Shown piece after piece: positions 1 to 64,000 of a stretch of 64,000 nt of DNA (the stretch's first letter is position 1; every line of letters starts with the position of its first letter). The stretch covers positions 1-64,000 of the forward strand of contig DUPV01000072.1 of NCBI GenBank assembly GCA_012838135.1, read 5' to 3'. Position numbers and translations under genes: made by a program. The DNA comes from Clostridiaceae bacterium. GTDB taxonomy: Bacteria; Bacillota; Clostridia; Saccharofermentanales; DTU023. Below the pieces are notes generated by a model. That model was not told the DNA's origin and did no database searches. It saw only the letters and a program-made list of their open reading frames with translations.

Positions 1-1806
1 ATCGCCTGCCTTTGACCCGATAGGATATGCCGGCGCACGATAAGTCTGCAGTTGCAAACCATCTTTGCTCTTGAAATAAAGCTGACCGGAACCGCCGTCA
101 TATTCCGGCAACTCCAAATCCTTAAACGTGACATATTCATTCACAAATTGGTCGCCATACACCGAAATATCTTTTACCGTAATCTCTTGCGGTTCAAACA
201 CTTCCGCGCTGCCCACTACCTTCATGGATTCCACATTGCTCAATTCAGGCAAGCCGTAGAATAAGACGGCATTACCTTTGGCCAAAACAATATCACCGGG
301 TTGTACTTCTTCGGTCGGACCATAAATCTGATAGCCAAAAATTTGCTTATCAATAATGTCTTGAATGATCAGCGAATTGCCGCCGCTGTAAGCATAAGTT
401 ACAACACCGATAACGTAAACACCTTTGCCGGTATCATTATTTTCTTTCGACAAATCTGCTGCTTCTTTTACGTTATAGATTTTGTTAATGCCTTCGGAAG
501 TTTGGATATCTATAATATCTTGCTCTGTAATCGGATCGGGCAAATCCGTTGTAAAGATTTTATCTTCAAAAGTCTGGTCGTTTACAACTTCAACATGCGC
601 AGCATCCGCTACACGCAGTTGATATGTAGCATTATATTGTGCCCCTATTGCAGTCACATGCACGATATTGCCTGCTTGATAGTCACCCTCTGGAATCTTG
701 TAAATATTGATTTGTGTACCGTCAGCAGTTAAAGCAGTATTGCCTTTATGATTCAGCGTTCCCAAAGTAGCGTTTGAAATTTTAATACGCTCTGACTCAT
801 AGCTCTCCGGATCGTCCAAATATTTGTCCAAAGTAATCTCTTGCGCCGCCGGCAAAGGATTATTAGAAGACACCACATGATAGCTTGTTTCATTAAGTTG
901 TAACAATCCCTTGTAGTCACCGTTTGATCCGGTTGCTTCAATGCGGTCACCTAATTTGATAGAACCATCATATTTTCGCAAACGTAAAACGATACCGGCA
1001 GTATTATCTTGGATCGTTATACTTTGGCCATCAACCATAGTAACAATACCGGAAGTTGTATAAGTTTCTGTTGTTGCTTTACTGCGACCTTCGGCGATCG
1101 TGATGCCGGATGCCGGAGGATTGCCGGGATCTGCTGTTTCGCCACCCGTCAGCAATGTAATATCCTCCGCCTTGGCCACACGCAACTGTGGAGCATCGTA
1201 ATATGAAGCAATGGCAGTAAGATTTACCTTGTCACCATTTTTCAATGTATCTATAGGTATTTTGTAGGAAGCAATCTCGTTTGTACCATCGGTAAAACCG
1301 GGACTATTTTTGTATTGTCCCTCTTTTACAGTCAAACTCTCAAGCGATACTATCTCCGACTCATATGCTTTATAATCGGCCAAAAGAGCTGCCAAACTTA
1401 CTTTTTGTGCTTCCGGCAGACCATGACCGGAAGACTTCACTGCATATTCAGAAACAGTGATTTGCTGCAATCCTTTATAAGTGGCCGGTTTTCCTTTAAC
1501 CCAGATCTTGTCACCCAGCTTAATCGTCGGATCCACTGCAGAAATTCTTGCCACAATACCTGCTGGCGCATCTTGAATGGTCAAGTTTTGTTTATCGATA
1601 AAAGTAACAATTCCTGAAGTTTCAAAAACAGTTTCACCTGTGATTTGACGTGCTTCAGCAATAGTGATTTCGGATGTCTGAGGATCGCCAGTAGTGAGTG
1701 GCATCGCCTGCCCTTTCACCGTAGTAGCCAGAAATCCTACTACCGATACAATCTGTACAAACACCAAAATGAATGCAAGATACTTCGCAAATCTCTTTTC
1801 TTTCAT
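1..1806 (-). CDS. Secreted multi-OB-fold repeat protein (YhcR/DUF5689-like), C-terminus beyond window
   Basis: Manual reverse translation: MKEKRFAKYLAFILVFVQIVSVVGFLATTVKGQA signal peptide, then repeats ITIAEARQITGETVFETSGIVTFIDKQNLTIQD / ITIAEGRSKATTETYTTSGIVTMVDGQSITIQD; open to position 1; RBS AGGAG upstream. Confidence 0.75.
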   Translation of the reverse strand, partial: MKEKRFAKYLAFILVFVQIVSVVGFLATTVKGQAMPLTTGDPQTSEITIAEARQITGETVFETSGIVTFIDKQNLTIQDAPAGIVARISAVDPTIKLGDKIWVKGKPATYKGLQQITVSEYAVKSSGHGLPEAQKVSLAALLADYKAYESEIVSLESLTVKEGQYKNSPGFTDGTNEIASYKIPIDTLKNGDKVNLTAIASYYDAPQLRVAKAEDITLLTGGETADPGNPPASGITIAEGRSKATTETYTTSGIVTMVDGQSITIQDNTAGIVLRLRKYDGSIKLGDRIEATGSNGDYKGLLQLNETSYHVVSSNNPLPAAQEITLDKYLDDPESYESERIKISNATLGTLNHKGNTALTADGTQINIYKIPEGDYQAGNIVHVTAIGAQYNATYQLRVADAAHVEVVNDQTFEDKIFTTDLPDPITEQDIIDIQTSEGINKIYNVKEAADLSKENNDTGKGVYVIGVVTYAYSGGNSLIIQDIIDKQIFGYQIYGPTEEVQPGDIVLAKGNAVLFYGLPELSNVESMKVVGSAEVFEPQEITVKDISVYGDQFVNEYVTFKDLELPEYDGGSGQLYFKSKDGLQLQTYRAPAYPIGSKAGD

Positions 1807-2133
1807 AAAACACTCCTATAGTTTAATATTCCTATAAATATCAATTAAATATCAGTATATATGCGAAGTATTATTTAAAAAGTGAAATCACGTAAAAAAC
1901 GAGATAAATAAATGTTAGGTAAAGTTTAAAAATATTTTAAATTACCAAATTCCTACCGACTCACTTTAAGCAGGACCTAACTTGTTAGCTTCTATACGAT
2001 ACTGTCAACAGCACGCTTATCGTACTTTAAGACAACCAGTTAAGTGTTCAAAGTGCGAGGATATCGAGGATATAGGAGGATATAGTGCAATTTAAAATAA
2101 ATTATAATATAATAACAAAGCAAAGGAAAAACT

Positions 2134-3831
2134 ATGGAATATAGACGATTAGGTGAAATTTTAACAGATGCGGGCGTTATATCTGAGGAACAGCTCGCCA
2201 ATGCGCTTGCTCTCGGTAAGGAGCAGAATAAACGTCTTGGTGAGGTTTTGCTTGATAATAAGATTATTACCGAAAGACAGCTCATAGATGTGCTTCAATA
2301 TCAATTAGGTGTTGATTTTATTGATCTTTCCAAAGTTGAGATTCCTGTTCAGATGGCTCAGCTTCTCCCTAAGAACATTGCGAAGAAGCATGAGGTCGTT
2401 CCTGTGAGAGTGGCAGGAGACACTATTTATGTGGCAATGTTTGATCCTCTGAATTTCATGGCAATTGAAGAAGTCAAATCGGCGACGAAGAAGCGTGTCA
2501 TACCGATGATTGCCACGAAGAGTGCAACTGACAGGGCAATCCATGTGCTTTACGGCAGCGAGAACGTAAACCGGGCTATAGACGAGATGCAGAAGTCAAT
2601 GAATGACATTGTTCAGCCGATCAGCGATTTAGTTGAGTCAGGTGAAGTTGATGAACAAGCTGCACCGGGAATCAGACTTGTCAATTCGATCATAGAGCGT
2701 GGTGCGCAGGAGAATGCTTCCGATATTCACATGGAGCCGAGAGAAAACGGATTCATAATCAGAATGAGGATAGACGGTGTGCTTCACGAAATGCTTACCG
2801 TTCCTCAGAATCTGCAATCATCTGTAATATCCAGAATCAAGATCATGGGTGAAATGGATATCGCTGAAAGGAGAATACCTCAGGACGGTCGTTCTAATAT
2901 AAGAGTCAAAGGAAGAGATATCGATCTCAGAATTTCCACACTCCCTACCCAATACGGTGAAAAAGTGGTTATACGTTTCCTGGAAAAATCTGCGTCGCTT
3001 CTTACAAGCGACGGAATCGGACTTACCGGCAAACTGTTAGACAATTATAACGAGCTTATAGCTAATGCCAATGGCGTAATACTCATTGCCGGACCTACGG
3101 GTTCAGGAAAAACTACCACTATGTACACTATGGTGAATGATCTTAACCGTGAGGAAGTCAATCTGGTGACCCTTGAAGACCCTATAGAATATAACATCGA
3201 CGGTGTGAATCAGGTTCAGATAAACGAAAAAGTGGGAATGACCTTCGCCAACGGTCTGCGGGCGATACTCCGTCAAGACCCTGATATCATAGCCGTCGGC
3301 GAAATCCGTGACGGAGAAACAGCCGAAATAGCAATGCGTGCCGCCATAACGGGGCACCTGGTATTATCGACCATACATACGAATTCCGCCATTGCGACTC
3401 TGGACAGACTGCTCGATATAGGCGTAGAGCCTTACCTGATCGCGAGTGCTCTTAAAGGTGTCATAGCACAAAGGCTCGTGCGTAAGATTTGTCCCAATTG
3501 CAAAGAATCCTACACACCGGGCGAGGACGAACTCATTTCCTTGGGTCTTGATCCTGACAAGTCAAAGGATATCAAGTTTTACCGAGGAAAAGGCTGCCCT
3601 GACTGCCTGGGCAGAGGCTATCGCGGCAGAACCGCAGCATTCGAAATGTTGGTGCTTAATTCCGAAATTAAACAGAAGTTCAGAGAAAATGCGCCACATC
3701 ACGAGCTCGAGGAAGCAATTTATCGCTCCCCGAATTTTGAAACGATGAGTCAGAATTGTTTAAGACTTGTTTTAGAAGGCAAGACGACCGCAAGTGAGGC
3801 GAAAAGAATCCTCTACTCTACAGATTTATAA
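2134..3831 (+). CDS. pilB: Type IV pilus assembly ATPase PilB (GspE family)
   Basis: GPTGSGKTTTMYT Walker A, LEDPIEYNIDGVNQVQIN, CPNC..CPDC zinc motif, N-terminal GspE_N domain. Confidence 0.95.
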   Translation: MEYRRLGEILTDAGVISEEQLANALALGKEQNKRLGEVLLDNKIITERQLIDVLQYQLGVDFIDLSKVEIPVQMAQLLPKNIAKKHEVVPVRVAGDTIYVAMFDPLNFMAIEEVKSATKKRVIPMIATKSATDRAIHVLYGSENVNRAIDEMQKSMNDIVQPISDLVESGEVDEQAAPGIRLVNSIIERGAQENASDIHMEPRENGFIIRMRIDGVLHEMLTVPQNLQSSVISRIKIMGEMDIAERRIPQDGRSNIRVKGRDIDLRISTLPTQYGEKVVIRFLEKSASLLTSDGIGLTGKLLDNYNELIANANGVILIAGPTGSGKTTTMYTMVNDLNREEVNLVTLEDPIEYNIDGVNQVQINEKVGMTFANGLRAILRQDPDIIAVGEIRDGETAEIAMRAAITGHLVLSTIHTNSAIATLDRLLDIGVEPYLIASALKGVIAQRLVRKICPNCKESYTPGEDELISLGLDPDKSKDIKFYRGKGCPDCLGRGYRGRTAAFEMLVLNSEIKQKFRENAPHHELEEAIYRSPNFETMSQNCLRLVLEGKTTASEAKRILYSTDL

Positions 3832-3894
3832 AGAAATAACCGTTATATATTAGAGTTCACAAACTGCCGGACGCGGATGAGAACGAGGACAATA

Positions 3895-4989
3895 ATGAAT
3901 ATAATAAGCATAATCAAAGAAGCACAGCTAAGAAGAGCATCGGATATCCATGTCGTGTATGGGCTGCCTGTCAGAATCAGAATAGACGGAGTTCTTGAAA
4001 ACTATGATGACAATGTTCTGACACATGAGGACTGCAACAGTATTGCCAAGCAGCTTCTAGCTGAAAAATACAAGCTGCTTGAGTCAGTCGGAGAGGTCGA
4101 TGCGGCAGGTACTTTTGCGGATGATGTCCGTTGCAGACTGCATGTGTTCAGACAGCAGGGGCATATCAGCTCCGCGATCCGTATTTTGTCCGACAGAATA
4201 CCCGAACTCGAGATGCTTGGCTTGCCGCCTATTTGCTACGAATTTGCAGAATATCCGAGAGGAATAGTAATCGTAACAGGAGAAACAGGCTCAGGTAAAT
4301 CAACTACATTGGCCGCACTTCTTAACCGCATCAATCAAACCAGAGCACAGCACATTATCACGCTTGAGGATCCGATAGAATATATCTATCACCCGGACAA
4401 ATGTACGATCAACCAGAGGCAGATAGCGGAAGATACCGCAAGCTATGAAACCGGGCTAAAGGCGATACTGCGTGAAGACCCGGACATCATACTGATCGGT
4501 GAGATGCGAACTCTGGAAACTATTGAAACGGCTTTGACAGCCGCAGAAACAGGGCATTTGGTTTTTGCCACGCTTCACACCAACAGTGCGGCGGACTCCA
4601 TCGATCGTATCGTAGATGTTTTTCCGGGGGAAAGGCAGCAGCAAATCCGGCTTCAGCTCAGCATGACGTTAAGAGCAGTGCTTGCGCAGCAACTCCTGCC
4701 TCGCGCAAGCGGACAGGGCAGGGTACTTGCCTGTGAGGTAATGGTGCCTAATTCCGCAATCAGGGCAATGATCAGAGAGGGCAAGACGCCTCAGATTGCC
4801 AGCGCGATACAGACCTCCGCGGCGGAAGGCAATATCTCTATGGATAATTTCCTGGCCAAACTCGTTAAACAGGGTGCTATATCCAGGGAGGTGGCTGTAG
4901 AGGCGGCACACGATATAGATTTTCTGAAAAAACTTATAGGCATGTCGAGTATGTCAACTTCAATAAGCCGTGACAGGATAATAAGATAG
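3895..4989 (+). CDS. pilT: Twitching motility/retraction ATPase PilT
   Basis: GETGSGKSTTLAALL, ITLEDPIEYIYHP; ORF opens at 3877 but Met at 3895 gives the canonical MNIISIIKEAQLRRASDIH start. Confidence 0.92.
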   Translation: MNIISIIKEAQLRRASDIHVVYGLPVRIRIDGVLENYDDNVLTHEDCNSIAKQLLAEKYKLLESVGEVDAAGTFADDVRCRLHVFRQQGHISSAIRILSDRIPELEMLGLPPICYEFAEYPRGIVIVTGETGSGKSTTLAALLNRINQTRAQHIITLEDPIEYIYHPDKCTINQRQIAEDTASYETGLKAILREDPDIILIGEMRTLETIETALTAAETGHLVFATLHTNSAADSIDRIVDVFPGERQQQIRLQLSMTLRAVLAQQLLPRASGQGRVLACEVMVPNSAIRAMIREGKTPQIASAIQTSAAEGNISMDNFLAKLVKQGAISREVAVEAAHDIDFLKKLIGMSSMSTSISRDRIIR

Positions 4990-5068
4990 ACACTCATGTT
5001 TAACTCATGTTTAACTAAAAGTATCCGGAATTAATTTTAAAAAACGATAAGAATTAGAGAGAAAAAAC

Positions 5069-6274
5069 ATGATAACATACAAATACAAAGCCTTATCAAA
5101 AGACGGCATGGCGGTCGAAGGCGTGATCAAGGCTCATGACAGAAATGACGCCGTATTCAAGCTGAAAAATGAATACGGCATCATCGTAGATATCAAGGAA
5201 GTAACAAGCTTAGACCTTTTTACAAAAAAAGAAGGCACAGGCAAAGTAAAAGACAAGGATATAGCCCTGATGTGCCAGCAGTTTTCCATTCTTCTCACGG
5301 CAGGACTGCCGATAGCCAGAACAGTGGAGCTTGTAGGTGTGAGATCAGAGAGCAAGGTACTTAAGCAGATTCTCACATCCGTGGCTGAAGATGTAACCGC
5401 AGGATATAACTTAGCAGGCAGCTTCCAGACGAGAGCCAAAAACCTGCCTGTCAACTTTATTGAAACAATAAGGGCGGGCGAGGAATCAGGCTCCCTTGAG
5501 ATGGCTTTCGGCAGATTAGCCAGCTTCTTTGAAAAGAAAGCCAATATATCCGGTAAGGTCAAGTCGGCGCTGACTTATCCGATTATGGTAATAATAGTTG
5601 CAGTCATAGTAATTGCTGTTATAATGGGGTACGCCGTGCCGGTGTTTACAAATGTATTCGTAGGAATGGGTGTTGAGCTTCCGTTACCGACCAGGATCTT
5701 GATAGCCATGTCGGATTTCTTTAAGGTCGCAACTATACCTATAATATGCATTATTGCAGTGCTAATAATTATGTATCGACTTTTGAAGAAGAAAGAAAGC
5801 TGGGCGATCAGGTTTGATAAGATTAAATTGAAATTACCAGTTGTGGGTAAGATAAACATCATGAATGCGGCGAGCCAGTTCGCCAATACTTTCTCCACCA
5901 TGCTGGCTGCCGGCGTTCCCGCTGTCAGGGCTCTCGGAATCACTGCGCGCTCGCTGCCGAACGCCTATATGGCCGACGAAATCCTGAACACGGTCGGCAT
6001 GGTCGAGCAGGGTTATTCGATCGGAAATGCTCTCAGACAGGTCAACGAGCTGCCGGAGTTGCTAGTCGAGATGACGGCTGTCGGTGAAGACTCGGGCTCA
6101 ATGGAGCATACGCTGGAGGTGGTAGGGCATTATTACGATACTGAGGTCGAGTATGTGACAAGCAGGGCGGTCAAATTAATCGAACCGGTGATCATAGTCG
6201 TGCTGGCAGCATTCGTAGCATTCATACTGCTCTCAGTCTATCTGCCGATGTTTAGTATGTATGACAGTATTTGA
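5069..6274 (+). CDS. pilC: Type IV pilus inner membrane platform protein PilC (GspF family)
   Basis: Two T2SSF-like halves, e.g. FSILLTAGLPIARTVELVG and FANTFSTMLAAGVPAVRALGI. Confidence 0.94.
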   Translation: MITYKYKALSKDGMAVEGVIKAHDRNDAVFKLKNEYGIIVDIKEVTSLDLFTKKEGTGKVKDKDIALMCQQFSILLTAGLPIARTVELVGVRSESKVLKQILTSVAEDVTAGYNLAGSFQTRAKNLPVNFIETIRAGEESGSLEMAFGRLASFFEKKANISGKVKSALTYPIMVIIVAVIVIAVIMGYAVPVFTNVFVGMGVELPLPTRILIAMSDFFKVATIPIICIIAVLIIMYRLLKKKESWAIRFDKIKLKLPVVGKINIMNAASQFANTFSTMLAAGVPAVRALGITARSLPNAYMADEILNTVGMVEQGYSIGNALRQVNELPELLVEMTAVGEDSGSMEHTLEVVGHYYDTEVEYVTSRAVKLIEPVIIVVLAAFVAFILLSVYLPMFSMYDSI

Positions 6275-6444
6275 TAGAGGAAAGTTGATGCAGTTGTAAT
6301 TTATGTTACATTTCATAAGTAATCTGTGGTTTATTATTGATGTAAGAAATATAATGGTTTTGACGGGTACCTCAAATCCCGATTAGAATATACATCTAAA
6401 AAATAATAATAAGAAAAATAATAGTAAGATAGGAGATAAGATTA

Positions 6445-6840
6445 ATGAAAAAAATGAATAACAAAGGCTTTACCTTAATGGAGCTGCTCATCGTAGTAGC
6501 AATTATCGCTGTGTTAGTCGCGATTGCCATTCCTGTAATGAATTCTCAACTTGAAAAGGCAAGAGAAGCAACAGACGTTGCAAATATGAGATCCGCAAAA
6601 GCTGTAGCTGTAGTTGGATATTTAAGCGAGGGAACAACAGGAACAAAGTATTTTGATGTAGTAAGTGGTACATTAAAGGATACTAAAGCAGAAATCTCAA
6701 AAGGATACGGTAAGGGAACTAATATTGATGGCGGAATGACAGAAATGGGTTATGCTGCTGGAACAGCAACAAAAGATCAGATTATAGAAGTTATCATTGC
6801 TGATGATGGTGGAGTAACACTTAATTGGGTAGCTAAATAG
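6445..6840 (+). CDS. pilA: Major type IV pilin
   Basis: NKG|FTLMELLIVVAIIAVLVAIAIP class III signal, 131 aa. Confidence 0.92.
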   Translation: MKKMNNKGFTLMELLIVVAIIAVLVAIAIPVMNSQLEKAREATDVANMRSAKAVAVVGYLSEGTTGTKYFDVVSGTLKDTKAEISKGYGKGTNIDGGMTEMGYAAGTATKDQIIEVIIADDGGVTLNWVAK

Positions 6841-6892
6841 TAAAACCTGATACTAGCTCGTTAATTAAGAACGAAAAAATCTTTAATCATTT

Positions 6893-6922
6893 CCCCAAAG
6901 ATGCAGGGGTGCATCTTTGGGG
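6893..6922 (+). promoter_or_regulatory. Perfect 12-bp stem hairpin in pilA-pilD intergenic RNA
   Basis: CCCCAAAGATGC-AGGGGT-GCATCTTTGGGG; no downstream T-tract. Confidence 0.7.
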
Positions 6923-6942
6923 TTAGTGTACTTTTGAAAAGA

Positions 6943-7743
6943 ATGATGATAATGACCATCTATTCATCGACATTTTTTACGTTATATGGTTTTTTTGTAG
7001 CCTTCTTACTCGGAATTACACTGGGCAGCTTTCTTAACTGTGTGGTGATGCGGGTGCTTTCGGGAGAACCGATTGCAAGAGGCAGATCGCACTGTATGTC
7101 ATGCGGACACAAGCTGGGCGTGCTTGATTTAATCCCGCTGTTCAGCTGGCTTTTTCTCAGGGGTAAATGCAGATACTGCAGATCTAAGATAAGCACGCGG
7201 TATCCGCTCAGTGAGCTTGTGTTGGGTATCGTTTATATCATACTTTTAGCAAAGTATGATTTAACCTTGAGAACACTTGAACTTATCGTACTTTGCTCGC
7301 TTTTACTTTGCATCACACTCTGCGATTTAGATGAGCATATAATTCCCGACCGGTTTATCGTCATCGGAATTATTAACAGAATTATTTTTGTTCTGATATC
7401 GGGAAATATACTTGAAGAGTTAAAGCTTAGTATCATAGGAGCATTTTCTGTGTCGCTGCCACTCCTCATTTTATCGCTCATCCTTGATAAGATTCTAAAA
7501 AAAGACACGATGGGTGGCGGAGACATTAAATTATTTTTTATGGCGGGCATGTATTTCGCCTGGCCTGTGAATCTTCTCGTACTTTTCATGAGCACGATCA
7601 TAGGCATAATTTTTGGCATTTTGGCGAAGTCAAAGAAGAATCAAGAAAATCAGATACCTTTCGGACCGGCCATTTCTATTGGATATTTTCTGGGCATGCT
7701 TGCCGGAAGTGAATTAGTTAATTTATATTTAGGTCTTTTTTAG
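6943..7743 (+). CDS. pilD: Prepilin peptidase (A24)
   Basis: CMSCGHKL...CRYC zinc-binding pairs, CDLDEHIIPDR and GGGDIK catalytic Asp motifs; ORF-track start 6901 lies inside the hairpin, so a Met at 6943-6952 is more likely. Confidence 0.92.
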   Translation: MMIMTIYSSTFFTLYGFFVAFLLGITLGSFLNCVVMRVLSGEPIARGRSHCMSCGHKLGVLDLIPLFSWLFLRGKCRYCRSKISTRYPLSELVLGIVYIILLAKYDLTLRTLELIVLCSLLLCITLCDLDEHIIPDRFIVIGIINRIIFVLISGNILEELKLSIIGAFSVSLPLLILSLILDKILKKDTMGGGDIKLFFMAGMYFAWPVNLLVLFMSTIIGIIFGILAKSKKNQENQIPFGPAISIGYFLGMLAGSELVNLYLGLF

Positions 7744-7766
7744 ACCGGATTGCAGGAGAATAGTTT

Positions 7767-8756
7767 GTGGCAAAAAACTATATCGGGATTGAGATAGGTA
7801 ACGGAATCACTACGATGTATCAGGGCGGAAAAAAGAGCAAAATCCTCGTTTCACGCCTGCCTGAGAATCTCGTGGATGGCGGTGAGATTGTTTCGCCGGA
7901 GTTCCTCTCACAGTTTTTGAAAAAAATGAAAAAAGAGGGAAGATTCAGCGGCAGAGCCTGTGCCTTGATTTTACCTGAGTTCAGTGCATATTTCAGGTCG
8001 CTCGAGATGCCTCCGATCAGTGAAAAACAGCTGAGACTCAACCTCCCGTACGAATTCAGAGACTTCGTCGGAAACGAGAGCATAAACTACAATTATGATT
8101 ATGCGGTCGAAGGCTATGTCACAGACGAGGACGGCAAGGTAACGGCCGTCCGTTTGCTCGCGGCAGCCGCCTCGAAGCAAACGATCAAGGAATATGAGAA
8201 CCTGCTTCACAGAGCAGGTTTCAAGCTAAAGTTGGCACTGCCGCGCGAGATGGCTCTGCTTAATCTCGTCAGAAAGGCGATTGAGAAGGGAGCTCCCGGT
8301 GACAGAACCTTCGTAATAATCGATGTCGGTTTTGCAAATACGCGGGTCTACATTTTTCAAGGCGAAGATCTGAAGGCTACCAAAACGATCGAAATGGGCT
8401 GCCGGGATGTGGACAGCGTCATAGCGGATTATTATAATATCGATGTTTATCTTGCTGCTTCATACAGGGAGACCGACCATGCAGGGATACTGGAAAGCGA
8501 TATATGCCGGGCAGTATACAACCGGATATCGCTGGAGGTAATGAAGGCTATAAACTTTTATAAATATGAAAATCGGCAGAGCGAATTCGAGGACTGCTTT
8601 ATCTGCGGTGACTGCTCGGATACCGAAGCTCTTGTCAATAATATGCTTGCATACGTCCGGCTGAACAGGGAGAGTCTGGATGTGATTTTACCTGAAGAAT
8701 GCAAAGGCCTGAGTGACGCTCCGCGCGCCCTTATGTCCATAGGCGTTACTTTGTAG
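7767..8756 (+). CDS. pilM: PilM-like actin-fold pilus assembly protein
   Basis: GIEIGNGITTMYQ, IDVGFANTRVYIF actin-like motifs; position in pil operon. Confidence 0.85.
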   Translation: MAKNYIGIEIGNGITTMYQGGKKSKILVSRLPENLVDGGEIVSPEFLSQFLKKMKKEGRFSGRACALILPEFSAYFRSLEMPPISEKQLRLNLPYEFRDFVGNESINYNYDYAVEGYVTDEDGKVTAVRLLAAAASKQTIKEYENLLHRAGFKLKLALPREMALLNLVRKAIEKGAPGDRTFVIIDVGFANTRVYIFQGEDLKATKTIEMGCRDVDSVIADYYNIDVYLAASYRETDHAGILESDICRAVYNRISLEVMKAINFYKYENRQSEFEDCFICGDCSDTEALVNNMLAYVRLNRESLDVILPEECKGLSDAPRALMSIGVTL

Positions 8757-8769
8757 GAGAAGGAACTTT

Positions 8770-9420
8770 ATGGGAAATAAAATTAATAAACATATAAGCT
8801 CAAAACTTCCTTCCAAAAAATCCATGAACCTCTATCAGATTGAGATTACCGATAATTCATGGCAGAGGGTAATACCTTATGCGATACTGATCATTGTTAT
8901 TGTAGCTGCTTTTATTAAATTAGGTGTGTTTCAAAGGATGTCACATCTTAATCAGTTGAGTAAACAGGTTTCTGAAGATCAGCTTATGCTTGATGAATTA
9001 AATAAGGCAATAGAGGGCTATGATGATCTGAAGACTGAATATATGAGATATACCGATAATTACATGCTGGAGGAAGAAGGAACACTCGTTGACAGGATGA
9101 GCATCATCGGTCTGATCGCTGATAATGTTTCCAACATAGGAGAAATTAAGAGCTATTCAATAGCTGACAACACGGTTTCTCTTGAAGTAATTGTCAATAC
9201 GCTCGATGATGTTCGCGTGATCGGAAAACAGCTGGAAACAGTCGATTGGGTCGGGAGCATAACCGTCAATACCGCTACGAAGAATACTTCCGTCACAGAA
9301 GGAGACAAAGTAGTCGCTTCGATCGAGTTTGAGGTTATCTATCAGGGCGAGTTTAAGGTGCCTGTTAGTGAAGTTTCAGGTACTATGGAAGCGGTAGACG
9401 GAGAGGAGGCTGATCACTGA
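8770..9420 (+). CDS. pilN: PilN-like pilus assembly protein
   Basis: Short cytoplasmic N-terminus + single TM + coiled coil; position after pilM. Confidence 0.75.
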   Translation: MGNKINKHISSKLPSKKSMNLYQIEITDNSWQRVIPYAILIIVIVAAFIKLGVFQRMSHLNQLSKQVSEDQLMLDELNKAIEGYDDLKTEYMRYTDNYMLEEEGTLVDRMSIIGLIADNVSNIGEIKSYSIADNTVSLEVIVNTLDDVRVIGKQLETVDWVGSITVNTATKNTSVTEGDKVVASIEFEVIYQGEFKVPVSEVSGTMEAVDGEEADH

Positions 9421-10040
9421 TGAATCTAAAGAAAGAAATTCTGTCACTTAAAGAGTTGACACTTCTGGGCATATTGATCATCCTCGCAACATATTATTTC
9501 GTAGTGCATGGACCGATTAAAAAACAGACGGAGGAGTACGATAACCGGCTTGCCGAGATCAACTCGGAAATACAGATTTCACAAATAAAGGCTGCCGAGA
9601 TGATTAAGATGCAGAGGTCAATCGATGCCATATTTGACGAATATGACGGTAATCCACCTATGACTCCTGAATACAACAATACTAATGTTATTATCGGCGA
9701 ATTAAACGGTATTTTAGGTAGTACTTATGATTACCATTTATCCTTTGGCGCTGAGGTAGTTGATGAGAATAATGTCAATATTATCAGAAGACCGATAGAT
9801 ATTTCTTTTTCAACACAAACATATGATGATGCTGTAGCAAAAATTAAGACGATTAATGAGTCGGAAAATAAATATTTGATTCAAAATATTTCTATTTACG
9901 ATTCAGATGTCACCAGTTCCGGCTTAACCGACCAGTTTGGTGATCCTGTTAACCGCACTCAAGACAGCGGTAGATACGATATAGTGATAACCATGACAAG
10001 TTTCGAATATAAGGCGGACACACATAATCCTAGCCATTGA
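9420..10040 (+). CDS. pilO: PilO-like pilus assembly protein
   Basis: Single TM then coiled coil; 1-nt overlap with pilN. Confidence 0.72.
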   Translation: MNLKKEILSLKELTLLGILIILATYYFVVHGPIKKQTEEYDNRLAEINSEIQISQIKAAEMIKMQRSIDAIFDEYDGNPPMTPEYNNTNVIIGELNGILGSTYDYHLSFGAEVVDENNVNIIRRPIDISFSTQTYDDAVAKIKTINESENKYLIQNISIYDSDVTSSGLTDQFGDPVNRTQDSGRYDIVITMTSFEYKADTHNPSH

Positions 10041-10584
10041 GATTCTCAACCACAAATTTCTCTTCGGAAATAATTACTTGGCTTAAACCATCTTGCGCCA
10101 CAACTTGAATGCCTACCTCGAACGTTGGCTTCGGTTGAGTTGAATCCCTTTTGAACTCAGTGAACTTTGCCTTCAAATCGTAAACGTAGGTTTTTTTCGG
10201 AACTAAGTCGTATTCTAAGTCATCCACCCCTTTTGACGTACTCAGCATAATGAATCCACTTTCAGCTGACTGACCGTCCTTATCCATTACTGAGAAACTG
10301 CAATTTTTAAGAGAAAGATTCGTGCTAAAAAATTTCAAGGTACTAAGATCGGTTCCTGTAATATTTTTAGCATAGCGCAGTTCATCCTTAACTGAAGTAG
10401 CGAGGGTAGCGCACAAAATCTGCCCCTCCGCTTCCCTGTTCGATTTTTTAAATGAACGCACCCCAAGATCTATCGCTAAGGTTATGATTCCGGTTACTAA
10501 TACCAGGAGAACCAGCGTAACCAAGAGTTCGATCAGGGTCACACCTTTTTTATTATTTAATTTTTTAACGACATTATTCCTCAT
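10030..10584 (-). CDS. Minor pilin/pseudopilin (PilW/GspJ-like position)
   Basis: KKG|VTLIELLVTLVLLVLVTG; likely start MRNNVVKKLNN at 10584 after GAGGA. Confidence 0.8.
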   Translation of the reverse strand: MRNNVVKKLNNKKGVTLIELLVTLVLLVLVTGIITLAIDLGVRSFKKSNREAEGQILCATLATSVKDELRYAKNITGTDLSTLKFFSTNLSLKNCSFSVMDKDGQSAESGFIMLSTSKGVDDLEYDLVPKKTYVYDLKAKFTEFKRDSTQPKPTFEVGIQVVAQDGLSQVIISEEKFVVENLNG

Positions 10585-10879
10585 AATATTCGTAAAAACA
10601 GAACTCCTTATCCTCAGATTCATAGGCATTTACAGGAATAGGAATACTTGTAGGAACAGTGAAAGTATAGCTGACTGTAATCCCTGCGCCGGTTATAGTC
10701 TCTCCTGTCCTGTCCATCATCGTTGAAATATCTTTATCCTCAGCCTGTTTATTAAACTTAGCCGCAAGGACAATAGCGGAAGTAAGTATCATCATAACCA
10801 GAACTATGATTACCAGACCAGCCAAAACTTCTATAAGGGTTTCTCCGCGTTTGTTTTTAAGTTTATTTTTTGTTTTCAT
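10574..10879 (-). CDS. Minor pilin (PilV/GspI-like), 101 aa
   Basis: KRG|ETLIEVLAGLVIIVLVMM class III signal. Confidence 0.8.
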   Translation of the reverse strand: MKTKNKLKNKRGETLIEVLAGLVIIVLVMMILTSAIVLAAKFNKQAEDKDISTMMDRTGETITGAGITVSYTFTVPTSIPIPVNAYESEDKEFCFYEYYEE

Positions 10880-10893
10880 ATTACCCCTGCTAC

Positions 10894-11616
10894 TTACTTC
10901 TTTTTACTTATAACGCAGTTTTCCCAGCTGATTGTATGAACAACCTTTTTTGTAACGGTTATAGTCTTAACATAGTTGTCATTTTTCTGTTCTTTTGAAA
11001 ATGTGACCGGATCTGAGGTGGATTTTGCTAAATCCAGCGTCATAACCGTAATAAATTTATCAGCTTCTGATGATGAAGCGTTTTTGATGCCGAAAGCAAT
11101 AGTCATTTTCATATTTGCGGGATCAAAATCCAGCTTAGCTACCACCGGTGCAAGCTTCTGTAGCTTGTCATTACCTTCTATCGTGATAGTCAGAGTTTGC
11201 GGACTAGGTGAATCAATTAATTTCGCCCATTCTTTTAGAACTTCTTGCAGTATAGTATTATCCTGTGCGACATCATGATAAACAGCTGCACCTGATGTAG
11301 GTTCCTCAGGGACAGTGTTACTGCTAATTAGCGTTTCCCAGTTCCCATCATATGTTTCCGTAGTAGTTGCTACAGACTTTTCCTCATAAGAAACACTGTC
11401 ACCCTCAAGTGAATCTTTGAACAGCTTAACAGCAGAGCTTACCGAAAGGTAGTTTTGTTCTTCACTCTGCGTGTTTTTTACACGACCTACATTGGAAAAC
11501 GCAGTAGAAACTATGACCGCTGAAATCATAACACAAACGATCAGGGCAATCAAAGCGAATATAAGGGTCGCTCCCTTATTTGACCGTATTTTGTTTTTCA
11601 GATTACTTGAATTCAT
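10894..11616 (-). CDS. Minor pilin lacking Glu5 (PilX/GspK-like)
   Basis: NKG|ATLIFALIALIVCVMISAVIV; Met at 11616 preceded by AGGAGAG. Confidence 0.75.
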   Translation of the reverse strand: MNSSNLKNKIRSNKGATLIFALIALIVCVMISAVIVSTAFSNVGRVKNTQSEEQNYLSVSSAVKLFKDSLEGDSVSYEEKSVATTTETYDGNWETLISSNTVPEEPTSGAAVYHDVAQDNTILQEVLKEWAKLIDSPSPQTLTITIEGNDKLQKLAPVVAKLDFDPANMKMTIAFGIKNASSSEADKFITVMTLDLAKSTSDPVTFSKEQKNDNYVKTITVTKKVVHTISWENCVISKKK

Positions 11617-14600
11617 GTAATCTCTCCTGAGGGACAGTATCACACTCAAATAGCCATATTCCACCGTCTTGATTTTGACCTGTACCTGAACCTAAAATTT
11701 GTTCGAACTTAAATCCGGTTTGTGTACCGTTAAGCACGATTCTTTTTTGACCTGAGAAATACAGATTGTGTTTCGCGCTGTCGTATTCAGTTTTTTCAAC
11801 CGATTTCCATTCAATACCAAAAGTAGCATTGGTATTTGTATTGTGAAGATATGGGTTCAATAAATTGTTGAAAATCTTTAAATGTCTCTTATTGCCGGTA
11901 ACTTCCCATAGCATTGTGTTATTGCTTACAGGTGAGGTGAGATAGTAGTCTCCTGTCTGCAAATCCTGCTGAAGATCTACCTTTATCGCAGCAATCGCAC
12001 TGTTAGACCAAGCGTTTACTATTCCGTTCATACAATAGTATTCTGAGTCAGTTCCACTTTCACGCGGTTCCTTGGCAATAATAAGGTACTTTTTCGTATC
12101 GGGATCGGGAAGTTGGCCAGAGGCTGTGACAAGTTTCAAAGGATTGTATGATATCTTCCACATCGCATGTAATACTATGTCTCCTGTCGGATTATCCTCT
12201 GTCGGATTGACATTAAACTTGCCATCCTGTGTTATATTCTCTACATCACTGACAATATTCCCTTCAGTATCCAATAGTTTTTGATGATTACCACTTTCAT
12301 TTTTTATATACCAGCCTTCAAAGACCGGTATTGGGTCTAACGTTGCAACTTTATCATTCATCTCACCATTCAAAGCAGAGAATGATTTTGGTTGATCTGT
12401 GTCTGTCGACAAGAGCTCCGGATTTATACCGCTGCCACCGTTATTATAGATATAACTGCTAAATACGTATGTTCCCGTTTCGTTATAATGTTTCAAAATA
12501 AGCTTTCCGGTGTAACAGATTGCGTGCAAATCATCGCTGACTATATTACTGTCAAAAGTCCTTATATTGCCGTCGCTGTCCTTATTATTCTCATCGCTAA
12601 CTTTTATTCTCAGTGCCTGCACTTTAAAATCAGCTTCTCCTGCATTTTGCGCTGTGGCTTCCAGATAAAACGGCGAAGAAGGATCAGGATCAGGTTCAGG
12701 TGTGGCTTTTGTAATTGACAGATTGAAGACGTCAGCCTCCGGAGTGGATGGATCGGCCGGATTATTGGATGTGGATGAGTAGTCCCAATTTTCACCGGTT
12801 GTTGTAATTTCGTCCGAATCTATCAAGTTATTATTTTTATCTGTTAATATGAGATTCCACTTTACTATTTCTCCGGGTTTTACCGTCGTAGGTGTAATCG
12901 GATTTGCTGAAAGATTCACTTCAGCGGTGACATCAACATTTAGTTGTGCTTCACTGTAATATCCGTCTTCGACTGAATATCTCAGAAGGATTTCAGTCAA
13001 TTCTGTCTTATCGATACCCGTTACAGTAAGTTTACAAGTACCATCTATTTCGCTCACGCTTGCGGATACACTTACTTTGTCGTCGATAATTACTGGCTGA
13101 TTAGCGTCAAAATTAACCCATGTATCATTTGCAGCATCTATTCTGATTTCAAGATTTGACAGTACAATATCGGGGTAACTTCCGCAGTCATAAAATTTCA
13201 CTTCCGTTTCATCGTAATAATCGTCAATATATTCGCCTGTAACTGTATCCTCATGGTAAGAAATTAAATCCAATGCCATATCGGCTTTAGTCAACTCTAA
13301 GCGTCTTACTATAGGCCATTGACCGTAATGAACATATTCTCCCGAATATTCTTGCTTAATTACCGCCGGGAACGGATAGTTCTTACCTTCAAGTGAAGCA
13401 TCCCCGCAGGGGAAACTGCTGTTAACAAGTGTAATTTTTTGATAAGGGGCCGGTGAAGAACTACCATTCAAGTCGGTGCAGAATTGCTCCAGGAACATAT
13501 CATCATATGATTTTGAATAAATGCCGTTATTTATCCAGCCAGGTTCATCCGATATTATCATCTGATCGGTTTTATAATTGTTAGCATAATAATGACAGTT
13601 ATTTAACTCACCACCAAGTGCCGGTTTACCAACGTACTCATTATAGTATGCATCACCGCCTATTACAGCAACCTTGACATTGCCTACAGGCTGCGGTAAA
13701 TCCATATAAGAATAGCAGTTATAATAATTCGGACTTATAAATCCCCACGAATTATCCCATATATCATGCATATTTACAGCTCTGCATGTAAAGGCTGATG
13801 AAGCGATGCCGCTGATATAAATATTCAGTTTATATACACCATTAGCAGCATCGGGATCGGTATAGATAAGAGAAGGGTCAACAAGAACTCTGCCGCCGGA
13901 GTAACAATTATAGATCCTGGTTTGATTTGTACCTGCAATACCTCCTACGGTTATGTTATCCTCATACTCAATGCCTACGAGACTGACAACACCTGTACCC
14001 CTGTGCCTATCTGTGTGGATTTTAATTGTAGTTACAGCAGAGCACTTGTTTATTTGCGTTCTGAGAACACCTGCCAGACCACCTATGGTTGTTTCTCCGC
14101 AGGATACCGGTTGATCACTTTCATCAATCACCTCATAGCCGGCAACCGCACAGTTTTCAATTATACCTATGTAGTCATAAGGGCTTACTCCTCCGTTATA
14201 CGTTCCGGTACTATATTCGTTTGCCATCCCCACTAAGGTGCCGATTGCGTAATAGCCCTGAGGGCTGCCAGCAGGACGCTTAATCACAGGAACAGTATCT
14301 TTTGAGTCCCTGATGAGCACGACATTTCTTATCGTAGCACTTACGGTTAATCCGAAAACTCCTACTGAATAGCAACCTGATGTAATAGAAAGGTTTTTTA
14401 TCTTATAACTTTGGCCGTCAAAGCTGCCCCCGAACCAGGCAAAAAACGGAATTCTATAGGTAACGTCAATCGTTCCTGAGGTTTCACCAAGAGCGGCAAT
14501 CGGTGTATAGCCTGTTCTTCCAATGCACTCTATATCATAATCCTGAATGAAGTTTTGTCTTGCTCTCAGTGTAGTAAAATTTGACAGGCCATCAAGTGGT

Positions 14601-17600
14601 AGCAGCGGTGAATAAAACCAGTAGTTGTTAAGATTCCGAATGATACTGGATGGAAGTGTTGCTGACATTAAGTAAGGGAAATATTTGCAGTAATATAGTC
14701 CGAACGTTGAAGTTCTGCCATTATTTGTCATTCTATTGTTAGTTCTCGATAAACTGTTCCAGTTGATAAACTGAAGTTGGTCGAGCGACCTGATCTTGTA
14801 TTTGTTATCCGCCATTCCCGGCTCGTGTTGAAGCGAGGGTTGGGTATCGTTATTCCAGCCTTCAAGCTTGATTGATTTGGCGAAGAAAGGACAGAAAGAA
14901 TAGCTGAGTGCCGGTTCATCCTCCGGTGTTAAAGTTACAGTAGCATTCTGTACATTCCCCGTCATAAACATATAGTTGTTTACATCGGCATTATATGAGG
15001 TAGCAGGGTTCGTTTCAGTACAAGTGCTATAGCATGTGAAAACATAACCGCTGTAGGCAGTATTAAACGATGATTCCGCATTCGTGTTTCGGTTAGCAGG
15101 GACATTCACATTCGACCATACTTTTCCTAAGTTATATGTTTGTGTACCGTCGCCTTTTTTCGCAACATAATAGCCATAGCCGTATTCTTTGACGATTCCT
15201 CCGTCGTCATGTACCGTGTTTATGGTGTCATGGAACACTGCCTCGTAGGCTACATTTTCGGTTTCGACTTTTTTTCTGCCTACCATGTAAATCTGATATC
15301 CCGGAGTAGAGCCTCCTGTAACCTTCTCCCAGTAGAAGAAACCGGCTTTACCGAAGTCAGGTTCTTCCGGCTCCGGCGGTATCTTCCAATCACCATAATG
15401 CGGGAGACCGGTTATTGATAAATAAGGATAGGTGACAAGGGGCTGAGGATCAAGGTCTGTTTTTTGATTATATGGATAGGTGTCGTTTTCGTTGTTATCA
15501 TCCGAAAATTTGCCTCCGTCAAATCCGGAAACCGCTTCGGCATTAGATGCGAAATTATATTCGGAAGAACCAACTAAATTTTTAGCAACGGATTTGAAGT
15601 AGTAGACATTGTTTACCGTTGTTGCGGACGGTGCCGTACTGTAGATATCAGTTGCCTTTAATTCGGAACAGTTAAATATCGAATAGGAATTGGTGACACT
15701 GGCAATTTTGTTTGGAACAAAACCCGCTGCTGCAGCAATTTTACCTTCGGCTATGCCGCTTTTTATCATGCCGAAACCTGCGGAGTATGAGCCTGAAATA
15801 GAGGATCCTTCAGCAAGTTCACCTGCCAGTCCGCCAATCTTGGAAGTCGATGCACCTCCGATCAGATATGAGTCAGCATATGAGTCCTGTATAGAAGCAT
15901 TACCGCTTGTTTTGCCAATCAATCCGCCAATCGAGCCCGTTCCCTCAATTATTGTTGAAGCAAAGCTGTGTTCGATTGTTAGATTGGCGGCAGTTGAACT
16001 GCCTACGAGTCCGCCGATATTAGAAGTGCCTTTCAATAAAATATTGTCTTTATAGGTGCGGGGAACAAAGTAATTTTTCTCAACATAAAGTTTGCAGTCT
16101 TTTATTGTAAGATCAGAGGTGGCCTTTCCCACCAGACCGCCTACGTCCGTACCGCCGTCTATCTTTGTGTTAACCATAGTAACATCGGATATCGTAAGGT
16201 TAGAGCCGGCTGTTCCCACTCCCACCAGACCGCCCACGTCCGTGCTGCCGTTTATCTTGGTGTTATCCATGGTAACGCCGGATATCGTAAGGTCAGAGGT
16301 GGCATTTCCCACCAGACCGCCTACGTCCGTACCGCTGTCTATCTTGGTGTTATCCATGGTAACGCCGGATATCGTAAGGTCAGAGGTGGCATTTCCCACC
16401 AGACCGCCTACGTCCGTACCGCTGTCTATCTTGGTGTTATCCATGGTAACGTTGGATATCGTAAGGTCAGAGGTGGAGGTAGCTGTTCCCGCCAGACCGC
16501 CGACATTTGTACCACCTTCTATCTTTTCGTTAATCAACGTAATGCCGGAAATCTCACTTCCTGCAAAAGTCTCGAATAGTCCCGCCGGTTTGTCGGTTCT
16601 GTTGCCAATATGCATATTCAATATTTTAAATGAACCAGTTTCCGGCGCGGGAATATAGCCTGAATATACGTTTAAGTTTGAGTTATCAATCGGTGTAAAT
16701 GTCTTGTTTCCGTAAAGTGACTTCCAAAGGAACTGTTCTTCAACAGGCCGAGTATTGTCGGAGTCATCACTAAAATCTATATCCGAAATCTGTTTTGCGG
16801 ACGTAACTGCAGTTGCCGGCAAGCCCGAAGTCGAGTTATCTAAATTCTGGAGATGTCTGCCATACGCTATATTGGCTTCAGCTTCTGTCGTCAATGATGC
16901 GAATAAACTGTTTACAGTCCTTCTTATTGGACTTGTATCCGGAATACTGTCATCGTTGCTTGAGACAGTGAAGGAAAGCTCTAAGTCCTCACCCGGAATG
17001 AGAGCTCCCGTGCTGCGCTCTACGCCAGATGGTTGCCAATCTGCATCACCGAAAGTATCTTTGAAGTTTTGATCGACTTCCAGCTTATCTAGTGTAACTG
17101 ACGCAGAGTACTTCTTCGTTAATCCTACAATATCTGAGTTGACTATAGGCGTGAGAATTACTGTTTTCTCGCTTGTTTTTCCCTTAACTGTAAGCTCAAA
17201 TTCAAGAGTGCTTGTATCACCTGCAACATAAGGAACAATTGCTGTCATATTCGCTTGCAAAATGTCGGCATTGATGATATTCAGTGACGCGTTGATTTTG
17301 CCACCGTTTGCATCCTCAGGCATATTCGCTTTGCCGCCATAGTAGCCTGCTTTATTATAACCTTTTAAGCTGTGCCTGAAATCCTTGAACCTGATCGAAG
17401 AATCGTCAATTACATTTTGGTCGAGTGTGTCATCGTTACTGACGTAAAAATCATCAGCTGATCTTTCTTCCGAGTAGAATGCCGAATAGACATATCCGGT
17501 AACAGGGTCAAGTTCAATGACCCAGTTATCATCAAGTACATCCTCGTCGATGCTCCCTTTAGGGAAAAACAAATCGATAAGATCACTTGAAGTGGACAAT

Positions 17601-17971
17601 GTTGGATTGTTTTTATCATGCCAAAAATATTTTAAGTTTTGATACTGTACCGTATCATTAGTATCTAATTCCCAATCGACAGGTTTTCCATCGCTATCTC
17701 CGACGACATCTACAAGTTCTGTGTTCGTTAATAATTTGTCTATTTCGCCCGATGCTTTTAACTCCCTGATTCTGTTCTGGGCGCTTACGTACATGCTCTG
17801 AGCTATGTTGTCCAGTTTAGTTTGCTTATTACGGTCAACCAGGTTTTGAACGCCAATGAATGCAATAGCGCCAAGAATAACTACTATTGCGACAGCAATG
17901 AGTGTCTCCATCAGTGTTAAACCTTTTTTATTTAATTGGTTGTTAAATCTTGTCTTCACGGTTACCTTCAC
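11603..17971 (-). CDS. Giant minor pilin-adhesin fusion, 2122 aa, with GLUG-like and InlB-B-like repeats
   Basis: N-terminal KKG|LTLMETLIAVAIVVILGAIAF class III signal; repeated GTDVGGLVGNATSDLTISGVTMDNTKI; C-terminal YNNGGSGINPE...FEGWYIKNESG...HAMWK module. Confidence 0.93.
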   Translation of the reverse strand: MKVTVKTRFNNQLNKKGLTLMETLIAVAIVVILGAIAFIGVQNLVDRNKQTKLDNIAQSMYVSAQNRIRELKASGEIDKLLTNTELVDVVGDSDGKPVDWELDTNDTVQYQNLKYFWHDKNNPTLSTSSDLIDLFFPKGSIDEDVLDDNWVIELDPVTGYVYSAFYSEERSADDFYVSNDDTLDQNVIDDSSIRFKDFRHSLKGYNKAGYYGGKANMPEDANGGKINASLNIINADILQANMTAIVPYVAGDTSTLEFELTVKGKTSEKTVILTPIVNSDIVGLTKKYSASVTLDKLEVDQNFKDTFGDADWQPSGVERSTGALIPGEDLELSFTVSSNDDSIPDTSPIRRTVNSLFASLTTEAEANIAYGRHLQNLDNSTSGLPATAVTSAKQISDIDFSDDSDNTRPVEEQFLWKSLYGNKTFTPIDNSNLNVYSGYIPAPETGSFKILNMHIGNRTDKPAGLFETFAGSEISGITLINEKIEGGTNVGGLAGTATSTSDLTISNVTMDNTKIDSGTDVGGLVGNATSDLTISGVTMDNTKIDSGTDVGGLVGNATSDLTISGVTMDNTKINGSTDVGGLVGVGTAGSNLTISDVTMVNTKIDGGTDVGGLVGKATSDLTIKDCKLYVEKNYFVPRTYKDNILLKGTSNIGGLVGSSTAANLTIEHSFASTIIEGTGSIGGLIGKTSGNASIQDSYADSYLIGGASTSKIGGLAGELAEGSSISGSYSAGFGMIKSGIAEGKIAAAAGFVPNKIASVTNSYSIFNCSELKATDIYSTAPSATTVNNVYYFKSVAKNLVGSSEYNFASNAEAVSGFDGGKFSDDNNENDTYPYNQKTDLDPQPLVTYPYLSITGLPHYGDWKIPPEPEEPDFGKAGFFYWEKVTGGSTPGYQIYMVGRKKVETENVAYEAVFHDTINTVHDDGGIVKEYGYGYYVAKKGDGTQTYNLGKVWSNVNVPANRNTNAESSFNTAYSGYVFTCYSTCTETNPATSYNADVNNYMFMTGNVQNATVTLTPEDEPALSYSFCPFFAKSIKLEGWNNDTQPSLQHEPGMADNKYKIRSLDQLQFINWNSLSRTNNRMTNNGRTSTFGLYYCKYFPYLMSATLPSSIIRNLNNYWFYSPLLPLDGLSNFTTLRARQNFIQDYDIECIGRTGYTPIAALGETSGTIDVTYRIPFFAWFGGSFDGQSYKIKNLSITSGCYSVGVFGLTVSATIRNVVLIRDSKDTVPVIKRPAGSPQGYYAIGTLVGMANEYSTGTYNGGVSPYDYIGIIENCAVAGYEVIDESDQPVSCGETTIGGLAGVLRTQINKCSAVTTIKIHTDRHRGTGVVSLVGIEYEDNITVGGIAGTNQTRIYNCYSGGRVLVDPSLIYTDPDAANGVYKLNIYISGIASSAFTCRAVNMHDIWDNSWGFISPNYYNCYSYMDLPQPVGNVKVAVIGGDAYYNEYVGKPALGGELNNCHYYANNYKTDQMIISDEPGWINNGIYSKSYDDMFLEQFCTDLNGSSSPAPYQKITLVNSSFPCGDASLEGKNYPFPAVIKQEYSGEYVHYGQWPIVRRLELTKADMALDLISYHEDTVTGEYIDDYYDETEVKFYDCGSYPDIVLSNLEIRIDAANDTWVNFDANQPVIIDDKVSVSASVSEIDGTCKLTVTGIDKTELTEILLRYSVEDGYYSEAQLNVDVTAEVNLSANPITPTTVKPGEIVKWNLILTDKNNNLIDSDEITTTGENWDYSSTSNNPADPSTPEADVFNLSITKATPEPDPDPSSPFYLEATAQNAGEADFKVQALRIKVSDENNKDSDGNIRTFDSNIVSDDLHAICYTGKLILKHYNETGTYVFSSYIYNNGGSGINPELLSTDTDQPKSFSALNGEMNDKVATLDPIPVFEGWYIKNESGNHQKLLDTEGNIVSDVENITQDGKFNVNPTEDNPTGDIVLHAMWKISYNPLKLVTASGQLPDPDTKKYLIIAKEPRESGTDSEYYCMNGIVNAWSNSAIAAIKVDLQQDLQTGDYYLTSPVSNNTMLWEVTGNKRHLKIFNNLLNPYLHNTNTNATFGIEWKSVEKTEYDSAKHNLYFSGQKRIVLNGTQTGFKFEQILGSGTGQNQDGGIWLFECDTVPQERLHEFK
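16092..16490 (-). repeat. 87-bp (29-aa) near-identical tandem repeats within giant pilin gene
   Basis: Copies starting near 16277 and 16364 are essentially identical at 87-bp spacing; flanking copies diverge. Confidence 0.9.
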
Positions 17972-18174
17972 TATTCAAACAGCATTAACGGTTTGACTCA
18001 TTTAGCTCAGTTTCAACTGAGTTATAATATTTATTTCATATTATAATTGTTTACATTATAATATTGCAACCGGTCTGTCATGTACGAATCCCTACTGCTC
18101 AACGTTTAGACAACTTGTGTTTTGCGTTGTTGCGCTTCTACAGGTTCATAAAGCATTAATTCATTTTTTTACTG

Positions 18175-18897
18175 TTAAAGAAATCGGTTCAACAAAGCAA
18201 GTGTGACAACTGAAGCAGGTAAACCTAATCCAAAAACAATATCTGACATACGTACTTTCATCTCCAGATAGGAAGTACGTTGATTAGAAAACCCTCTGGC
18301 TTCCATCGCCATCGCCAGAAATTCTGACCAGCGAACAGTACGAATCAGCATACAAAATATGGGACCTGATAAGAATGCTCTTCCTCGCACACCCCGTACA
18401 CGATAAGCCAATTTAGATCGTCTATATTCTTCTCTTACCGTAGGAAGCAGATGCACAGCAGCAAGAATTCCATATGCCATCTCAGGTTTCATGCGTGCTT
18501 GTTGAATAGCTGAAGCAATTAATTCATTGTTTTTTGTTGTAAGCCCGAAGACAAGCCCTAACATCGCATAAGCAAGAATTCTCGTACTTAACATCAGACC
18601 ATTAACAAAGGAAGGCGGCAATACACTCGCTTCTGAGATAGTCAGATTAGTCTGTGCACTAATCTCTTCACCACTATAAAACTTCATACCTGCAAAGAAA
18701 AAACTAAGAGCTACTAATAGAGCAGGCATTAGGAACTTAATAGCTGTAATAAAATTCGTACGTTGACTACCTAGAAGACAAAACAGAGCAATTCCTGCAA
18801 TAAATATATTGACATGATAACCCGGCACTACTGCTAATAACAGTGCAGTACTAAGGATACCTGACATTTTATAAAATGGATTCACATAATCAATCAT
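18175..18897 (-). CDS. ykoC: ECF transporter transmembrane T component (YkoC-like)
   Basis: CbiQ family features, RSKLAYRVRGVRGRAF and AMEARGF motifs. Confidence 0.85.
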   Translation of the reverse strand: MIDYVNPFYKMSGILSTALLLAVVPGYHVNIFIAGIALFCLLGSQRTNFITAIKFLMPALLVALSFFFAGMKFYSGEEISAQTNLTISEASVLPPSFVNGLMLSTRILAYAMLGLVFGLTTKNNELIASAIQQARMKPEMAYGILAAVHLLPTVREEYRRSKLAYRVRGVRGRAFLSGPIFCMLIRTVRWSEFLAMAMEARGFSNQRTSYLEMKVRMSDIVFGLGLPASVVTLALLNRFL

Positions 18898-20372
18898 CGG
18901 ATCCGCCTCATTTCACCCTTGTCTATTTCTATTTCACAATCCGCATAACGACTAATTAATGTCCGATCATGACTGGTAAAAATACAGCTGATACCATGCC
19001 GGATTAAATCTTGCAGTGTTTCCATAATTTCCACACCATGTCTGATATCTTGCCCGTAGGTAGGCTCATCCACGAGAAGTAATTTACGTGATCCCGGAAG
19101 CATTGTTAAAACCGCTAACCTGCGCTGCTCTCCCTGGCTAAGTAACCAGGGGGACACTTTCGTTTTACTCTGTAAACCATAACGTTCCAAGAATGAATGA
19201 ACTCTTGCACTATCGGCAACCTCTTCTAAAGCAGCATCAGGCTTTTCCCGGAGTTTAACACTAAACGCTATTTCCGATGCCACATCCATCTGAACAAACT
19301 GCAAAGCCGGATCCTGGAAGACTATGCCAATACGTTGAAAAACATCTCTTCGTTTCAGTGTACTAAGATCATCACCTGCGAAAAAAATCGTACCGGAGTA
19401 GGCGCATTCTCCTAACAAAGCACGAAAAAAACTCGTTTTGCCGCTGCCACTCGATCCGGTTAGTGCAACCAATTTATTGCCCGGAATATCCAGAACATCA
19501 GAATGTACTATTCTTTCTCCTCCTCGCCATTTGCGACGTAAGATTCCGGGTCTTGAAGCTCCAACCAATAAGGAAAAATCACGCAGTTGTAAAATCGGCT
19601 CTTCCTTACTCTCTGAAGCTTTCGTATTCTGTCCTTCATTTACCGGACGCGGTTTCCAATCAACATGCAAACCGTGCGCAAATAGATTATCCTCATTGAC
19701 TTGCACTAACTGTCCTTTTCTATCGAGTAATAATTGCCCGGTACATTCTTTCCAATGTTCAAGCCGGTGGTCAATAACCAACACAGCTTTGCCCTTAGCA
19801 CGCCAGTTTTCTATCAAACCCCGGCATTGATGAACCGTCTCATCATCAAGATTTGCAAACGGCTCATCCAAAATATAAAGATTTCCGGGATAGAGTTCAG
19901 CAATAGCAAGGGCACAAAGTTCAAGCTCACCACCCGACAAATAATCAAACTCGCGGTCAGCTATGGATGACAAATTGAATTTTTCGATTACTCTTTCTAA
20001 CTCAAGATCAATATCACAAGGTGGTGTTTCCAAGTTTTCAAAACAAAATATAATTTCTTGCCTGAGGTTAGACATACAGAACGAACCTCGTGCATTCTGA
20101 AATATCGTCGTCATATATTGACTACGTTCTGTTGTATTTAGGTCAGTAATATCTTGACCGGAAACCAGAATCCGCCCGCTATTTAACACACCGCCATTCG
20201 CAGGATAATGCCCGCAAAGTACTTTTGCTAAAGTACTCTTGCCGGCTCCGCTCTCTCCGCAAAGCAAGACTAATTCGCCCGGCCATATCTGAAGTGAAAT
20301 ATCGTTCAAGATATTATTTTTACCAAAACCGAAAGACAGATTCAGAATTTCAAGTACAGGCTCTTTTATCAT
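18894..20372 (-). CDS. ykoD: ECF transporter fused dual ATPase (YkoD-like)
   Basis: Two ABC cassettes: GESGAGKST...LSGGELE and GSSGSGKTS...LSQGEQRR. Confidence 0.92.
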   Translation of the reverse strand: MIKEPVLEILNLSFGFGKNNILNDISLQIWPGELVLLCGESGAGKSTLAKVLCGHYPANGGVLNSGRILVSGQDITDLNTTERSQYMTTIFQNARGSFCMSNLRQEIIFCFENLETPPCDIDLELERVIEKFNLSSIADREFDYLSGGELELCALAIAELYPGNLYILDEPFANLDDETVHQCRGLIENWRAKGKAVLVIDHRLEHWKECTGQLLLDRKGQLVQVNEDNLFAHGLHVDWKPRPVNEGQNTKASESKEEPILQLRDFSLLVGASRPGILRRKWRGGERIVHSDVLDIPGNKLVALTGSSGSGKTSFFRALLGECAYSGTIFFAGDDLSTLKRRDVFQRIGIVFQDPALQFVQMDVASEIAFSVKLREKPDAALEEVADSARVHSFLERYGLQSKTKVSPWLLSQGEQRRLAVLTMLPGSRKLLLVDEPTYGQDIRHGVEIMETLQDLIRHGISCIFTSHDRTLISRYADCEIEIDKGEMRRIR

Positions 20373-20971
20373 GTTTTATCCTGCCCTATCGGATAGGAAT
20401 TAAGCAATCCTGTTTTTGCAAGTTGATCACAAAGTACTTTTGTCAAAAAGCCGGTAAAGAATATTGAACTTAGCAAACGAATTACAAAAATCAATAACAC
20501 AATCTGTAATTGCATCGTATGATAGCCGGAACGGAATCCGGTCCAGACAAAACTAAATACAGTGGCAAAAACGGCACCTAACAGACATGACAGATAATCA
20601 TAACGTTTATAACGGAAGATCATAAAACCTAACTCAACAGCTAAACCCTGAATGAAGGCACTTAATATAACGACAGGACCAAATGTGTTGCCTAAAATCA
20701 CTTCGATAACAGAAGCAATTATTTCTGCAACGATACCAACACCGGGACGTCTTAAGATATAGACTGCGGCGAGTGCCGCCATAAACCAAATCCCATAAAA
20801 AGGTTCATAGCCAAGAATTCCGTAACCGCTTGGTGTCAACACCGCGGTTGTAGCAGAACCTGCATAAACAGCCAGCAGGTAAATCAAACCGAAAACCAAG
20901 GATAATAAGCCCATAAAAATATAATCCTTCAAGGCTAAAGCTTTCCGTTGCCTACTCAATTTCTTGCTCAT
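20369..20971 (-). CDS. ykoE: HMP/thiamine ECF substrate-binding component (YkoE-like)
   Basis: Integral membrane S-component in ykoFEDC order. Confidence 0.82.
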   Translation of the reverse strand: MSKKLSRQRKALALKDYIFMGLLSLVFGLIYLLAVYAGSATTAVLTPSGYGILGYEPFYGIWFMAALAAVYILRRPGVGIVAEIIASVIEVILGNTFGPVVILSAFIQGLAVELGFMIFRYKRYDYLSCLLGAVFATVFSFVWTGFRSGYHTMQLQIVLLIFVIRLLSSIFFTGFLTKVLCDQLAKTGLLNSYPIGQDKT

Positions 20972-21601
20972 TTAGATATCCTCCTCAGGTAAATTACAAA
21001 GTATTGTTGCTTCAATAATATAGTGACTAATCTCTTCACCAACCCGGTTCGCAACCCATTCCAAGTAGTCCAGAACAGCATGTGAATCTCCCTTCAGGAA
21101 GGAAGTATAGTGCCCTGTACCATGGAAAATACCACGGTCTACTGCTTCATTGACCACTTTCTCGATAACATGCATATAGTTGGTTTCGCCCATAGGATAT
21201 AACGCAAATTTACAAAGGACGGGGAAATGGATCGCTTCTATAGCTGCTGCATTCACTTTTTCATCGGAAAATTCCAGTGCATAATCCGCATCAACATCAC
21301 CCGGGCAGCCTTTGGAAATCGTCATCTCAAACATCATATGGACATCTTTACGATAGGCATGGTGAAAACATGCTTTACTTGCATCGAACACCGCCGATTC
21401 TCGCCCTCTGTAAACAGTTGAAGTGGCGTCAGTTTTTGCCCAGACTTTTGATAAATCAACCTTGCTGATAGCGTCCAGAATAATAGTAATGAAGTCATCA
21501 CACATAGGTGCTAAACTGAAACGTATTCCGACAACACCTTTTTTCGATCCGGGGACACCCGCTTGACACGACTGATAGTTGACATACGGTTTTTCTGCCA
21601 T
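20972..21601 (-). CDS. ykoF: Thiamine/HMP-binding protein YkoF
   Basis: YkoF-family motifs (GVRFSLAPM-like, VYRGRESAVFD...MTISKGCPGD); ATG at 21601 with SD AGGAGGAG at 21609-21616. Confidence 0.85.
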   Translation of the reverse strand: MAEKPYVNYQSCQAGVPGSKKGVVGIRFSLAPMCDDFITIILDAISKVDLSKVWAKTDATSTVYRGRESAVFDASKACFHHAYRKDVHMMFEMTISKGCPGDVDADYALEFSDEKVNAAAIEAIHFPVLCKFALYPMGETNYMHVIEKVVNEAVDRGIFHGTGHYTSFLKGDSHAVLDYLEWVANRVGEEISHYIIEATILCNLPEEDI

Positions 21602-21658
21602 AAAAAAACTCCTCCTATTCAATTGAATCCCAGAAGGAGCACATTATTTATATGCTAC

Positions 21659-21745
21659 GAATCTCCCTACGCAACCATTATGTCGATCAGGTTCTATCGG
21701 GTCAGTTCTTAGAGAACACTCTCAGCCTATGGGCTCCCCGGATTC
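21659..21745 (-). ncRNA. TPP (THI element) riboswitch
   Basis: Minus strand: GAATCCGGGGAGCCCATAGGCTGAGAGTG...GACCCGATAGAACCTGATCGACATAATGGTTGCGTAGGGAGATTC; conserved CUGAGA, ACC(U)GAUC and GCGUAGGGA. Confidence 0.96.
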
Positions 21746-22106
21746 TTTTATTATTTAATTCATTTCATTTTAGCTTCATCTTTCAAAAAAATCAATTTTA
21801 CAACAATCTTTCAGGATCATTTTTTATGACTTAACTATACTTATTTCATACGCATTTTATTTTGATTCAACGGACTTCCCAAAAAGCAACTTAACAAAAG
21901 CTCTCCTTACTTTACAAATTAGAACTTTAGCGTTCACTCATATATTTCATTATTTCATCAGAAGCTAATTTTCGTATTTCTGTATCGGGATACTCTTTGC
22001 AATATATTAATTTCTCGAACACATTGAGGCGAGCAATGATTATTAACATTTTATTGAAACCTTAAAAAAATGGTATAATTAAATTAGTTTAAAGGAGCTG
22101 TTTAAT

Positions 22107-22373
22107 ATGAGTGATCAAATACCAAAAAATAAAACAAGTAATAACTACAATCCTTCTCCTGAGAAGAAACCGATGCGAGTCACTTTTAAGCAAATTGTAT
22201 TAGTTATCGCTTTAGTGTTGTTTATCATTTTTGCCGCAACCAACCGTGAACAAGTTAGAGTTAACTTTTTAGTTTTAGAAATAGAAGCACCACTCGTTGT
22301 AATTATTGTTTTTGCATTCTTAATTGGCATGTTAGTTTCTTGGCTAATGCATACATTAAAAAAAAACAAGTAA
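22107..22373 (+). CDS. LapA-domain small membrane protein
   Basis: Two TM helices, NREQVRVNFLVLEIEAPLVVIIVFAFLIGMLVSWL. Confidence 0.8.
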   Translation: MSDQIPKNKTSNNYNPSPEKKPMRVTFKQIVLVIALVLFIIFAATNREQVRVNFLVLEIEAPLVVIIVFAFLIGMLVSWLMHTLKKNK

Positions 22374-22395
22374 GCCGTTGATTCGGCTTTTTTTA
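22370..22395 (+). terminator. Intrinsic terminator after LapA-domain gene
   Basis: AGCCG TTGATT CGGCT TTTTTTA. Confidence 0.8.
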
Positions 22396-22450
22396 TTGAC
22401 CGTAAAAGATTGACTGTAGAAGAGAGATAATATCTTAAACGACTCATCAT

Positions 22451-22519
22451 TTATGTTGTAAGGGCATAAGAAATATGTTTCCACTCGAGTAGTTTGTCGT
22501 AGGCTTTTCGTTTGAGCAT
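22451..22519 (-). pseudogene. N-terminal remnant of a DUF4143-type AAA ATPase
   Basis: ATGCTCAAACGAAAAGCC... = MLKRKAYDKLLEWKHISYALTT*; resembles only the N-terminus of that family. Confidence 0.6.
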
Positions 22520-22594
22520 GGCACATCCTCTGAACTTTCTTGAAGCTAATGAATAAATTTTCAGTTTATATACCCCCTGCCATACACGAATTTT

Positions 22595-22676
22595 ACACAA
22601 TCTGCAAAACTTAATTAGTCATATTTAACACGTTCTGCAAAACTATGCAGCGATATTTATACACGTTTTGCAATCT
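22595..22676 (-). repeat. Three iteron-like direct repeats at 33-bp spacing
   Basis: ACACAATCTGCAAAAC (22595), ACACGTTCTGCAAAAC (22628), ACACGTTTTGCAATCT (22661). Confidence 0.7.
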
Positions 22677-22889
22677 TATCATCCGTATTATATTTTGGTG
22701 CGTCGAGATCAATATTAACCCGGATAGATATTTCACTATCGCCTGGACAATTAGCCTTCTATCCATTCAGCTATCCTTCCGGCTCGAATTATAATCTTCG
22801 TGTTCTTATTATACCACACGCCAAGACAGAAAATGTCCGCTGCTGCAAAAATGACTGGGCGGGTTAATATTCAGATTTCAACGAAATTG

Positions 22890-24161
22890 CTATTGAGCGG
22901 TCACCTTTTCTCCATCTTTTTTTGCCGCTTCTTTCTTGTTTTTCCGAAACATACGATACATGATGAAGGCGCAGTAAATACCAACCGGAATCATGACGAT
23001 TAAAAATATTGTGTAGACCGTCTGCGCGATTTCGTTTTCACTAATTAGTGTGCCGAATACGCTGCCGAAGAAGTTGAAAACAACATGAATCAGGACAGGC
23101 ACCCAGATGGAGTTAGACCAAATGTAGGACGCACCTAAAAGAAAGCCGAACGGCAGAATATACAGGATTTGAACAAGGTTTCCGTGTACTAGAGCAAAAA
23201 TGACACCGCTGAGCAAAATAGTCAGCCAATCCGGAGCCACCTGTCTTATTTCTTCGGTGATGATACCGCGAAACAATAATTCCTCAGCAATCGGAACCAA
23301 AATGGCGACGCACAGCGTCGTCAACAGCAAGTCAATACCCTGCAGGGCCGCGGTTGATTGCTGATAACCGACCATCATGCTTTCCCAAAAAAGACTGTTT
23401 TTCGCCAGCATATCGAATAACTGAATAAGTAAAGTTGTGATTCCCAAGCAGCCAAAAGCGGTGGCAAGACCTAAGGGAAACGTGGTCACATGGGTTGGGC
23501 GCATAAGCAAATACTGCTGATTTTTTCGTTTTTGGTACCAAAGAAAAATAGCGTAGATAGTGATCTGCAAGAAGGAACTGTACAGCAACGCGGAAATCCC
23601 GATGGCCTTAACCACCTCTTGAATCATATTCAGTGTCGTATCCGGTGTCATATCCACAAGGAAGAAGAAGGAATTACTATCTAAATAGGAAATACCGGCA
23701 ATAACAGTTGCAAGAAGCTGAATCAGAAAATGCACAACTAAAAAGACAATCGGATAAACAACTGTGCGAGCGGAAAAATAGCGTTTCCCGTTCGGACGAA
23801 CCCGTTGACGCGGCAGGACAGGCAAGTTTTGCGGCGGGCATATGTATCCATGCGTAGACTCTCCTTGAACGTAGTCGGAGCTATGAGTCTTCTGCGGAAG
23901 TTGTCCTTGAGCATAGACATGGTCGCAGGATGGCTGCGGCAGACAAGCAGTATCTTGCTTTTCATCCCCATTGTCTAGTAAATAATCGATATTCACATTT
24001 AGAAGATGAGCCAGTACTTTTAAACTATCCACATCAGGTAGCCCTGCATTTGATTCCCATTTTACGATTTCTGATTTTTGAAGTATCATTTTTTCAGCAA
24101 GTTGCTCCTGAGTTAATCCGCATTGTATTCTTGCCTCTGTTATTTTTTCACCTAATGTCAT
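22890..24161 (-). CDS. XRE-type HTH domain fused to CPBP intramembrane protease
   Basis: N-terminal LGEKITEARIQCGLTQEQLAEKM HTH; C-terminal EELLFRG, ALVHGN, HVVFNFFGS CPBP motifs. Confidence 0.88.
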   Translation of the reverse strand: MTLGEKITEARIQCGLTQEQLAEKMILQKSEIVKWESNAGLPDVDSLKVLAHLLNVNIDYLLDNGDEKQDTACLPQPSCDHVYAQGQLPQKTHSSDYVQGESTHGYICPPQNLPVLPRQRVRPNGKRYFSARTVVYPIVFLVVHFLIQLLATVIAGISYLDSNSFFFLVDMTPDTTLNMIQEVVKAIGISALLYSSFLQITIYAIFLWYQKRKNQQYLLMRPTHVTTFPLGLATAFGCLGITTLLIQLFDMLAKNSLFWESMMVGYQQSTAALQGIDLLLTTLCVAILVPIAEELLFRGIITEEIRQVAPDWLTILLSGVIFALVHGNLVQILYILPFGFLLGASYIWSNSIWVPVLIHVVFNFFGSVFGTLISENEIAQTVYTIFLIVMIPVGIYCAFIMYRMFRKNKKEAAKKDGEKVTAQ

Positions 24162-24237
24162 TTTTATTACCTCCTAGGAGTTTAAAATTAATTTCATTTT
24201 AGAAGAAGGAATTGATTAAGCAATAAACTAGCTGTAA

Positions 24238-24266
24238 CATTGCTGTCACTCTTCGTGACAGCAATG
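24238..24266. promoter_or_regulatory. Perfect 12-bp inverted repeat upstream of HTH-CPBP gene
   Basis: CATTGCTGTCAC-TCTTC-GTGACAGCAATG. Confidence 0.7.
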
Positions 24267-24450
24267 AAAAAACTGAATTATGTACATTGATCGCGTGTTT
24301 ACTTTTCGCCACAGCGTGTTTGTATTTTTAAGAAATGCTCTGTATCTTTCCAAAACTATAATCGTAAAAACTACAAACTAGAAAGGTAAAAAAAGATAAA
24401 AAAAGGAAATTGCCGATAAAGAAGACAGGCAATTCAACCTCAGCTTTTTT

Positions 24451-24567
24451 ATGAAGAGACTTGAAACCATCACCGAGGTGAAATTCAGTGAGGAACACTG
24501 GTGCAGCCTTGTTGATCACGTTAGCTTTCCCGATGGAAAGGTGAAGAAATACGGCAAAACAGCGTAA
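24451..24567 (+). pseudogene. Possible C-terminal remnant of a large serine recombinase
   Basis: MKRLETITEVKFSEEHWCSLVDHVSFPDGKVKKYGKTA*, resembling the recombinase tail F.E..W...VD.V.V..DG. Confidence 0.4.
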
Positions 24568-24642
24568 CTTTAGCCCTTTTTGCACCCTTTCGTTTATTTG
24601 GGCATTTTCTGAAATCCCTGTCCTATCAACGTTTCAGAGCAT

Positions 24643-24681
24643 AAAAAAAGACGACTCAGGATTGTATCCGTTTTGTCGTCC
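24643..24681 (-). terminator. Terminator downstream of tRNA-Cys
   Basis: Minus: GACGAC aaaac GGAT aca ATCC tga GTCGTC TTTTTTT. Confidence 0.7.
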
Positions 24682-24686
24682 TTTTA

Positions 24687-24761
<75 letters not shown>

Positions 24762-24810
24762 GTATAAATAATGACCGCTTATCAATTCTAATGATATGGC
24801 GGTCATTTAG

Positions 24811-24885
24811 TGGAGCGGGATACGAGATTCGAACTCGCGACTTTCACCTTGGCAAGGTGACACTCTACCACTGAGTTAATCCCGC
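24811..24885 (-). tRNA. tRNA-Gly (GCC), CCA encoded
   Basis: Minus: GCGGGATTAACTCAGTGGTAGAGTGTCACCTTGCCAAGGTGAAAGTCGCGAGTTCGAATCTCGTATCCCGCTCCA. Confidence 0.96.
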
Positions 24886-25262
24886 ATTTAGCAATTAATT
24901 AGCCATTGGTTCTTAACTGCTTTGCTATATTATCAAATGATTTTATTTGTGTCAAACAATTCAAATGTTAAACAATATAAAATGATAACATTTTTGTAGA
25001 TTTTTGAAAAAAGAAAGTCAAAAATATTTCTATATTGGTAACTATAACATTTGGTCAACAAGTTTTTTCTTATTTGATAGTATTTACTTGACGAATCATA
25101 GGATCTATAATTCGTCCGGGATATTTTGCAAACCATACTGCTTATTTCTCCCAAAGGCTATTTAGCCAATTCAACAACGAAACAAGACGATTAGGTCAAT
25201 AGTTCAGTTAGTCAGCAGGTTGACTTTTTTTTGTAGAATCTTCAAAATACATTCATGTTTAG

Positions 25263-25290
25263 TTATATAATATAAATTTATATTATATAA
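25263..25290. promoter_or_regulatory. 28-bp perfect AT-only palindrome in liv promoter/5' UTR
   Basis: TTATATAATATAAA|TTTATATTATATAA, 28 nt before livJ ATG. Confidence 0.7.
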
Positions 25291-25318
25291 TATGAATCTA
25301 TTGTGAAGGAGAAAACAA

Positions 25319-26569
25319 ATGAGAAAACATATGAAACCAAGATTTTATTTAACTCTTGTAGTTGCTCTGGTACTCTGTCTGGCTATGCTGGCAGGGTGTG
25401 GCGACAAGGGTGCTAAGAAAACTGACTCTACCGAATCAGCAGCACCGGCTGAAAAAGAAACAGAGAAAGCCGATGATAAACAAGCTGAAAAGTCTGATGA
25501 TGCGGCACCAATCAAACTGGGCGGCATTGGACCTATTTCCGGTCCTGCGGCTGTATACGGTATTGCTGTGAAGAACGGTGCCAGCATTGCTGTTGATGAA
25601 ATCAATGCATTGGGCGGTATGCAGTTTGAACTGAAATTTGAAGATGATGAGCATGACGCAGAAAAATCGGTCAATGCATATAACAGTCTGAAGGACTGGG
25701 GTATGCAAATATTGGTTGGTACCGTCACCACCGGACCCTGTCTTGACGTAGCAGCAGAAAGTTACAATGATCGTATCTTCACGCTGACCCCGTCCGCTTC
25801 ATCACCGGAGGTTATCAAGGGCAAAGATAACGTCTACCAAATGTGTTTTAGTGACCTGAACCAAGGTATTGCTTCGGCGCAGTACATTGAAGAGAAAAAA
25901 CTCGCTACAAAAGTCGCTATTATCTACAACAATGCCGATGCGTATTCGACCGGCATTTATGAGAAGTTTATCAGTGAAGCTGAAGTCAGAGATCTTGAAG
26001 TTGTCAGCACTACAACTTTTACGGATGATACGGCAAACGACTTCTCAGTTCAGTTAACGGAAGCGCAAAATGCCGGAGCCGATTTGGTCTTCCTTCCGAT
26101 CTATTACCAACCTTCCTCGCTCATTTTGGCACAGGCCAAAGAGATGGGCTATGAGCCTACATTCTTCGGCGTTGATGGTATGGATGGCATTTTAACGCTG
26201 GAAAACTTCGACACCAAACTGGCTGAAGGTGTCATGCTCCTGACCCCCTTCGTAGCCGATGCAACAGACGATCTAACGGTTGCATTTGTCGAAAAATATG
26301 ATGAACTTTACGGCGAAGTACCAAACCAGTTTGCTGCCGACGGTTATGATTCAGTCTACGCCATTTATGAAGCGCTTAAAGATAGTGATGTCACGGCTGA
26401 GACATCGGCCAGCGATTTGTGCGATCTGCTTATCGGAATATTTAGTGGTGATGATTTTGAATTCAATGGTCTGACCGGTGATAATATGACTTGGTCAGAA
26501 ACGGGTGAAGTTGCTAAGTCCCCGAAGGGTATGATTATAGAGAACGGTGTTTACGTCGGGATGGATTAA
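25319..26569 (+). CDS. livJ: Branched-chain amino acid ABC transporter substrate-binding lipoprotein
   Basis: Lipobox LAGC, Peripla_BP_6 features (GGIGPISGPAAVYG), upstream of livHMGF. Confidence 0.9.
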   Translation: MRKHMKPRFYLTLVVALVLCLAMLAGCGDKGAKKTDSTESAAPAEKETEKADDKQAEKSDDAAPIKLGGIGPISGPAAVYGIAVKNGASIAVDEINALGGMQFELKFEDDEHDAEKSVNAYNSLKDWGMQILVGTVTTGPCLDVAAESYNDRIFTLTPSASSPEVIKGKDNVYQMCFSDLNQGIASAQYIEEKKLATKVAIIYNNADAYSTGIYEKFISEAEVRDLEVVSTTTFTDDTANDFSVQLTEAQNAGADLVFLPIYYQPSSLILAQAKEMGYEPTFFGVDGMDGILTLENFDTKLAEGVMLLTPFVADATDDLTVAFVEKYDELYGEVPNQFAADGYDSVYAIYEALKDSDVTAETSASDLCDLLIGIFSGDDFEFNGLTGDNMTWSETGEVAKSPKGMIIENGVYVGMD

Positions 26570-26593
26570 TCAAGCACACATGCACGACAACCT

Positions 26594-26633
26594 GCGTCAA
26601 AAAGGTGATTGCACCTTTTTGGCGCTGTTTTTT
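26594..26633 (+). terminator. Strong hairpin/terminator between livJ and livH
   Basis: GCGTCAAAAAGGTG-ATTG-CACCTTTTTGGCGC-TGTTTTTT. Confidence 0.85.
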
Positions 26634-26649
26634 AACGTTAGGATATGTT

Positions 26650-27531
26650 ATGACCTTTTTGAGCTATTTAATCTCAGGCATAAGCCTAGGTAGCATTTAT
26701 GCAATCATTGCCCTCGGATATACGATGGTTTACGGTATTGCCAAGATGCTAAACTTTGCCCACGGCGATGTGATCATGGTCGGTGGTTACATGTCGTTTA
26801 TAGCAATGATCAATTTCGGCTGGCCACCGCTTCTTTCCGTCTTATTTGCAATATTAGTATGTACAGTGCTCGGAATCCTGATTGAGCAGCTGGCTTACAA
26901 ACCGTTACGATCGGCGCCGCCTCTGGCTGTTCTTATCACAGCAATTGGAGTCAGCTATTTTCTACAAAATGCAGCTCTTCTTATATTTTCTGCCAATCCA
27001 AAAAGTTATTCTTCAATCATACCCTTCGATTCGCTGCGTTTATTTAACGGTCAGTTAATTATCTCGGGCACAACCATCGTCACGATTATTGCCTGCATCG
27101 TAATTATTTGGACTTTAAATACTATCGTCAACAAAACAAAGATCGGTAAAGCAATGCGTGCAGTCTCTGAAGACAAAGAAGCCGCACAGCTCATGGGCAT
27201 CAGTGTGAATAAGACGATCTCTGTAACCTTCGCTATCGGCAGCGCACTTGCCGCTGTAGCCGGTGTCTTGCTTTGCTCGGCTTACCCAATTCTCATGCCT
27301 ACAACAGGTGCGATGCCCGGCATTAAAGCTTTTACAGCAGCCGTTTTCGGTGGCATCGGTTCCATTCCCGGCGCTTTTCTGGGTGGTATCTTGCTCGGAA
27401 TTATTGAAATCCTTGGCAAAGCCTATGTTTCAACTCAGTTATCCGACGCAATTGTCTTCGCTGTATTGATCATTATTTTGCTTGTAAAACCAACCGGTCT
27501 CCTCGGTAAAAAAACATTAGTTAAGGTGTAA
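26650..27531 (+). CDS. livH: Branched-chain amino acid ABC transporter permease LivH
   Basis: LivH motifs (GYTMVYGIAKMLNFAHGD); ORF-track start 26605 lies in the terminator, so ATG 26650 preferred. Confidence 0.92.
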   Translation: MTFLSYLISGISLGSIYAIIALGYTMVYGIAKMLNFAHGDVIMVGGYMSFIAMINFGWPPLLSVLFAILVCTVLGILIEQLAYKPLRSAPPLAVLITAIGVSYFLQNAALLIFSANPKSYSSIIPFDSLRLFNGQLIISGTTIVTIIACIVIIWTLNTIVNKTKIGKAMRAVSEDKEAAQLMGISVNKTISVTFAIGSALAAVAGVLLCSAYPILMPTTGAMPGIKAFTAAVFGGIGSIPGAFLGGILLGIIEILGKAYVSTQLSDAIVFAVLIIILLVKPTGLLGKKTLVKV

Positions 27532-27533
27532 CT

Positions 27534-28604
27534 ATGAGAGGTTTACGTTTACGATCCAACATTGATAACTTGTTAACATACGGTCTCGTCATCGTCGCAT
27601 ATATTGTTATGCGCCTCCTGATCGCCGGTGGCAACATCTCTTCTGCCCTGCAAGGTCAGCTCGTCCCGATTACTGCTTACATTGTCATGGCTGTCTCATT
27701 AAATCTGACCGTCGGTGTGCTCGGCGAATTGAGTCTCGGTCATGCCGGTTTTATGAGTGTAGGTGCCTTTAGCGGTGTCATTACCGCAACTTTATTGACC
27801 GACACGATACCGACGACGTGGCTGCGCCTTGCTTTGGCCATGCTTGTCGGCAGTTTGATCGCCGCGATATTCGGATTTCTTATCGGTATCCCTGTTCTGC
27901 GACTGCAAGGCGACTATCTTGCAATTGTCACCCTTGCTTTCGGTGAGATTATCAAGAATGTGATGAACACCATCTACCTCGGTTATGACAAAAACGGTAT
28001 CCGAATCAGTATGGAAAGTGCGAATGCACTTAAACTGGATGAAGGCGGCAAAGTTATTTTGAACGGTCCCATGGGCGCAATCGGCATTACGAAGCTATCT
28101 TCGTTCAACGCCGGCTTTGTCCTGATCTTGATTACTTTATTTATCGTTCTGAACCTGATCAATAGTAAATCGGGACGTGCAATCAAGGCAGTCAGAGATG
28201 ACAAGATCGCTGCCGAGTCTGTCGGCATTTCTGTCTGGCGCTATCGCATGATGGCCTTTGTCACCTCGGCAACGCTCGCCGGTGCAGCTGGTGCCTTATA
28301 TGCTCTCAACTACACCACCGTTGTCGCTCGTAAATTTGACTTTAATACGTCCATTCTAATTCTGGTTTTTGTCGTTTTAGGCGGCATGGGCAATATCCGC
28401 GGGTCGATCATTGCGGCAACAGTCTTGACCGTTTTGCCGGAGGTATTGCGAGCTTTTAATGAAGTACGTATGCTCGTTTACGCAATCATTTTAATCCTGG
28501 TCATGTTGGTCAGGAATAACGTAACTCTTCGCCAACTTTTCCAAAAAATTGGCATAAAGCGAAGAAACTCTCTGGCAAATAACAAGGAAGGAGACGATGC
28601 ATGA
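27534..28604 (+). CDS. livM: Branched-chain amino acid ABC transporter permease LivM
   Basis: LNLTVGVLGELSLGHAGFM. Confidence 0.92.
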   Translation: MRGLRLRSNIDNLLTYGLVIVAYIVMRLLIAGGNISSALQGQLVPITAYIVMAVSLNLTVGVLGELSLGHAGFMSVGAFSGVITATLLTDTIPTTWLRLALAMLVGSLIAAIFGFLIGIPVLRLQGDYLAIVTLAFGEIIKNVMNTIYLGYDKNGIRISMESANALKLDEGGKVILNGPMGAIGITKLSSFNAGFVLILITLFIVLNLINSKSGRAIKAVRDDKIAAESVGISVWRYRMMAFVTSATLAGAAGALYALNYTTVVARKFDFNTSILILVFVVLGGMGNIRGSIIAATVLTVLPEVLRAFNEVRMLVYAIILILVMLVRNNVTLRQLFQKIGIKRRNSLANNKEGDDA

Positions 28605-29488
28605 ACAGCGAAATAAAAAAGACAAAAATGGTACCATTGCCGAGTCAATCCATAATCCCGGAGCGTGACATAGCGCAAAAACCGATTCTTGAAGTCAGTC
28701 GACTTGGCATTAATTTCGGCGGTCTTGCGGCTGTAGAAGATTTTAACATTGCCGTCGGTCCCACCGAAATTTGTGGCATAATCGGTCCGAACGGTGCCGG
28801 TAAAACAACCATTTTTAACCTGCTCACAAAAGTCTACCAACCGACGAGCGGCGCGATCTTGCTTGATGGCCAAGATACATCCAACATGAATACGGTGCAG
28901 ATTAATCAGGCGGGTATCGCACGAACTTTTCAAAACATCCGGCTCTTTCCTTCTTTGTCGGTTGAAGATAATGTCAAAATCGGCTTACACAATCAAATCG
29001 GCTATAATATGGTCAGTGGCATCTTCCGCCTTCCTGCTTTCTTTTCAGGTGAACGCCGTGCAAGGAAGCGTGTGATGGAGCTACTTGATATCTTCGATAT
29101 GACGCATCTCGCATCTCACCGTGCCGGTTCTCTGCCCTACGGCGCACAACGCCGTCTCGAATTAATTCGTGCACTTGCTACTAACCCGAAACTGCTCTTA
29201 TTGGACGAACCGGCTGCCGGTATGAATCCTTCTGAGACGGAAGAACTGATGAGTAACATCGAAAAAATTCGTGACAGCTTTCAGATCGCAATTATGCTGA
29301 TCGAGCATGACATGCGACTTGTCATGGGTATCTGCGAAGGCATTGCTGTGATCAATTACGGTAAAATTATCGCTAAGGGCACACCGGAGGAAATTCAAAA
29401 AAATCCACTTGTGATTGAAGCGTACCTCGGCAAAAAGAAAGGGAAAATCCATGTTAAACGTGACCGGGATCCAGGTCTTTTACAGTAA
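28601..29488 (+). CDS. livG: Branched-chain amino acid ABC transporter ATPase LivG
   Basis: GPNGAGKTT, DEPAAGMNPSE. Confidence 0.93.
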   Translation: MNSEIKKTKMVPLPSQSIIPERDIAQKPILEVSRLGINFGGLAAVEDFNIAVGPTEICGIIGPNGAGKTTIFNLLTKVYQPTSGAILLDGQDTSNMNTVQINQAGIARTFQNIRLFPSLSVEDNVKIGLHNQIGYNMVSGIFRLPAFFSGERRARKRVMELLDIFDMTHLASHRAGSLPYGAQRRLELIRALATNPKLLLLDEPAAGMNPSETEELMSNIEKIRDSFQIAIMLIEHDMRLVMGICEGIAVINYGKIIAKGTPEEIQKNPLVIEAYLGKKKGKIHVKRDRDPGLLQ

Positions 29489-30152
29489 TATTCATGCCAT
29501 CAAGGACGTAAGTTTTTATGTTGAGGAAGGTGAAATAGTCACCTTAATCGGTGCAAATGGCGCCGGCAAGTCCACAATCTTGAAAACAATATCCGGCTTA
29601 ATTCGACCTGTTGCCGGTACAATCGAGTTTTTAGATCAAAGTATTGTCAACCTGGCCTCACATAAAATCGTACACAAAGGCCTGGTGCATTGTCCTGAAG
29701 GACGCCGTCTCTTCTTACAGATGAGCGTGGAAGAAAACCTCGAAATGGGTGCGTATACGCGTGAAGACCTCGACCTTGATGCAGAAATAGCCGATGTCTA
29801 CCAACGTTTTCCCCGCCTTAAAGAACGCCGCAAGCAGTTAGCAGGCTCGCTTTCAGGTGGCGAACAACAAATGTTGGCAATAGGCCGTGCGATGATGGCA
29901 AAACCTTCACTGCTTATGCTCGATGAACCATCGATGGGTCTTGCACCTATCCTCGTTGAACAGATTTTCGAGCTGATCGGCGGACTAAACAAGGCCGGCA
30001 CAACAATTCTTCTTGTCGAACAAAACGCACAAATGGCGCTTTCAATCGCAGATCGTGGGTACGTTCTGGAAACAGGTTCGATCGTAACAACGGGAAAATG
30101 TATCGATCTTCTAAATGACGAACGAGTAAAAAATGCGTATCTCGGCGGTTAA
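29451..30152 (+). CDS. livF: Branched-chain amino acid ABC transporter ATPase LivF
   Basis: GANGAGKST, LSGGEQQMLAIGRAMM, DEPSMGLAP; ATG 29451. Confidence 0.93.
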   Translation: MLNVTGIQVFYSNIHAIKDVSFYVEEGEIVTLIGANGAGKSTILKTISGLIRPVAGTIEFLDQSIVNLASHKIVHKGLVHCPEGRRLFLQMSVEENLEMGAYTREDLDLDAEIADVYQRFPRLKERRKQLAGSLSGGEQQMLAIGRAMMAKPSLLMLDEPSMGLAPILVEQIFELIGGLNKAGTTILLVEQNAQMALSIADRGYVLETGSIVTTGKCIDLLNDERVKNAYLGG

Positions 30153-30213
30153 ACCAAAGAATGCCCTAAATGTCATAAAAGGATACAATCCAAGTTTTCA
30201 GCACTCTAAAAGA

Positions 30214-30231
30214 GCCGCTGTTTACAGCGGC
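30214..30231. terminator. Hairpin between convergent livF and unknown gene
   Basis: GCCGCTG TTTA CAGCGGC, TTTT on the minus-strand exit side. Confidence 0.5.
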
Positions 30232-30251
30232 CCCGGGAACTACCTGCTGAC

Positions 30252-31043
30252 TTACATACCCCGATAGAAGCGGTAGTCGTTCTTTTCGATTTCGTCCATG
30301 GAAGGCATTGGGAAAAACTTTTGCTTCTCTTGATCAGCTACCATGAAGCCATGGCGAATCTTACGGTAGGATTCCTTGGTGAAGGCAGTATCAAGGGTGA
30401 TACCCTTGATGAACTTGTTATTTCGCCTGCGCAAGTCAAGAATGGCATCTCGCAACTTTGAGGGATGGACACCTTCCAAAGGAGATGGCAGGAGGGGATT
30501 TGTCTCAAATTTGAAAAGAAATGCATCGATGTCCAGGTCTACCTGCAAATATAGCAGTCGCGGCACGCTGATGGTATTTTCCGGATTGGTAAACCACAGG
30601 CCGAAATCCCGCAGGTTGAATTTGGCAAGGGTCAGCATGCTAAGGGGGGTCAGTTCCGCATAGACACGCGGGTTGTGGTCGTCCCCAGCCGGGACGTATT
30701 CCCCCGCCGGCAAGGGATAGCAGGTACCGTCAGAGTTGGCGATGTAAAGAGTCTGGATGGCATCAATGTCAATATGCTCCAGCACTCGATAGCTGGAAAT
30801 GTATGTGGTAGCCTTAGGCCGCCCGTCTTCGTGGGGCTTAAGCTGTTCGAGGGCATCATCAATCTGAAAATAAGGATGGCGGTAGTTAATGTCAATTTCG
30901 GCAAAAATCAGCTTGCCCGAATAGAAGGAAGCAGAACCATAGTTGTAGCGGAAGCCAAAGTCATTTGGCGTGAGTTGGCTCAGTACCAGGGCGGAGTTCG
31001 GGTAGCAGATCATGTAAAGATGTGGTTGTAGTTGGTTTGTCAT
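30252..31043 (-). CDS. Uncharacterised protein, 5 bp downstream of hppA
   Basis: Uninterrupted ORF, Met 31043 preceded by GGAGG; no recognised domain. Confidence 0.75.
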   Translation of the reverse strand: MTNQLQPHLYMICYPNSALVLSQLTPNDFGFRYNYGSASFYSGKLIFAEIDINYRHPYFQIDDALEQLKPHEDGRPKATTYISSYRVLEHIDIDAIQTLYIANSDGTCYPLPAGEYVPAGDDHNPRVYAELTPLSMLTLAKFNLRDFGLWFTNPENTISVPRLLYLQVDLDIDAFLFKFETNPLLPSPLEGVHPSKLRDAILDLRRRNNKFIKGITLDTAFTKESYRKIRHGFMVADQEKQKFFPMPSMDEIEKNDYRFYRGM

Positions 31044-31048
31044 TGTTT

Positions 31049-33112
31049 TTACCTCCAATAGGCTTGCAGCATCGGCGCTATCACCAGTGCTACCATGGAC
31101 ATGAGTTTAATTAGGATGTTAAGTGCAGGCCCGGCAGTATCCTTAAAGGGATCTCCCACGGTGTCCCCTACTACAGCGGCTTTGTAGGCCTCAGTACCCC
31201 GACTGCCTTCCTCGGTTTCTGCCATTTTTTTTGCGTTGTCCCAAGCACCACCCGCATTTGACATGAAAATGGCTAGCCCCACCCCCGTGATGGTCACGCC
31301 GATTAAAAGGCCAAGCAACATCTGAGCGCCCCCCAAGAATCCCACCAAGACAGGTGAAATCAATGCCACCAGACCTGGGGGCAGCATCTCCTTCAACGCC
31401 GACTGAGTGGAGATGTCAATACAACGGCGGTAGTCAGGCTCTTGGGTACCGGCCAAGATACCGGGCATTTCCCGAAACTGGCGGCGGACTTCTGCAATCA
31501 TCTGATAGGCAGCTTTGCCCACAGCATTCATGGTAAGGGACGAGAACAGGAAGGGTATCACCGAACCTGTCAGAATGCCCACCAGCACATTGGTGTTGGT
31601 TATATCCACCGTGCCAATCCCCGCCTGATTATTAAAAGAAGAGAAGAGAATAATAGCAGTCAGCGCCGCTGAACCAATCGCGAAGCCTTTGCCGATGGCG
31701 GCGGTGGTATTACCTACCGCATCCAAGGAGTCTGTGATTTGGCGTACAGACGGGGGCAATTCTGCCATTTCGGCCAAGCCCCCGGCGTTATCAGCAATAG
31801 GACCATAAGCGTCCACAGCCAGCTGGATACCAAGTGTCACCAGCATCCCCACTGCGGCGATGCCCACGCCATAAAGTCCAACCAAAAGGTAACTGCCAAG
31901 GATACCTGCAGCGATAATCAGCACTGTGGGAAAAGTACTACGCATGCCCACGCCAATGCCCGTGATGATGGTAGTGGCAGGCCCGGTTTCAGAAGATCTG
32001 AGAATAGACAACACAGGCTTTTTCTCGGTACCCGTGTAGTATTCAGTGACCTGACCAATGATAACACCTGCGACAAGGCCAATAACGGTAGCGCCAAAGA
32101 TATGGTATACGCCAATATTCTCATAGGTTTCATTACCAATGAGTACCTTCATCAAGATGAACACAAGCACTGTGGCAGCACCTGCCGCACCAAAAGTGCC
32201 GGTGTTGAGAGCCTTTTGCGGATCACTGCCGGGCTTGGTGCGCACTACAAGTGTACCCGCGATGGAAGCTACCACTCCCACTGCTGCCACTAAAAGGGGT
32301 AACAACATTAACTTGATTTTAAGTTCAGAATGAGCAGGCAAATTCAATCCCAATATCATGGCGCCCACAATAGAACCTACGAAGGATTCAAACAGGTCAG
32401 CACCCATGCCGGCCACATCGCCCACATTATCACCTACATTGTCGGCAATAGTAGCGGGGTTACGGTGGTCATCCTCAGGTATGCCGGCTTCTACCTTGCC
32501 CACCAGGTCAGCACCCACATCGGCGGCTTTCGTGAAAATGCCGCCACCTACCCGTGAGAAGAGTGCTGTAGAAGAAGCTCCTAGAGAGAAGGCAGTACCC
32601 AGTGGCAGGATCACCGTGTTCAAGGTAACTTCATCGGCACCGTATGCCCTGATCCCAAAGAAAATCACCAGAAAAAGACCGACCAGAGCCAAGCCCACCA
32701 CGCTCATACCCATAACAGAACCGCCGGAGAAAGCTATCTGGAGAGCATCGTTAAGTCCCTTATCGTTGGCGGCCTGAGCCGTACGAGAGTTGGCGGCAGT
32801 AGCTACCCGCATGCCGATGAAACCGGCCAGGGCAGAAGTTATTGCCCCAAGCAGGAAGGCCACGCCTTGGAAACGCAGGGCACCTTGGTTACCGATAGTC
32901 AGAAAAGCGGTTATCAGCAGGATGAAAGGTGTTAACACCTTATACTCCCGCGAGAGAAAGGCCATGGCGCCCTCCGCAATATACCCACCGATTTTTTTAA
33001 GCGTCGGGTTGTTAACTTCCTGGCGATAGATCCACCTGGTTTTACCAAAGGCAAACACTAGTGCGAACAGCCCACCCCCAAGAACAATATACAAAGCAAG
33101 TGAAATCACCAT
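31049..33112 (-). CDS. hppA: Membrane-bound ion-translocating pyrophosphatase (K+-dependent subtype)
   Basis: [75 protein letters not shown]. Confidence 0.95.
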
Positions 33113-33309
33113 ACTATCCCCTTTCAAAGTTACAGTCGTGTATTTTTTCAACTAAATCTATTCTAATCTATTAAAAGAGTATATAGCAAGTAAAAGCGTA
33201 CTTGATAATGAAAGACAAATGGCGTCAAATTTGTTCTTACTAGTACACCATATATTTTACATGGATTATATCTTTTTTAAAATTTCATTCTGTATAATGA
33301 TCCTGTCTA

Positions 33310-33966
33310 ATGGCTGAGAGGAGATCAATAATGCAAAAGTTGACAAAAAGTCCGGCGGTAATAGCGCCACCGGCAATTATCCTGTTTGGTTTTCTGGTAG
33401 CATTGACAGCGAACACCTTCATCGGAGCTTGGGCTTTTATTCCGCTTGCACTGGTATATTGGCTGTCCATCATCTGTGTGGTCAAACCGGACAGAACTAA
33501 CCTTTCCAAATTGCTGAAAAAACCTCAAGGCAGTTTGGTGTGGCAGTTTTTGCCTTATTTTCCGGCACTGTTCACCTTAGTGGCATTTGTATGGGGTCTG
33601 CGGGTAATCACGATAACACCATTACTCACAGTGTTGTCTATAATCTTTATTCTCGTTAATCCAGTGATGGAGGAATTGTTCTGGCGGGGTTGGCTACTAA
33701 CTCACCTGCCTTGGGGGCAGGCTGCTAACATCACTTATTCCACCCTGATGTTCACGATAAGTCACTATTTGATGTGGGGTGTTTTTTCTCTTACCATCAG
33801 AAGTAGCATGATGCTTATGCCGCTTATCATCATGGGAGTGATCTGGTCAATAGCTTTCCTTAAATCAGCCAGCCTGCGCCACTGCATCATCGCCCATGCA
33901 TTGGTTGACACTTTTAACTTGTCGATATGGGTGTTCCTAAACTTATATATCCCTCCGGTAGTATGA
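33310..33966 (+). CDS. CPBP family intramembrane protease-like protein
   Basis: NPVMEELFWRGWLL, ISHYLMWGV, HALVDTFNLSIW. Confidence 0.8.
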   Translation: MAERRSIMQKLTKSPAVIAPPAIILFGFLVALTANTFIGAWAFIPLALVYWLSIICVVKPDRTNLSKLLKKPQGSLVWQFLPYFPALFTLVAFVWGLRVITITPLLTVLSIIFILVNPVMEELFWRGWLLTHLPWGQAANITYSTLMFTISHYLMWGVFSLTIRSSMMLMPLIIMGVIWSIAFLKSASLRHCIIAHALVDTFNLSIWVFLNLYIPPVV

Positions 33967-34014
33967 TTCTAAAGATGAAATTATTTATATTTGAGACATA
34001 GCTGTCCTTTTGTT

Positions 34015-34131
34015 TTAGGTAATATGATGTTTCTCTTCATCGAAACGCATGGAGTTAATTTCACAACATTCACTCCCAATTTCTTCCGCCAAAAATAAGA
34101 CGATACATACGAACAACCTTTTTATTTTCAA
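34015..34131 (-). pseudogene. Short coding-like remnant
   Basis: Minus frame LKIKRLFVCIVLFLAEEIGSECCEINSMRFDEEKHHIT*; no ATG. Confidence 0.3.
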
Positions 34132-34160
34132 CAATTTTTAAAATAAGAGATAGTTTTTAA

Positions 34161-34212
34161 TTGACAATTCAGACAGCATATATCATAATGTTCTCGACAG
34201 GCTGCCGGTCGA
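34161..34212 (+). promoter_or_regulatory. Candidate promoter plus inverted repeat upstream of tetR
   Basis: TTGACA-17 bp-CATAAT then TCGAC-N9-GTCGA. Confidence 0.45.
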
Positions 34213-34325
34213 ATTGTAAAAAATAATTGAGAAATGATTAAACGGCAAGTCTGAATAATTGGGCAGCAAGTTAAGAAGTAATTGAACAACAAAACAGAAG
34301 CAATCAGAGTTATGGTGGTGAAATT

Positions 34326-34946
34326 GTGGATAATAGAAAAGCAGAAATTTTAGATGTTACAAGAAAACTAATCAACGAGAAGGGATTAAGCAACACTTCT
34401 ACCAACGACATTGCTCGCACAGTGGGCATTTCCAGAGGAACCTTATATCATCATTTTGAATCTAAAGAAGCCATTTTAGATGCGCTTGTTGAACAAACAA
34501 GTGCCGACATTTATCAACGTGCAAGAGAAATTGCAGAGGACAAATCTATTCCGGTTGTTGAACGAATACTAAAAACAATCTTGGCGCTCAATGTCGAAAG
34601 CAGTCCCGACCATATCATCTTGGAACATTTGAACAGCCCGAATAACATTTTACTTCATCAAAAAGTTCAAAAGGAAATGCTGCTGACGCTTCCGGGCATC
34701 CTTGCCAAAATAATCGAAGACGGCAATCAAGAAGGCATTTTTAATACAAAATATCCTTATGAATGTATGGAAGTTTTGGTTGCTTATGTATCGACGATTT
34801 TTGATGGTGATTTTATTGAAATGAGCGATATGGAAAGGGTGAATAGGCTGATTGCCCTCCTTTGTAATGTGGAACGTATGCTTGGTGCAGCAGAGGGGAC
34901 ATTTCATGTTTTTGTGGAGGCTATTGCTCATGGAAACAAAACCTGA
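34326..34946 (+). CDS. TetR family transcriptional regulator
   Basis: TSTNDIARTVGISRGTLYHHFESKEAILDAL. Confidence 0.93.
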   Translation: MDNRKAEILDVTRKLINEKGLSNTSTNDIARTVGISRGTLYHHFESKEAILDALVEQTSADIYQRAREIAEDKSIPVVERILKTILALNVESSPDHIILEHLNSPNNILLHQKVQKEMLLTLPGILAKIIEDGNQEGIFNTKYPYECMEVLVAYVSTIFDGDFIEMSDMERVNRLIALLCNVERMLGAAEGTFHVFVEAIAHGNKT

Positions 34947-36231
34947 CGCGTTTAACGCCGGCAGCAACTGCAGGTTTTTTGTATTTTGGCTTGCCGGTCT
35001 TATTGCAGCTATCGGTAGCGGGATGACATCCTTCGGAATCGGAGTTTATGTTTTTGAAAGGACGGATTCTGCTTTTGTTAAGTCAATGATCAGCTTGGCT
35101 GCCTTTCTGCCTACGATTGTTGTAGGACCTTTTGCAGGCGCCCTTGCAGATCGTTTCGATCGCAGAAAACTGATAGTTTTAAGTGATGGTCTTTCAACTT
35201 TAGGAGTTCTGCTCATACTTTATGCGGTTTATTTTACAAACAGCAATATCTTCCTCATCGGATGTGGTGTTTTTCTGTCTGCTCTATTTTCATCTATGAT
35301 TGAACCTGCAGCCAAAGCAACAGTCTCTGACATCCTAAATGAAAAAGATTATACAAAAGCCAGCGGACTGCTGCAGCTTGCAGAGTCGGCCAGGTTTCTG
35401 ATATCGCCTGTAATCTGTGCGATGGTAATGGCAAAAGGCGGACTGGAAGCGGTTCTATTCATCGACCTTTTTACCATTCTGAGCACGATAGGTGCGGTTA
35501 TATGCATTTCAAGAGGCTTGGAGTCAAAGGAAAGCACCAACGAGAAAGGCTTAGGCAAACAAAACTTACGTCAGGGGTTTGCTGCGATTAAAAATAATGC
35601 GGGCATTCGGGTACTTGTTATCTTCATGATTTTATTGACCTTTATGGTCGGCTCACTACAGGAACTTTCAACACCTCTTGTTCTGTCTTTTACTGATGCC
35701 AAAGCACTGAGCATGATGATCACAATTGCAGCTTTAGGCATGGTAGCAAGTTCGCTGTATCTTGGTATACGAGAAATTAAGGGAAATAAAATTAAGATTT
35801 TCAGCATTTCCGCTTTTGGAGCAGGAGCGGCTATGGTAGGGTTTGGAATTCAAGAAAAGGTTTGGCTTGTAACACTGTTCGGATTTTTGTTTTTTGCCAC
35901 CTTGCCTTTTATGAATTCAATTGCTGACTATTTCGTCCGGGTCAATATTCCGAATACTTTGCAAGGGCGTGTCTTCGGCATTATCGGCACAATTTCTCAA
36001 ATTGGCTACCTGTTTGCTTATGCTTTTACAGGTTTACTGTCTGATTTTATTTTTCGCCCTCTCCTAAGCGAGGGAGGTCTGCTTGCTTCATCCATTGGGG
36101 CAATAATCGGTGTCGGCACCGGCAGAGGAATCGGTCTATTAATAATGTGTGAGGGATTTGCACTCATGATTTTAGCCATCTTCCTGCCCGCAAGTAAAGG
36201 TCTGTCAGGATTGAAAGGAATAGGAAATTAA
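34930..36231 (+). CDS. MFS efflux transporter
   Basis: MFS motif ALADRFDRRKLIV; start METKPDAFNAG overlaps tetR end. Confidence 0.88.
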   Translation: METKPDAFNAGSNCRFFVFWLAGLIAAIGSGMTSFGIGVYVFERTDSAFVKSMISLAAFLPTIVVGPFAGALADRFDRRKLIVLSDGLSTLGVLLILYAVYFTNSNIFLIGCGVFLSALFSSMIEPAAKATVSDILNEKDYTKASGLLQLAESARFLISPVICAMVMAKGGLEAVLFIDLFTILSTIGAVICISRGLESKESTNEKGLGKQNLRQGFAAIKNNAGIRVLVIFMILLTFMVGSLQELSTPLVLSFTDAKALSMMITIAALGMVASSLYLGIREIKGNKIKIFSISAFGAGAAMVGFGIQEKVWLVTLFGFLFFATLPFMNSIADYFVRVNIPNTLQGRVFGIIGTISQIGYLFAYAFTGLLSDFIFRPLLSEGGLLASSIGAIIGVGTGRGIGLLIMCEGFALMILAIFLPASKGLSGLKGIGN

Positions 36232-36234
36232 GAA

Positions 36235-38541
36235 ATGTTCACAAAGATTATCAGAAACGATTTAAAAGGATCAAAGCTTATAAGCTTTACCATTTTCAGC
36301 TTCATTTTATTCGCAAGTTTTTTATTAAGCACGGTCGGAATTGTTGCCGTTAACTTAAGTGCATCGGTCAATCTTTTTGCAGAAAATGCCAAAGCACCTC
36401 ATTTTCTGCAAATGCACATGGGGAATTTTGATTCTGAAAGCATGCTATCTTTTGCCCAAAATAACAAGCATGTGCAGGATTATCAAACTATGCCTTTTTT
36501 GAATGTGGATGCAAGTGACATTTTAGTAAACGGCATACGGTTCTCGGAAAACAGTCAGGATAACGGGTTTTCTTATCAAAGCGAAAATTTTGATTTTCTT
36601 TTGGATTTAGACAATCGCATCATCTATCCAAAGGAAAGTGAAATTTATATTCCACTCGTTTATTATATAAATGGCAACTTGAAGATAGGAGACAATATCA
36701 CCGTTTCAAATCGGGATTTTACAGTCAAAGGTGCCATTAGGGATGCTCAAATGTCTTCAATGCTTTCTTCATCCAAGAGGTTTTTAATTCATCCGAACGA
36801 TTATGAAAAGATTAAATCAATTGGCAGAGAAGAATTTTTAATCGAATTTTTGTTAAACGACCTTTCGAGTATCAATATGTTTCAAGCCGATTATTCCAAT
36901 GCTAACTTAGAAAGCAACGGGCCTACTATTACCTATTCAATCATCAGGCTGATGAATGCTCTGACCGATGGCATTATGATCGCCATACTTTCTTTAATCG
37001 CTATTTTAATAGTTATCGTCAGCTTTCTCTGTATACGCTTGACCCTGACAGCAAAGATCGAAGATGAATATAAAACTATCGGCGTCTTAAAGGCGATCGG
37101 GATAAGGCTTTCCAACATTAAGAAAATCTATCAGGCGAAATATACTTTGCTATCTTTCTTAGGATGTGTATTCGGTCTAATTCTTTCATTTGTTTTTTCC
37201 GGATTTTTTCTGCAAAATATTCGCATGTTTTTCGGCGAAAATGGAGCTGCACTACCCGCTGCCATCAGTGCTATTATAGGTGCCATGTTCATCTTTTTAA
37301 TTGTCATGTTTTATATCAGTCGCTTTCTTAATCGATTAAAAAAGATGTCGCCCGCATCTGCAATCAATACAGGTATTGTCTCGGATAGTGCATCAAAACT
37401 CAAATATTTTAAGCTAAGAAAACAAAAACTCCTGTCAACAGATTCATTTCTTGGCCTGAATCTTATTTTGACACGTAAAAAGACCTATTTAACTTTCGTG
37501 ATAATTCTAATCATTGCGTCATTTGTTATGATTTTACCTAATAACATTTATTCTTCCCTTGCATCTGACAAGTTCATAACCTATATGGGACTTGGAAACG
37601 GACAAGCTATGATGATATTGCCCGGCAGTGATCAATTAAACGATTTAGATACATACTTGAAAAATGATCAGGATGTTGGGGATTATGCCATTTATGACAA
37701 TAAAAGTTATGAGTTTATGCTGGATGATAACACCGTGAGCAAGATGTGGCTTACTTTGGGCAATCACGATCAATTCCCTGTTTTGTACACAACAGGTCAT
37801 GCACCGCAACATGACAATGAGATTGCTCTTTCTTATTTAAATGCATCCGGTCTTGAGAAAGAAATCGGTGATACCTTATCGCTTATTATTAACCGCCAGA
37901 GGATCGACCTTGTCATAACCGGAATCTATTCAGATATCACTAATGGCGGGAAAACCGCACGAGCAGCTTTTTCTGACGCAGTAACACCTTCTTTGAGCAA
38001 AAGCGTTCTGATGAACTTTAAGCAAGATATATCGGTCAATGAAAAAATAAAGTCCTTGGAACAAGTCTATCCGAATGCTAAAGTGTACCATATCGAATCA
38101 TATCGGGATGCTGTTTTCGGTTCAACCTTAAACAGTATCAGAACATCGGGTATCACTGCCATAATTTTGTCGATCGGCTTAACATTTTTAATCACACTTT
38201 TGTTTATCAATATGCTTGTTGTTAAGGATCGACAAAATATTTCGATCCTCAAGTCTGTCGGATTTACTTATAAAAATCTGCGTAAACAGTATATGACCGG
38301 ATCACTCTTACTTGTCATTGTCAGCATGATTTTGGGAATGCTGCTTGTAAGCACTTTAGGTCAAGCTATCGCAGGAAGTTTTATCCAAACAATGGGTATA
38401 GCGAATTTCAAATTTGATATAAACAAGCTTTTTGTTCTCTTTATAGCACCGATATGTATGGTAACAACTGTTTATATCGGAACCGGGCTTACTACTCGTT
38501 CAATTAAAGAAATGAAATTATCGGATTACATTAGGGGGTAA
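36235..38541 (+). CDS. FtsX-like ABC permease
   Basis: Two FtsX TM blocks; adjacent ATPase. Confidence 0.88.
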   Translation: MFTKIIRNDLKGSKLISFTIFSFILFASFLLSTVGIVAVNLSASVNLFAENAKAPHFLQMHMGNFDSESMLSFAQNNKHVQDYQTMPFLNVDASDILVNGIRFSENSQDNGFSYQSENFDFLLDLDNRIIYPKESEIYIPLVYYINGNLKIGDNITVSNRDFTVKGAIRDAQMSSMLSSSKRFLIHPNDYEKIKSIGREEFLIEFLLNDLSSINMFQADYSNANLESNGPTITYSIIRLMNALTDGIMIAILSLIAILIVIVSFLCIRLTLTAKIEDEYKTIGVLKAIGIRLSNIKKIYQAKYTLLSFLGCVFGLILSFVFSGFFLQNIRMFFGENGAALPAAISAIIGAMFIFLIVMFYISRFLNRLKKMSPASAINTGIVSDSASKLKYFKLRKQKLLSTDSFLGLNLILTRKKTYLTFVIILIIASFVMILPNNIYSSLASDKFITYMGLGNGQAMMILPGSDQLNDLDTYLKNDQDVGDYAIYDNKSYEFMLDDNTVSKMWLTLGNHDQFPVLYTTGHAPQHDNEIALSYLNASGLEKEIGDTLSLIINRQRIDLVITGIYSDITNGGKTARAAFSDAVTPSLSKSVLMNFKQDISVNEKIKSLEQVYPNAKVYHIESYRDAVFGSTLNSIRTSGITAIILSIGLTFLITLLFINMLVVKDRQNISILKSVGFTYKNLRKQYMTGSLLLVIVSMILGMLLVSTLGQAIAGSFIQTMGIANFKFDINKLFVLFIAPICMVTTVYIGTGLTTRSIKEMKLSDYIRG

Positions 38542-38543
38542 AT

Positions 38544-39293
38544 ATGACTAGAATCATTGAAGCACAAAAAATCACTAAAATATTTGGTCAGGAAAAAAAT
38601 CAGACAATCGCTCTAAACGATGTATCTATTTTCATTACGGCAAATGAATTTGTTTGCGTGATGGGACCTTCCGGATCAGGCAAATCAACACTTTTATTTG
38701 CTGTAAGTGGAATGGATATGATTGATAAGGGTAGCGTTTCTATTAATGGGGTACCACTTTACGACATGGATGAACAAAAGCTGGCAGACTTTAGACGCAA
38801 AAAAATGGGGTTTGTGTTTCAAAATCCCACAATGCTTCCCAGTTTAGATATTTTAGATAATATAATGCTTCCGAGCTACGAAGATTATAAAAAAGACAAA
38901 TCGAAATTGAGTCAAATGGCGCTCAAGTTGATGAAATTGACCGGTATAGAAGGTATTGAGAATCGAAAAATAACCGAAGTTTCCGGCGGGCAGCTCCAAA
39001 GGGCATCCATTTGCCGAGCCATTCTGCATAATCCGGATATCCTGTTCGGAGATGAACCGACCGGTGCTCTAAATTCAAAATCATCTGAGGAAATTTTGGA
39101 CATATTTGAACAGCTGAACAAGAAGGGTATGACCATCCTGCTCGTTACCCACGATCCGAAAGTTGCAGCAAGAGCCGGAAGGATTATATTCATGAAGGAC
39201 GGCGCTTTAGAATCAGAACTTAATTTTGAAAATGAAAATCAGCATACGAGATTAGACCTTATTAACCAAAAAATGTCTGAGCTGGGCATATAG
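38544..39293 (+). CDS. ABC transporter ATPase (MacB/LolD type)
   Basis: GPSGSGKST, VSGGQLQRASICRAI, GDEPTGALNS. Confidence 0.94.
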   Translation: MTRIIEAQKITKIFGQEKNQTIALNDVSIFITANEFVCVMGPSGSGKSTLLFAVSGMDMIDKGSVSINGVPLYDMDEQKLADFRRKKMGFVFQNPTMLPSLDILDNIMLPSYEDYKKDKSKLSQMALKLMKLTGIEGIENRKITEVSGGQLQRASICRAILHNPDILFGDEPTGALNSKSSEEILDIFEQLNKKGMTILLVTHDPKVAARAGRIIFMKDGALESELNFENENQHTRLDLINQKMSELGI

Positions 39294-39375
39294 GGATTTG
39301 CTGTTAGAAATCCGATTCTATTTGATTTTTTAATTCAAGTAAAACCTCAATATACTCGTCAGGTAAGTCTGAATT

Positions 39376-40257
39376 TCAATTGGAATTGTCTAAAAATTTA
39401 TCTAGTTCAGGTAAAATTTGCCTGGCCTGACGATAGCCTTGTTGGTAGTTGGCTTCCAAAGCAGCCAAATCCCGACAGCTACTGTCAATTGCCATCTTCT
39501 CCGGATAGATTAAAAAAGCCTGACCGGATTTTTTCAATGCTGAAAGTTCGTCCAGAGTTTTATTATAGTTGAAATGACGTTTAGTCAGCAGTTTAAATAA
39601 TTGAGGGTACCTTCTTAAATAAAGACGTAAAAAAGGCATATGCGACTGTGCCGATTTGCGATAACCTTTTTCACGGGTCAATACGACAACAAAGCGGTTC
39701 ATTCCGTCATTTTTTGCAGTTTCAAGTTCTATACCGTTGCGCAAACCGCCATCAAAATAGATTTTTCCATCAATAGTCAAAGGTGGCATCATAATGGGTA
39801 AAGTAGAAGAAGCTCTTACTGCTTGAACTACGTCTTCGAGTTTGGTGAGTTGCGTTTTATCCCAAAATCGCGGTAAAGCCGAATCTGCTTCGATTGCACT
39901 GATTTTCATACGAGCCGGATTTGCATTAAAAGTTGATATGTCAAAAGGTAAAATACTATGACAGGTTTCTTCATAGATCCACTTAGCATTAAAGAAGCCA
40001 TTGCCTTTCACAAAATGTTTCCAGCCGCCAAATTCAGGATATTTTGCCAAATCAATAAAAGACTCTTTGGCACGTTTTTGATCACGCGAAAGATAGTTAA
40101 CAGTACAGGAAGCTCCTGCTGAAACTCCGCAAACGTAATCAAAATAATATTTTTCTTCTAAAAACACATTGAGTACACCGGAGCTGAAACTGGCACGCAT
40201 GCCTCCACCTTCAAATATTAACGCTACATTATGAATATTGTTTTTCAGCTTTTCCAT
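39376..40257 (-). CDS. Patatin-like phospholipase
   Basis: GGGMRASFSSGVL, GVSAGAS, DGGLRNGIE. Confidence 0.9.
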   Translation of the reverse strand: MEKLKNNIHNVALIFEGGGMRASFSSGVLNVFLEEKYYFDYVCGVSAGASCTVNYLSRDQKRAKESFIDLAKYPEFGGWKHFVKGNGFFNAKWIYEETCHSILPFDISTFNANPARMKISAIEADSALPRFWDKTQLTKLEDVVQAVRASSTLPIMMPPLTIDGKIYFDGGLRNGIELETAKNDGMNRFVVVLTREKGYRKSAQSHMPFLRLYLRRYPQLFKLLTKRHFNYNKTLDELSALKKSGQAFLIYPEKMAIDSSCRDLAALEANYQQGYRQARQILPELDKFLDNSN

Positions 40258-40291
40258 ATTAAACTAAATTTTGAATCACATATTCAGTGCA

Positions 40292-42277
40292 CTAAATCTC
40301 TGAATCAGTTAGTAAATCAGTTTCAGGTGCGGGACAGCCGTTGATTTTTTCCAGGACCAGAGTTGAGAGCGGACTGATGTTAATCATATTACCGCCTTCC
40401 TCCAGTTCCAGGATTCTTGGTTGATCTATAAAGTATCCGTTATCGGCAAAATATATTTTGTAGGTTCCGGCATCAATTAAAGTCGGACTGAAACCCTCAG
40501 AGGCATTAAAGAATACCCAAAAATCAACATGATGAGAATTTTCACTGTGGATACGCATTTTAATTAAATGATCCGATAAAAAATCTACTTGAACATTTTT
40601 CAAAATCTCATTGAATGTATGATAATGGAAAACCTGATGTTCCTTGCGGAATTGGACTAAAGCACGAAAATAATCGACTGAATAACGATTTGTTTGAGAC
40701 CAGACTATTTGATTGACTGAATCCGGTGAATTATAGCTATTCGGATTACCGAATTTTGTACGCATAAATTCTTGTCCGGAATGGATAAATGCCACACCTT
40801 GTGAGAGCAAAACCATACTGTTCGCCAAGTTCTGTCTGCGTTCATATTCTTCAAAACTTCGCATCGGTAAAGAAGAAGTAATTTGATCAAATAAAGTATA
40901 ATTGTCGTGTGCTGCAACATATTGAACCATTTGGCCCGGTCTGAAATAACGTTCAGCCAACAGATCATAGTTGAGAAAATTAGAATCGGTTTCACCGCCG
41001 GCAGCAAATCCTTGAGTGTATTTATCAAATACATTGCCGCGGATCGAGTTGCGAAATTGATCATTAAAGAAACCGATGCCGCGTAATATATGCGAACGGG
41101 CTGCCGTTGTACGTAAAACTTCCGGCAAGACATCGCCCATATTCCAACCTTCACCGAGCATAATGATCGAGGGATCAATTTCGTCCAATTGCTCACGAAC
41201 AGTCCGCATGGTAAATACATCAAGAATACCTAAAAGATCAAATCTGAAACCGTCTAAATTGTATTCTTGTGCCCAATATAAAACGCTGTCCGTAATATAT
41301 TTACTGACCATACTTCTTTCACTTGCGACTTCATTGCCGCAAAAAGTTCCGTTTGCCAGTTTACCGTCGGCCGTATGACGAAAATAATAACCCGGAACCA
41401 AAACCGTAAAAGGATGTGCCGTAACGTCGTAAACATGATTATAAACCACATCCATAATGACTCTCAAACCTTTGTCATGGAGAGCCTGAATCATCTCTTT
41501 AACTTCACGAATTCTGGCTAGCGGATTATAAGGATCAGTTGCAAATGAACCCTCCGGCACATTATAATTGGCAGGATCATAACCCCAATTATATTCAAAC
41601 GAAGGATGTTCTTCGTTAACGGTTGCAAAATCATAAAAGGGCATCAACTGAACATGGGTTATGCCAAGAGAAGTCAAATAATCCAGACCGACTGGCAAAC
41701 CATCCTGATTGGTTCGACCGGTTTCCGTTAATCCCAGATATTTACCTTTATGTTCTATGTCTGTATCGGGATAAATGGTAAAATCACGAATACTCATTTC
41801 ATAGATAACTGCATCAACCGATCTGGTAAAATCCATTCTGCGTTGATTCCAGTTTTCCGGTTGGGTTCGATCTAAATCCAATACGACCGAATGACCGCTG
41901 TTAACTGTTGTCGCAATACTATACGGATCATGACAGATTCTCTGCTCACCGTTATCATAAGTAACACGCAAACGATAAATTAACAAATGAAGATCAGTAT
42001 CAATTTTTAAATTCCAGACACCCTTTTCCAGATATTCCATCGGCCAGACTGCCACCGGTTCAACAGGAATATCATAATCCTCCGACCAAAATCCATAACT
42101 GAGAATCTCAATATTTTTGACAACCGGAGACCATACTTTAAAGACTGTTCTGCTTTTTTTATATACAAAACCCAATTTTCCGGAAAAATGATAATCCTGG
42201 CGAAATTCTAAAGAACCATAATCATATTTTTCCAAAAAAGGATTTACAAAATTATAGTAATCTTTTTGAGATTGCAT
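40292..42277 (-). CDS. pulA: Type I pullulanase (GH13)
   Basis: YNWGYDP, VIMDVVYNH, DGFRFDLLG, GEGWNMGD, AAHDNYTL. Confidence 0.94.
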   Translation of the reverse strand: MQSQKDYYNFVNPFLEKYDYGSLEFRQDYHFSGKLGFVYKKSRTVFKVWSPVVKNIEILSYGFWSEDYDIPVEPVAVWPMEYLEKGVWNLKIDTDLHLLIYRLRVTYDNGEQRICHDPYSIATTVNSGHSVVLDLDRTQPENWNQRRMDFTRSVDAVIYEMSIRDFTIYPDTDIEHKGKYLGLTETGRTNQDGLPVGLDYLTSLGITHVQLMPFYDFATVNEEHPSFEYNWGYDPANYNVPEGSFATDPYNPLARIREVKEMIQALHDKGLRVIMDVVYNHVYDVTAHPFTVLVPGYYFRHTADGKLANGTFCGNEVASERSMVSKYITDSVLYWAQEYNLDGFRFDLLGILDVFTMRTVREQLDEIDPSIIMLGEGWNMGDVLPEVLRTTAARSHILRGIGFFNDQFRNSIRGNVFDKYTQGFAAGGETDSNFLNYDLLAERYFRPGQMVQYVAAHDNYTLFDQITSSLPMRSFEEYERRQNLANSMVLLSQGVAFIHSGQEFMRTKFGNPNSYNSPDSVNQIVWSQTNRYSVDYFRALVQFRKEHQVFHYHTFNEILKNVQVDFLSDHLIKMRIHSENSHHVDFWVFFNASEGFSPTLIDAGTYKIYFADNGYFIDQPRILELEEGGNMINISPLSTLVLEKINGCPAPETDLLTDSEI

Positions 42278-42414
42278 CTTACTTCTGTCCTAACTTTAAA
42301 AATGTATCATTCTATGATATCTCATAATGAACTTCTGTATGTTAAATAAATATTCAACGTATGTTAACTGTTATCCGGCATTACGCCCAAAGTGTATCGT
42401 CCTTCAATGAATAA

Positions 42415-43128
42415 CTAAATCCAAAGTCCTCCGTTAACATTAATTACTTCACCTGTTATGTATTCCTGTTCAGCTAAAAACAATGCTGTTTGAGCGATCT
42501 CTTCCGGTTTGCCCAAACGTAATAACGGAATTTCCCGGATCAGTTTTTTAATTTCAGCTGACGAGTAGTCATTTAACATATCCGTGTCAATCACTCCCGG
42601 AGCAATTGCATTAACCCTTACGTTACATGGTGCCAATTCTTTGGCTAAAGCCTTCGTCAGGCCGATAATTCCGGCTTTCATCGTCGAATAATGAACTTCA
42701 CAGGCTGCACCCGTTACACCCCAAATTGAGCTGATATTAATGATGCAACCTGATTTTTGTTTAACCATCCCGGGATAAACTTTTTGTGCTAATAAAAAAT
42801 ATGCTTTTAAATTCGTTGCTTGAATTTTATCCCAATCCGCCTCTGTAATTTGATCAAATAATTTGTTTTCTGCAATCGAAGCATTATTAATTAAAACATC
42901 AAGCGGTTGCTCAATTTTTGAAAACAAAAGATCAATTTCTGATTTATTGCTAAGTTCAACCGGAAGCGGAATCAGATTGGTCGGATCAGGCAAGGTTTTT
43001 TGCAATTCAAATAAGCTATCTTTAGTCCGGTTATAAGTTGCATAAACCTGATAATCATTAGCTAAAAATAAGTTTGTCATCGCATATCCGATGCCACGAG
43101 ATCCACCGGTAATTAAAATACTCTTCAT
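42415..43128 (-). CDS. SDR family oxidoreductase (FabG-like)
   Basis: TGGSRGIGYA, NNAS, YSTMKAG, INVNGGLWI. Confidence 0.88.
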   Translation of the reverse strand: MKSILITGGSRGIGYAMTNLFLANDYQVYATYNRTKDSLFELQKTLPDPTNLIPLPVELSNKSEIDLLFSKIEQPLDVLINNASIAENKLFDQITEADWDKIQATNLKAYFLLAQKVYPGMVKQKSGCIINISSIWGVTGAACEVHYSTMKAGIIGLTKALAKELAPCNVRVNAIAPGVIDTDMLNDYSSAEIKKLIREIPLLRLGKPEEIAQTALFLAEQEYITGEVINVNGGLWI

Positions 43129-43586
43129 ACACGTCTCTTTGTTTATCTTCTCGCAAATACATTAAAAGTATTATACATTAAGAAATGATAATAATTGGCA
43201 TATATGTTACACAATTATCTTAAAAAATCGTTACACCAGTTTTTAATGTTTTTTATTAAAATATTATTAAACTATGTTTTTAATGTTCTTATCTGCAATA
43301 ATCATTTATAATATTAATAGTTTGTCACCTGTGTAGCTTATTGTTAATTGTAATACAAGAAGCCTAAAACAGTTTTTAGTATAGCAAAAATATTCTAGCA
43401 ATATTATTGTTTGTTTGACAAATATTTGCTTGAAATTTCAATGCAGAGTGAATTTTATTATAAATGAAACTCAATTTTAGTTTAACTTGAATTAAAGCGT
43501 AAATTTCGATGTTGTAATTAACAATAATAAAATTTTAGAATAAGCATTAAAAACACAAAAAAACAGCTGATTTCGGGAGAATTAAA

Positions 43587-45044
43587 ATGCAACTAAATAC
43601 AGAACAATTAAAAGTATTAATTTTTAAACCGAATAATAAAATTTATTTCGTCGGTATCGGCGGCATTTCAATGTGTGGCTTGGCTGAATTGGCACAACAT
43701 CATGGGATGCAAGTTGCAGGATCCGATTTGCACTCTAACAATCGTACCAAATATCTTGAATCTTTGGGTATTGCAATTAACTATCAGCAAACGGCAGACA
43801 ATATTGAAATGTTTGCGCCGGATGTTGTCGTTTATACATTAGCTGTGCCGGTTGATAATCCGGAAAGAATCAAAGCTCGTGAACTCGGCATTCCGGAGAT
43901 TGAACGTGCCGTTTATCTTGGGTTGCTAAATCAGAATTTTAAGCGTTCAATCAACATTGCCGGAACCAATGGCAAAACTACAACAACAGCCATGTGCTCT
44001 TTGATTTTGATTGAACAGGGCTTAGATCCTACAGTTCATCTGGGTGCTGAACTGAAACAATTCAAAACTACCGTCAGACCAGGCTCAGATAATCATTTGA
44101 TGGTTTCAGAAGCTTGTGAATTCGGCAGAAGTTTCCTTCATTTTTATTCGACGACGGCAGCCGTATTAAATATCGACCATGACCATCTTGATGTTTTCCC
44201 GACAATTGAAGATGTTATTTATGCTTTTGCAGAATTTGTCGCTTTACTCGACCCGGGTTCAAACCTGGTTGTACCGGCATTTGATCCGTCAATTCCAAAA
44301 ATGCTGGAGCAGGCATATTTACTCAATCCGGCAATCCGATATAAATTGAATATCTTCAGTTTCGGTTATCCGCAAGACAGATTTGCAGGACAAAAACCTG
44401 ATCTGTGTTGTGACAAATTGGATTTTGTTGAAGGCTATCCGCACTTCAGACTAAGTCTTTCCGGAGAGTATTTCGGAAATTTCAATCTCAAAATCCCGGG
44501 GAAATTTAATGTAGATAATGCAATGGCAGCAATTGCTTGTGCCTACTTAAACGGAGCGGAGACCGAAGCTGCTCGCAAAGCACTGGCTGAATTCGCAGGA
44601 GCTGAAGGCAGATTTACTGAAACCGGATATTATAACGGCGCCAGAATTATCGCCGACTATGCCCATCACCCGAACTCAATTACCAAAACTTTACAAGCTG
44701 CCGAAAACATCCCGCACAAAAATCTCTATGCCGTTTTTCAACCGATCACATATAGTCGAGCCAAAGGTTTCGCAGACGGTTTTGTCGAAGCTTTAGCAAA
44801 AGCAAAAAATCCGATTTTAATGGAAGTTTATGATGACCGGGAAAAAGATCACAATTTTTCTTCTGAAATAATTGCTGAACGAATTAAAGAAAAAGGCGTT
44901 AATGCATTATTTTTCAATTCCCTCACCGAACTGGATAATTATTTACGTAAAGTCCTGGCTGAGGGTGACTTGGCAATTATTATGGGACAAGACGTCAGAA
45001 CCATTGCAGACAATCTCACCGGCAGAACCGATCACTTTATATAA
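43587..45044 (+). CDS. murC: UDP-N-acetylmuramate--L-alanine ligase
   Basis: GIGGISMCGLAELA, GTNGKTTTTAM, DYAHHP. Confidence 0.9.
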   Translation: MQLNTEQLKVLIFKPNNKIYFVGIGGISMCGLAELAQHHGMQVAGSDLHSNNRTKYLESLGIAINYQQTADNIEMFAPDVVVYTLAVPVDNPERIKARELGIPEIERAVYLGLLNQNFKRSINIAGTNGKTTTTAMCSLILIEQGLDPTVHLGAELKQFKTTVRPGSDNHLMVSEACEFGRSFLHFYSTTAAVLNIDHDHLDVFPTIEDVIYAFAEFVALLDPGSNLVVPAFDPSIPKMLEQAYLLNPAIRYKLNIFSFGYPQDRFAGQKPDLCCDKLDFVEGYPHFRLSLSGEYFGNFNLKIPGKFNVDNAMAAIACAYLNGAETEAARKALAEFAGAEGRFTETGYYNGARIIADYAHHPNSITKTLQAAENIPHKNLYAVFQPITYSRAKGFADGFVEALAKAKNPILMEVYDDREKDHNFSSEIIAERIKEKGVNALFFNSLTELDNYLRKVLAEGDLAIIMGQDVRTIADNLTGRTDHFI

Positions 45045-45107
45045 AGAACTCACATTAAATAAAAAACCGTTCAATCATTCGTAGCTTATAAAAATTGCAT
45101 TTTTTTA

Positions 45108-47069
45108 TTATTTTAATTCACTACGAATATCACCACGGCAATAGGCTTTAATTAATGCTTTAAGATCATGAATCTGTGTAATTATTTCTCGCCCCTGATC
45201 AGTATCACTGATCCTCAAACGACGCGGCATCGGTGTGACTACATGAATTTCCGGCAAATAACTGCCACTTTCTTTGGTAGGGTCAAAAGCATGATGTTCC
45301 GCTAAAGCCAGTTCATGTGAGCTGAAAATCAAAGTATAACCTGCTATTCCCGTAGTAGCTTGATAAGCTTTAGACAAGCCGCCGTCAATTACAAACAGCT
45401 TGCCGTTTGCCTTAATCGGTGTTTCACCGTCTTTAATTTTTACCGGTACATGACCGTTAATGATATGTGAAAACTTCGGATCAAGACCAAATTCCCGCAA
45501 GATAGCATCGGCACCTTCTTCGGTACGCGAATACTCATAATACGGGTTTCTCTTTTCTTCATGCAACTCTTTAGCATCCAGAAAATATCTTTCAAAAGTT
45601 GCCATTTTGTCTTTACCGAATAAGGGAGAATTTTTGCCGCACCACAGATACCACATGAAGTCCTGTCCTTTTCGACGTTCAGGTGAATTTTCCATGCTGA
45701 ACCAAGCCCGGCGCACTTGATAATAGATATAGTCCATCAATTCTTTACCGGCATATTTTTCGCCGTCGAACTCCAAAGCGGTAAAACTACCATCTTCATT
45801 CGTCGGAATACAACCATGATATAGTAAATTGCTATTGTGAATTTTATACATTCCACCTACGGAATATAAATAATTGATATGCCTTTGCAATTTGGGTGAT
45901 GATGTGAAAGATACTTTTAAAGAGTCAACTAATTCCTGTTCCTGCTCACTCAGAGCAAGCGGGTCCTGCGGATCAATTGTTGGGAAATTTGTATCCAACA
46001 GCGGATATTCTACACCGTTCTCTATAAAGACATTGCGTTCAAAATCGATTTTTTTCAGTACGATACGATCTTCCATATTAAATTCCGGATTACGTTCATA
46101 TAATTTGCCTTCCAATTTGGTTTCAATAATCGCAACCATTTTTTGCATTTTGGCAGCAATTTCAGGATCGATTCTGGCAATTTGCTTATCATCTTCAAAG
46201 ATCCGAGGCATAAAACGCTCGCAAGGATCATCTGCATAAACTTCTGTTGCATAGCTGTAAAGCGGCCTTAAATTAATTCCATAACCATCTTCCAAACAAT
46301 CGAAATTATTATAACGCAAAGCAATACGCACTACTGCCATAATCGCCACTTCACAGCCACCGGCAGCGGCCATCCAGATAACATCATGGTTACCCCATTG
46401 AATATCCACATCCGGATAATTCATCAATACATCCATAATTCTATGCGGTCCCGAACCACGATCGTAGATATCCCCGATAATATGCAATTCATCAACTGAA
46501 ACATTTTGAATCATTTCACACAGTGCAATAATAAAGGGTATGCTGGCATCCTGTTCAATAATTGCAAAAATTATTGCTTGATTATAAATATCACTATCTT
46601 CTTCATCAACAATTGTATTCAAAAGTTCATTAATAATAACCGAATATTCTTTCGGTGTCTTTTCTTGAATTTTAGGTAACGGATATTTTGAGGAAACATA
46701 TTTTAATAAATCAATCAGCTGGAAAATAATGATTCTAACCCATTCATCAGTAATTTTATTCTCTTCATGTAATTTTTTTAAGGCAGTCCGCGGATTATAC
46801 ACAAGAAACGCCAAATCATTCTGTTGGTCTTCGGTTAAAGATCTCTGGAATAGCGTTTTGATTTTGCCTCGAATACTACCGGAAGCACTGTGTAAAAAAT
46901 TAATAAATGCATCAGCCTCGCCATGTAAATCAGAAAAGAAATATTCTGTTCCTTTCGGCAAAGACAGCAGAGTTTGTAAATATACCAGTTCTCCGCGTGC
47001 TGCTTCAATTGTAGGGTAACGCTTGCTCAATAATTCTAAATGCTTGTCTATGTGTAAACTGGGTTTCAT
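45108..47069 (-). CDS. fbp: Fructose-1,6-bisphosphatase class III
   Basis: FSDLHGE, IGDIYDRGSGPHRIMD, QWGNHDVIWM, NGHVPVK. Confidence 0.95.
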   Translation of the reverse strand: MKPSLHIDKHLELLSKRYPTIEAARGELVYLQTLLSLPKGTEYFFSDLHGEADAFINFLHSASGSIRGKIKTLFQRSLTEDQQNDLAFLVYNPRTALKKLHEENKITDEWVRIIIFQLIDLLKYVSSKYPLPKIQEKTPKEYSVIINELLNTIVDEEDSDIYNQAIIFAIIEQDASIPFIIALCEMIQNVSVDELHIIGDIYDRGSGPHRIMDVLMNYPDVDIQWGNHDVIWMAAAGGCEVAIMAVVRIALRYNNFDCLEDGYGINLRPLYSYATEVYADDPCERFMPRIFEDDKQIARIDPEIAAKMQKMVAIIETKLEGKLYERNPEFNMEDRIVLKKIDFERNVFIENGVEYPLLDTNFPTIDPQDPLALSEQEQELVDSLKVSFTSSPKLQRHINYLYSVGGMYKIHNSNLLYHGCIPTNEDGSFTALEFDGEKYAGKELMDYIYYQVRRAWFSMENSPERRKGQDFMWYLWCGKNSPLFGKDKMATFERYFLDAKELHEEKRNPYYEYSRTEEGADAILREFGLDPKFSHIINGHVPVKIKDGETPIKANGKLFVIDGGLSKAYQATTGIAGYTLIFSSHELALAEHHAFDPTKESGSYLPEIHVVTPMPRRLRISDTDQGREIITQIHDLKALIKAYCRGDIRSELK

Positions 47070-47087
47070 TAATATCTCCTTTACTTT

Positions 47088-47118
47088 AAGAAAAGCGTGT
47101 ACTACTCACGCTTTTCTT
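47088..47118 (-). terminator. Terminator hairpin after ftsH
   Basis: AAGAAAAGCGTG-TACTACT-CACGCTTTTCTT, U-rich 3' arm on minus strand. Confidence 0.7.
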
Positions 47119-47127
47119 ATAATGTTT

Positions 47128-49185
47128 CTATAACTCTGATTTATTATTATCATAATCATTTGATATAGTATCAAATGTCGAATTTTGCAAATTTGAATCC
47201 GTCACTTGTGGTCTGATTTCATCGGTTACTCCATAATTCGGCAATTCAGAATCAGGAACCGGCGGTGCAACCATTTCCGGATCTTTAGGAAGTTTATTGC
47301 CGAGTTCGGAAATATATTGGTCGTCAGGATCTGCCAATGGTTTGAATTCCACAGCATATTCTCGATAAAGCTTCTCAAATTCCGGACCTTCAATTTTCTC
47401 AACTTCCAGCAGAAGCTCCGACAATTTTTCCAAGAGTACTCTCTCTCGACTCAAAATTGCCAAAGTTTCAGCATATGCCTGATCCAAAATACTCTTCACT
47501 TCCTGGTCAATTTGCGCCAATAAATGTTCACTGTAATTACCGTTGCTATGTGTATAATCTCTACCTAAAAATACTTCTTCATGTGTAGTTAGAGAATAGT
47601 TTTTCAATTTATCACTCATACCGTATTTTGTAATCATGTCGCGCGCAATTTTATTACATGTCTGCAAATCGGAAGAAGCTCCGGTAGAAATTTCATTAAA
47701 GATTATTTCTTCTGCTCCTCTGCCGCCTAAAGCATACAAAATATCATCATACAGCTGTTCTTTAGTTAAGTAGTTAAAGTCCTCATTCGGTTTTGCAGCA
47801 GTATATCCTCCGGCGCCGCCGGCAGGAATAATCGTAACACGCTCAACACGTTTCGTATCAGAAACCGATCTCAGCACTACGGCATGTCCGGCTTCATGAT
47901 AAGCTGTAATTTTACGATCTTTATCCGACATCACACTGCTCTTCTTTTCCGGCCCGATTGTAACTTTATAAACGGCCTCACTGATATCTTCATAGTAGAT
48001 TTTGTTAGCATTTTTTCTGGCAGCAAGCAGAGCAGCTTCATTCAATAAATTTGCCAAATCAGCACCGGTAAAACCGGGAGTAAGTTTTGCAATTTCCTCC
48101 AAATCGATTGCAGAATCCAAAGGTTTGTCTTTGGCATGAACATGGAGAATTGCCGTGCGACCTGCCAAATCCGGACGCATAACCGTTATTCTACGGTCAA
48201 ATCTGCCCGGTCTTAATAGTGCAGGATCCAAAATATCCGGTCGATTGGTAGCCGCCATAACTATTACACCCTCATTCGGACCAAAACCATCCATTTCAAC
48301 CAATAGCTGATTCAAGGTTTGTTCTCTTTCATCATGCCCGCCGCCAAGTCCGGCACCGCGTTGTCTGCCGACTGCATCAATTTCATCTATAAAAATAATC
48401 GAAGGTGATTTTTTCTTGGCTTCATCAAACATATCTCTAACTCGTGATGCACCTACACCGACAAACATTTCAACAAAATCCGAACCTGAAATTGAGAAGA
48501 AGGGAACTCCTGCCTCACCTGCCACGGCTTTACCTAATAAAGTTTTACCTGTTCCCGGGGCACCGACCAGGAGAATACCTTTCGGAACTCGAGCACCCAA
48601 TTTGGAATACTTATCCGAGTTCTTTAAGAAATCAACAATTTCCTGTAATTCGGCCTTTTCTTCATCCGCACCGGCTACATCATCAAAAGTAATCACATTT
48701 TCATCCGGATTGCTAAGCCTTGCCCGGCTGCGGCCGAAATTCATCGTACTCCTGCCGTCACCGGCTTGACGATTGAACGTAAACCAAACAAAGAAGATCA
48801 TCCCGCCGACTAAGAGCATAACTAAAACAATATTAAAAACACTGTAAAAATCCGTTGGTTTATTATAGTCGTATGTATCTATTTCACCTTTTTGATAGGC
48901 AGCTTCAAAATCTTTAAATAAGTCACCAACTAACGCCGGATGAATTTGTTTAGAATAAATTTTACCCGGTTGACCATTTTGATCTTTCAAAGTAACTTCA
49001 AGCTTATCGCCATCCATTTTGACCGATTTGATCTGTTTATCTTCCAATTGTTTTTGTAAATCGGATAAATAAAATTGATCCGGATTATTTACTCTTGACA
49101 TAAAATAAGATGATAATAAAATCACCACTAATAAAATTATATAAAAAGACATCCCGGAAGATCGGTTTTTCTTTTTATTACCCAT
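47128..49185 (-). CDS. ftsH: ATP-dependent zinc metalloprotease FtsH
   Basis: [19 protein letters not shown]-terminal TMs. Confidence 0.97.
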
Positions 49186-49756
49186 CTAATTCCTCCTGAT
49201 CGGACTTCGTAAGTACACAGATGTCCGGCAAATTTCGATATTGTCCATTATAATCAAGACCATAGCCTACAATAAATTTGTCAGGAATTTGTCTACCTAT
49301 ATAATCAACTTTTACTTCCGCTCTTCTTCGATCCGGCTTATCAAAACATGCACAAATTCGCAAACTTGCAGGATTTCTGCTTTTCAACATATCCACTAAA
49401 TGCGAAAGGGTTAAACCGGAATCAATAATATCTTCAACCAGAATGACATGTTTATCTTCGATTGTATCATCCAGGTCTTTAATTATTTTCACATCACCTG
49501 AACTCTTCGTACCCGTATAACTTGAAACCGACATAAAATCAATCTCACAGGGAACTTCGATTTTTCGCATTAAATCTGCTAAAAAAATGATAGCTCCTTT
49601 TAAAATGCAGATTAAGACTATTTCTTTGCCTTGATAGTCTGCAGTTATCTGCTCTCCTAAACGCTTGCAAATTGTTTCAATTTCTTCTTTGGATACCAGA
49701 ATCTCTGAAATATACATACAATTATCACTTTCAATTATAAATTTCTTGTTTTTCAA
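49178..49756 (-). CDS. hpt: Hypoxanthine phosphoribosyltransferase
   Basis: [33 protein letters not shown]. Confidence 0.95.
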
Positions 49757-49856
49757 TTATACCAAGAGACTATTTTGAATTCCACTTATCACGTAAAATC
49801 TCAATCGATATATGTAAAATTTGACTCTTTTTTTCTTGCCAAAATTTATAAAAATG

Positions 49857-50870
49857 TTACTCCAATAGCAAAATAAGCCTTGATTTATATCTTTTGATAC
49901 CAATACCATCACCGATATCTATCAGTTTATTGCCATGTTCGCCATGGACTATCTGCCAAAGTTGTTCAAATTGAGAATAGCTGAGAATTTTATCCGGTAT
50001 TTTGCTTTGAATCCATTGATCAATTACTTGTTTAAATAAAGCACGCGGCAGCCGTTTAACTTTTTTCAAAGCCAATATCGTTTCTTCGATCTGACATTCA
50101 GGAAAAATTTTGTTTTTCGTCCAAAGTAATGCATCTTCCGCTTCATTTAAATTGTATGCCATTCTCGCAATGACCGGTTTAATATCATAACCGACCGTTT
50201 CACTCCACACGGGAAGCAAATGGTTGCGGATTCTATTGCGTAAATATAAGTCAGATTGATTAGTATGATCTTCAACCCATTGCCAATTTTGCTCAGCAAC
50301 TAATTCTTGGATTTCTTGTTTGCTGATACAAAGCAACGGTCTGATCAAATAATTTTCCTTAATTCTTAAAGTACTTAGTCCTGCTAATCCCGTACCGCGT
50401 CCGATATTCAGCACAACGGATTCTGCCAAATCATCTTGATGATGCCCCAAGGCCACCTTGATGTCATGACCTACATACGACTGTTCTTTTTGTATTTTTT
50501 CTGCTAACTCAGCAAAAAAAGCATAACGAGCAAAACGTCCGGCTTCTTCTTCACCCTTTTGTCTTTGTTCCGCTAAAACCGGTATATCAACTTTTTTTAC
50601 AAAAAGCGGGACATTTAACTCAGAACAAAGTTTTTCAACAAAAGTCTGATCCCGATCAGCTTCTTCTCTAATTTGATGATTCAGATGAGCTGCAACAAGC
50701 TCTAATTGATAAACATTTCTTTGTTGTAACCAAATAAAAAAATATAGCAAATAAATTGAATCAATACCGCCGGACAAAGCGACAATCACCACAGTTCGTT
50801 GACTAATTAAACTATGCTCCTGACAGTAGTTTTTGATTTTAATAAATTGACCGGAAAATTCTTCAATCAT
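49857..50870 (-). CDS. tilS: tRNA(Ile)-lysidine synthase
   Basis: ALSGGIDSIYLLYF, HHQDDLAESV; start MIEEFSGQ at 50870. Confidence 0.92.
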   Translation of the reverse strand: MIEEFSGQFIKIKNYCQEHSLISQRTVVIVALSGGIDSIYLLYFFIWLQQRNVYQLELVAAHLNHQIREEADRDQTFVEKLCSELNVPLFVKKVDIPVLAEQRQKGEEEAGRFARYAFFAELAEKIQKEQSYVGHDIKVALGHHQDDLAESVVLNIGRGTGLAGLSTLRIKENYLIRPLLCISKQEIQELVAEQNWQWVEDHTNQSDLYLRNRIRNHLLPVWSETVGYDIKPVIARMAYNLNEAEDALLWTKNKIFPECQIEETILALKKVKRLPRALFKQVIDQWIQSKIPDKILSYSQFEQLWQIVHGEHGNKLIDIGDGIGIKRYKSRLILLLE

Positions 50871-50871
50871 T

Positions 50872-52305
50872 TTAATAGCCCGATGTTGAACCTCTGCCAG
50901 CAGGCGGAGCATCCGGTAAAGGAATAATTTCGGGTTCAAAAAACATTGTATATTCTGCGCGCCAGCCTAAATGAATAGTTCTGGTTTCACCGTGTCTGTT
51001 TTTCGCAACAATTAATTCCGCCGCTTCAACATCTTTTTTTGGTTCATCTTGATTATAATAATCATCACGATAGAGAAACATGACCACATCAGCATCCTGC
51101 TCAATCGCACCGGAATCTCTCAGGTCAGATAAAATAGGTCGTCTGTTACTTCTATTTTCACAAGCTCGCGATAATTGAGAAATAGCAATGACCGGAACAT
51201 CCAATTCACGTGCCATAATTTTCAGCTGACGGGAAATTTCTGATATTTCCTGCTGTCGATTATCATTACGAATTCGATCGCTTGACATCAATTGTAAATA
51301 ATCAACGACGATTAAGCCGAGATTTTTTTCGAGTTTTAATTGTCTGGCTTTAGCCAGCATTTCAATTGCCGAAATGCCGGAACGATCATCTATATAAATC
51401 GGCGCTTCATATAAAGCCGTGAAATTATCGGCAATTTTGTCCCAATCTTCTTTAGTTAATTTGGCTGAGCCGATTCTTCTTGAATCAATTGAAAGATGTG
51501 AGGACAGAAATCGATTTGATACTTCTTCTTTTGACATTTCCAAACTGAAAATAGCCGTAGGAATTTGATAGATCATCGCTGCTTTATGTACTATATTCAA
51601 AGCCAATGCAGTTTTTCCCATTCCCGGTCTTGCCGCAATAATTACTAAGCCGCCCTTTTTCAAACCGCCAAGTGTTTCATCAATTGACGGAAAGCCTGAG
51701 CGAATCATGTCTTCTTTACCACCCTTGGCAAAAGCTTCCAAATAATTCAAGCGCTCGGCCAAGACAGGTCCCAATTTGGCAAAACCGCGACGATCCTGAT
51801 CTTCACGAATATCATACAATTTTTTTGCGACCAGATCGATAATCTCATCGATATTTTCACTATCGCCGTAACAAGTTGCAATTACATCATTTAAACTCAA
51901 AATCATCTGACGTAATTTGGATTTTTCCAAGACGATATCGGAATAATATCGGTAATTACGCAAAAGCGGAGTGGCTTCGGCAAGCGAAGTCAAATATTCT
52001 AAACTTCCAACATCTGCTAATTGACCTTTGAGTGATAAATACTCCGACAAGGTTACTAAATCAATCGGTTTATGATCATTGTAAAGAATTAAGATTGCTT
52101 CAAAAATAGTTTGATTTGCCGGAAAATAGAAATCTTCCGGATCTAGAGTATTAATTAAATCCGGAATACAATCGGCAGAAATCATCGCACTGCCAAGAAC
52201 TGCCTGTTCAGCTTGCTCATTGTGGGGTGGGATTCGATTTAACAATTTTTGCCTGATTTCTTCAGGTATGTAATTATTTCTTGCCATATATTCCGGTTTA
52301 ATCAA
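50872..52305 (-). CDS. dnaB: Replicative DNA helicase
   Basis: IPPHNEQAEQAVLGSAM, ARPGMGKTALALNI, VDYLQLM. Confidence 0.97.
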   Translation of the reverse strand: MIKPEYMARNNYIPEEIRQKLLNRIPPHNEQAEQAVLGSAMISADCIPDLINTLDPEDFYFPANQTIFEAILILYNDHKPIDLVTLSEYLSLKGQLADVGSLEYLTSLAEATPLLRNYRYYSDIVLEKSKLRQMILSLNDVIATCYGDSENIDEIIDLVAKKLYDIREDQDRRGFAKLGPVLAERLNYLEAFAKGGKEDMIRSGFPSIDETLGGLKKGGLVIIAARPGMGKTALALNIVHKAAMIYQIPTAIFSLEMSKEEVSNRFLSSHLSIDSRRIGSAKLTKEDWDKIADNFTALYEAPIYIDDRSGISAIEMLAKARQLKLEKNLGLIVVDYLQLMSSDRIRNDNRQQEISEISRQLKIMARELDVPVIAISQLSRACENRSNRRPILSDLRDSGAIEQDADVVMFLYRDDYYNQDEPKKDVEAAELIVAKNRHGETRTIHLGWRAEYTMFFEPEIIPLPDAPPAGRGSTSGY

Positions 52306-52401
52306 TATAAATATTATGCTTTTATCTCATACAATTCCCATACTTCTGCAGAACATCTTCTGTTTATTAAGATACTTCTTGTGTTATGTTTCTTCAGAAT
52401 T

Positions 52402-53019
52402 TTATTCGTTTACTTCGGAATCTGCTTCGGTTTCTTCTTCAGACTCTGCCAAAGCAGCTTCAATTTGATCAGCTACTTCTTTTGCTTCGGCGACTTCTTC
52501 CGCAACCGCTTTTTCTGCAGCATTTTTTGCTTCTGCTGCCAATTTAGCTTGTGCTAAAACTTTTTGTTTTTCCGGATCTTCATCTTCGACGTGAATTGTA
52601 AAATTAACTGAGATTTCAGGATGCAATTTAATATTTGCAGTATACGTACCGATTTCTTTAATATTTTCTGACAATGATAAATCTCTGCGATCTGCCATAT
52701 AACCATTATCAGCTAAAACTTCAGCCAAATCGATTGTCGTAACTGAACCGAATAAACGTCCTGCTTCACCGGTTTTGACTTTGATTGTAAATTCTTCGCC
52801 GCTGATTTTCTCAGCTTTTTCTTGAGCTTCAGCCAAGTTACGTGCTCTTTTTGCTTCAAAAGCTTTTTGCTGAGTTTTCAAAGTATTTAAATTTTCTTTA
52901 GTTGTTCTAACTGCCAATTTTTGACGTAATAAATAATTGTTGGCATAACCGCGTTTAACCTCAACAATCTCACCGGCTTGCCCTAAATTGTTTATATCTT
53001 CAAGTAATATGACTTTCAT
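52402..53019 (-). CDS. rplI: 50S ribosomal protein L9 with long C-terminal extension
   Basis: MKVILLEDINNLGQAGEIVEVKRGYANNYLLRQ. Confidence 0.95.
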   Translation of the reverse strand: MKVILLEDINNLGQAGEIVEVKRGYANNYLLRQKLAVRTTKENLNTLKTQQKAFEAKRARNLAEAQEKAEKISGEEFTIKVKTGEAGRLFGSVTTIDLAEVLADNGYMADRRDLSLSENIKEIGTYTANIKLHPEISVNFTIHVEDEDPEKQKVLAQAKLAAEAKNAAEKAVAEEVAEAKEVADQIEAALAESEEETEADSEVNE

Positions 53020-53094
53020 CTACTATCCTCCAGATTAATAATTTGTGTGAGGCTGACCCGATTGAATCAGCCTGCATGTTAAATGAAATTTAAA

Positions 53095-53349
53095 TTATTC
53101 TCCAGTGTAGGAAAGTAATGCCATTTGACGTGCACGCTTGATTGCAGTAGCTATTCCTCTTTGATGCTTGGCACAGGTACCGGACATTCGACGCGGTAAA
53201 ATTTTGCCGCTTTCACTAACATAGCGTTGCAAAGTATTCACATCTTTATAGTCTATGTGCTCAATATGCTCAGCACAAAAATGACAAACTTTTCTACGAC
53301 CACGGCGGGGGCGGAAATTTCTACGATCGCCTCTCTTATTATCTGCCAT
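53095..53349 (-). CDS. rpsR: 30S ribosomal protein S18
   Basis: [43 protein letters not shown]. Confidence 0.97.
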
Positions 53350-53389
53350 TAGTCAAACTCCTTTCAAAAATGAGGTAATTTCAATTTAA

Positions 53390-53863
53390 TTAAAGATCAA
53401 AAGGTAGCGATGTGTCATCGACCTCGGGCATAAATCCTTCTCCTTCCGGAATGTCCAGGCTTACTTTCGGTCCAGATGGTTGTTGAACAGAACCGGGGCT
53501 GCCACTATTATAATAATTTGATCCGTCATAATTATCATCCTGCTGTCTTTTGGAATCAGCAAAGTAAATTTCATCAGCTATAACTTCTGTAATGTAACGA
53601 CGTTCACCATTTTCATCTTCCCAGCTTCTCGGCTGAATTGAACCGACCAAAGCCATTCGTGCACCCTTGCTGAAATATCTGGCAGCAAATTCTGCAGTTT
53701 GTCGCCAAGCCACAATCGGAATAAAATCAGTTTCGCGCTCTCCCTGCTGATTTTTGAAACGACGATCAATCGCTAAAGTAAACGAACAGACGGAGATATT
53801 ATTCTGTGTAGTTCTCAATTCGGGATCTTTGGTTAACCTTCCCATCAATATCGCTTTATTCAT
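53390..53863 (-). CDS. ssb: Single-stranded DNA-binding protein
   Basis: MNKAILMGRLTKDPELRTTQN, acidic tail DDTSLPFDL. Confidence 0.97.
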   Translation of the reverse strand: MNKAILMGRLTKDPELRTTQNNISVCSFTLAIDRRFKNQQGERETDFIPIVAWRQTAEFAARYFSKGARMALVGSIQPRSWEDENGERRYITEVIADEIYFADSKRQQDDNYDGSNYYNSGSPGSVQQPSGPKVSLDIPEGEGFMPEVDDTSLPFDL

Positions 53864-53890
53864 AATTTCTACCTTTCTTTTCTTTTGGAC

Positions 53891-54178
53891 TTACTCATCT
53901 ACCGCTGTTACTAAATAACGCAGTACGTTATCTGTGATTCTTAGAATACGGTTAACTTCAATTGGAAAATCAGGTTCAGATTTGAAATTAATTAAAACGT
54001 AATAACCTTCAGTCTCATCTTCGATTTCATATGCCAGACGTCTGCGTCCCCATACATCAATTTCCAGAATTTCGCCCTGACCGGCAATTAAATCCTGAAT
54101 TCTTTGATTTAAAGAATCCAAAGCGTCTTCACCTATCGTAGGATTAAGCACATAAAGTAATTCGTATTTTCTTGACAC
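53891..54178 (-). CDS. rpsF: 30S ribosomal protein S6 (GTG start)
   Basis: VSRKYELLYVLNPTIGEDALDSL; SD GAGGAGGTG, GTG at 54178. Confidence 0.95.
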   Translation of the reverse strand: MSRKYELLYVLNPTIGEDALDSLNQRIQDLIAGQGEILEIDVWGRRRLAYEIEDETEGYYVLINFKSEPDFPIEVNRILRITDNVLRYLVTAVDE

Positions 54179-54268
54179 GTAGTTCACCTCCTCTCGGTCA
54201 AATGGCTCTATATATGAATAGAGCGAGGAATGCACTCGACGAGTGCATGATCCGTCAGGATCAGTTCC
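54179..54268 (-). promoter_or_regulatory. Structured rpsF leader, candidate S6:S18-binding autoregulatory RNA
   Basis: Three-way-junction GGAA-c-TGATCCtgacGGATCA-TGCACTCGtcGAGTGCA-TTCC, hairpin GCTCTATTCATATATAGAGC, then GACCGAGAGGAGGUG near SD. Confidence 0.5.
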
Positions 54269-54312
54269 ATTATTTAAATATTATCAGCTAAATAAAATTA
54301 GCATAATTCAGG

Positions 54313-54780
54313 TTAATTAGTCAAATTTTTTAAAATACAAGGCATTATAGAAATCAATCTTTCTGCCGTTTCTTGATAAACTTCAAGCGAACCGCCGTAA
54401 GGATCTTTGATATCTTGATCCGAACCGATATATTCACATATAGTAAAGATTTTTTCAGCTTTATCAGGATAATAGATATGTAATAGTTCTCTTTGTGTGG
54501 CTGTCATAGTTAACACAATCCGGGCATCTTTTATCATTTTTTCATCCAGTTGACGTGAACGATGATCTTCCACATTAATTCCTACGGCAGCAAGGGCTTC
54601 TTTTGCTTCAGGCGTAACAGGCAAACCGCTTTCTGTAGCCAGACCGGCAGAAATTGCAAACCAATTCATATTTTCCTTCTCGGCATAACTGTTAAAAATA
54701 GCAGCAGCCATCGGACTACGACAAGTATTTCCGGTACATACAAATAATATATGTTTTTGAATATCGTCTTCTATTCTCAT
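54313..54780 (-). CDS. Low-molecular-weight protein tyrosine/arginine phosphatase
   Basis: ILFVCTGNTCRSPMAA, DPYGG. Confidence 0.94.
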   Translation of the reverse strand: MRIEDDIQKHILFVCTGNTCRSPMAAAIFNSYAEKENMNWFAISAGLATESGLPVTPEAKEALAAVGINVEDHRSRQLDEKMIKDARIVLTMTATQRELLHIYYPDKAEKIFTICEYIGSDQDIKDPYGGSLEVYQETAERLISIMPCILKNLTN

Positions 54781-54850
54781 CTTTACTCCATCAAGTTAAT
54801 TCTCATACTTTGCAGTTTTTGCTAAATTTCTTAATACATAGCTTTTTTAA

Positions 54851-55990
54851 CTATATTTCATAATCTGCAGCTTTTTTCAAACGATTCATGTACGCAATTC
54901 CTGCTCCATCCATCTGTTCCGCAGAACAAATTATTAAATCCGCTCGGATCCGGTCAAACTCTCTAAATCGGTTGAACAAATCATGAGCTGCACCTGCAGC
55001 ACCTTGTTGATTGTTGTATGATTCTAACTTAAACCCGACATTGTAACAAGTCGATTTATACAAATATTTCTTAAAATATTCTAAATTCAGCTTTTTGCTC
55101 AATTTCTCCGCTAAAAATAAACCTACCAAAATTTCTTTCGTCGTATCTTTTTTCATATTGTTATCAGATATTTTATTGCGAATAAATCCTTCAATCCCCG
55201 TTAACAAATTATTAAGTCGCTCTGTCGGATTGGAATTTTCTGCTAAAATAAGAACTGTCGCTCGAGGTGAATAATGACGATATTTCTGCCCCGGAGCTTT
55301 CGGTTGGAAATCCGGCTTACTGCCTGATTGATCTGCTTGATATTCGGTTATATCGATTCCCACTACATTTTTAATGTCGCGAGCCGTGATAAATCCCGGT
55401 CTTAAAATCACCGGATCAGCAATACTTAAATCAATAATCGTTGATTCCAAACCATAATCAGAAGCTCCTCCATCCAGAATATAAGGTATTTTGCCTGCTA
55501 AATCTTGATAAACATGCCATGCTTGAGTCGGTGACGGCTTACCTGATAAATTCGCCGACGGTGCAACAATCGGAACTTCTGCAAGTTCAATTAAAGCTTG
55601 GGCAATCGGATCACTCGGAAAGCGAATTGCAACCGTTGGCAAACCTGCACTGACTATTTCCGGTATAAGATCACTTTTTTGCAAAATTAAGGTAAGTGGC
55701 CCCGGTGCAAAAACATCTAACAAGTCATAGGCAATTTGAGGAATATTGATTGCAATTTCAGTCAAATGTGCAAGCCTGCTCAAGTGGACAATTAACGGAT
55801 TATCCTGAGGTCTGCCTTTAACTTCAAAAACCTTTTTAATTGCTGTTTCGCAGAATGCATTTGCTCCCAGCCCATAGACTGTTTCCGTCGGAAAAGCTAC
55901 TAATTCGCCTGATCTTATCGCTTCGGCTGCCGGCAGAATCAGAGCGGAATCAAAATCCGGATTCAGTTTTATTACTTCCGTATTAATCAT
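54851..55990 (-). CDS. ywlC: L-threonylcarbamoyladenylate synthase (Sua5/YwlC)
   Basis: GELVAFPTETVYGLGANAF, SANLSGKPSPT, C-terminal Sua5 domain. Confidence 0.94.
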   Translation of the reverse strand: MINTEVIKLNPDFDSALILPAAEAIRSGELVAFPTETVYGLGANAFCETAIKKVFEVKGRPQDNPLIVHLSRLAHLTEIAINIPQIAYDLLDVFAPGPLTLILQKSDLIPEIVSAGLPTVAIRFPSDPIAQALIELAEVPIVAPSANLSGKPSPTQAWHVYQDLAGKIPYILDGGASDYGLESTIIDLSIADPVILRPGFITARDIKNVVGIDITEYQADQSGSKPDFQPKAPGQKYRHYSPRATVLILAENSNPTERLNNLLTGIEGFIRNKISDNNMKKDTTKEILVGLFLAEKLSKKLNLEYFKKYLYKSTCYNVGFKLESYNNQQGAAGAAHDLFNRFREFDRIRADLIICSAEQMDGAGIAYMNRLKKAADYEI

Positions 55991-56105
55991 TCTTTTTAGC
56001 TTTATAAGTCATTCGTTTCAATTCAACTTCATTAATTATTCGTCAATCATTAGTCTTAAGACAACTAAACTGCATTAATCATTCGTCTTAAGGAACCTGT
56101 CTTTA

Positions 56106-57197
56106 TTAATCGTTCTTCATTCCCATTTCATTTGTCTTAGCGTCGATCGCTTTTTCATGGGCAGCAGCCTGCAGACTGTTAATAAAGGGTTCTAAATCTC
56201 CGGACAAAATATTATCCAATTGATATAAAGTTAAATTTATTCGGTGATCGCTCACTCTGCCTTGCGGGAAATTATAAGTTCTGATTCTTTCACTGCGGTC
56301 TCCGGTACCGACTTGATCTTTGCGGTCACTGGCAATTGCCGCATCTAGTTTTCTCTGCTCAATTTCATAAAGTCTTGTTCGCAGAACCTGCATAGCTTTA
56401 TCTTTGTTTTTATGTTGCGAACGTTGATCTTGGCAAGTCACAACCAGACCGGTCGGCAAGTGAGTTATTCTGATTGCCGAACTGGTTTTGTTAACATGTT
56501 GTCCGCCTGCTCCCGATGCCCGATAAGTATCGATCTGTAAATCTGCCGGATCAATTTCTATATCAACTTCTTCCGCTTCCGGCAAAACGGCAACCGTAAC
56601 AGTAGATGTATGAATTCTACCTCCGGCTTCTGTTTCAGGTACTCTTTGCACTCGATGTACACCGCTTTCATATTTTAACTTTGAGAAAGCTCCCCGTCCG
56701 ATTATTTCAAAAATAACTTCTTTAAAACCGCCAATTTCATTTTCGGAAGCATCGATTAAGTCAAAACTCCAGCCTTGAGTTTCAGCAAATGACGTATACA
56801 TCTTAAATAAATCACCGGCAAATAAGGCTGCTTCGTCTCCACCGGCACCGGCACGTATCTCGACAATAACATTTTTTTCATCATTCGGATCCTTGGGAAT
56901 CAGTGCTTCCTTAATTGCAGCATCAATCTCAGCTATTTCAGATTCCAATTCCGATATTTCTTCCCGAATTAAATCACGAAATTCCTGATCTTCTGTCTCA
57001 TATAGCAAAGTTTTATTTTCTTCCAATTCAGTTTCCGCTTGATTTAAACGCAAAACATTTTTGACTAAAGGTTCAAGTTCGTTAAATTCTTTGACTAAGC
57101 CCAAATATTTATCCTGATCATTAATAACCATCGGATCTGCAAGCATTATATTCAATTCTTCATAGCGTTTTACTGAATTTTCTAAATTCTGATTCAT
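56106..57197 (-). CDS. prfA: Peptide chain release factor 1
   Basis: [35 protein letters not shown]. Confidence 0.96.
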
Positions 57198-57225
57198 TCA
57201 ATTCTCCTACATTAGTTAAGTAATC

Positions 57226-58107
57226 TCATTTTATAACAAACCCCAGAATTCTGTCGTGTTTTTGAAAATCATCCAGCTCAATAATTTTTTCTATGTCTAA
57301 GTTTGTTTCTGCGAATATTTGTTTGATTGCATTTCTTTGACCTGAACCATGCTCCAGTAATAATACAGTATTTCCGGTATCCGATAAAAACGGTTTTAAT
57401 TCTTCGGCGATTCTGCGGTAAAAATCCAGACCGTCTTCACCGCCGTCTAAAGCTAAATGCGGTTCATACTCAAAAACATCTGCTTCTAATTTCTCAATAT
57501 CTTCACTTTTGATATAAGGCGGATTAGCAATTATTAAATCAAATCGTTGCAACTCAGGAAATAAATCCGCAGCAACAACTTCAATCTGACAATCCGGTTC
57601 GCAATATTGCATTATGTTCGCTCTGCAAGTAGCCAAAGCCTGTTCTGAAATATCGGTCAAAATGACATCAGCTTCTGCACATTCAGTTTTAAGTTCCAAA
57701 TAAAGTGTTATACCTACACAACCTGTACCGGTACACAATTCAAGAATTCTCGGTTTGCCGGAAAACCATTCTTTTTGCTTTGCCAAAACCAAATCAACTA
57801 ATAATTCTGTTTCCGGCCTGGGAATCAAGCAATTTTCAACCTGAAATTTTCTGCCGTAAAATTCTGTTTGTCCGGTAATATAAGCAAAAGGTGTTCGATT
57901 TCTTCTTAATTCAACGTATTCAGCAAAAACTTGTACTTGCTTTGCATTCAAATTCTGATCCGGTTGAGTCAATTGTTCTTTTAGACTGATTCCGGTTGCC
58001 GCCTCCAGCAATAGTCTGGTTTCATATAATGCATTTTCAATTCCTGCTTTTGTCAATTGTGCTGCCGAGCAGCGAATTAAAAAATCTGTCGGTTTACCAA
58101 TCATCAC
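57226..58107 (-). CDS. prmC: Release factor glutamine methyltransferase
   Basis: RNRTPFAYITGQTEFYG, LELCTGTGCVGI, IIANPPYI. Confidence 0.95.
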   Translation of the reverse strand: MMIGKPTDFLIRCSAAQLTKAGIENALYETRLLLEAATGISLKEQLTQPDQNLNAKQVQVFAEYVELRRNRTPFAYITGQTEFYGRKFQVENCLIPRPETELLVDLVLAKQKEWFSGKPRILELCTGTGCVGITLYLELKTECAEADVILTDISEQALATCRANIMQYCEPDCQIEVVAADLFPELQRFDLIIANPPYIKSEDIEKLEADVFEYEPHLALDGGEDGLDFYRRIAEELKPFLSDTGNTVLLLEHGSGQRNAIKQIFAETNLDIEKIIELDDFQKHDRILGFVIK

Positions 58108-59161
58108 TACCTTCTTGTTCGGGAATTACCGCTTCCATGGCTACAATTGCCACTTCAATCATACTGTCATCCGGTTCCGCCGTAGTTAATTTCTGCATTG
58201 CCATTCCCGGTTTGCTGATCACTCTGGTCAATGCGTTATCATAACGACCGACCAACCTGATTATTTCATAAGTTATTCCGGCAATTACCGGCAATAACAG
58301 TAATCTTACAATCAGATTAACCAAGCGGCTGCGCCAACCGATAAACGCCAAAATAATAATACTGACAATCATAATTAAAAACATAAATGATGTACCACAG
58401 CGTGGATGAAATCTGCTGAATTCTCTGATGTTTTCTACTGTTAATGGCATTCTCGCTTCATAACATGCAATGGTTTTATGCTCTGAACCATGATATTGCC
58501 AAACACGTTTAATTTCATCCATTTTGGAAACTAACCATAAGTACAAAATAAAAATCCCGACACGAATAATGCCTTCAAACAAGGTCAAAGCCAAACTGAT
58601 TAAGCGAGATGCTAAATCAATTTTGAACAAAACTTTAATACCGTCAACAATTAAACCCGGCAACAACATAAAAATAATGACCGAGAAAAATATGCTGACA
58701 ATAGCTGACACATATAAACCGAAATTCGGATACCGTTCCGAAAAATTCTTCTTGCTTTTATCTGATTCGGAAACAGATCTTTTTTCTGCTTTAATTTTGG
58801 TAATTTCTGCGGATTCGGCTGTTTTTGTTGATTCTGCTGCTTCTGTATCAGTAATTTCTTCTTTTTCAGCAATTACTTCTGATTCTGTCATTTCTTCCGA
58901 TTCGGCTATATCTGCTGACCGCATCAAAGCTCTCGTACCTAACACCAATTGTTTAAATACTCTGACCGGACCTCGAATAAATGGAATAGTTTCCGCTTTG
59001 GATTTTTTGCCTGTTGCCAAAAATTCCAATTTTATTTCACCTTTGGCATTTCTTACCGCCATTGCTTTTTTATCGGGTCCGATCATCATTAAACCTTCGA
59101 TTAAAGCTTGTCCGCCAATTGTCGTTTTATGTACTTCCCGGATATTATTATCTTGTCTCAT
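58094..59161 (-). CDS. DUF1385 family membrane protein with low-complexity insert
   Basis: TIGGQALIEGLMMIGP, YHGSEHKTIACYE, FHPRCGTSFMFL. Confidence 0.92.
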   Translation of the reverse strand: MRQDNNIREVHKTTIGGQALIEGLMMIGPDKKAMAVRNAKGEIKLEFLATGKKSKAETIPFIRGPVRVFKQLVLGTRALMRSADIAESEEMTESEVIAEKEEITDTEAAESTKTAESAEITKIKAEKRSVSESDKSKKNFSERYPNFGLYVSAIVSIFFSVIIFMLLPGLIVDGIKVLFKIDLASRLISLALTLFEGIIRVGIFILYLWLVSKMDEIKRVWQYHGSEHKTIACYEARMPLTVENIREFSRFHPRCGTSFMFLIMIVSIIILAFIGWRSRLVNLIVRLLLLPVIAGITYEIIRLVGRYDNALTRVISKPGMAMQKLTTAEPDDSMIEVAIVAMEAVIPEQEGSDDW

Positions 59162-59245
59162 TGATTTTCACCTATATCACATACAAGGTTTTTAATTTGC
59201 TAAACTATCGATCTAATAAAAATGTTTAATGTTTAAAATCTACAA

Positions 59246-59283
59246 TAAAAAAGGAGTTTGCACAACAAAATGTACACCCTCCT
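59246..59283 (-). terminator. Terminator after rpmE
   Basis: Minus: GGAGGGTGTACATTTTGTTGTGCAAACTCCTTTTTT. Confidence 0.6.
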
Positions 59284-59309
59284 CACTCTTCATTAATCGA
59301 TTCTATAAG

Positions 59310-59522
59310 TTATTCAGATTTTTTTGCACGATCCATACGACGTTTGAACTTATCTACACGACCGCCGGTATCGACTAACTTTTGGCGTCCGGTATAGAAC
59401 GGATGACATTTTGAACAAATATCTACTGTAATACTCTCCAAAATTGAACCTGTTTCAAAAGTTTCACCGCATGCACAACGCACTACGCATTTTCCGTATT
59501 TAGGATGGATTCCTTCTTTCAT
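59310..59522 (-). CDS. rpmE: 50S ribosomal protein L31 (zinc-binding type)
   Basis: [26 protein letters not shown]...[12 protein letters not shown]. Confidence 0.95.
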
Positions 59523-59657
59523 TATTTTCACCTCACATACCATACCGCCCGTAAGTATCTTGCGTTCTCTCACGAATGCGATACGAGTTTATTGAATAGC
59601 TTAATCAGCTTTAGCTGTCAAACAGCTTATGTATGATATACCCTTTGAAATCAAAAG

Positions 59658-61517
59658 TCAATTCAACAAATACAAATTTGCTTCATAAGGTTGCATTTTT
59701 TGTTTAGGATCAATTTTCAGAACTGTGGCAGCATGATAATTGCTGATCAGCAATTTAGATTTGCGCTTTAGATTCGGTCTTTTGAACAGATCAGAACTTA
59801 AATTGATTTCTATATAATAATTATTTCTGATATAACCGAAAAAGTTTTTGCGTTTCGGATATATAAATTCGATTGGTGCATAAACGAAGTCCACATTTTG
59901 ATTACGAAATTCAATTAAATTTTTATAAAAATTCAGAATTGAATCGGCATCGGTCAGCTGTTGTTCGATTGAACTGACTTTGTCGACTTGACCTTTGATC
60001 CAAGGTTCTCCTTCCGAGAAATCACCCTGTTCTGTCCATTTGATAACGGTTCTCGCATGATCTCTGCTTCCGGCAAGAACCGTAGCTAGATTGCTTTGCT
60101 TCAATTTATTTAAACTTTCAACATCGCGTAATTCTTCGGCACTGAATGTCTGATTAATAAAACCTGCTTCCTGGCCTTGATAAATAAACGGTGTACCTTT
60201 TAAAGTTAAAAGTAACATTGCAATTAATTTACCAAGAACTTGATGATAACGCGGATTCGGATTTACTTTGGAAATCATGCGCGGATTATCATGATTTTCA
60301 AAAAACAAGGACATCCAATCATGGTTGGATAGGGCATTATTCCATTTCATAATGTATTCCTTATAAAAATTCAAATCGTAAAGATAATCATCATAGCGGA
60401 CCTTGCCCGGTATTTCGAGATGATCAAAATTAAAAATCAAATCGAGTTCCTGACGATAATCGGCTGATAGTAGTTTTCCCATTTGAATTCCGATACCAGG
60501 AGTTTCACCAATGCTGAACAATTGATTCGGCTTAAACGCTTTTTGATGAATCTCTTTAAGATATTTATGCAAATTCTCACCGTAATAATAGTTTTCGATA
60601 CCTCTGAATTCCATCAAGTCACCAACCCACTTATTACCATCAGGCAAACCCGGTTTTTTCGAAATATAATTGATGACGTCTAAACGATAACCGTCAATTC
60701 CCAATTCAGCATAAAAATTAATTATTTTGACAACTTCCGCACGCACAGCAGGATTATCCCAATTTAAATCAAACTGCTCACTGGCAAAAAGATGCAAAGC
60801 CGCAATATCCTGTTCTTCAAAGATTTGCCAAGCATCTTCAAAAAAGAACGATACCCAATTGTTAATGTCATCCGGCTTACGGAAAAAATAGTAATCTCGC
60901 TTATCAGAATTCGGATTGTTAAGTGCTTCTATAAACCAAGGATGTTGTGCACTGGTATGATTGACTACCAAATCCAAAATGATCTTGAGACCTCTTGCAT
61001 GACAACCGGAAATCAAATCTCTTAAATCCTGCATTGTACCCATTTCCGGATTAATTTGATAATAATCACTAATGTCATAGCCATTATCCTGCATCGGTGA
61101 CTTAAAAATCGGTGAAAGCCAAATGCCACCAAAACCCATTTCAGCAATATAATCTAATTTACCGATAATTCCTTTAAGATCGCCTAAACCATCACCATCG
61201 GCATCTTTAAAAGAACGGGGATAAATCTGATAAAAGACAATTTCTTTCCACCATTGCTTGGTCAAAGTACCACCCTTTTGGACGGCAACATCTTTTTCCT
61301 GATTAATTAAATCACAAAACACTTGTAAAAAATCCGGATCTTTAATCCATTTTTTCAAATGTTTAAGTTTCAAATTACCGATCAAAGGATTGGTTAACCA
61401 CTTGACTGAAACATTCATTTGCATCAGAACTTTATCAATAACATCTCGTCCGACCGGAGTGTTGTAAACAGTTTTAATTTTCGAATTCGGTGTAACCTTT
61501 TCGTATGTTAAATTCAT
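59658..61517 (-). CDS. GH13 alpha-glucosidase with about 87-aa N-terminal extension
   Basis: WWKEIVFYQIYPRSFKDADGDGLGDLKGI, DLVVNHTS, GYRLDVINY, FFENHDNPR. Confidence 0.92.
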   Translation of the reverse strand: MNLTYEKVTPNSKIKTVYNTPVGRDVIDKVLMQMNVSVKWLTNPLIGNLKLKHLKKWIKDPDFLQVFCDLINQEKDVAVQKGGTLTKQWWKEIVFYQIYPRSFKDADGDGLGDLKGIIGKLDYIAEMGFGGIWLSPIFKSPMQDNGYDISDYYQINPEMGTMQDLRDLISGCHARGLKIILDLVVNHTSAQHPWFIEALNNPNSDKRDYYFFRKPDDINNWVSFFFEDAWQIFEEQDIAALHLFASEQFDLNWDNPAVRAEVVKIINFYAELGIDGYRLDVINYISKKPGLPDGNKWVGDLMEFRGIENYYYGENLHKYLKEIHQKAFKPNQLFSIGETPGIGIQMGKLLSADYRQELDLIFNFDHLEIPGKVRYDDYLYDLNFYKEYIMKWNNALSNHDWMSLFFENHDNPRMISKVNPNPRYHQVLGKLIAMLLLTLKGTPFIYQGQEAGFINQTFSAEELRDVESLNKLKQSNLATVLAGSRDHARTVIKWTEQGDFSEGEPWIKGQVDKVSSIEQQLTDADSILNFYKNLIEFRNQNVDFVYAPIEFIYPKRKNFFGYIRNNYYIEINLSSDLFKRPNLKRKSKLLISNYHAATVLKIDPKQKMQPYEANLYLLN

Positions 61518-61590
61518 ATTCCCCTCACAGTCTGTAATGCTGTATTGTTCTGTTTTCTAGCAAGCTATACTTTTCTTCTCAGACATGCTT

Positions 61591-62950
61591 TTAATTTTTT
61601 CGTCTTTCAGTCAATTCTTTCAGCATTTCAGCATAACTCTCTTCAGTAATTTTATATTTGATACGATAAACAATATAGCCGATCACAATCAATAACAACG
61701 GTAAAATCATCATACTGATTTTAAATACGAAAGCACCTTTTTCTGTAACATCCGATGCTTTTTCTGCAGAATTCACTCCGGTCAATACCAGAGTTTGGCT
61801 GACAATTCCCGTTGCAATTGCGCCGCCTATCTTATAGATTAAAGGCTGTAAAGACAGAGTGATCGAATCATTGCGCTTGCCGAATTTATATTCACCATAT
61901 TCGACCGTATCCGCAATAAACATTAACATCATCAACTGAATAAACGCTTGTCCCACAAAGATTAAAATTCCGGCAATTACTATTAAAATCATAGAATGGT
62001 CTCCGAAAAAGAAAATTAAATATCCGATCACTACCAAGATTGTTGCAGTAAAATACAATTTACGTCGATTGAAACGTTTGGAAAATAATGGAAATACACT
62101 CAAAGCCGCAATTTGACTCACGCCTAAAACTAAAGCAAAAATTGCATATTTATCTTCATCACCATAGATGTATTTGAAATAATGCAATCCGAATTGAGTC
62201 GTAGTCATATAACCGATCATGAATAAAGCCATCGAAACCGTGGTCCAAAGCAATTGATCGTTTTGGAAAATAATTTTGACGATTTCTGAAAATTTTGTAT
62301 GTTCTTCAACTTTTTGTAATTCAACATCTTCTTTAGTAAAAAGCAAAGTGAATAATTGAAAAAACCACATCAAAGCAACTAATATAATCGCTAATGTCGT
62401 GTAGGCTTTTTGCATTGAACCGAGCAGGTCTGCCAACATTTTGGTAACCGGCACAATCCCGACTACTAAAGAAAAAAGTCCGATATTTGCACAAATTCTG
62501 GCTACCGCTCCGATCTTTTCGCGATCTTTTTGGTTAGAAGACAACGCCGGCAACATCGACCAATAAGCTATATCGTTTGCGGTATAACTGATTTCCCAGA
62601 ACAAATAAATAACTGCGAAGATTAAAACATATGCCGAACCGGTTAGACCGAAATCGATAAACATTAAAATCGTAAATATACCGGACAAAAAAGCACCGGA
62701 AAAAATCCAAGGTTTGAATTTACCGAATCGACTTTTGGTATTGTCCACCAATAAGCCCATGACCGGGTCATTGATTGCATCAAAAATCCGCATTACCATA
62801 AATACAATACCGATTGAAACCAAATCGCGATCTGATACATCTAAAACATCTGTTAAATAAACCATGAGAAACATTGAAACCAATGTATAAACCATATCAC
62901 GACCGATCGTGCCGATTCCGTATGACCAAATGTTGTTCTTTGCTTTCATT
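61591..62950 (-). CDS. GPH family sugar:cation symporter (MFS)
   Basis: WSYGIGTIGRDMVYTLVSMFLMVYLTD, DAINDPVMGLLVDNTKSRFGKFKPW; start MKAKNN near 62949 or upstream Met at 63003. Confidence 0.9.
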
Positions 62951-63186
62951 ATTTTACCCGTTTCAAATGTAATTTGCTCTTGATTATTATAGTCAATTTT
63001 CAAATATTTATTAATAAAAATTAAATTTTCTATATATTATTAATGGTATCATTAGCAGATGAGTATTTAAAATGGTATTATTTTGAAACATGGTATTACA
63101 AATTATAATGAAATCAAATTTCATTCTACAGCTCGCCAAAAATGACATAGTATATTAAGCAATGTAGATATAAACGGAATAATTTT

Positions 63187-64000
63187 ATGAGTAATAAAAG
63201 TAAGAAAAACAGAAATCAAAAAAGTAACAAAACAAATGTTATAAAAATAATCCTCGGCAGCTTGTGCAGCATATTATTGATAATGACAATTCTCTTAGTC
63301 AGCAAGCCTGAATTGTTATATCGCGTGCAAGGTGTTCTTCTAGGACGTAAAGATCAATATGTCTCATTAAAGGGAAAAAATTATTCAAAAACTAATTTGC
63401 AAAGTTTTGATTTAAACAGTCAAACAGAATGGCGTTCTGAACAAAGTTTGATTCTGCTCAATAAAACCCATGCTTTACCTGAAGGTTTTGAGCCACAGAT
63501 GGCAGAATATAAGGATAGCGGTGTTCAAATGAATGTTGCCATGTTAGATGCATATGCACAACTATCGGCTGCAGTCACTGAAAACACCGGAGATAAGATG
63601 TATGTCAGTTCAGTCTACCGTTCAGTTGAAGAACAAGCGGAAATCCAGGCAAATGATCCGGAAATAGCTTTACCGCCGGGTCACAGTGAACATCATACCG
63701 GTTTGGCAGTTGACGTCTACGTTTTCGAACATGCCGGAATGAATTTCCTTGAAAGTGAAGCCGGACAATATGTCAATAAAAATTGCTATGATTTCGGTTT
63801 TATCATTCGTTATCCTGAGGACAAGGAAGAGATTACCGGTATAACTTTTGAACCTTGGCATTTGCGTTATGTCGGACTGCCTCATTCTAAAATCATCCAA
63901 CAAAAATTTATCACATTTGAAGAATATATTGATTTATTAAAACCGAATAAATTTTATCGTTATAACAATTATCTTATTACAAGACAACCTCTTAATTCAC
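63187..64000 (+). CDS. D-alanyl-D-alanine carboxypeptidase, VanY-like, truncated by window end
   Basis: Manual translation MSNKSKKNRNQKSNKTNVIKIILGSLC..., PGHSEHHTGLAVDVYVFE, FEPWHLRYVG; absent from ORF track (no stop in window). Confidence 0.9.
   Translation, partial: MSNKSKKNRNQKSNKTNVIKIILGSLCSILLIMTILLVSKPELLYRVQGVLLGRKDQYVSLKGKNYSKTNLQSFDLNSQTEWRSEQSLILLNKTHALPEGFEPQMAEYKDSGVQMNVAMLDAYAQLSAAVTENTGDKMYVSSVYRSVEEQAEIQANDPEIALPPGHSEHHTGLAVDVYVFEHAGMNFLESEAGQYVNKNCYDFGFIIRYPEDKEEITGITFEPWHLRYVGLPHSKIIQQKFITFEEYIDLLKPNKFYRYNNYLITRQPLNS

Follow-up and report, generated by a model that had tools for sequence, protein, structure and literature searches.

The type IV pilus locus and its minor-pilin operon

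The window (the whole stretch of DNA that was analysed, 64,000 nucleotides) carries a complete type IVa pilus (T4aP) locus with pilT and, convergent to it on the opposite strand, a minor-pilin operon headed by a giant pilin gene. The genes, with a slash at the leader junction, are:

2134..3831, forward strand: PilB/GspE-type assembly ATPase
3877..4989, forward strand: PilT retraction ATPase (TIGR01420, 426 bits, cut-off 319)
5069..6274, forward strand: PilC/GspF platform protein
6445..6840, forward strand: probable major pilin, 131 aa (N_methyl, 34.8 bits)
6901..7743, forward strand: PilD prepilin peptidase, with both A24 domains
7767..8756, forward strand: PilM (PilM_2, 47 bits, above cut-off)
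8770..9420, forward strand: PilN, by position and orthologues, without a family match
9420..10040, forward strand: PilO, by position, with a weak T2SSM match below cut-off
10030..10584, reverse strand: J-like minor pilin (KG/VTLIE), N_methyl above cut-off, by position and orthologues; the listed ORF runs to 10629
10574..10879, reverse strand: I-like minor pilin (RG/ETLIE), N_methyl above cut-off, ComGE model below cut-off
10894..11619, reverse strand: K-like minor pilin without Glu5 (KG/ATLIF), GspK model 24.7 bits, below cut-off
11603..17959, reverse strand: giant modular minor pilin, 2118 aa (GAAGG-GTG, orthologue starts)

PilB and PilC also score on the GspE and GspF models. A secretin search of the window's genome found none while six controls gave a signal, so that the host is likely to be a monoderm. 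A search of the same genome for PilY1 was silent, as were its controls.

The minor-pilin operon proposed by the sequence-only reading is borne out: three pilin-like genes, overlapping or adjoining, lie downstream of the giant on the same strand. Their K-, I- and J-like labels come from gene order, Glu5 and weak model matches and are not curated assignments. Four co-encoded minor pilins, with a K that lacks Glu5, are present as in an HIJK set; the GspK, ComGE and PilV models match below their cut-offs and fall short of the curated H/I/J/K definition, and the set is therefore called only 'HIJK-like'. In the four family copies checked (4/4), the final codons of the giant contain both the Shine–Dalgarno sequence and the ATG of the K gene (CAGGAGAGATTACATGAATTCAAGTAA in the window), which suggests that the two genes are probably coupled in translation. 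This overlap with the ribosome site and start codon of the K gene also explains why the end of the giant (QERLHEFK) is so strongly conserved; a function of its own for the conserved LHEFK end was considered and rejected, since the gene overlap accounts for it. What had been read as a distinct tail is thus, at its very end, a feature of the neighbouring gene.

Two more N_methyl pilin genes (frames of 160 and 328 aa) are found on other contigs of the window's genome (G000:C24:16906 and G000:C40:1445) and are perhaps parts of other type IV filaments. Upstream of the giant in the window (18175–21622) is an ECF-type (YkoFEDC-like) uptake operon encoding CbiQ, a double ABC ATPase, an ABC_cobalt permease and YkoF; none was seen beside the giant in those loci of relatives that were read.

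The giant pilin gene

The frame 11603–17971 (reverse strand) has 2122 codons and zero stops, and orthologue alignment shows the protein to be kept at 61–72% identity in other species; on both grounds it is taken as a real gene, as originally claimed, with its start moved. GTG 17959 is preceded by GAAGG and equals the start of the orthologues (VKTR...), and in three relatives an in-frame TAG stands just upstream of the equivalent position, so that a start at 17959 (2118 aa) is more likely than one at 17971 (2122 aa). The N-terminus, VKTRFNNQLNKKG/LTLMETLIAVAIVVILGAIAF, contains a class III prepilin leader (NKKG/LTLMETLIAVAIVVILGAIAF) with Glu5, in agreement with the first reading. Pfam N_methyl (IPR012902) gives 18.7 bits in a protein search, slightly below the cut-off of 21.2, and 26.5 bits, above cut-off, in a genome scan; TIGR02532 gives 16.5 against a cut-off of 16.3. 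Like modular pilins, the giant has a class III signal/N_methyl domain, a domain beyond the pilin part (Glug) and co-encoded T4P machinery. Its parts (all on the reverse strand) are:

17858..17959: class III leader (VKTRFNNQLNKKG) and hydrophobic N-terminal helix with Glu5
17180..17920: carrier (pilin) module, residues 14–260, homologous across genomes of the order (alignment, hhalign, genome search, AF2)
15350..16867: GLUG-motif region 1, approx. residues 365–870 (alignment, motif count, limits by eye)
16103..16476: near-identical 87-bp tandem GLUG units (TRF), copy number differing between species
13190..14767: GLUG-motif region 2, approx. residues 1065–1590 (Pfam Glug at 1335–1358, genome match 13886–13957, limits by eye)
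12530..13189: segment missing from the G020 orthologue (alignment), probably Ig-like domains
11606..12529: C-terminal 308 aa, predicted all-beta, without known relative

The ectodomain comes to roughly 1,850 residues, and the whole subunit is over ten times as large as a usual one. In the AF2 model (mean pLDDT 65.6) the carrier module consists of a 55-residue helix (16–70) and several strands; at this confidence a Foldseek search of solved structures (PDB) returned no significant match. The GLUG-like repeats noticed from the sequence are real: Pfam Glug scores 34.7 bits (cut-off 20.5) and is above cut-off in the genome scan too, and TRF finds a tandem array at 16103–16476 of 4.2 × 87 bp (87%). 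The number of copies is 4.2 in the window, 10.3 in G005 (L055:15068–15990) and approximately 1 in G020, G011 and G022. The near-identical units (87–93 bp in the window and G005) point to a recent repeat expansion in the window and its congener that would lengthen the arm. A weak M26_N-like match is below cut-off and falls within the GLUG repeats, for which reasons identity as an M26 peptidase was rejected. Domain-model searches found no catalytic family in the giant, and no vWA, lectin or PilY1 beta-propeller domain was matched in it.

An InlB-B-like module had been proposed for the C-terminus, and with it an N_methyl + GLUG + Flg_new architecture. The first two components are present; for the third there is no Flg_new (PF09479) match up to E = 1. 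A profile built from true InlB-B repeats of related giants scores the window's giant no better than shuffled copies, and by these tests the InlB-B module was rejected here. The C-terminal 308 aa are predicted to be all-beta (pLDDT 59.8), and at this confidence the model has no significant match in the PDB; weak structure matches to a ryanodine-receptor domain (E 0.15) were not used, and a PDB sequence search with a profile of this part gave nothing.

Orthologues and spread of the carrier

Of 38 genomes in the window's family, five carry the giant, and PilM is found in these five alone. Two other complete orthologues have 2345 and 1761 aa, and two more are broken by contig ends; the orthologue in G020 lacks the segment preceding the C-terminal part. 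Identity to the window is 84–96% for PilB, PilT, PilC, PilD and PilM, 72–77% for the carrier module and 46–51% for the C-terminal part; such fast C-terminal divergence, set against motor proteins mostly at 84–96%, is as expected of an exposed part. In two of the five orthologues (L057:4324, L016:1791) Gln5 replaces Glu5, a change that would be tolerated best at the tip position. Those relatives that were traced are metagenome-assembled genomes; their isolate names (AS21ysBPME, for example) are of a type used in a biogas-digester study (PMC7038595).

An N_methyl search of the order revealed many pilin frames of 1.5–3.8 thousand aa in the sister family, and the first 250 residues of these giants align with those of the window's giant beyond the helix; hhalign of the carrier without its helix is weaker, at 54% probability. 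Of 190 genomes of the order, 43 by hand count contain a match that spans most of the carrier profile: five belong to the window's family and all the others to a single genus of the sister family, perhaps Saccharofermentans. A sample of 392 genomes from across the class added one such match, a protein of 3284 aa in G475, and a partial match in a 2034-aa pilin of G283; a sample of 399 genomes from across the phylum yielded the window's own match and no other. With orthologues in the family and giants in the sister family, the giant is not a unique protein. Wherever the genes are adjacent their order is giant-K-I-J, in the sister family and also in G475 and G283, which belong to two other families of the class; the search for the same operon in relatives that the sequence-only reading had suggested thus found it kept across families. 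Complete sister-family giants have 9–29 GLUG-like motifs, the giants of G475 and G283 25 and 20. True Flg_new/InlB-B repeats, strong and C-terminal, are present in the three sister-family giants that were scanned.

In the T4P locus of another member of the Clostridia, G214 (L118:10517–16641), a 670-aa pilin follows K-I-J, and after it comes a separate protein of 1360 aa, possibly a split form of the giant-arm idea.

A reciprocal pattern of carrier and J giants

In approximately 27 sets with a giant carrier, J has 199–281 aa. In nine sets, from a subgroup of the sister-family genus, the carrier has approximately 500 aa and J is the giant, with 945–1,637 aa (G037, 1637; G079, 1542; G142, 1479; G114, at least 1466; G075, 1407; G144, 1388; G129, 1253; G151, 1123; G086, 945); these labels and ORF limits were assigned with a script and patterns rather than curated models. 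The three J giants that were scanned contain BspA-type leucine-rich repeats (DUF285; LRR_5 in one) and no GLUG. These J-slot pilins with BspA-type repeats (DUF285/LRR; 1123–1637 aa) are at:

L115:944–5857
L117:1406–4777
L119:1828–5589

Among the sets in which both genes could be measured, none with two giants or with no giant was found. On the PilC tree the J-giant genomes are one clade (support 96), so that the pattern reflects one evolutionary switch, and nine independent switches are ruled out. Tentatively, and with somewhat less than even confidence, we suggest that each minor-pilin set in these Clostridia offers a single 'giant arm' position, which exactly one of its subunits occupies, and that in one lineage the arm may have moved from the carrier (GLUG) to J (BspA leucine-rich repeat), leaving a carrier of approximately 500 aa; the arm would then be a covalent, swappable replacement of PilY1. 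The 'exactly one giant' rule derives from the breadth of the carrier-giant state and this one natural shift.

Discussion

In its Gram-positive type IVa pilus the protein is probably a giant modular minor pilin that joins the tip complex, carries a beta-rich binding arm and, by PilT retraction, pulls the cell; by analogy with PilB and PilC of Streptococcus sanguinis, it is best read as an adhesin that is displayed at the tip and covalently fused to a pilin. PilD would cut the leader, and the giant would form, with the K-, I- and J-like pilins, the complex that initiates the pilus. Its place would be at or next to the pilus tip, since an ectodomain of this size would hardly fit in the shaft. The ectodomain would form a long arm, with a GLUG stack of variable length followed by further beta domains, whose end may bind a surface, a polymer or a partner cell; in a digester, the target could plausibly be a particle or a neighbouring cell. 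Retraction by PilT after binding would then pull the cell toward the target, and a single polypeptide would fill the role for which diderms use a separate protein, PilY1.

The GLUG and other beta-rich parts of the ectodomain resemble those of ordinary surface proteins, and the pilin helix might be a mere membrane anchor for a surface protein that is not built into pili. This is unlikely: the giant strictly co-occurs with the pilus locus and overlaps the K pilin gene, and both the carrier module and the operon order are conserved over several families. It is likewise rather improbable that the arm is a non-adhesin effector, an enzyme or a nutrient-binding arm (for plant polymers in digesters, for example) on a T2SS-like pseudopilus. 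The digester habitat, the scores of PilB and PilC on GspE/GspF models and the M26_N-like match would suit such a role, but that match is sub-threshold and lies in the GLUG repeats, a catalytic family was not found and PilT is present. A misassembly joining a pilin to an unrelated surface-protein gene might be feared where the family copies that were traced come from metagenome-assembled genomes and two are split at contig ends; three complete copies of 1761–2345 aa, from different species and of the same architecture, refute it, and we give it practically no weight.

The proposal of an undescribed system, made when the locus was first read, does not stand, as modular pilins with tip adhesins are a described and widespread kind (PMC8179133, PMC9934059). 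Raynaud et al. (2021) report 264 architectures of N_methyl with extra domains, including M26-family modules; their most extreme modular pilin by domain number has 860 aa (PMC8179133). What is new here is the size class, the conserved carrier and the reciprocal carrier/J pattern; no relevant paper turned up in a literature search for giant pilins, for pilins with GLUG or for T4P of Saccharofermentans. The range of modular pilins is extended from approximately 50 kDa to some 230–400 kDa, as estimated from length, and giants prove to be a conserved, recurring design rather than a freak. With their varying numbers of GLUG repeats, the species supply a natural series of lengths for a pilus-borne arm. 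What most deserves further work is the common carrier, together with the move of the giant arm from one subunit to another, a move that makes testable the idea that a monoderm tip complex holds one large effector that more than one subunit can present.

The closest counterparts are PilB (vWA) and PilC (lectin) of S. sanguinis, which like the giant have a class III leader, an N-terminal pilin part and large non-pilin modules behind it, and belong to a minor-pilin set without PilY1 in a monoderm host, with a tip position proposed (PMC8179133, PMC9934059). They are of approximately 50 kDa with one or two modules (PMC8179133, PMC9934059), whereas the giant has some 1,850 residues in addition, includes a stretch of tandem repeats, matches neither vWA nor lectin models and belongs to a giant-K-I-J operon. 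The HIJK complex of T4aP/T2SS shares with the window's set the four co-encoded minor pilins and a K without Glu5; unlike that complex, the window's set does not match the curated models to cut-off, and its fourth subunit (H by elimination only) is the giant. PilC/PilY1 of diderm T4aP is also a large modular tip effector, a functional analogy only; unlike the giant, PilY1 is no pilin, and its beta-propeller (IPR008707/PF05567) was not found in the giant. In the KilLMN Tip complexes and TadG of Tad pili, as in the window's set, one subunit carries a large variable domain (PMC12075869); these are of Tad type (T4cP) and described in diderms (PMC12075869), and are set apart here by description, not by sequence.
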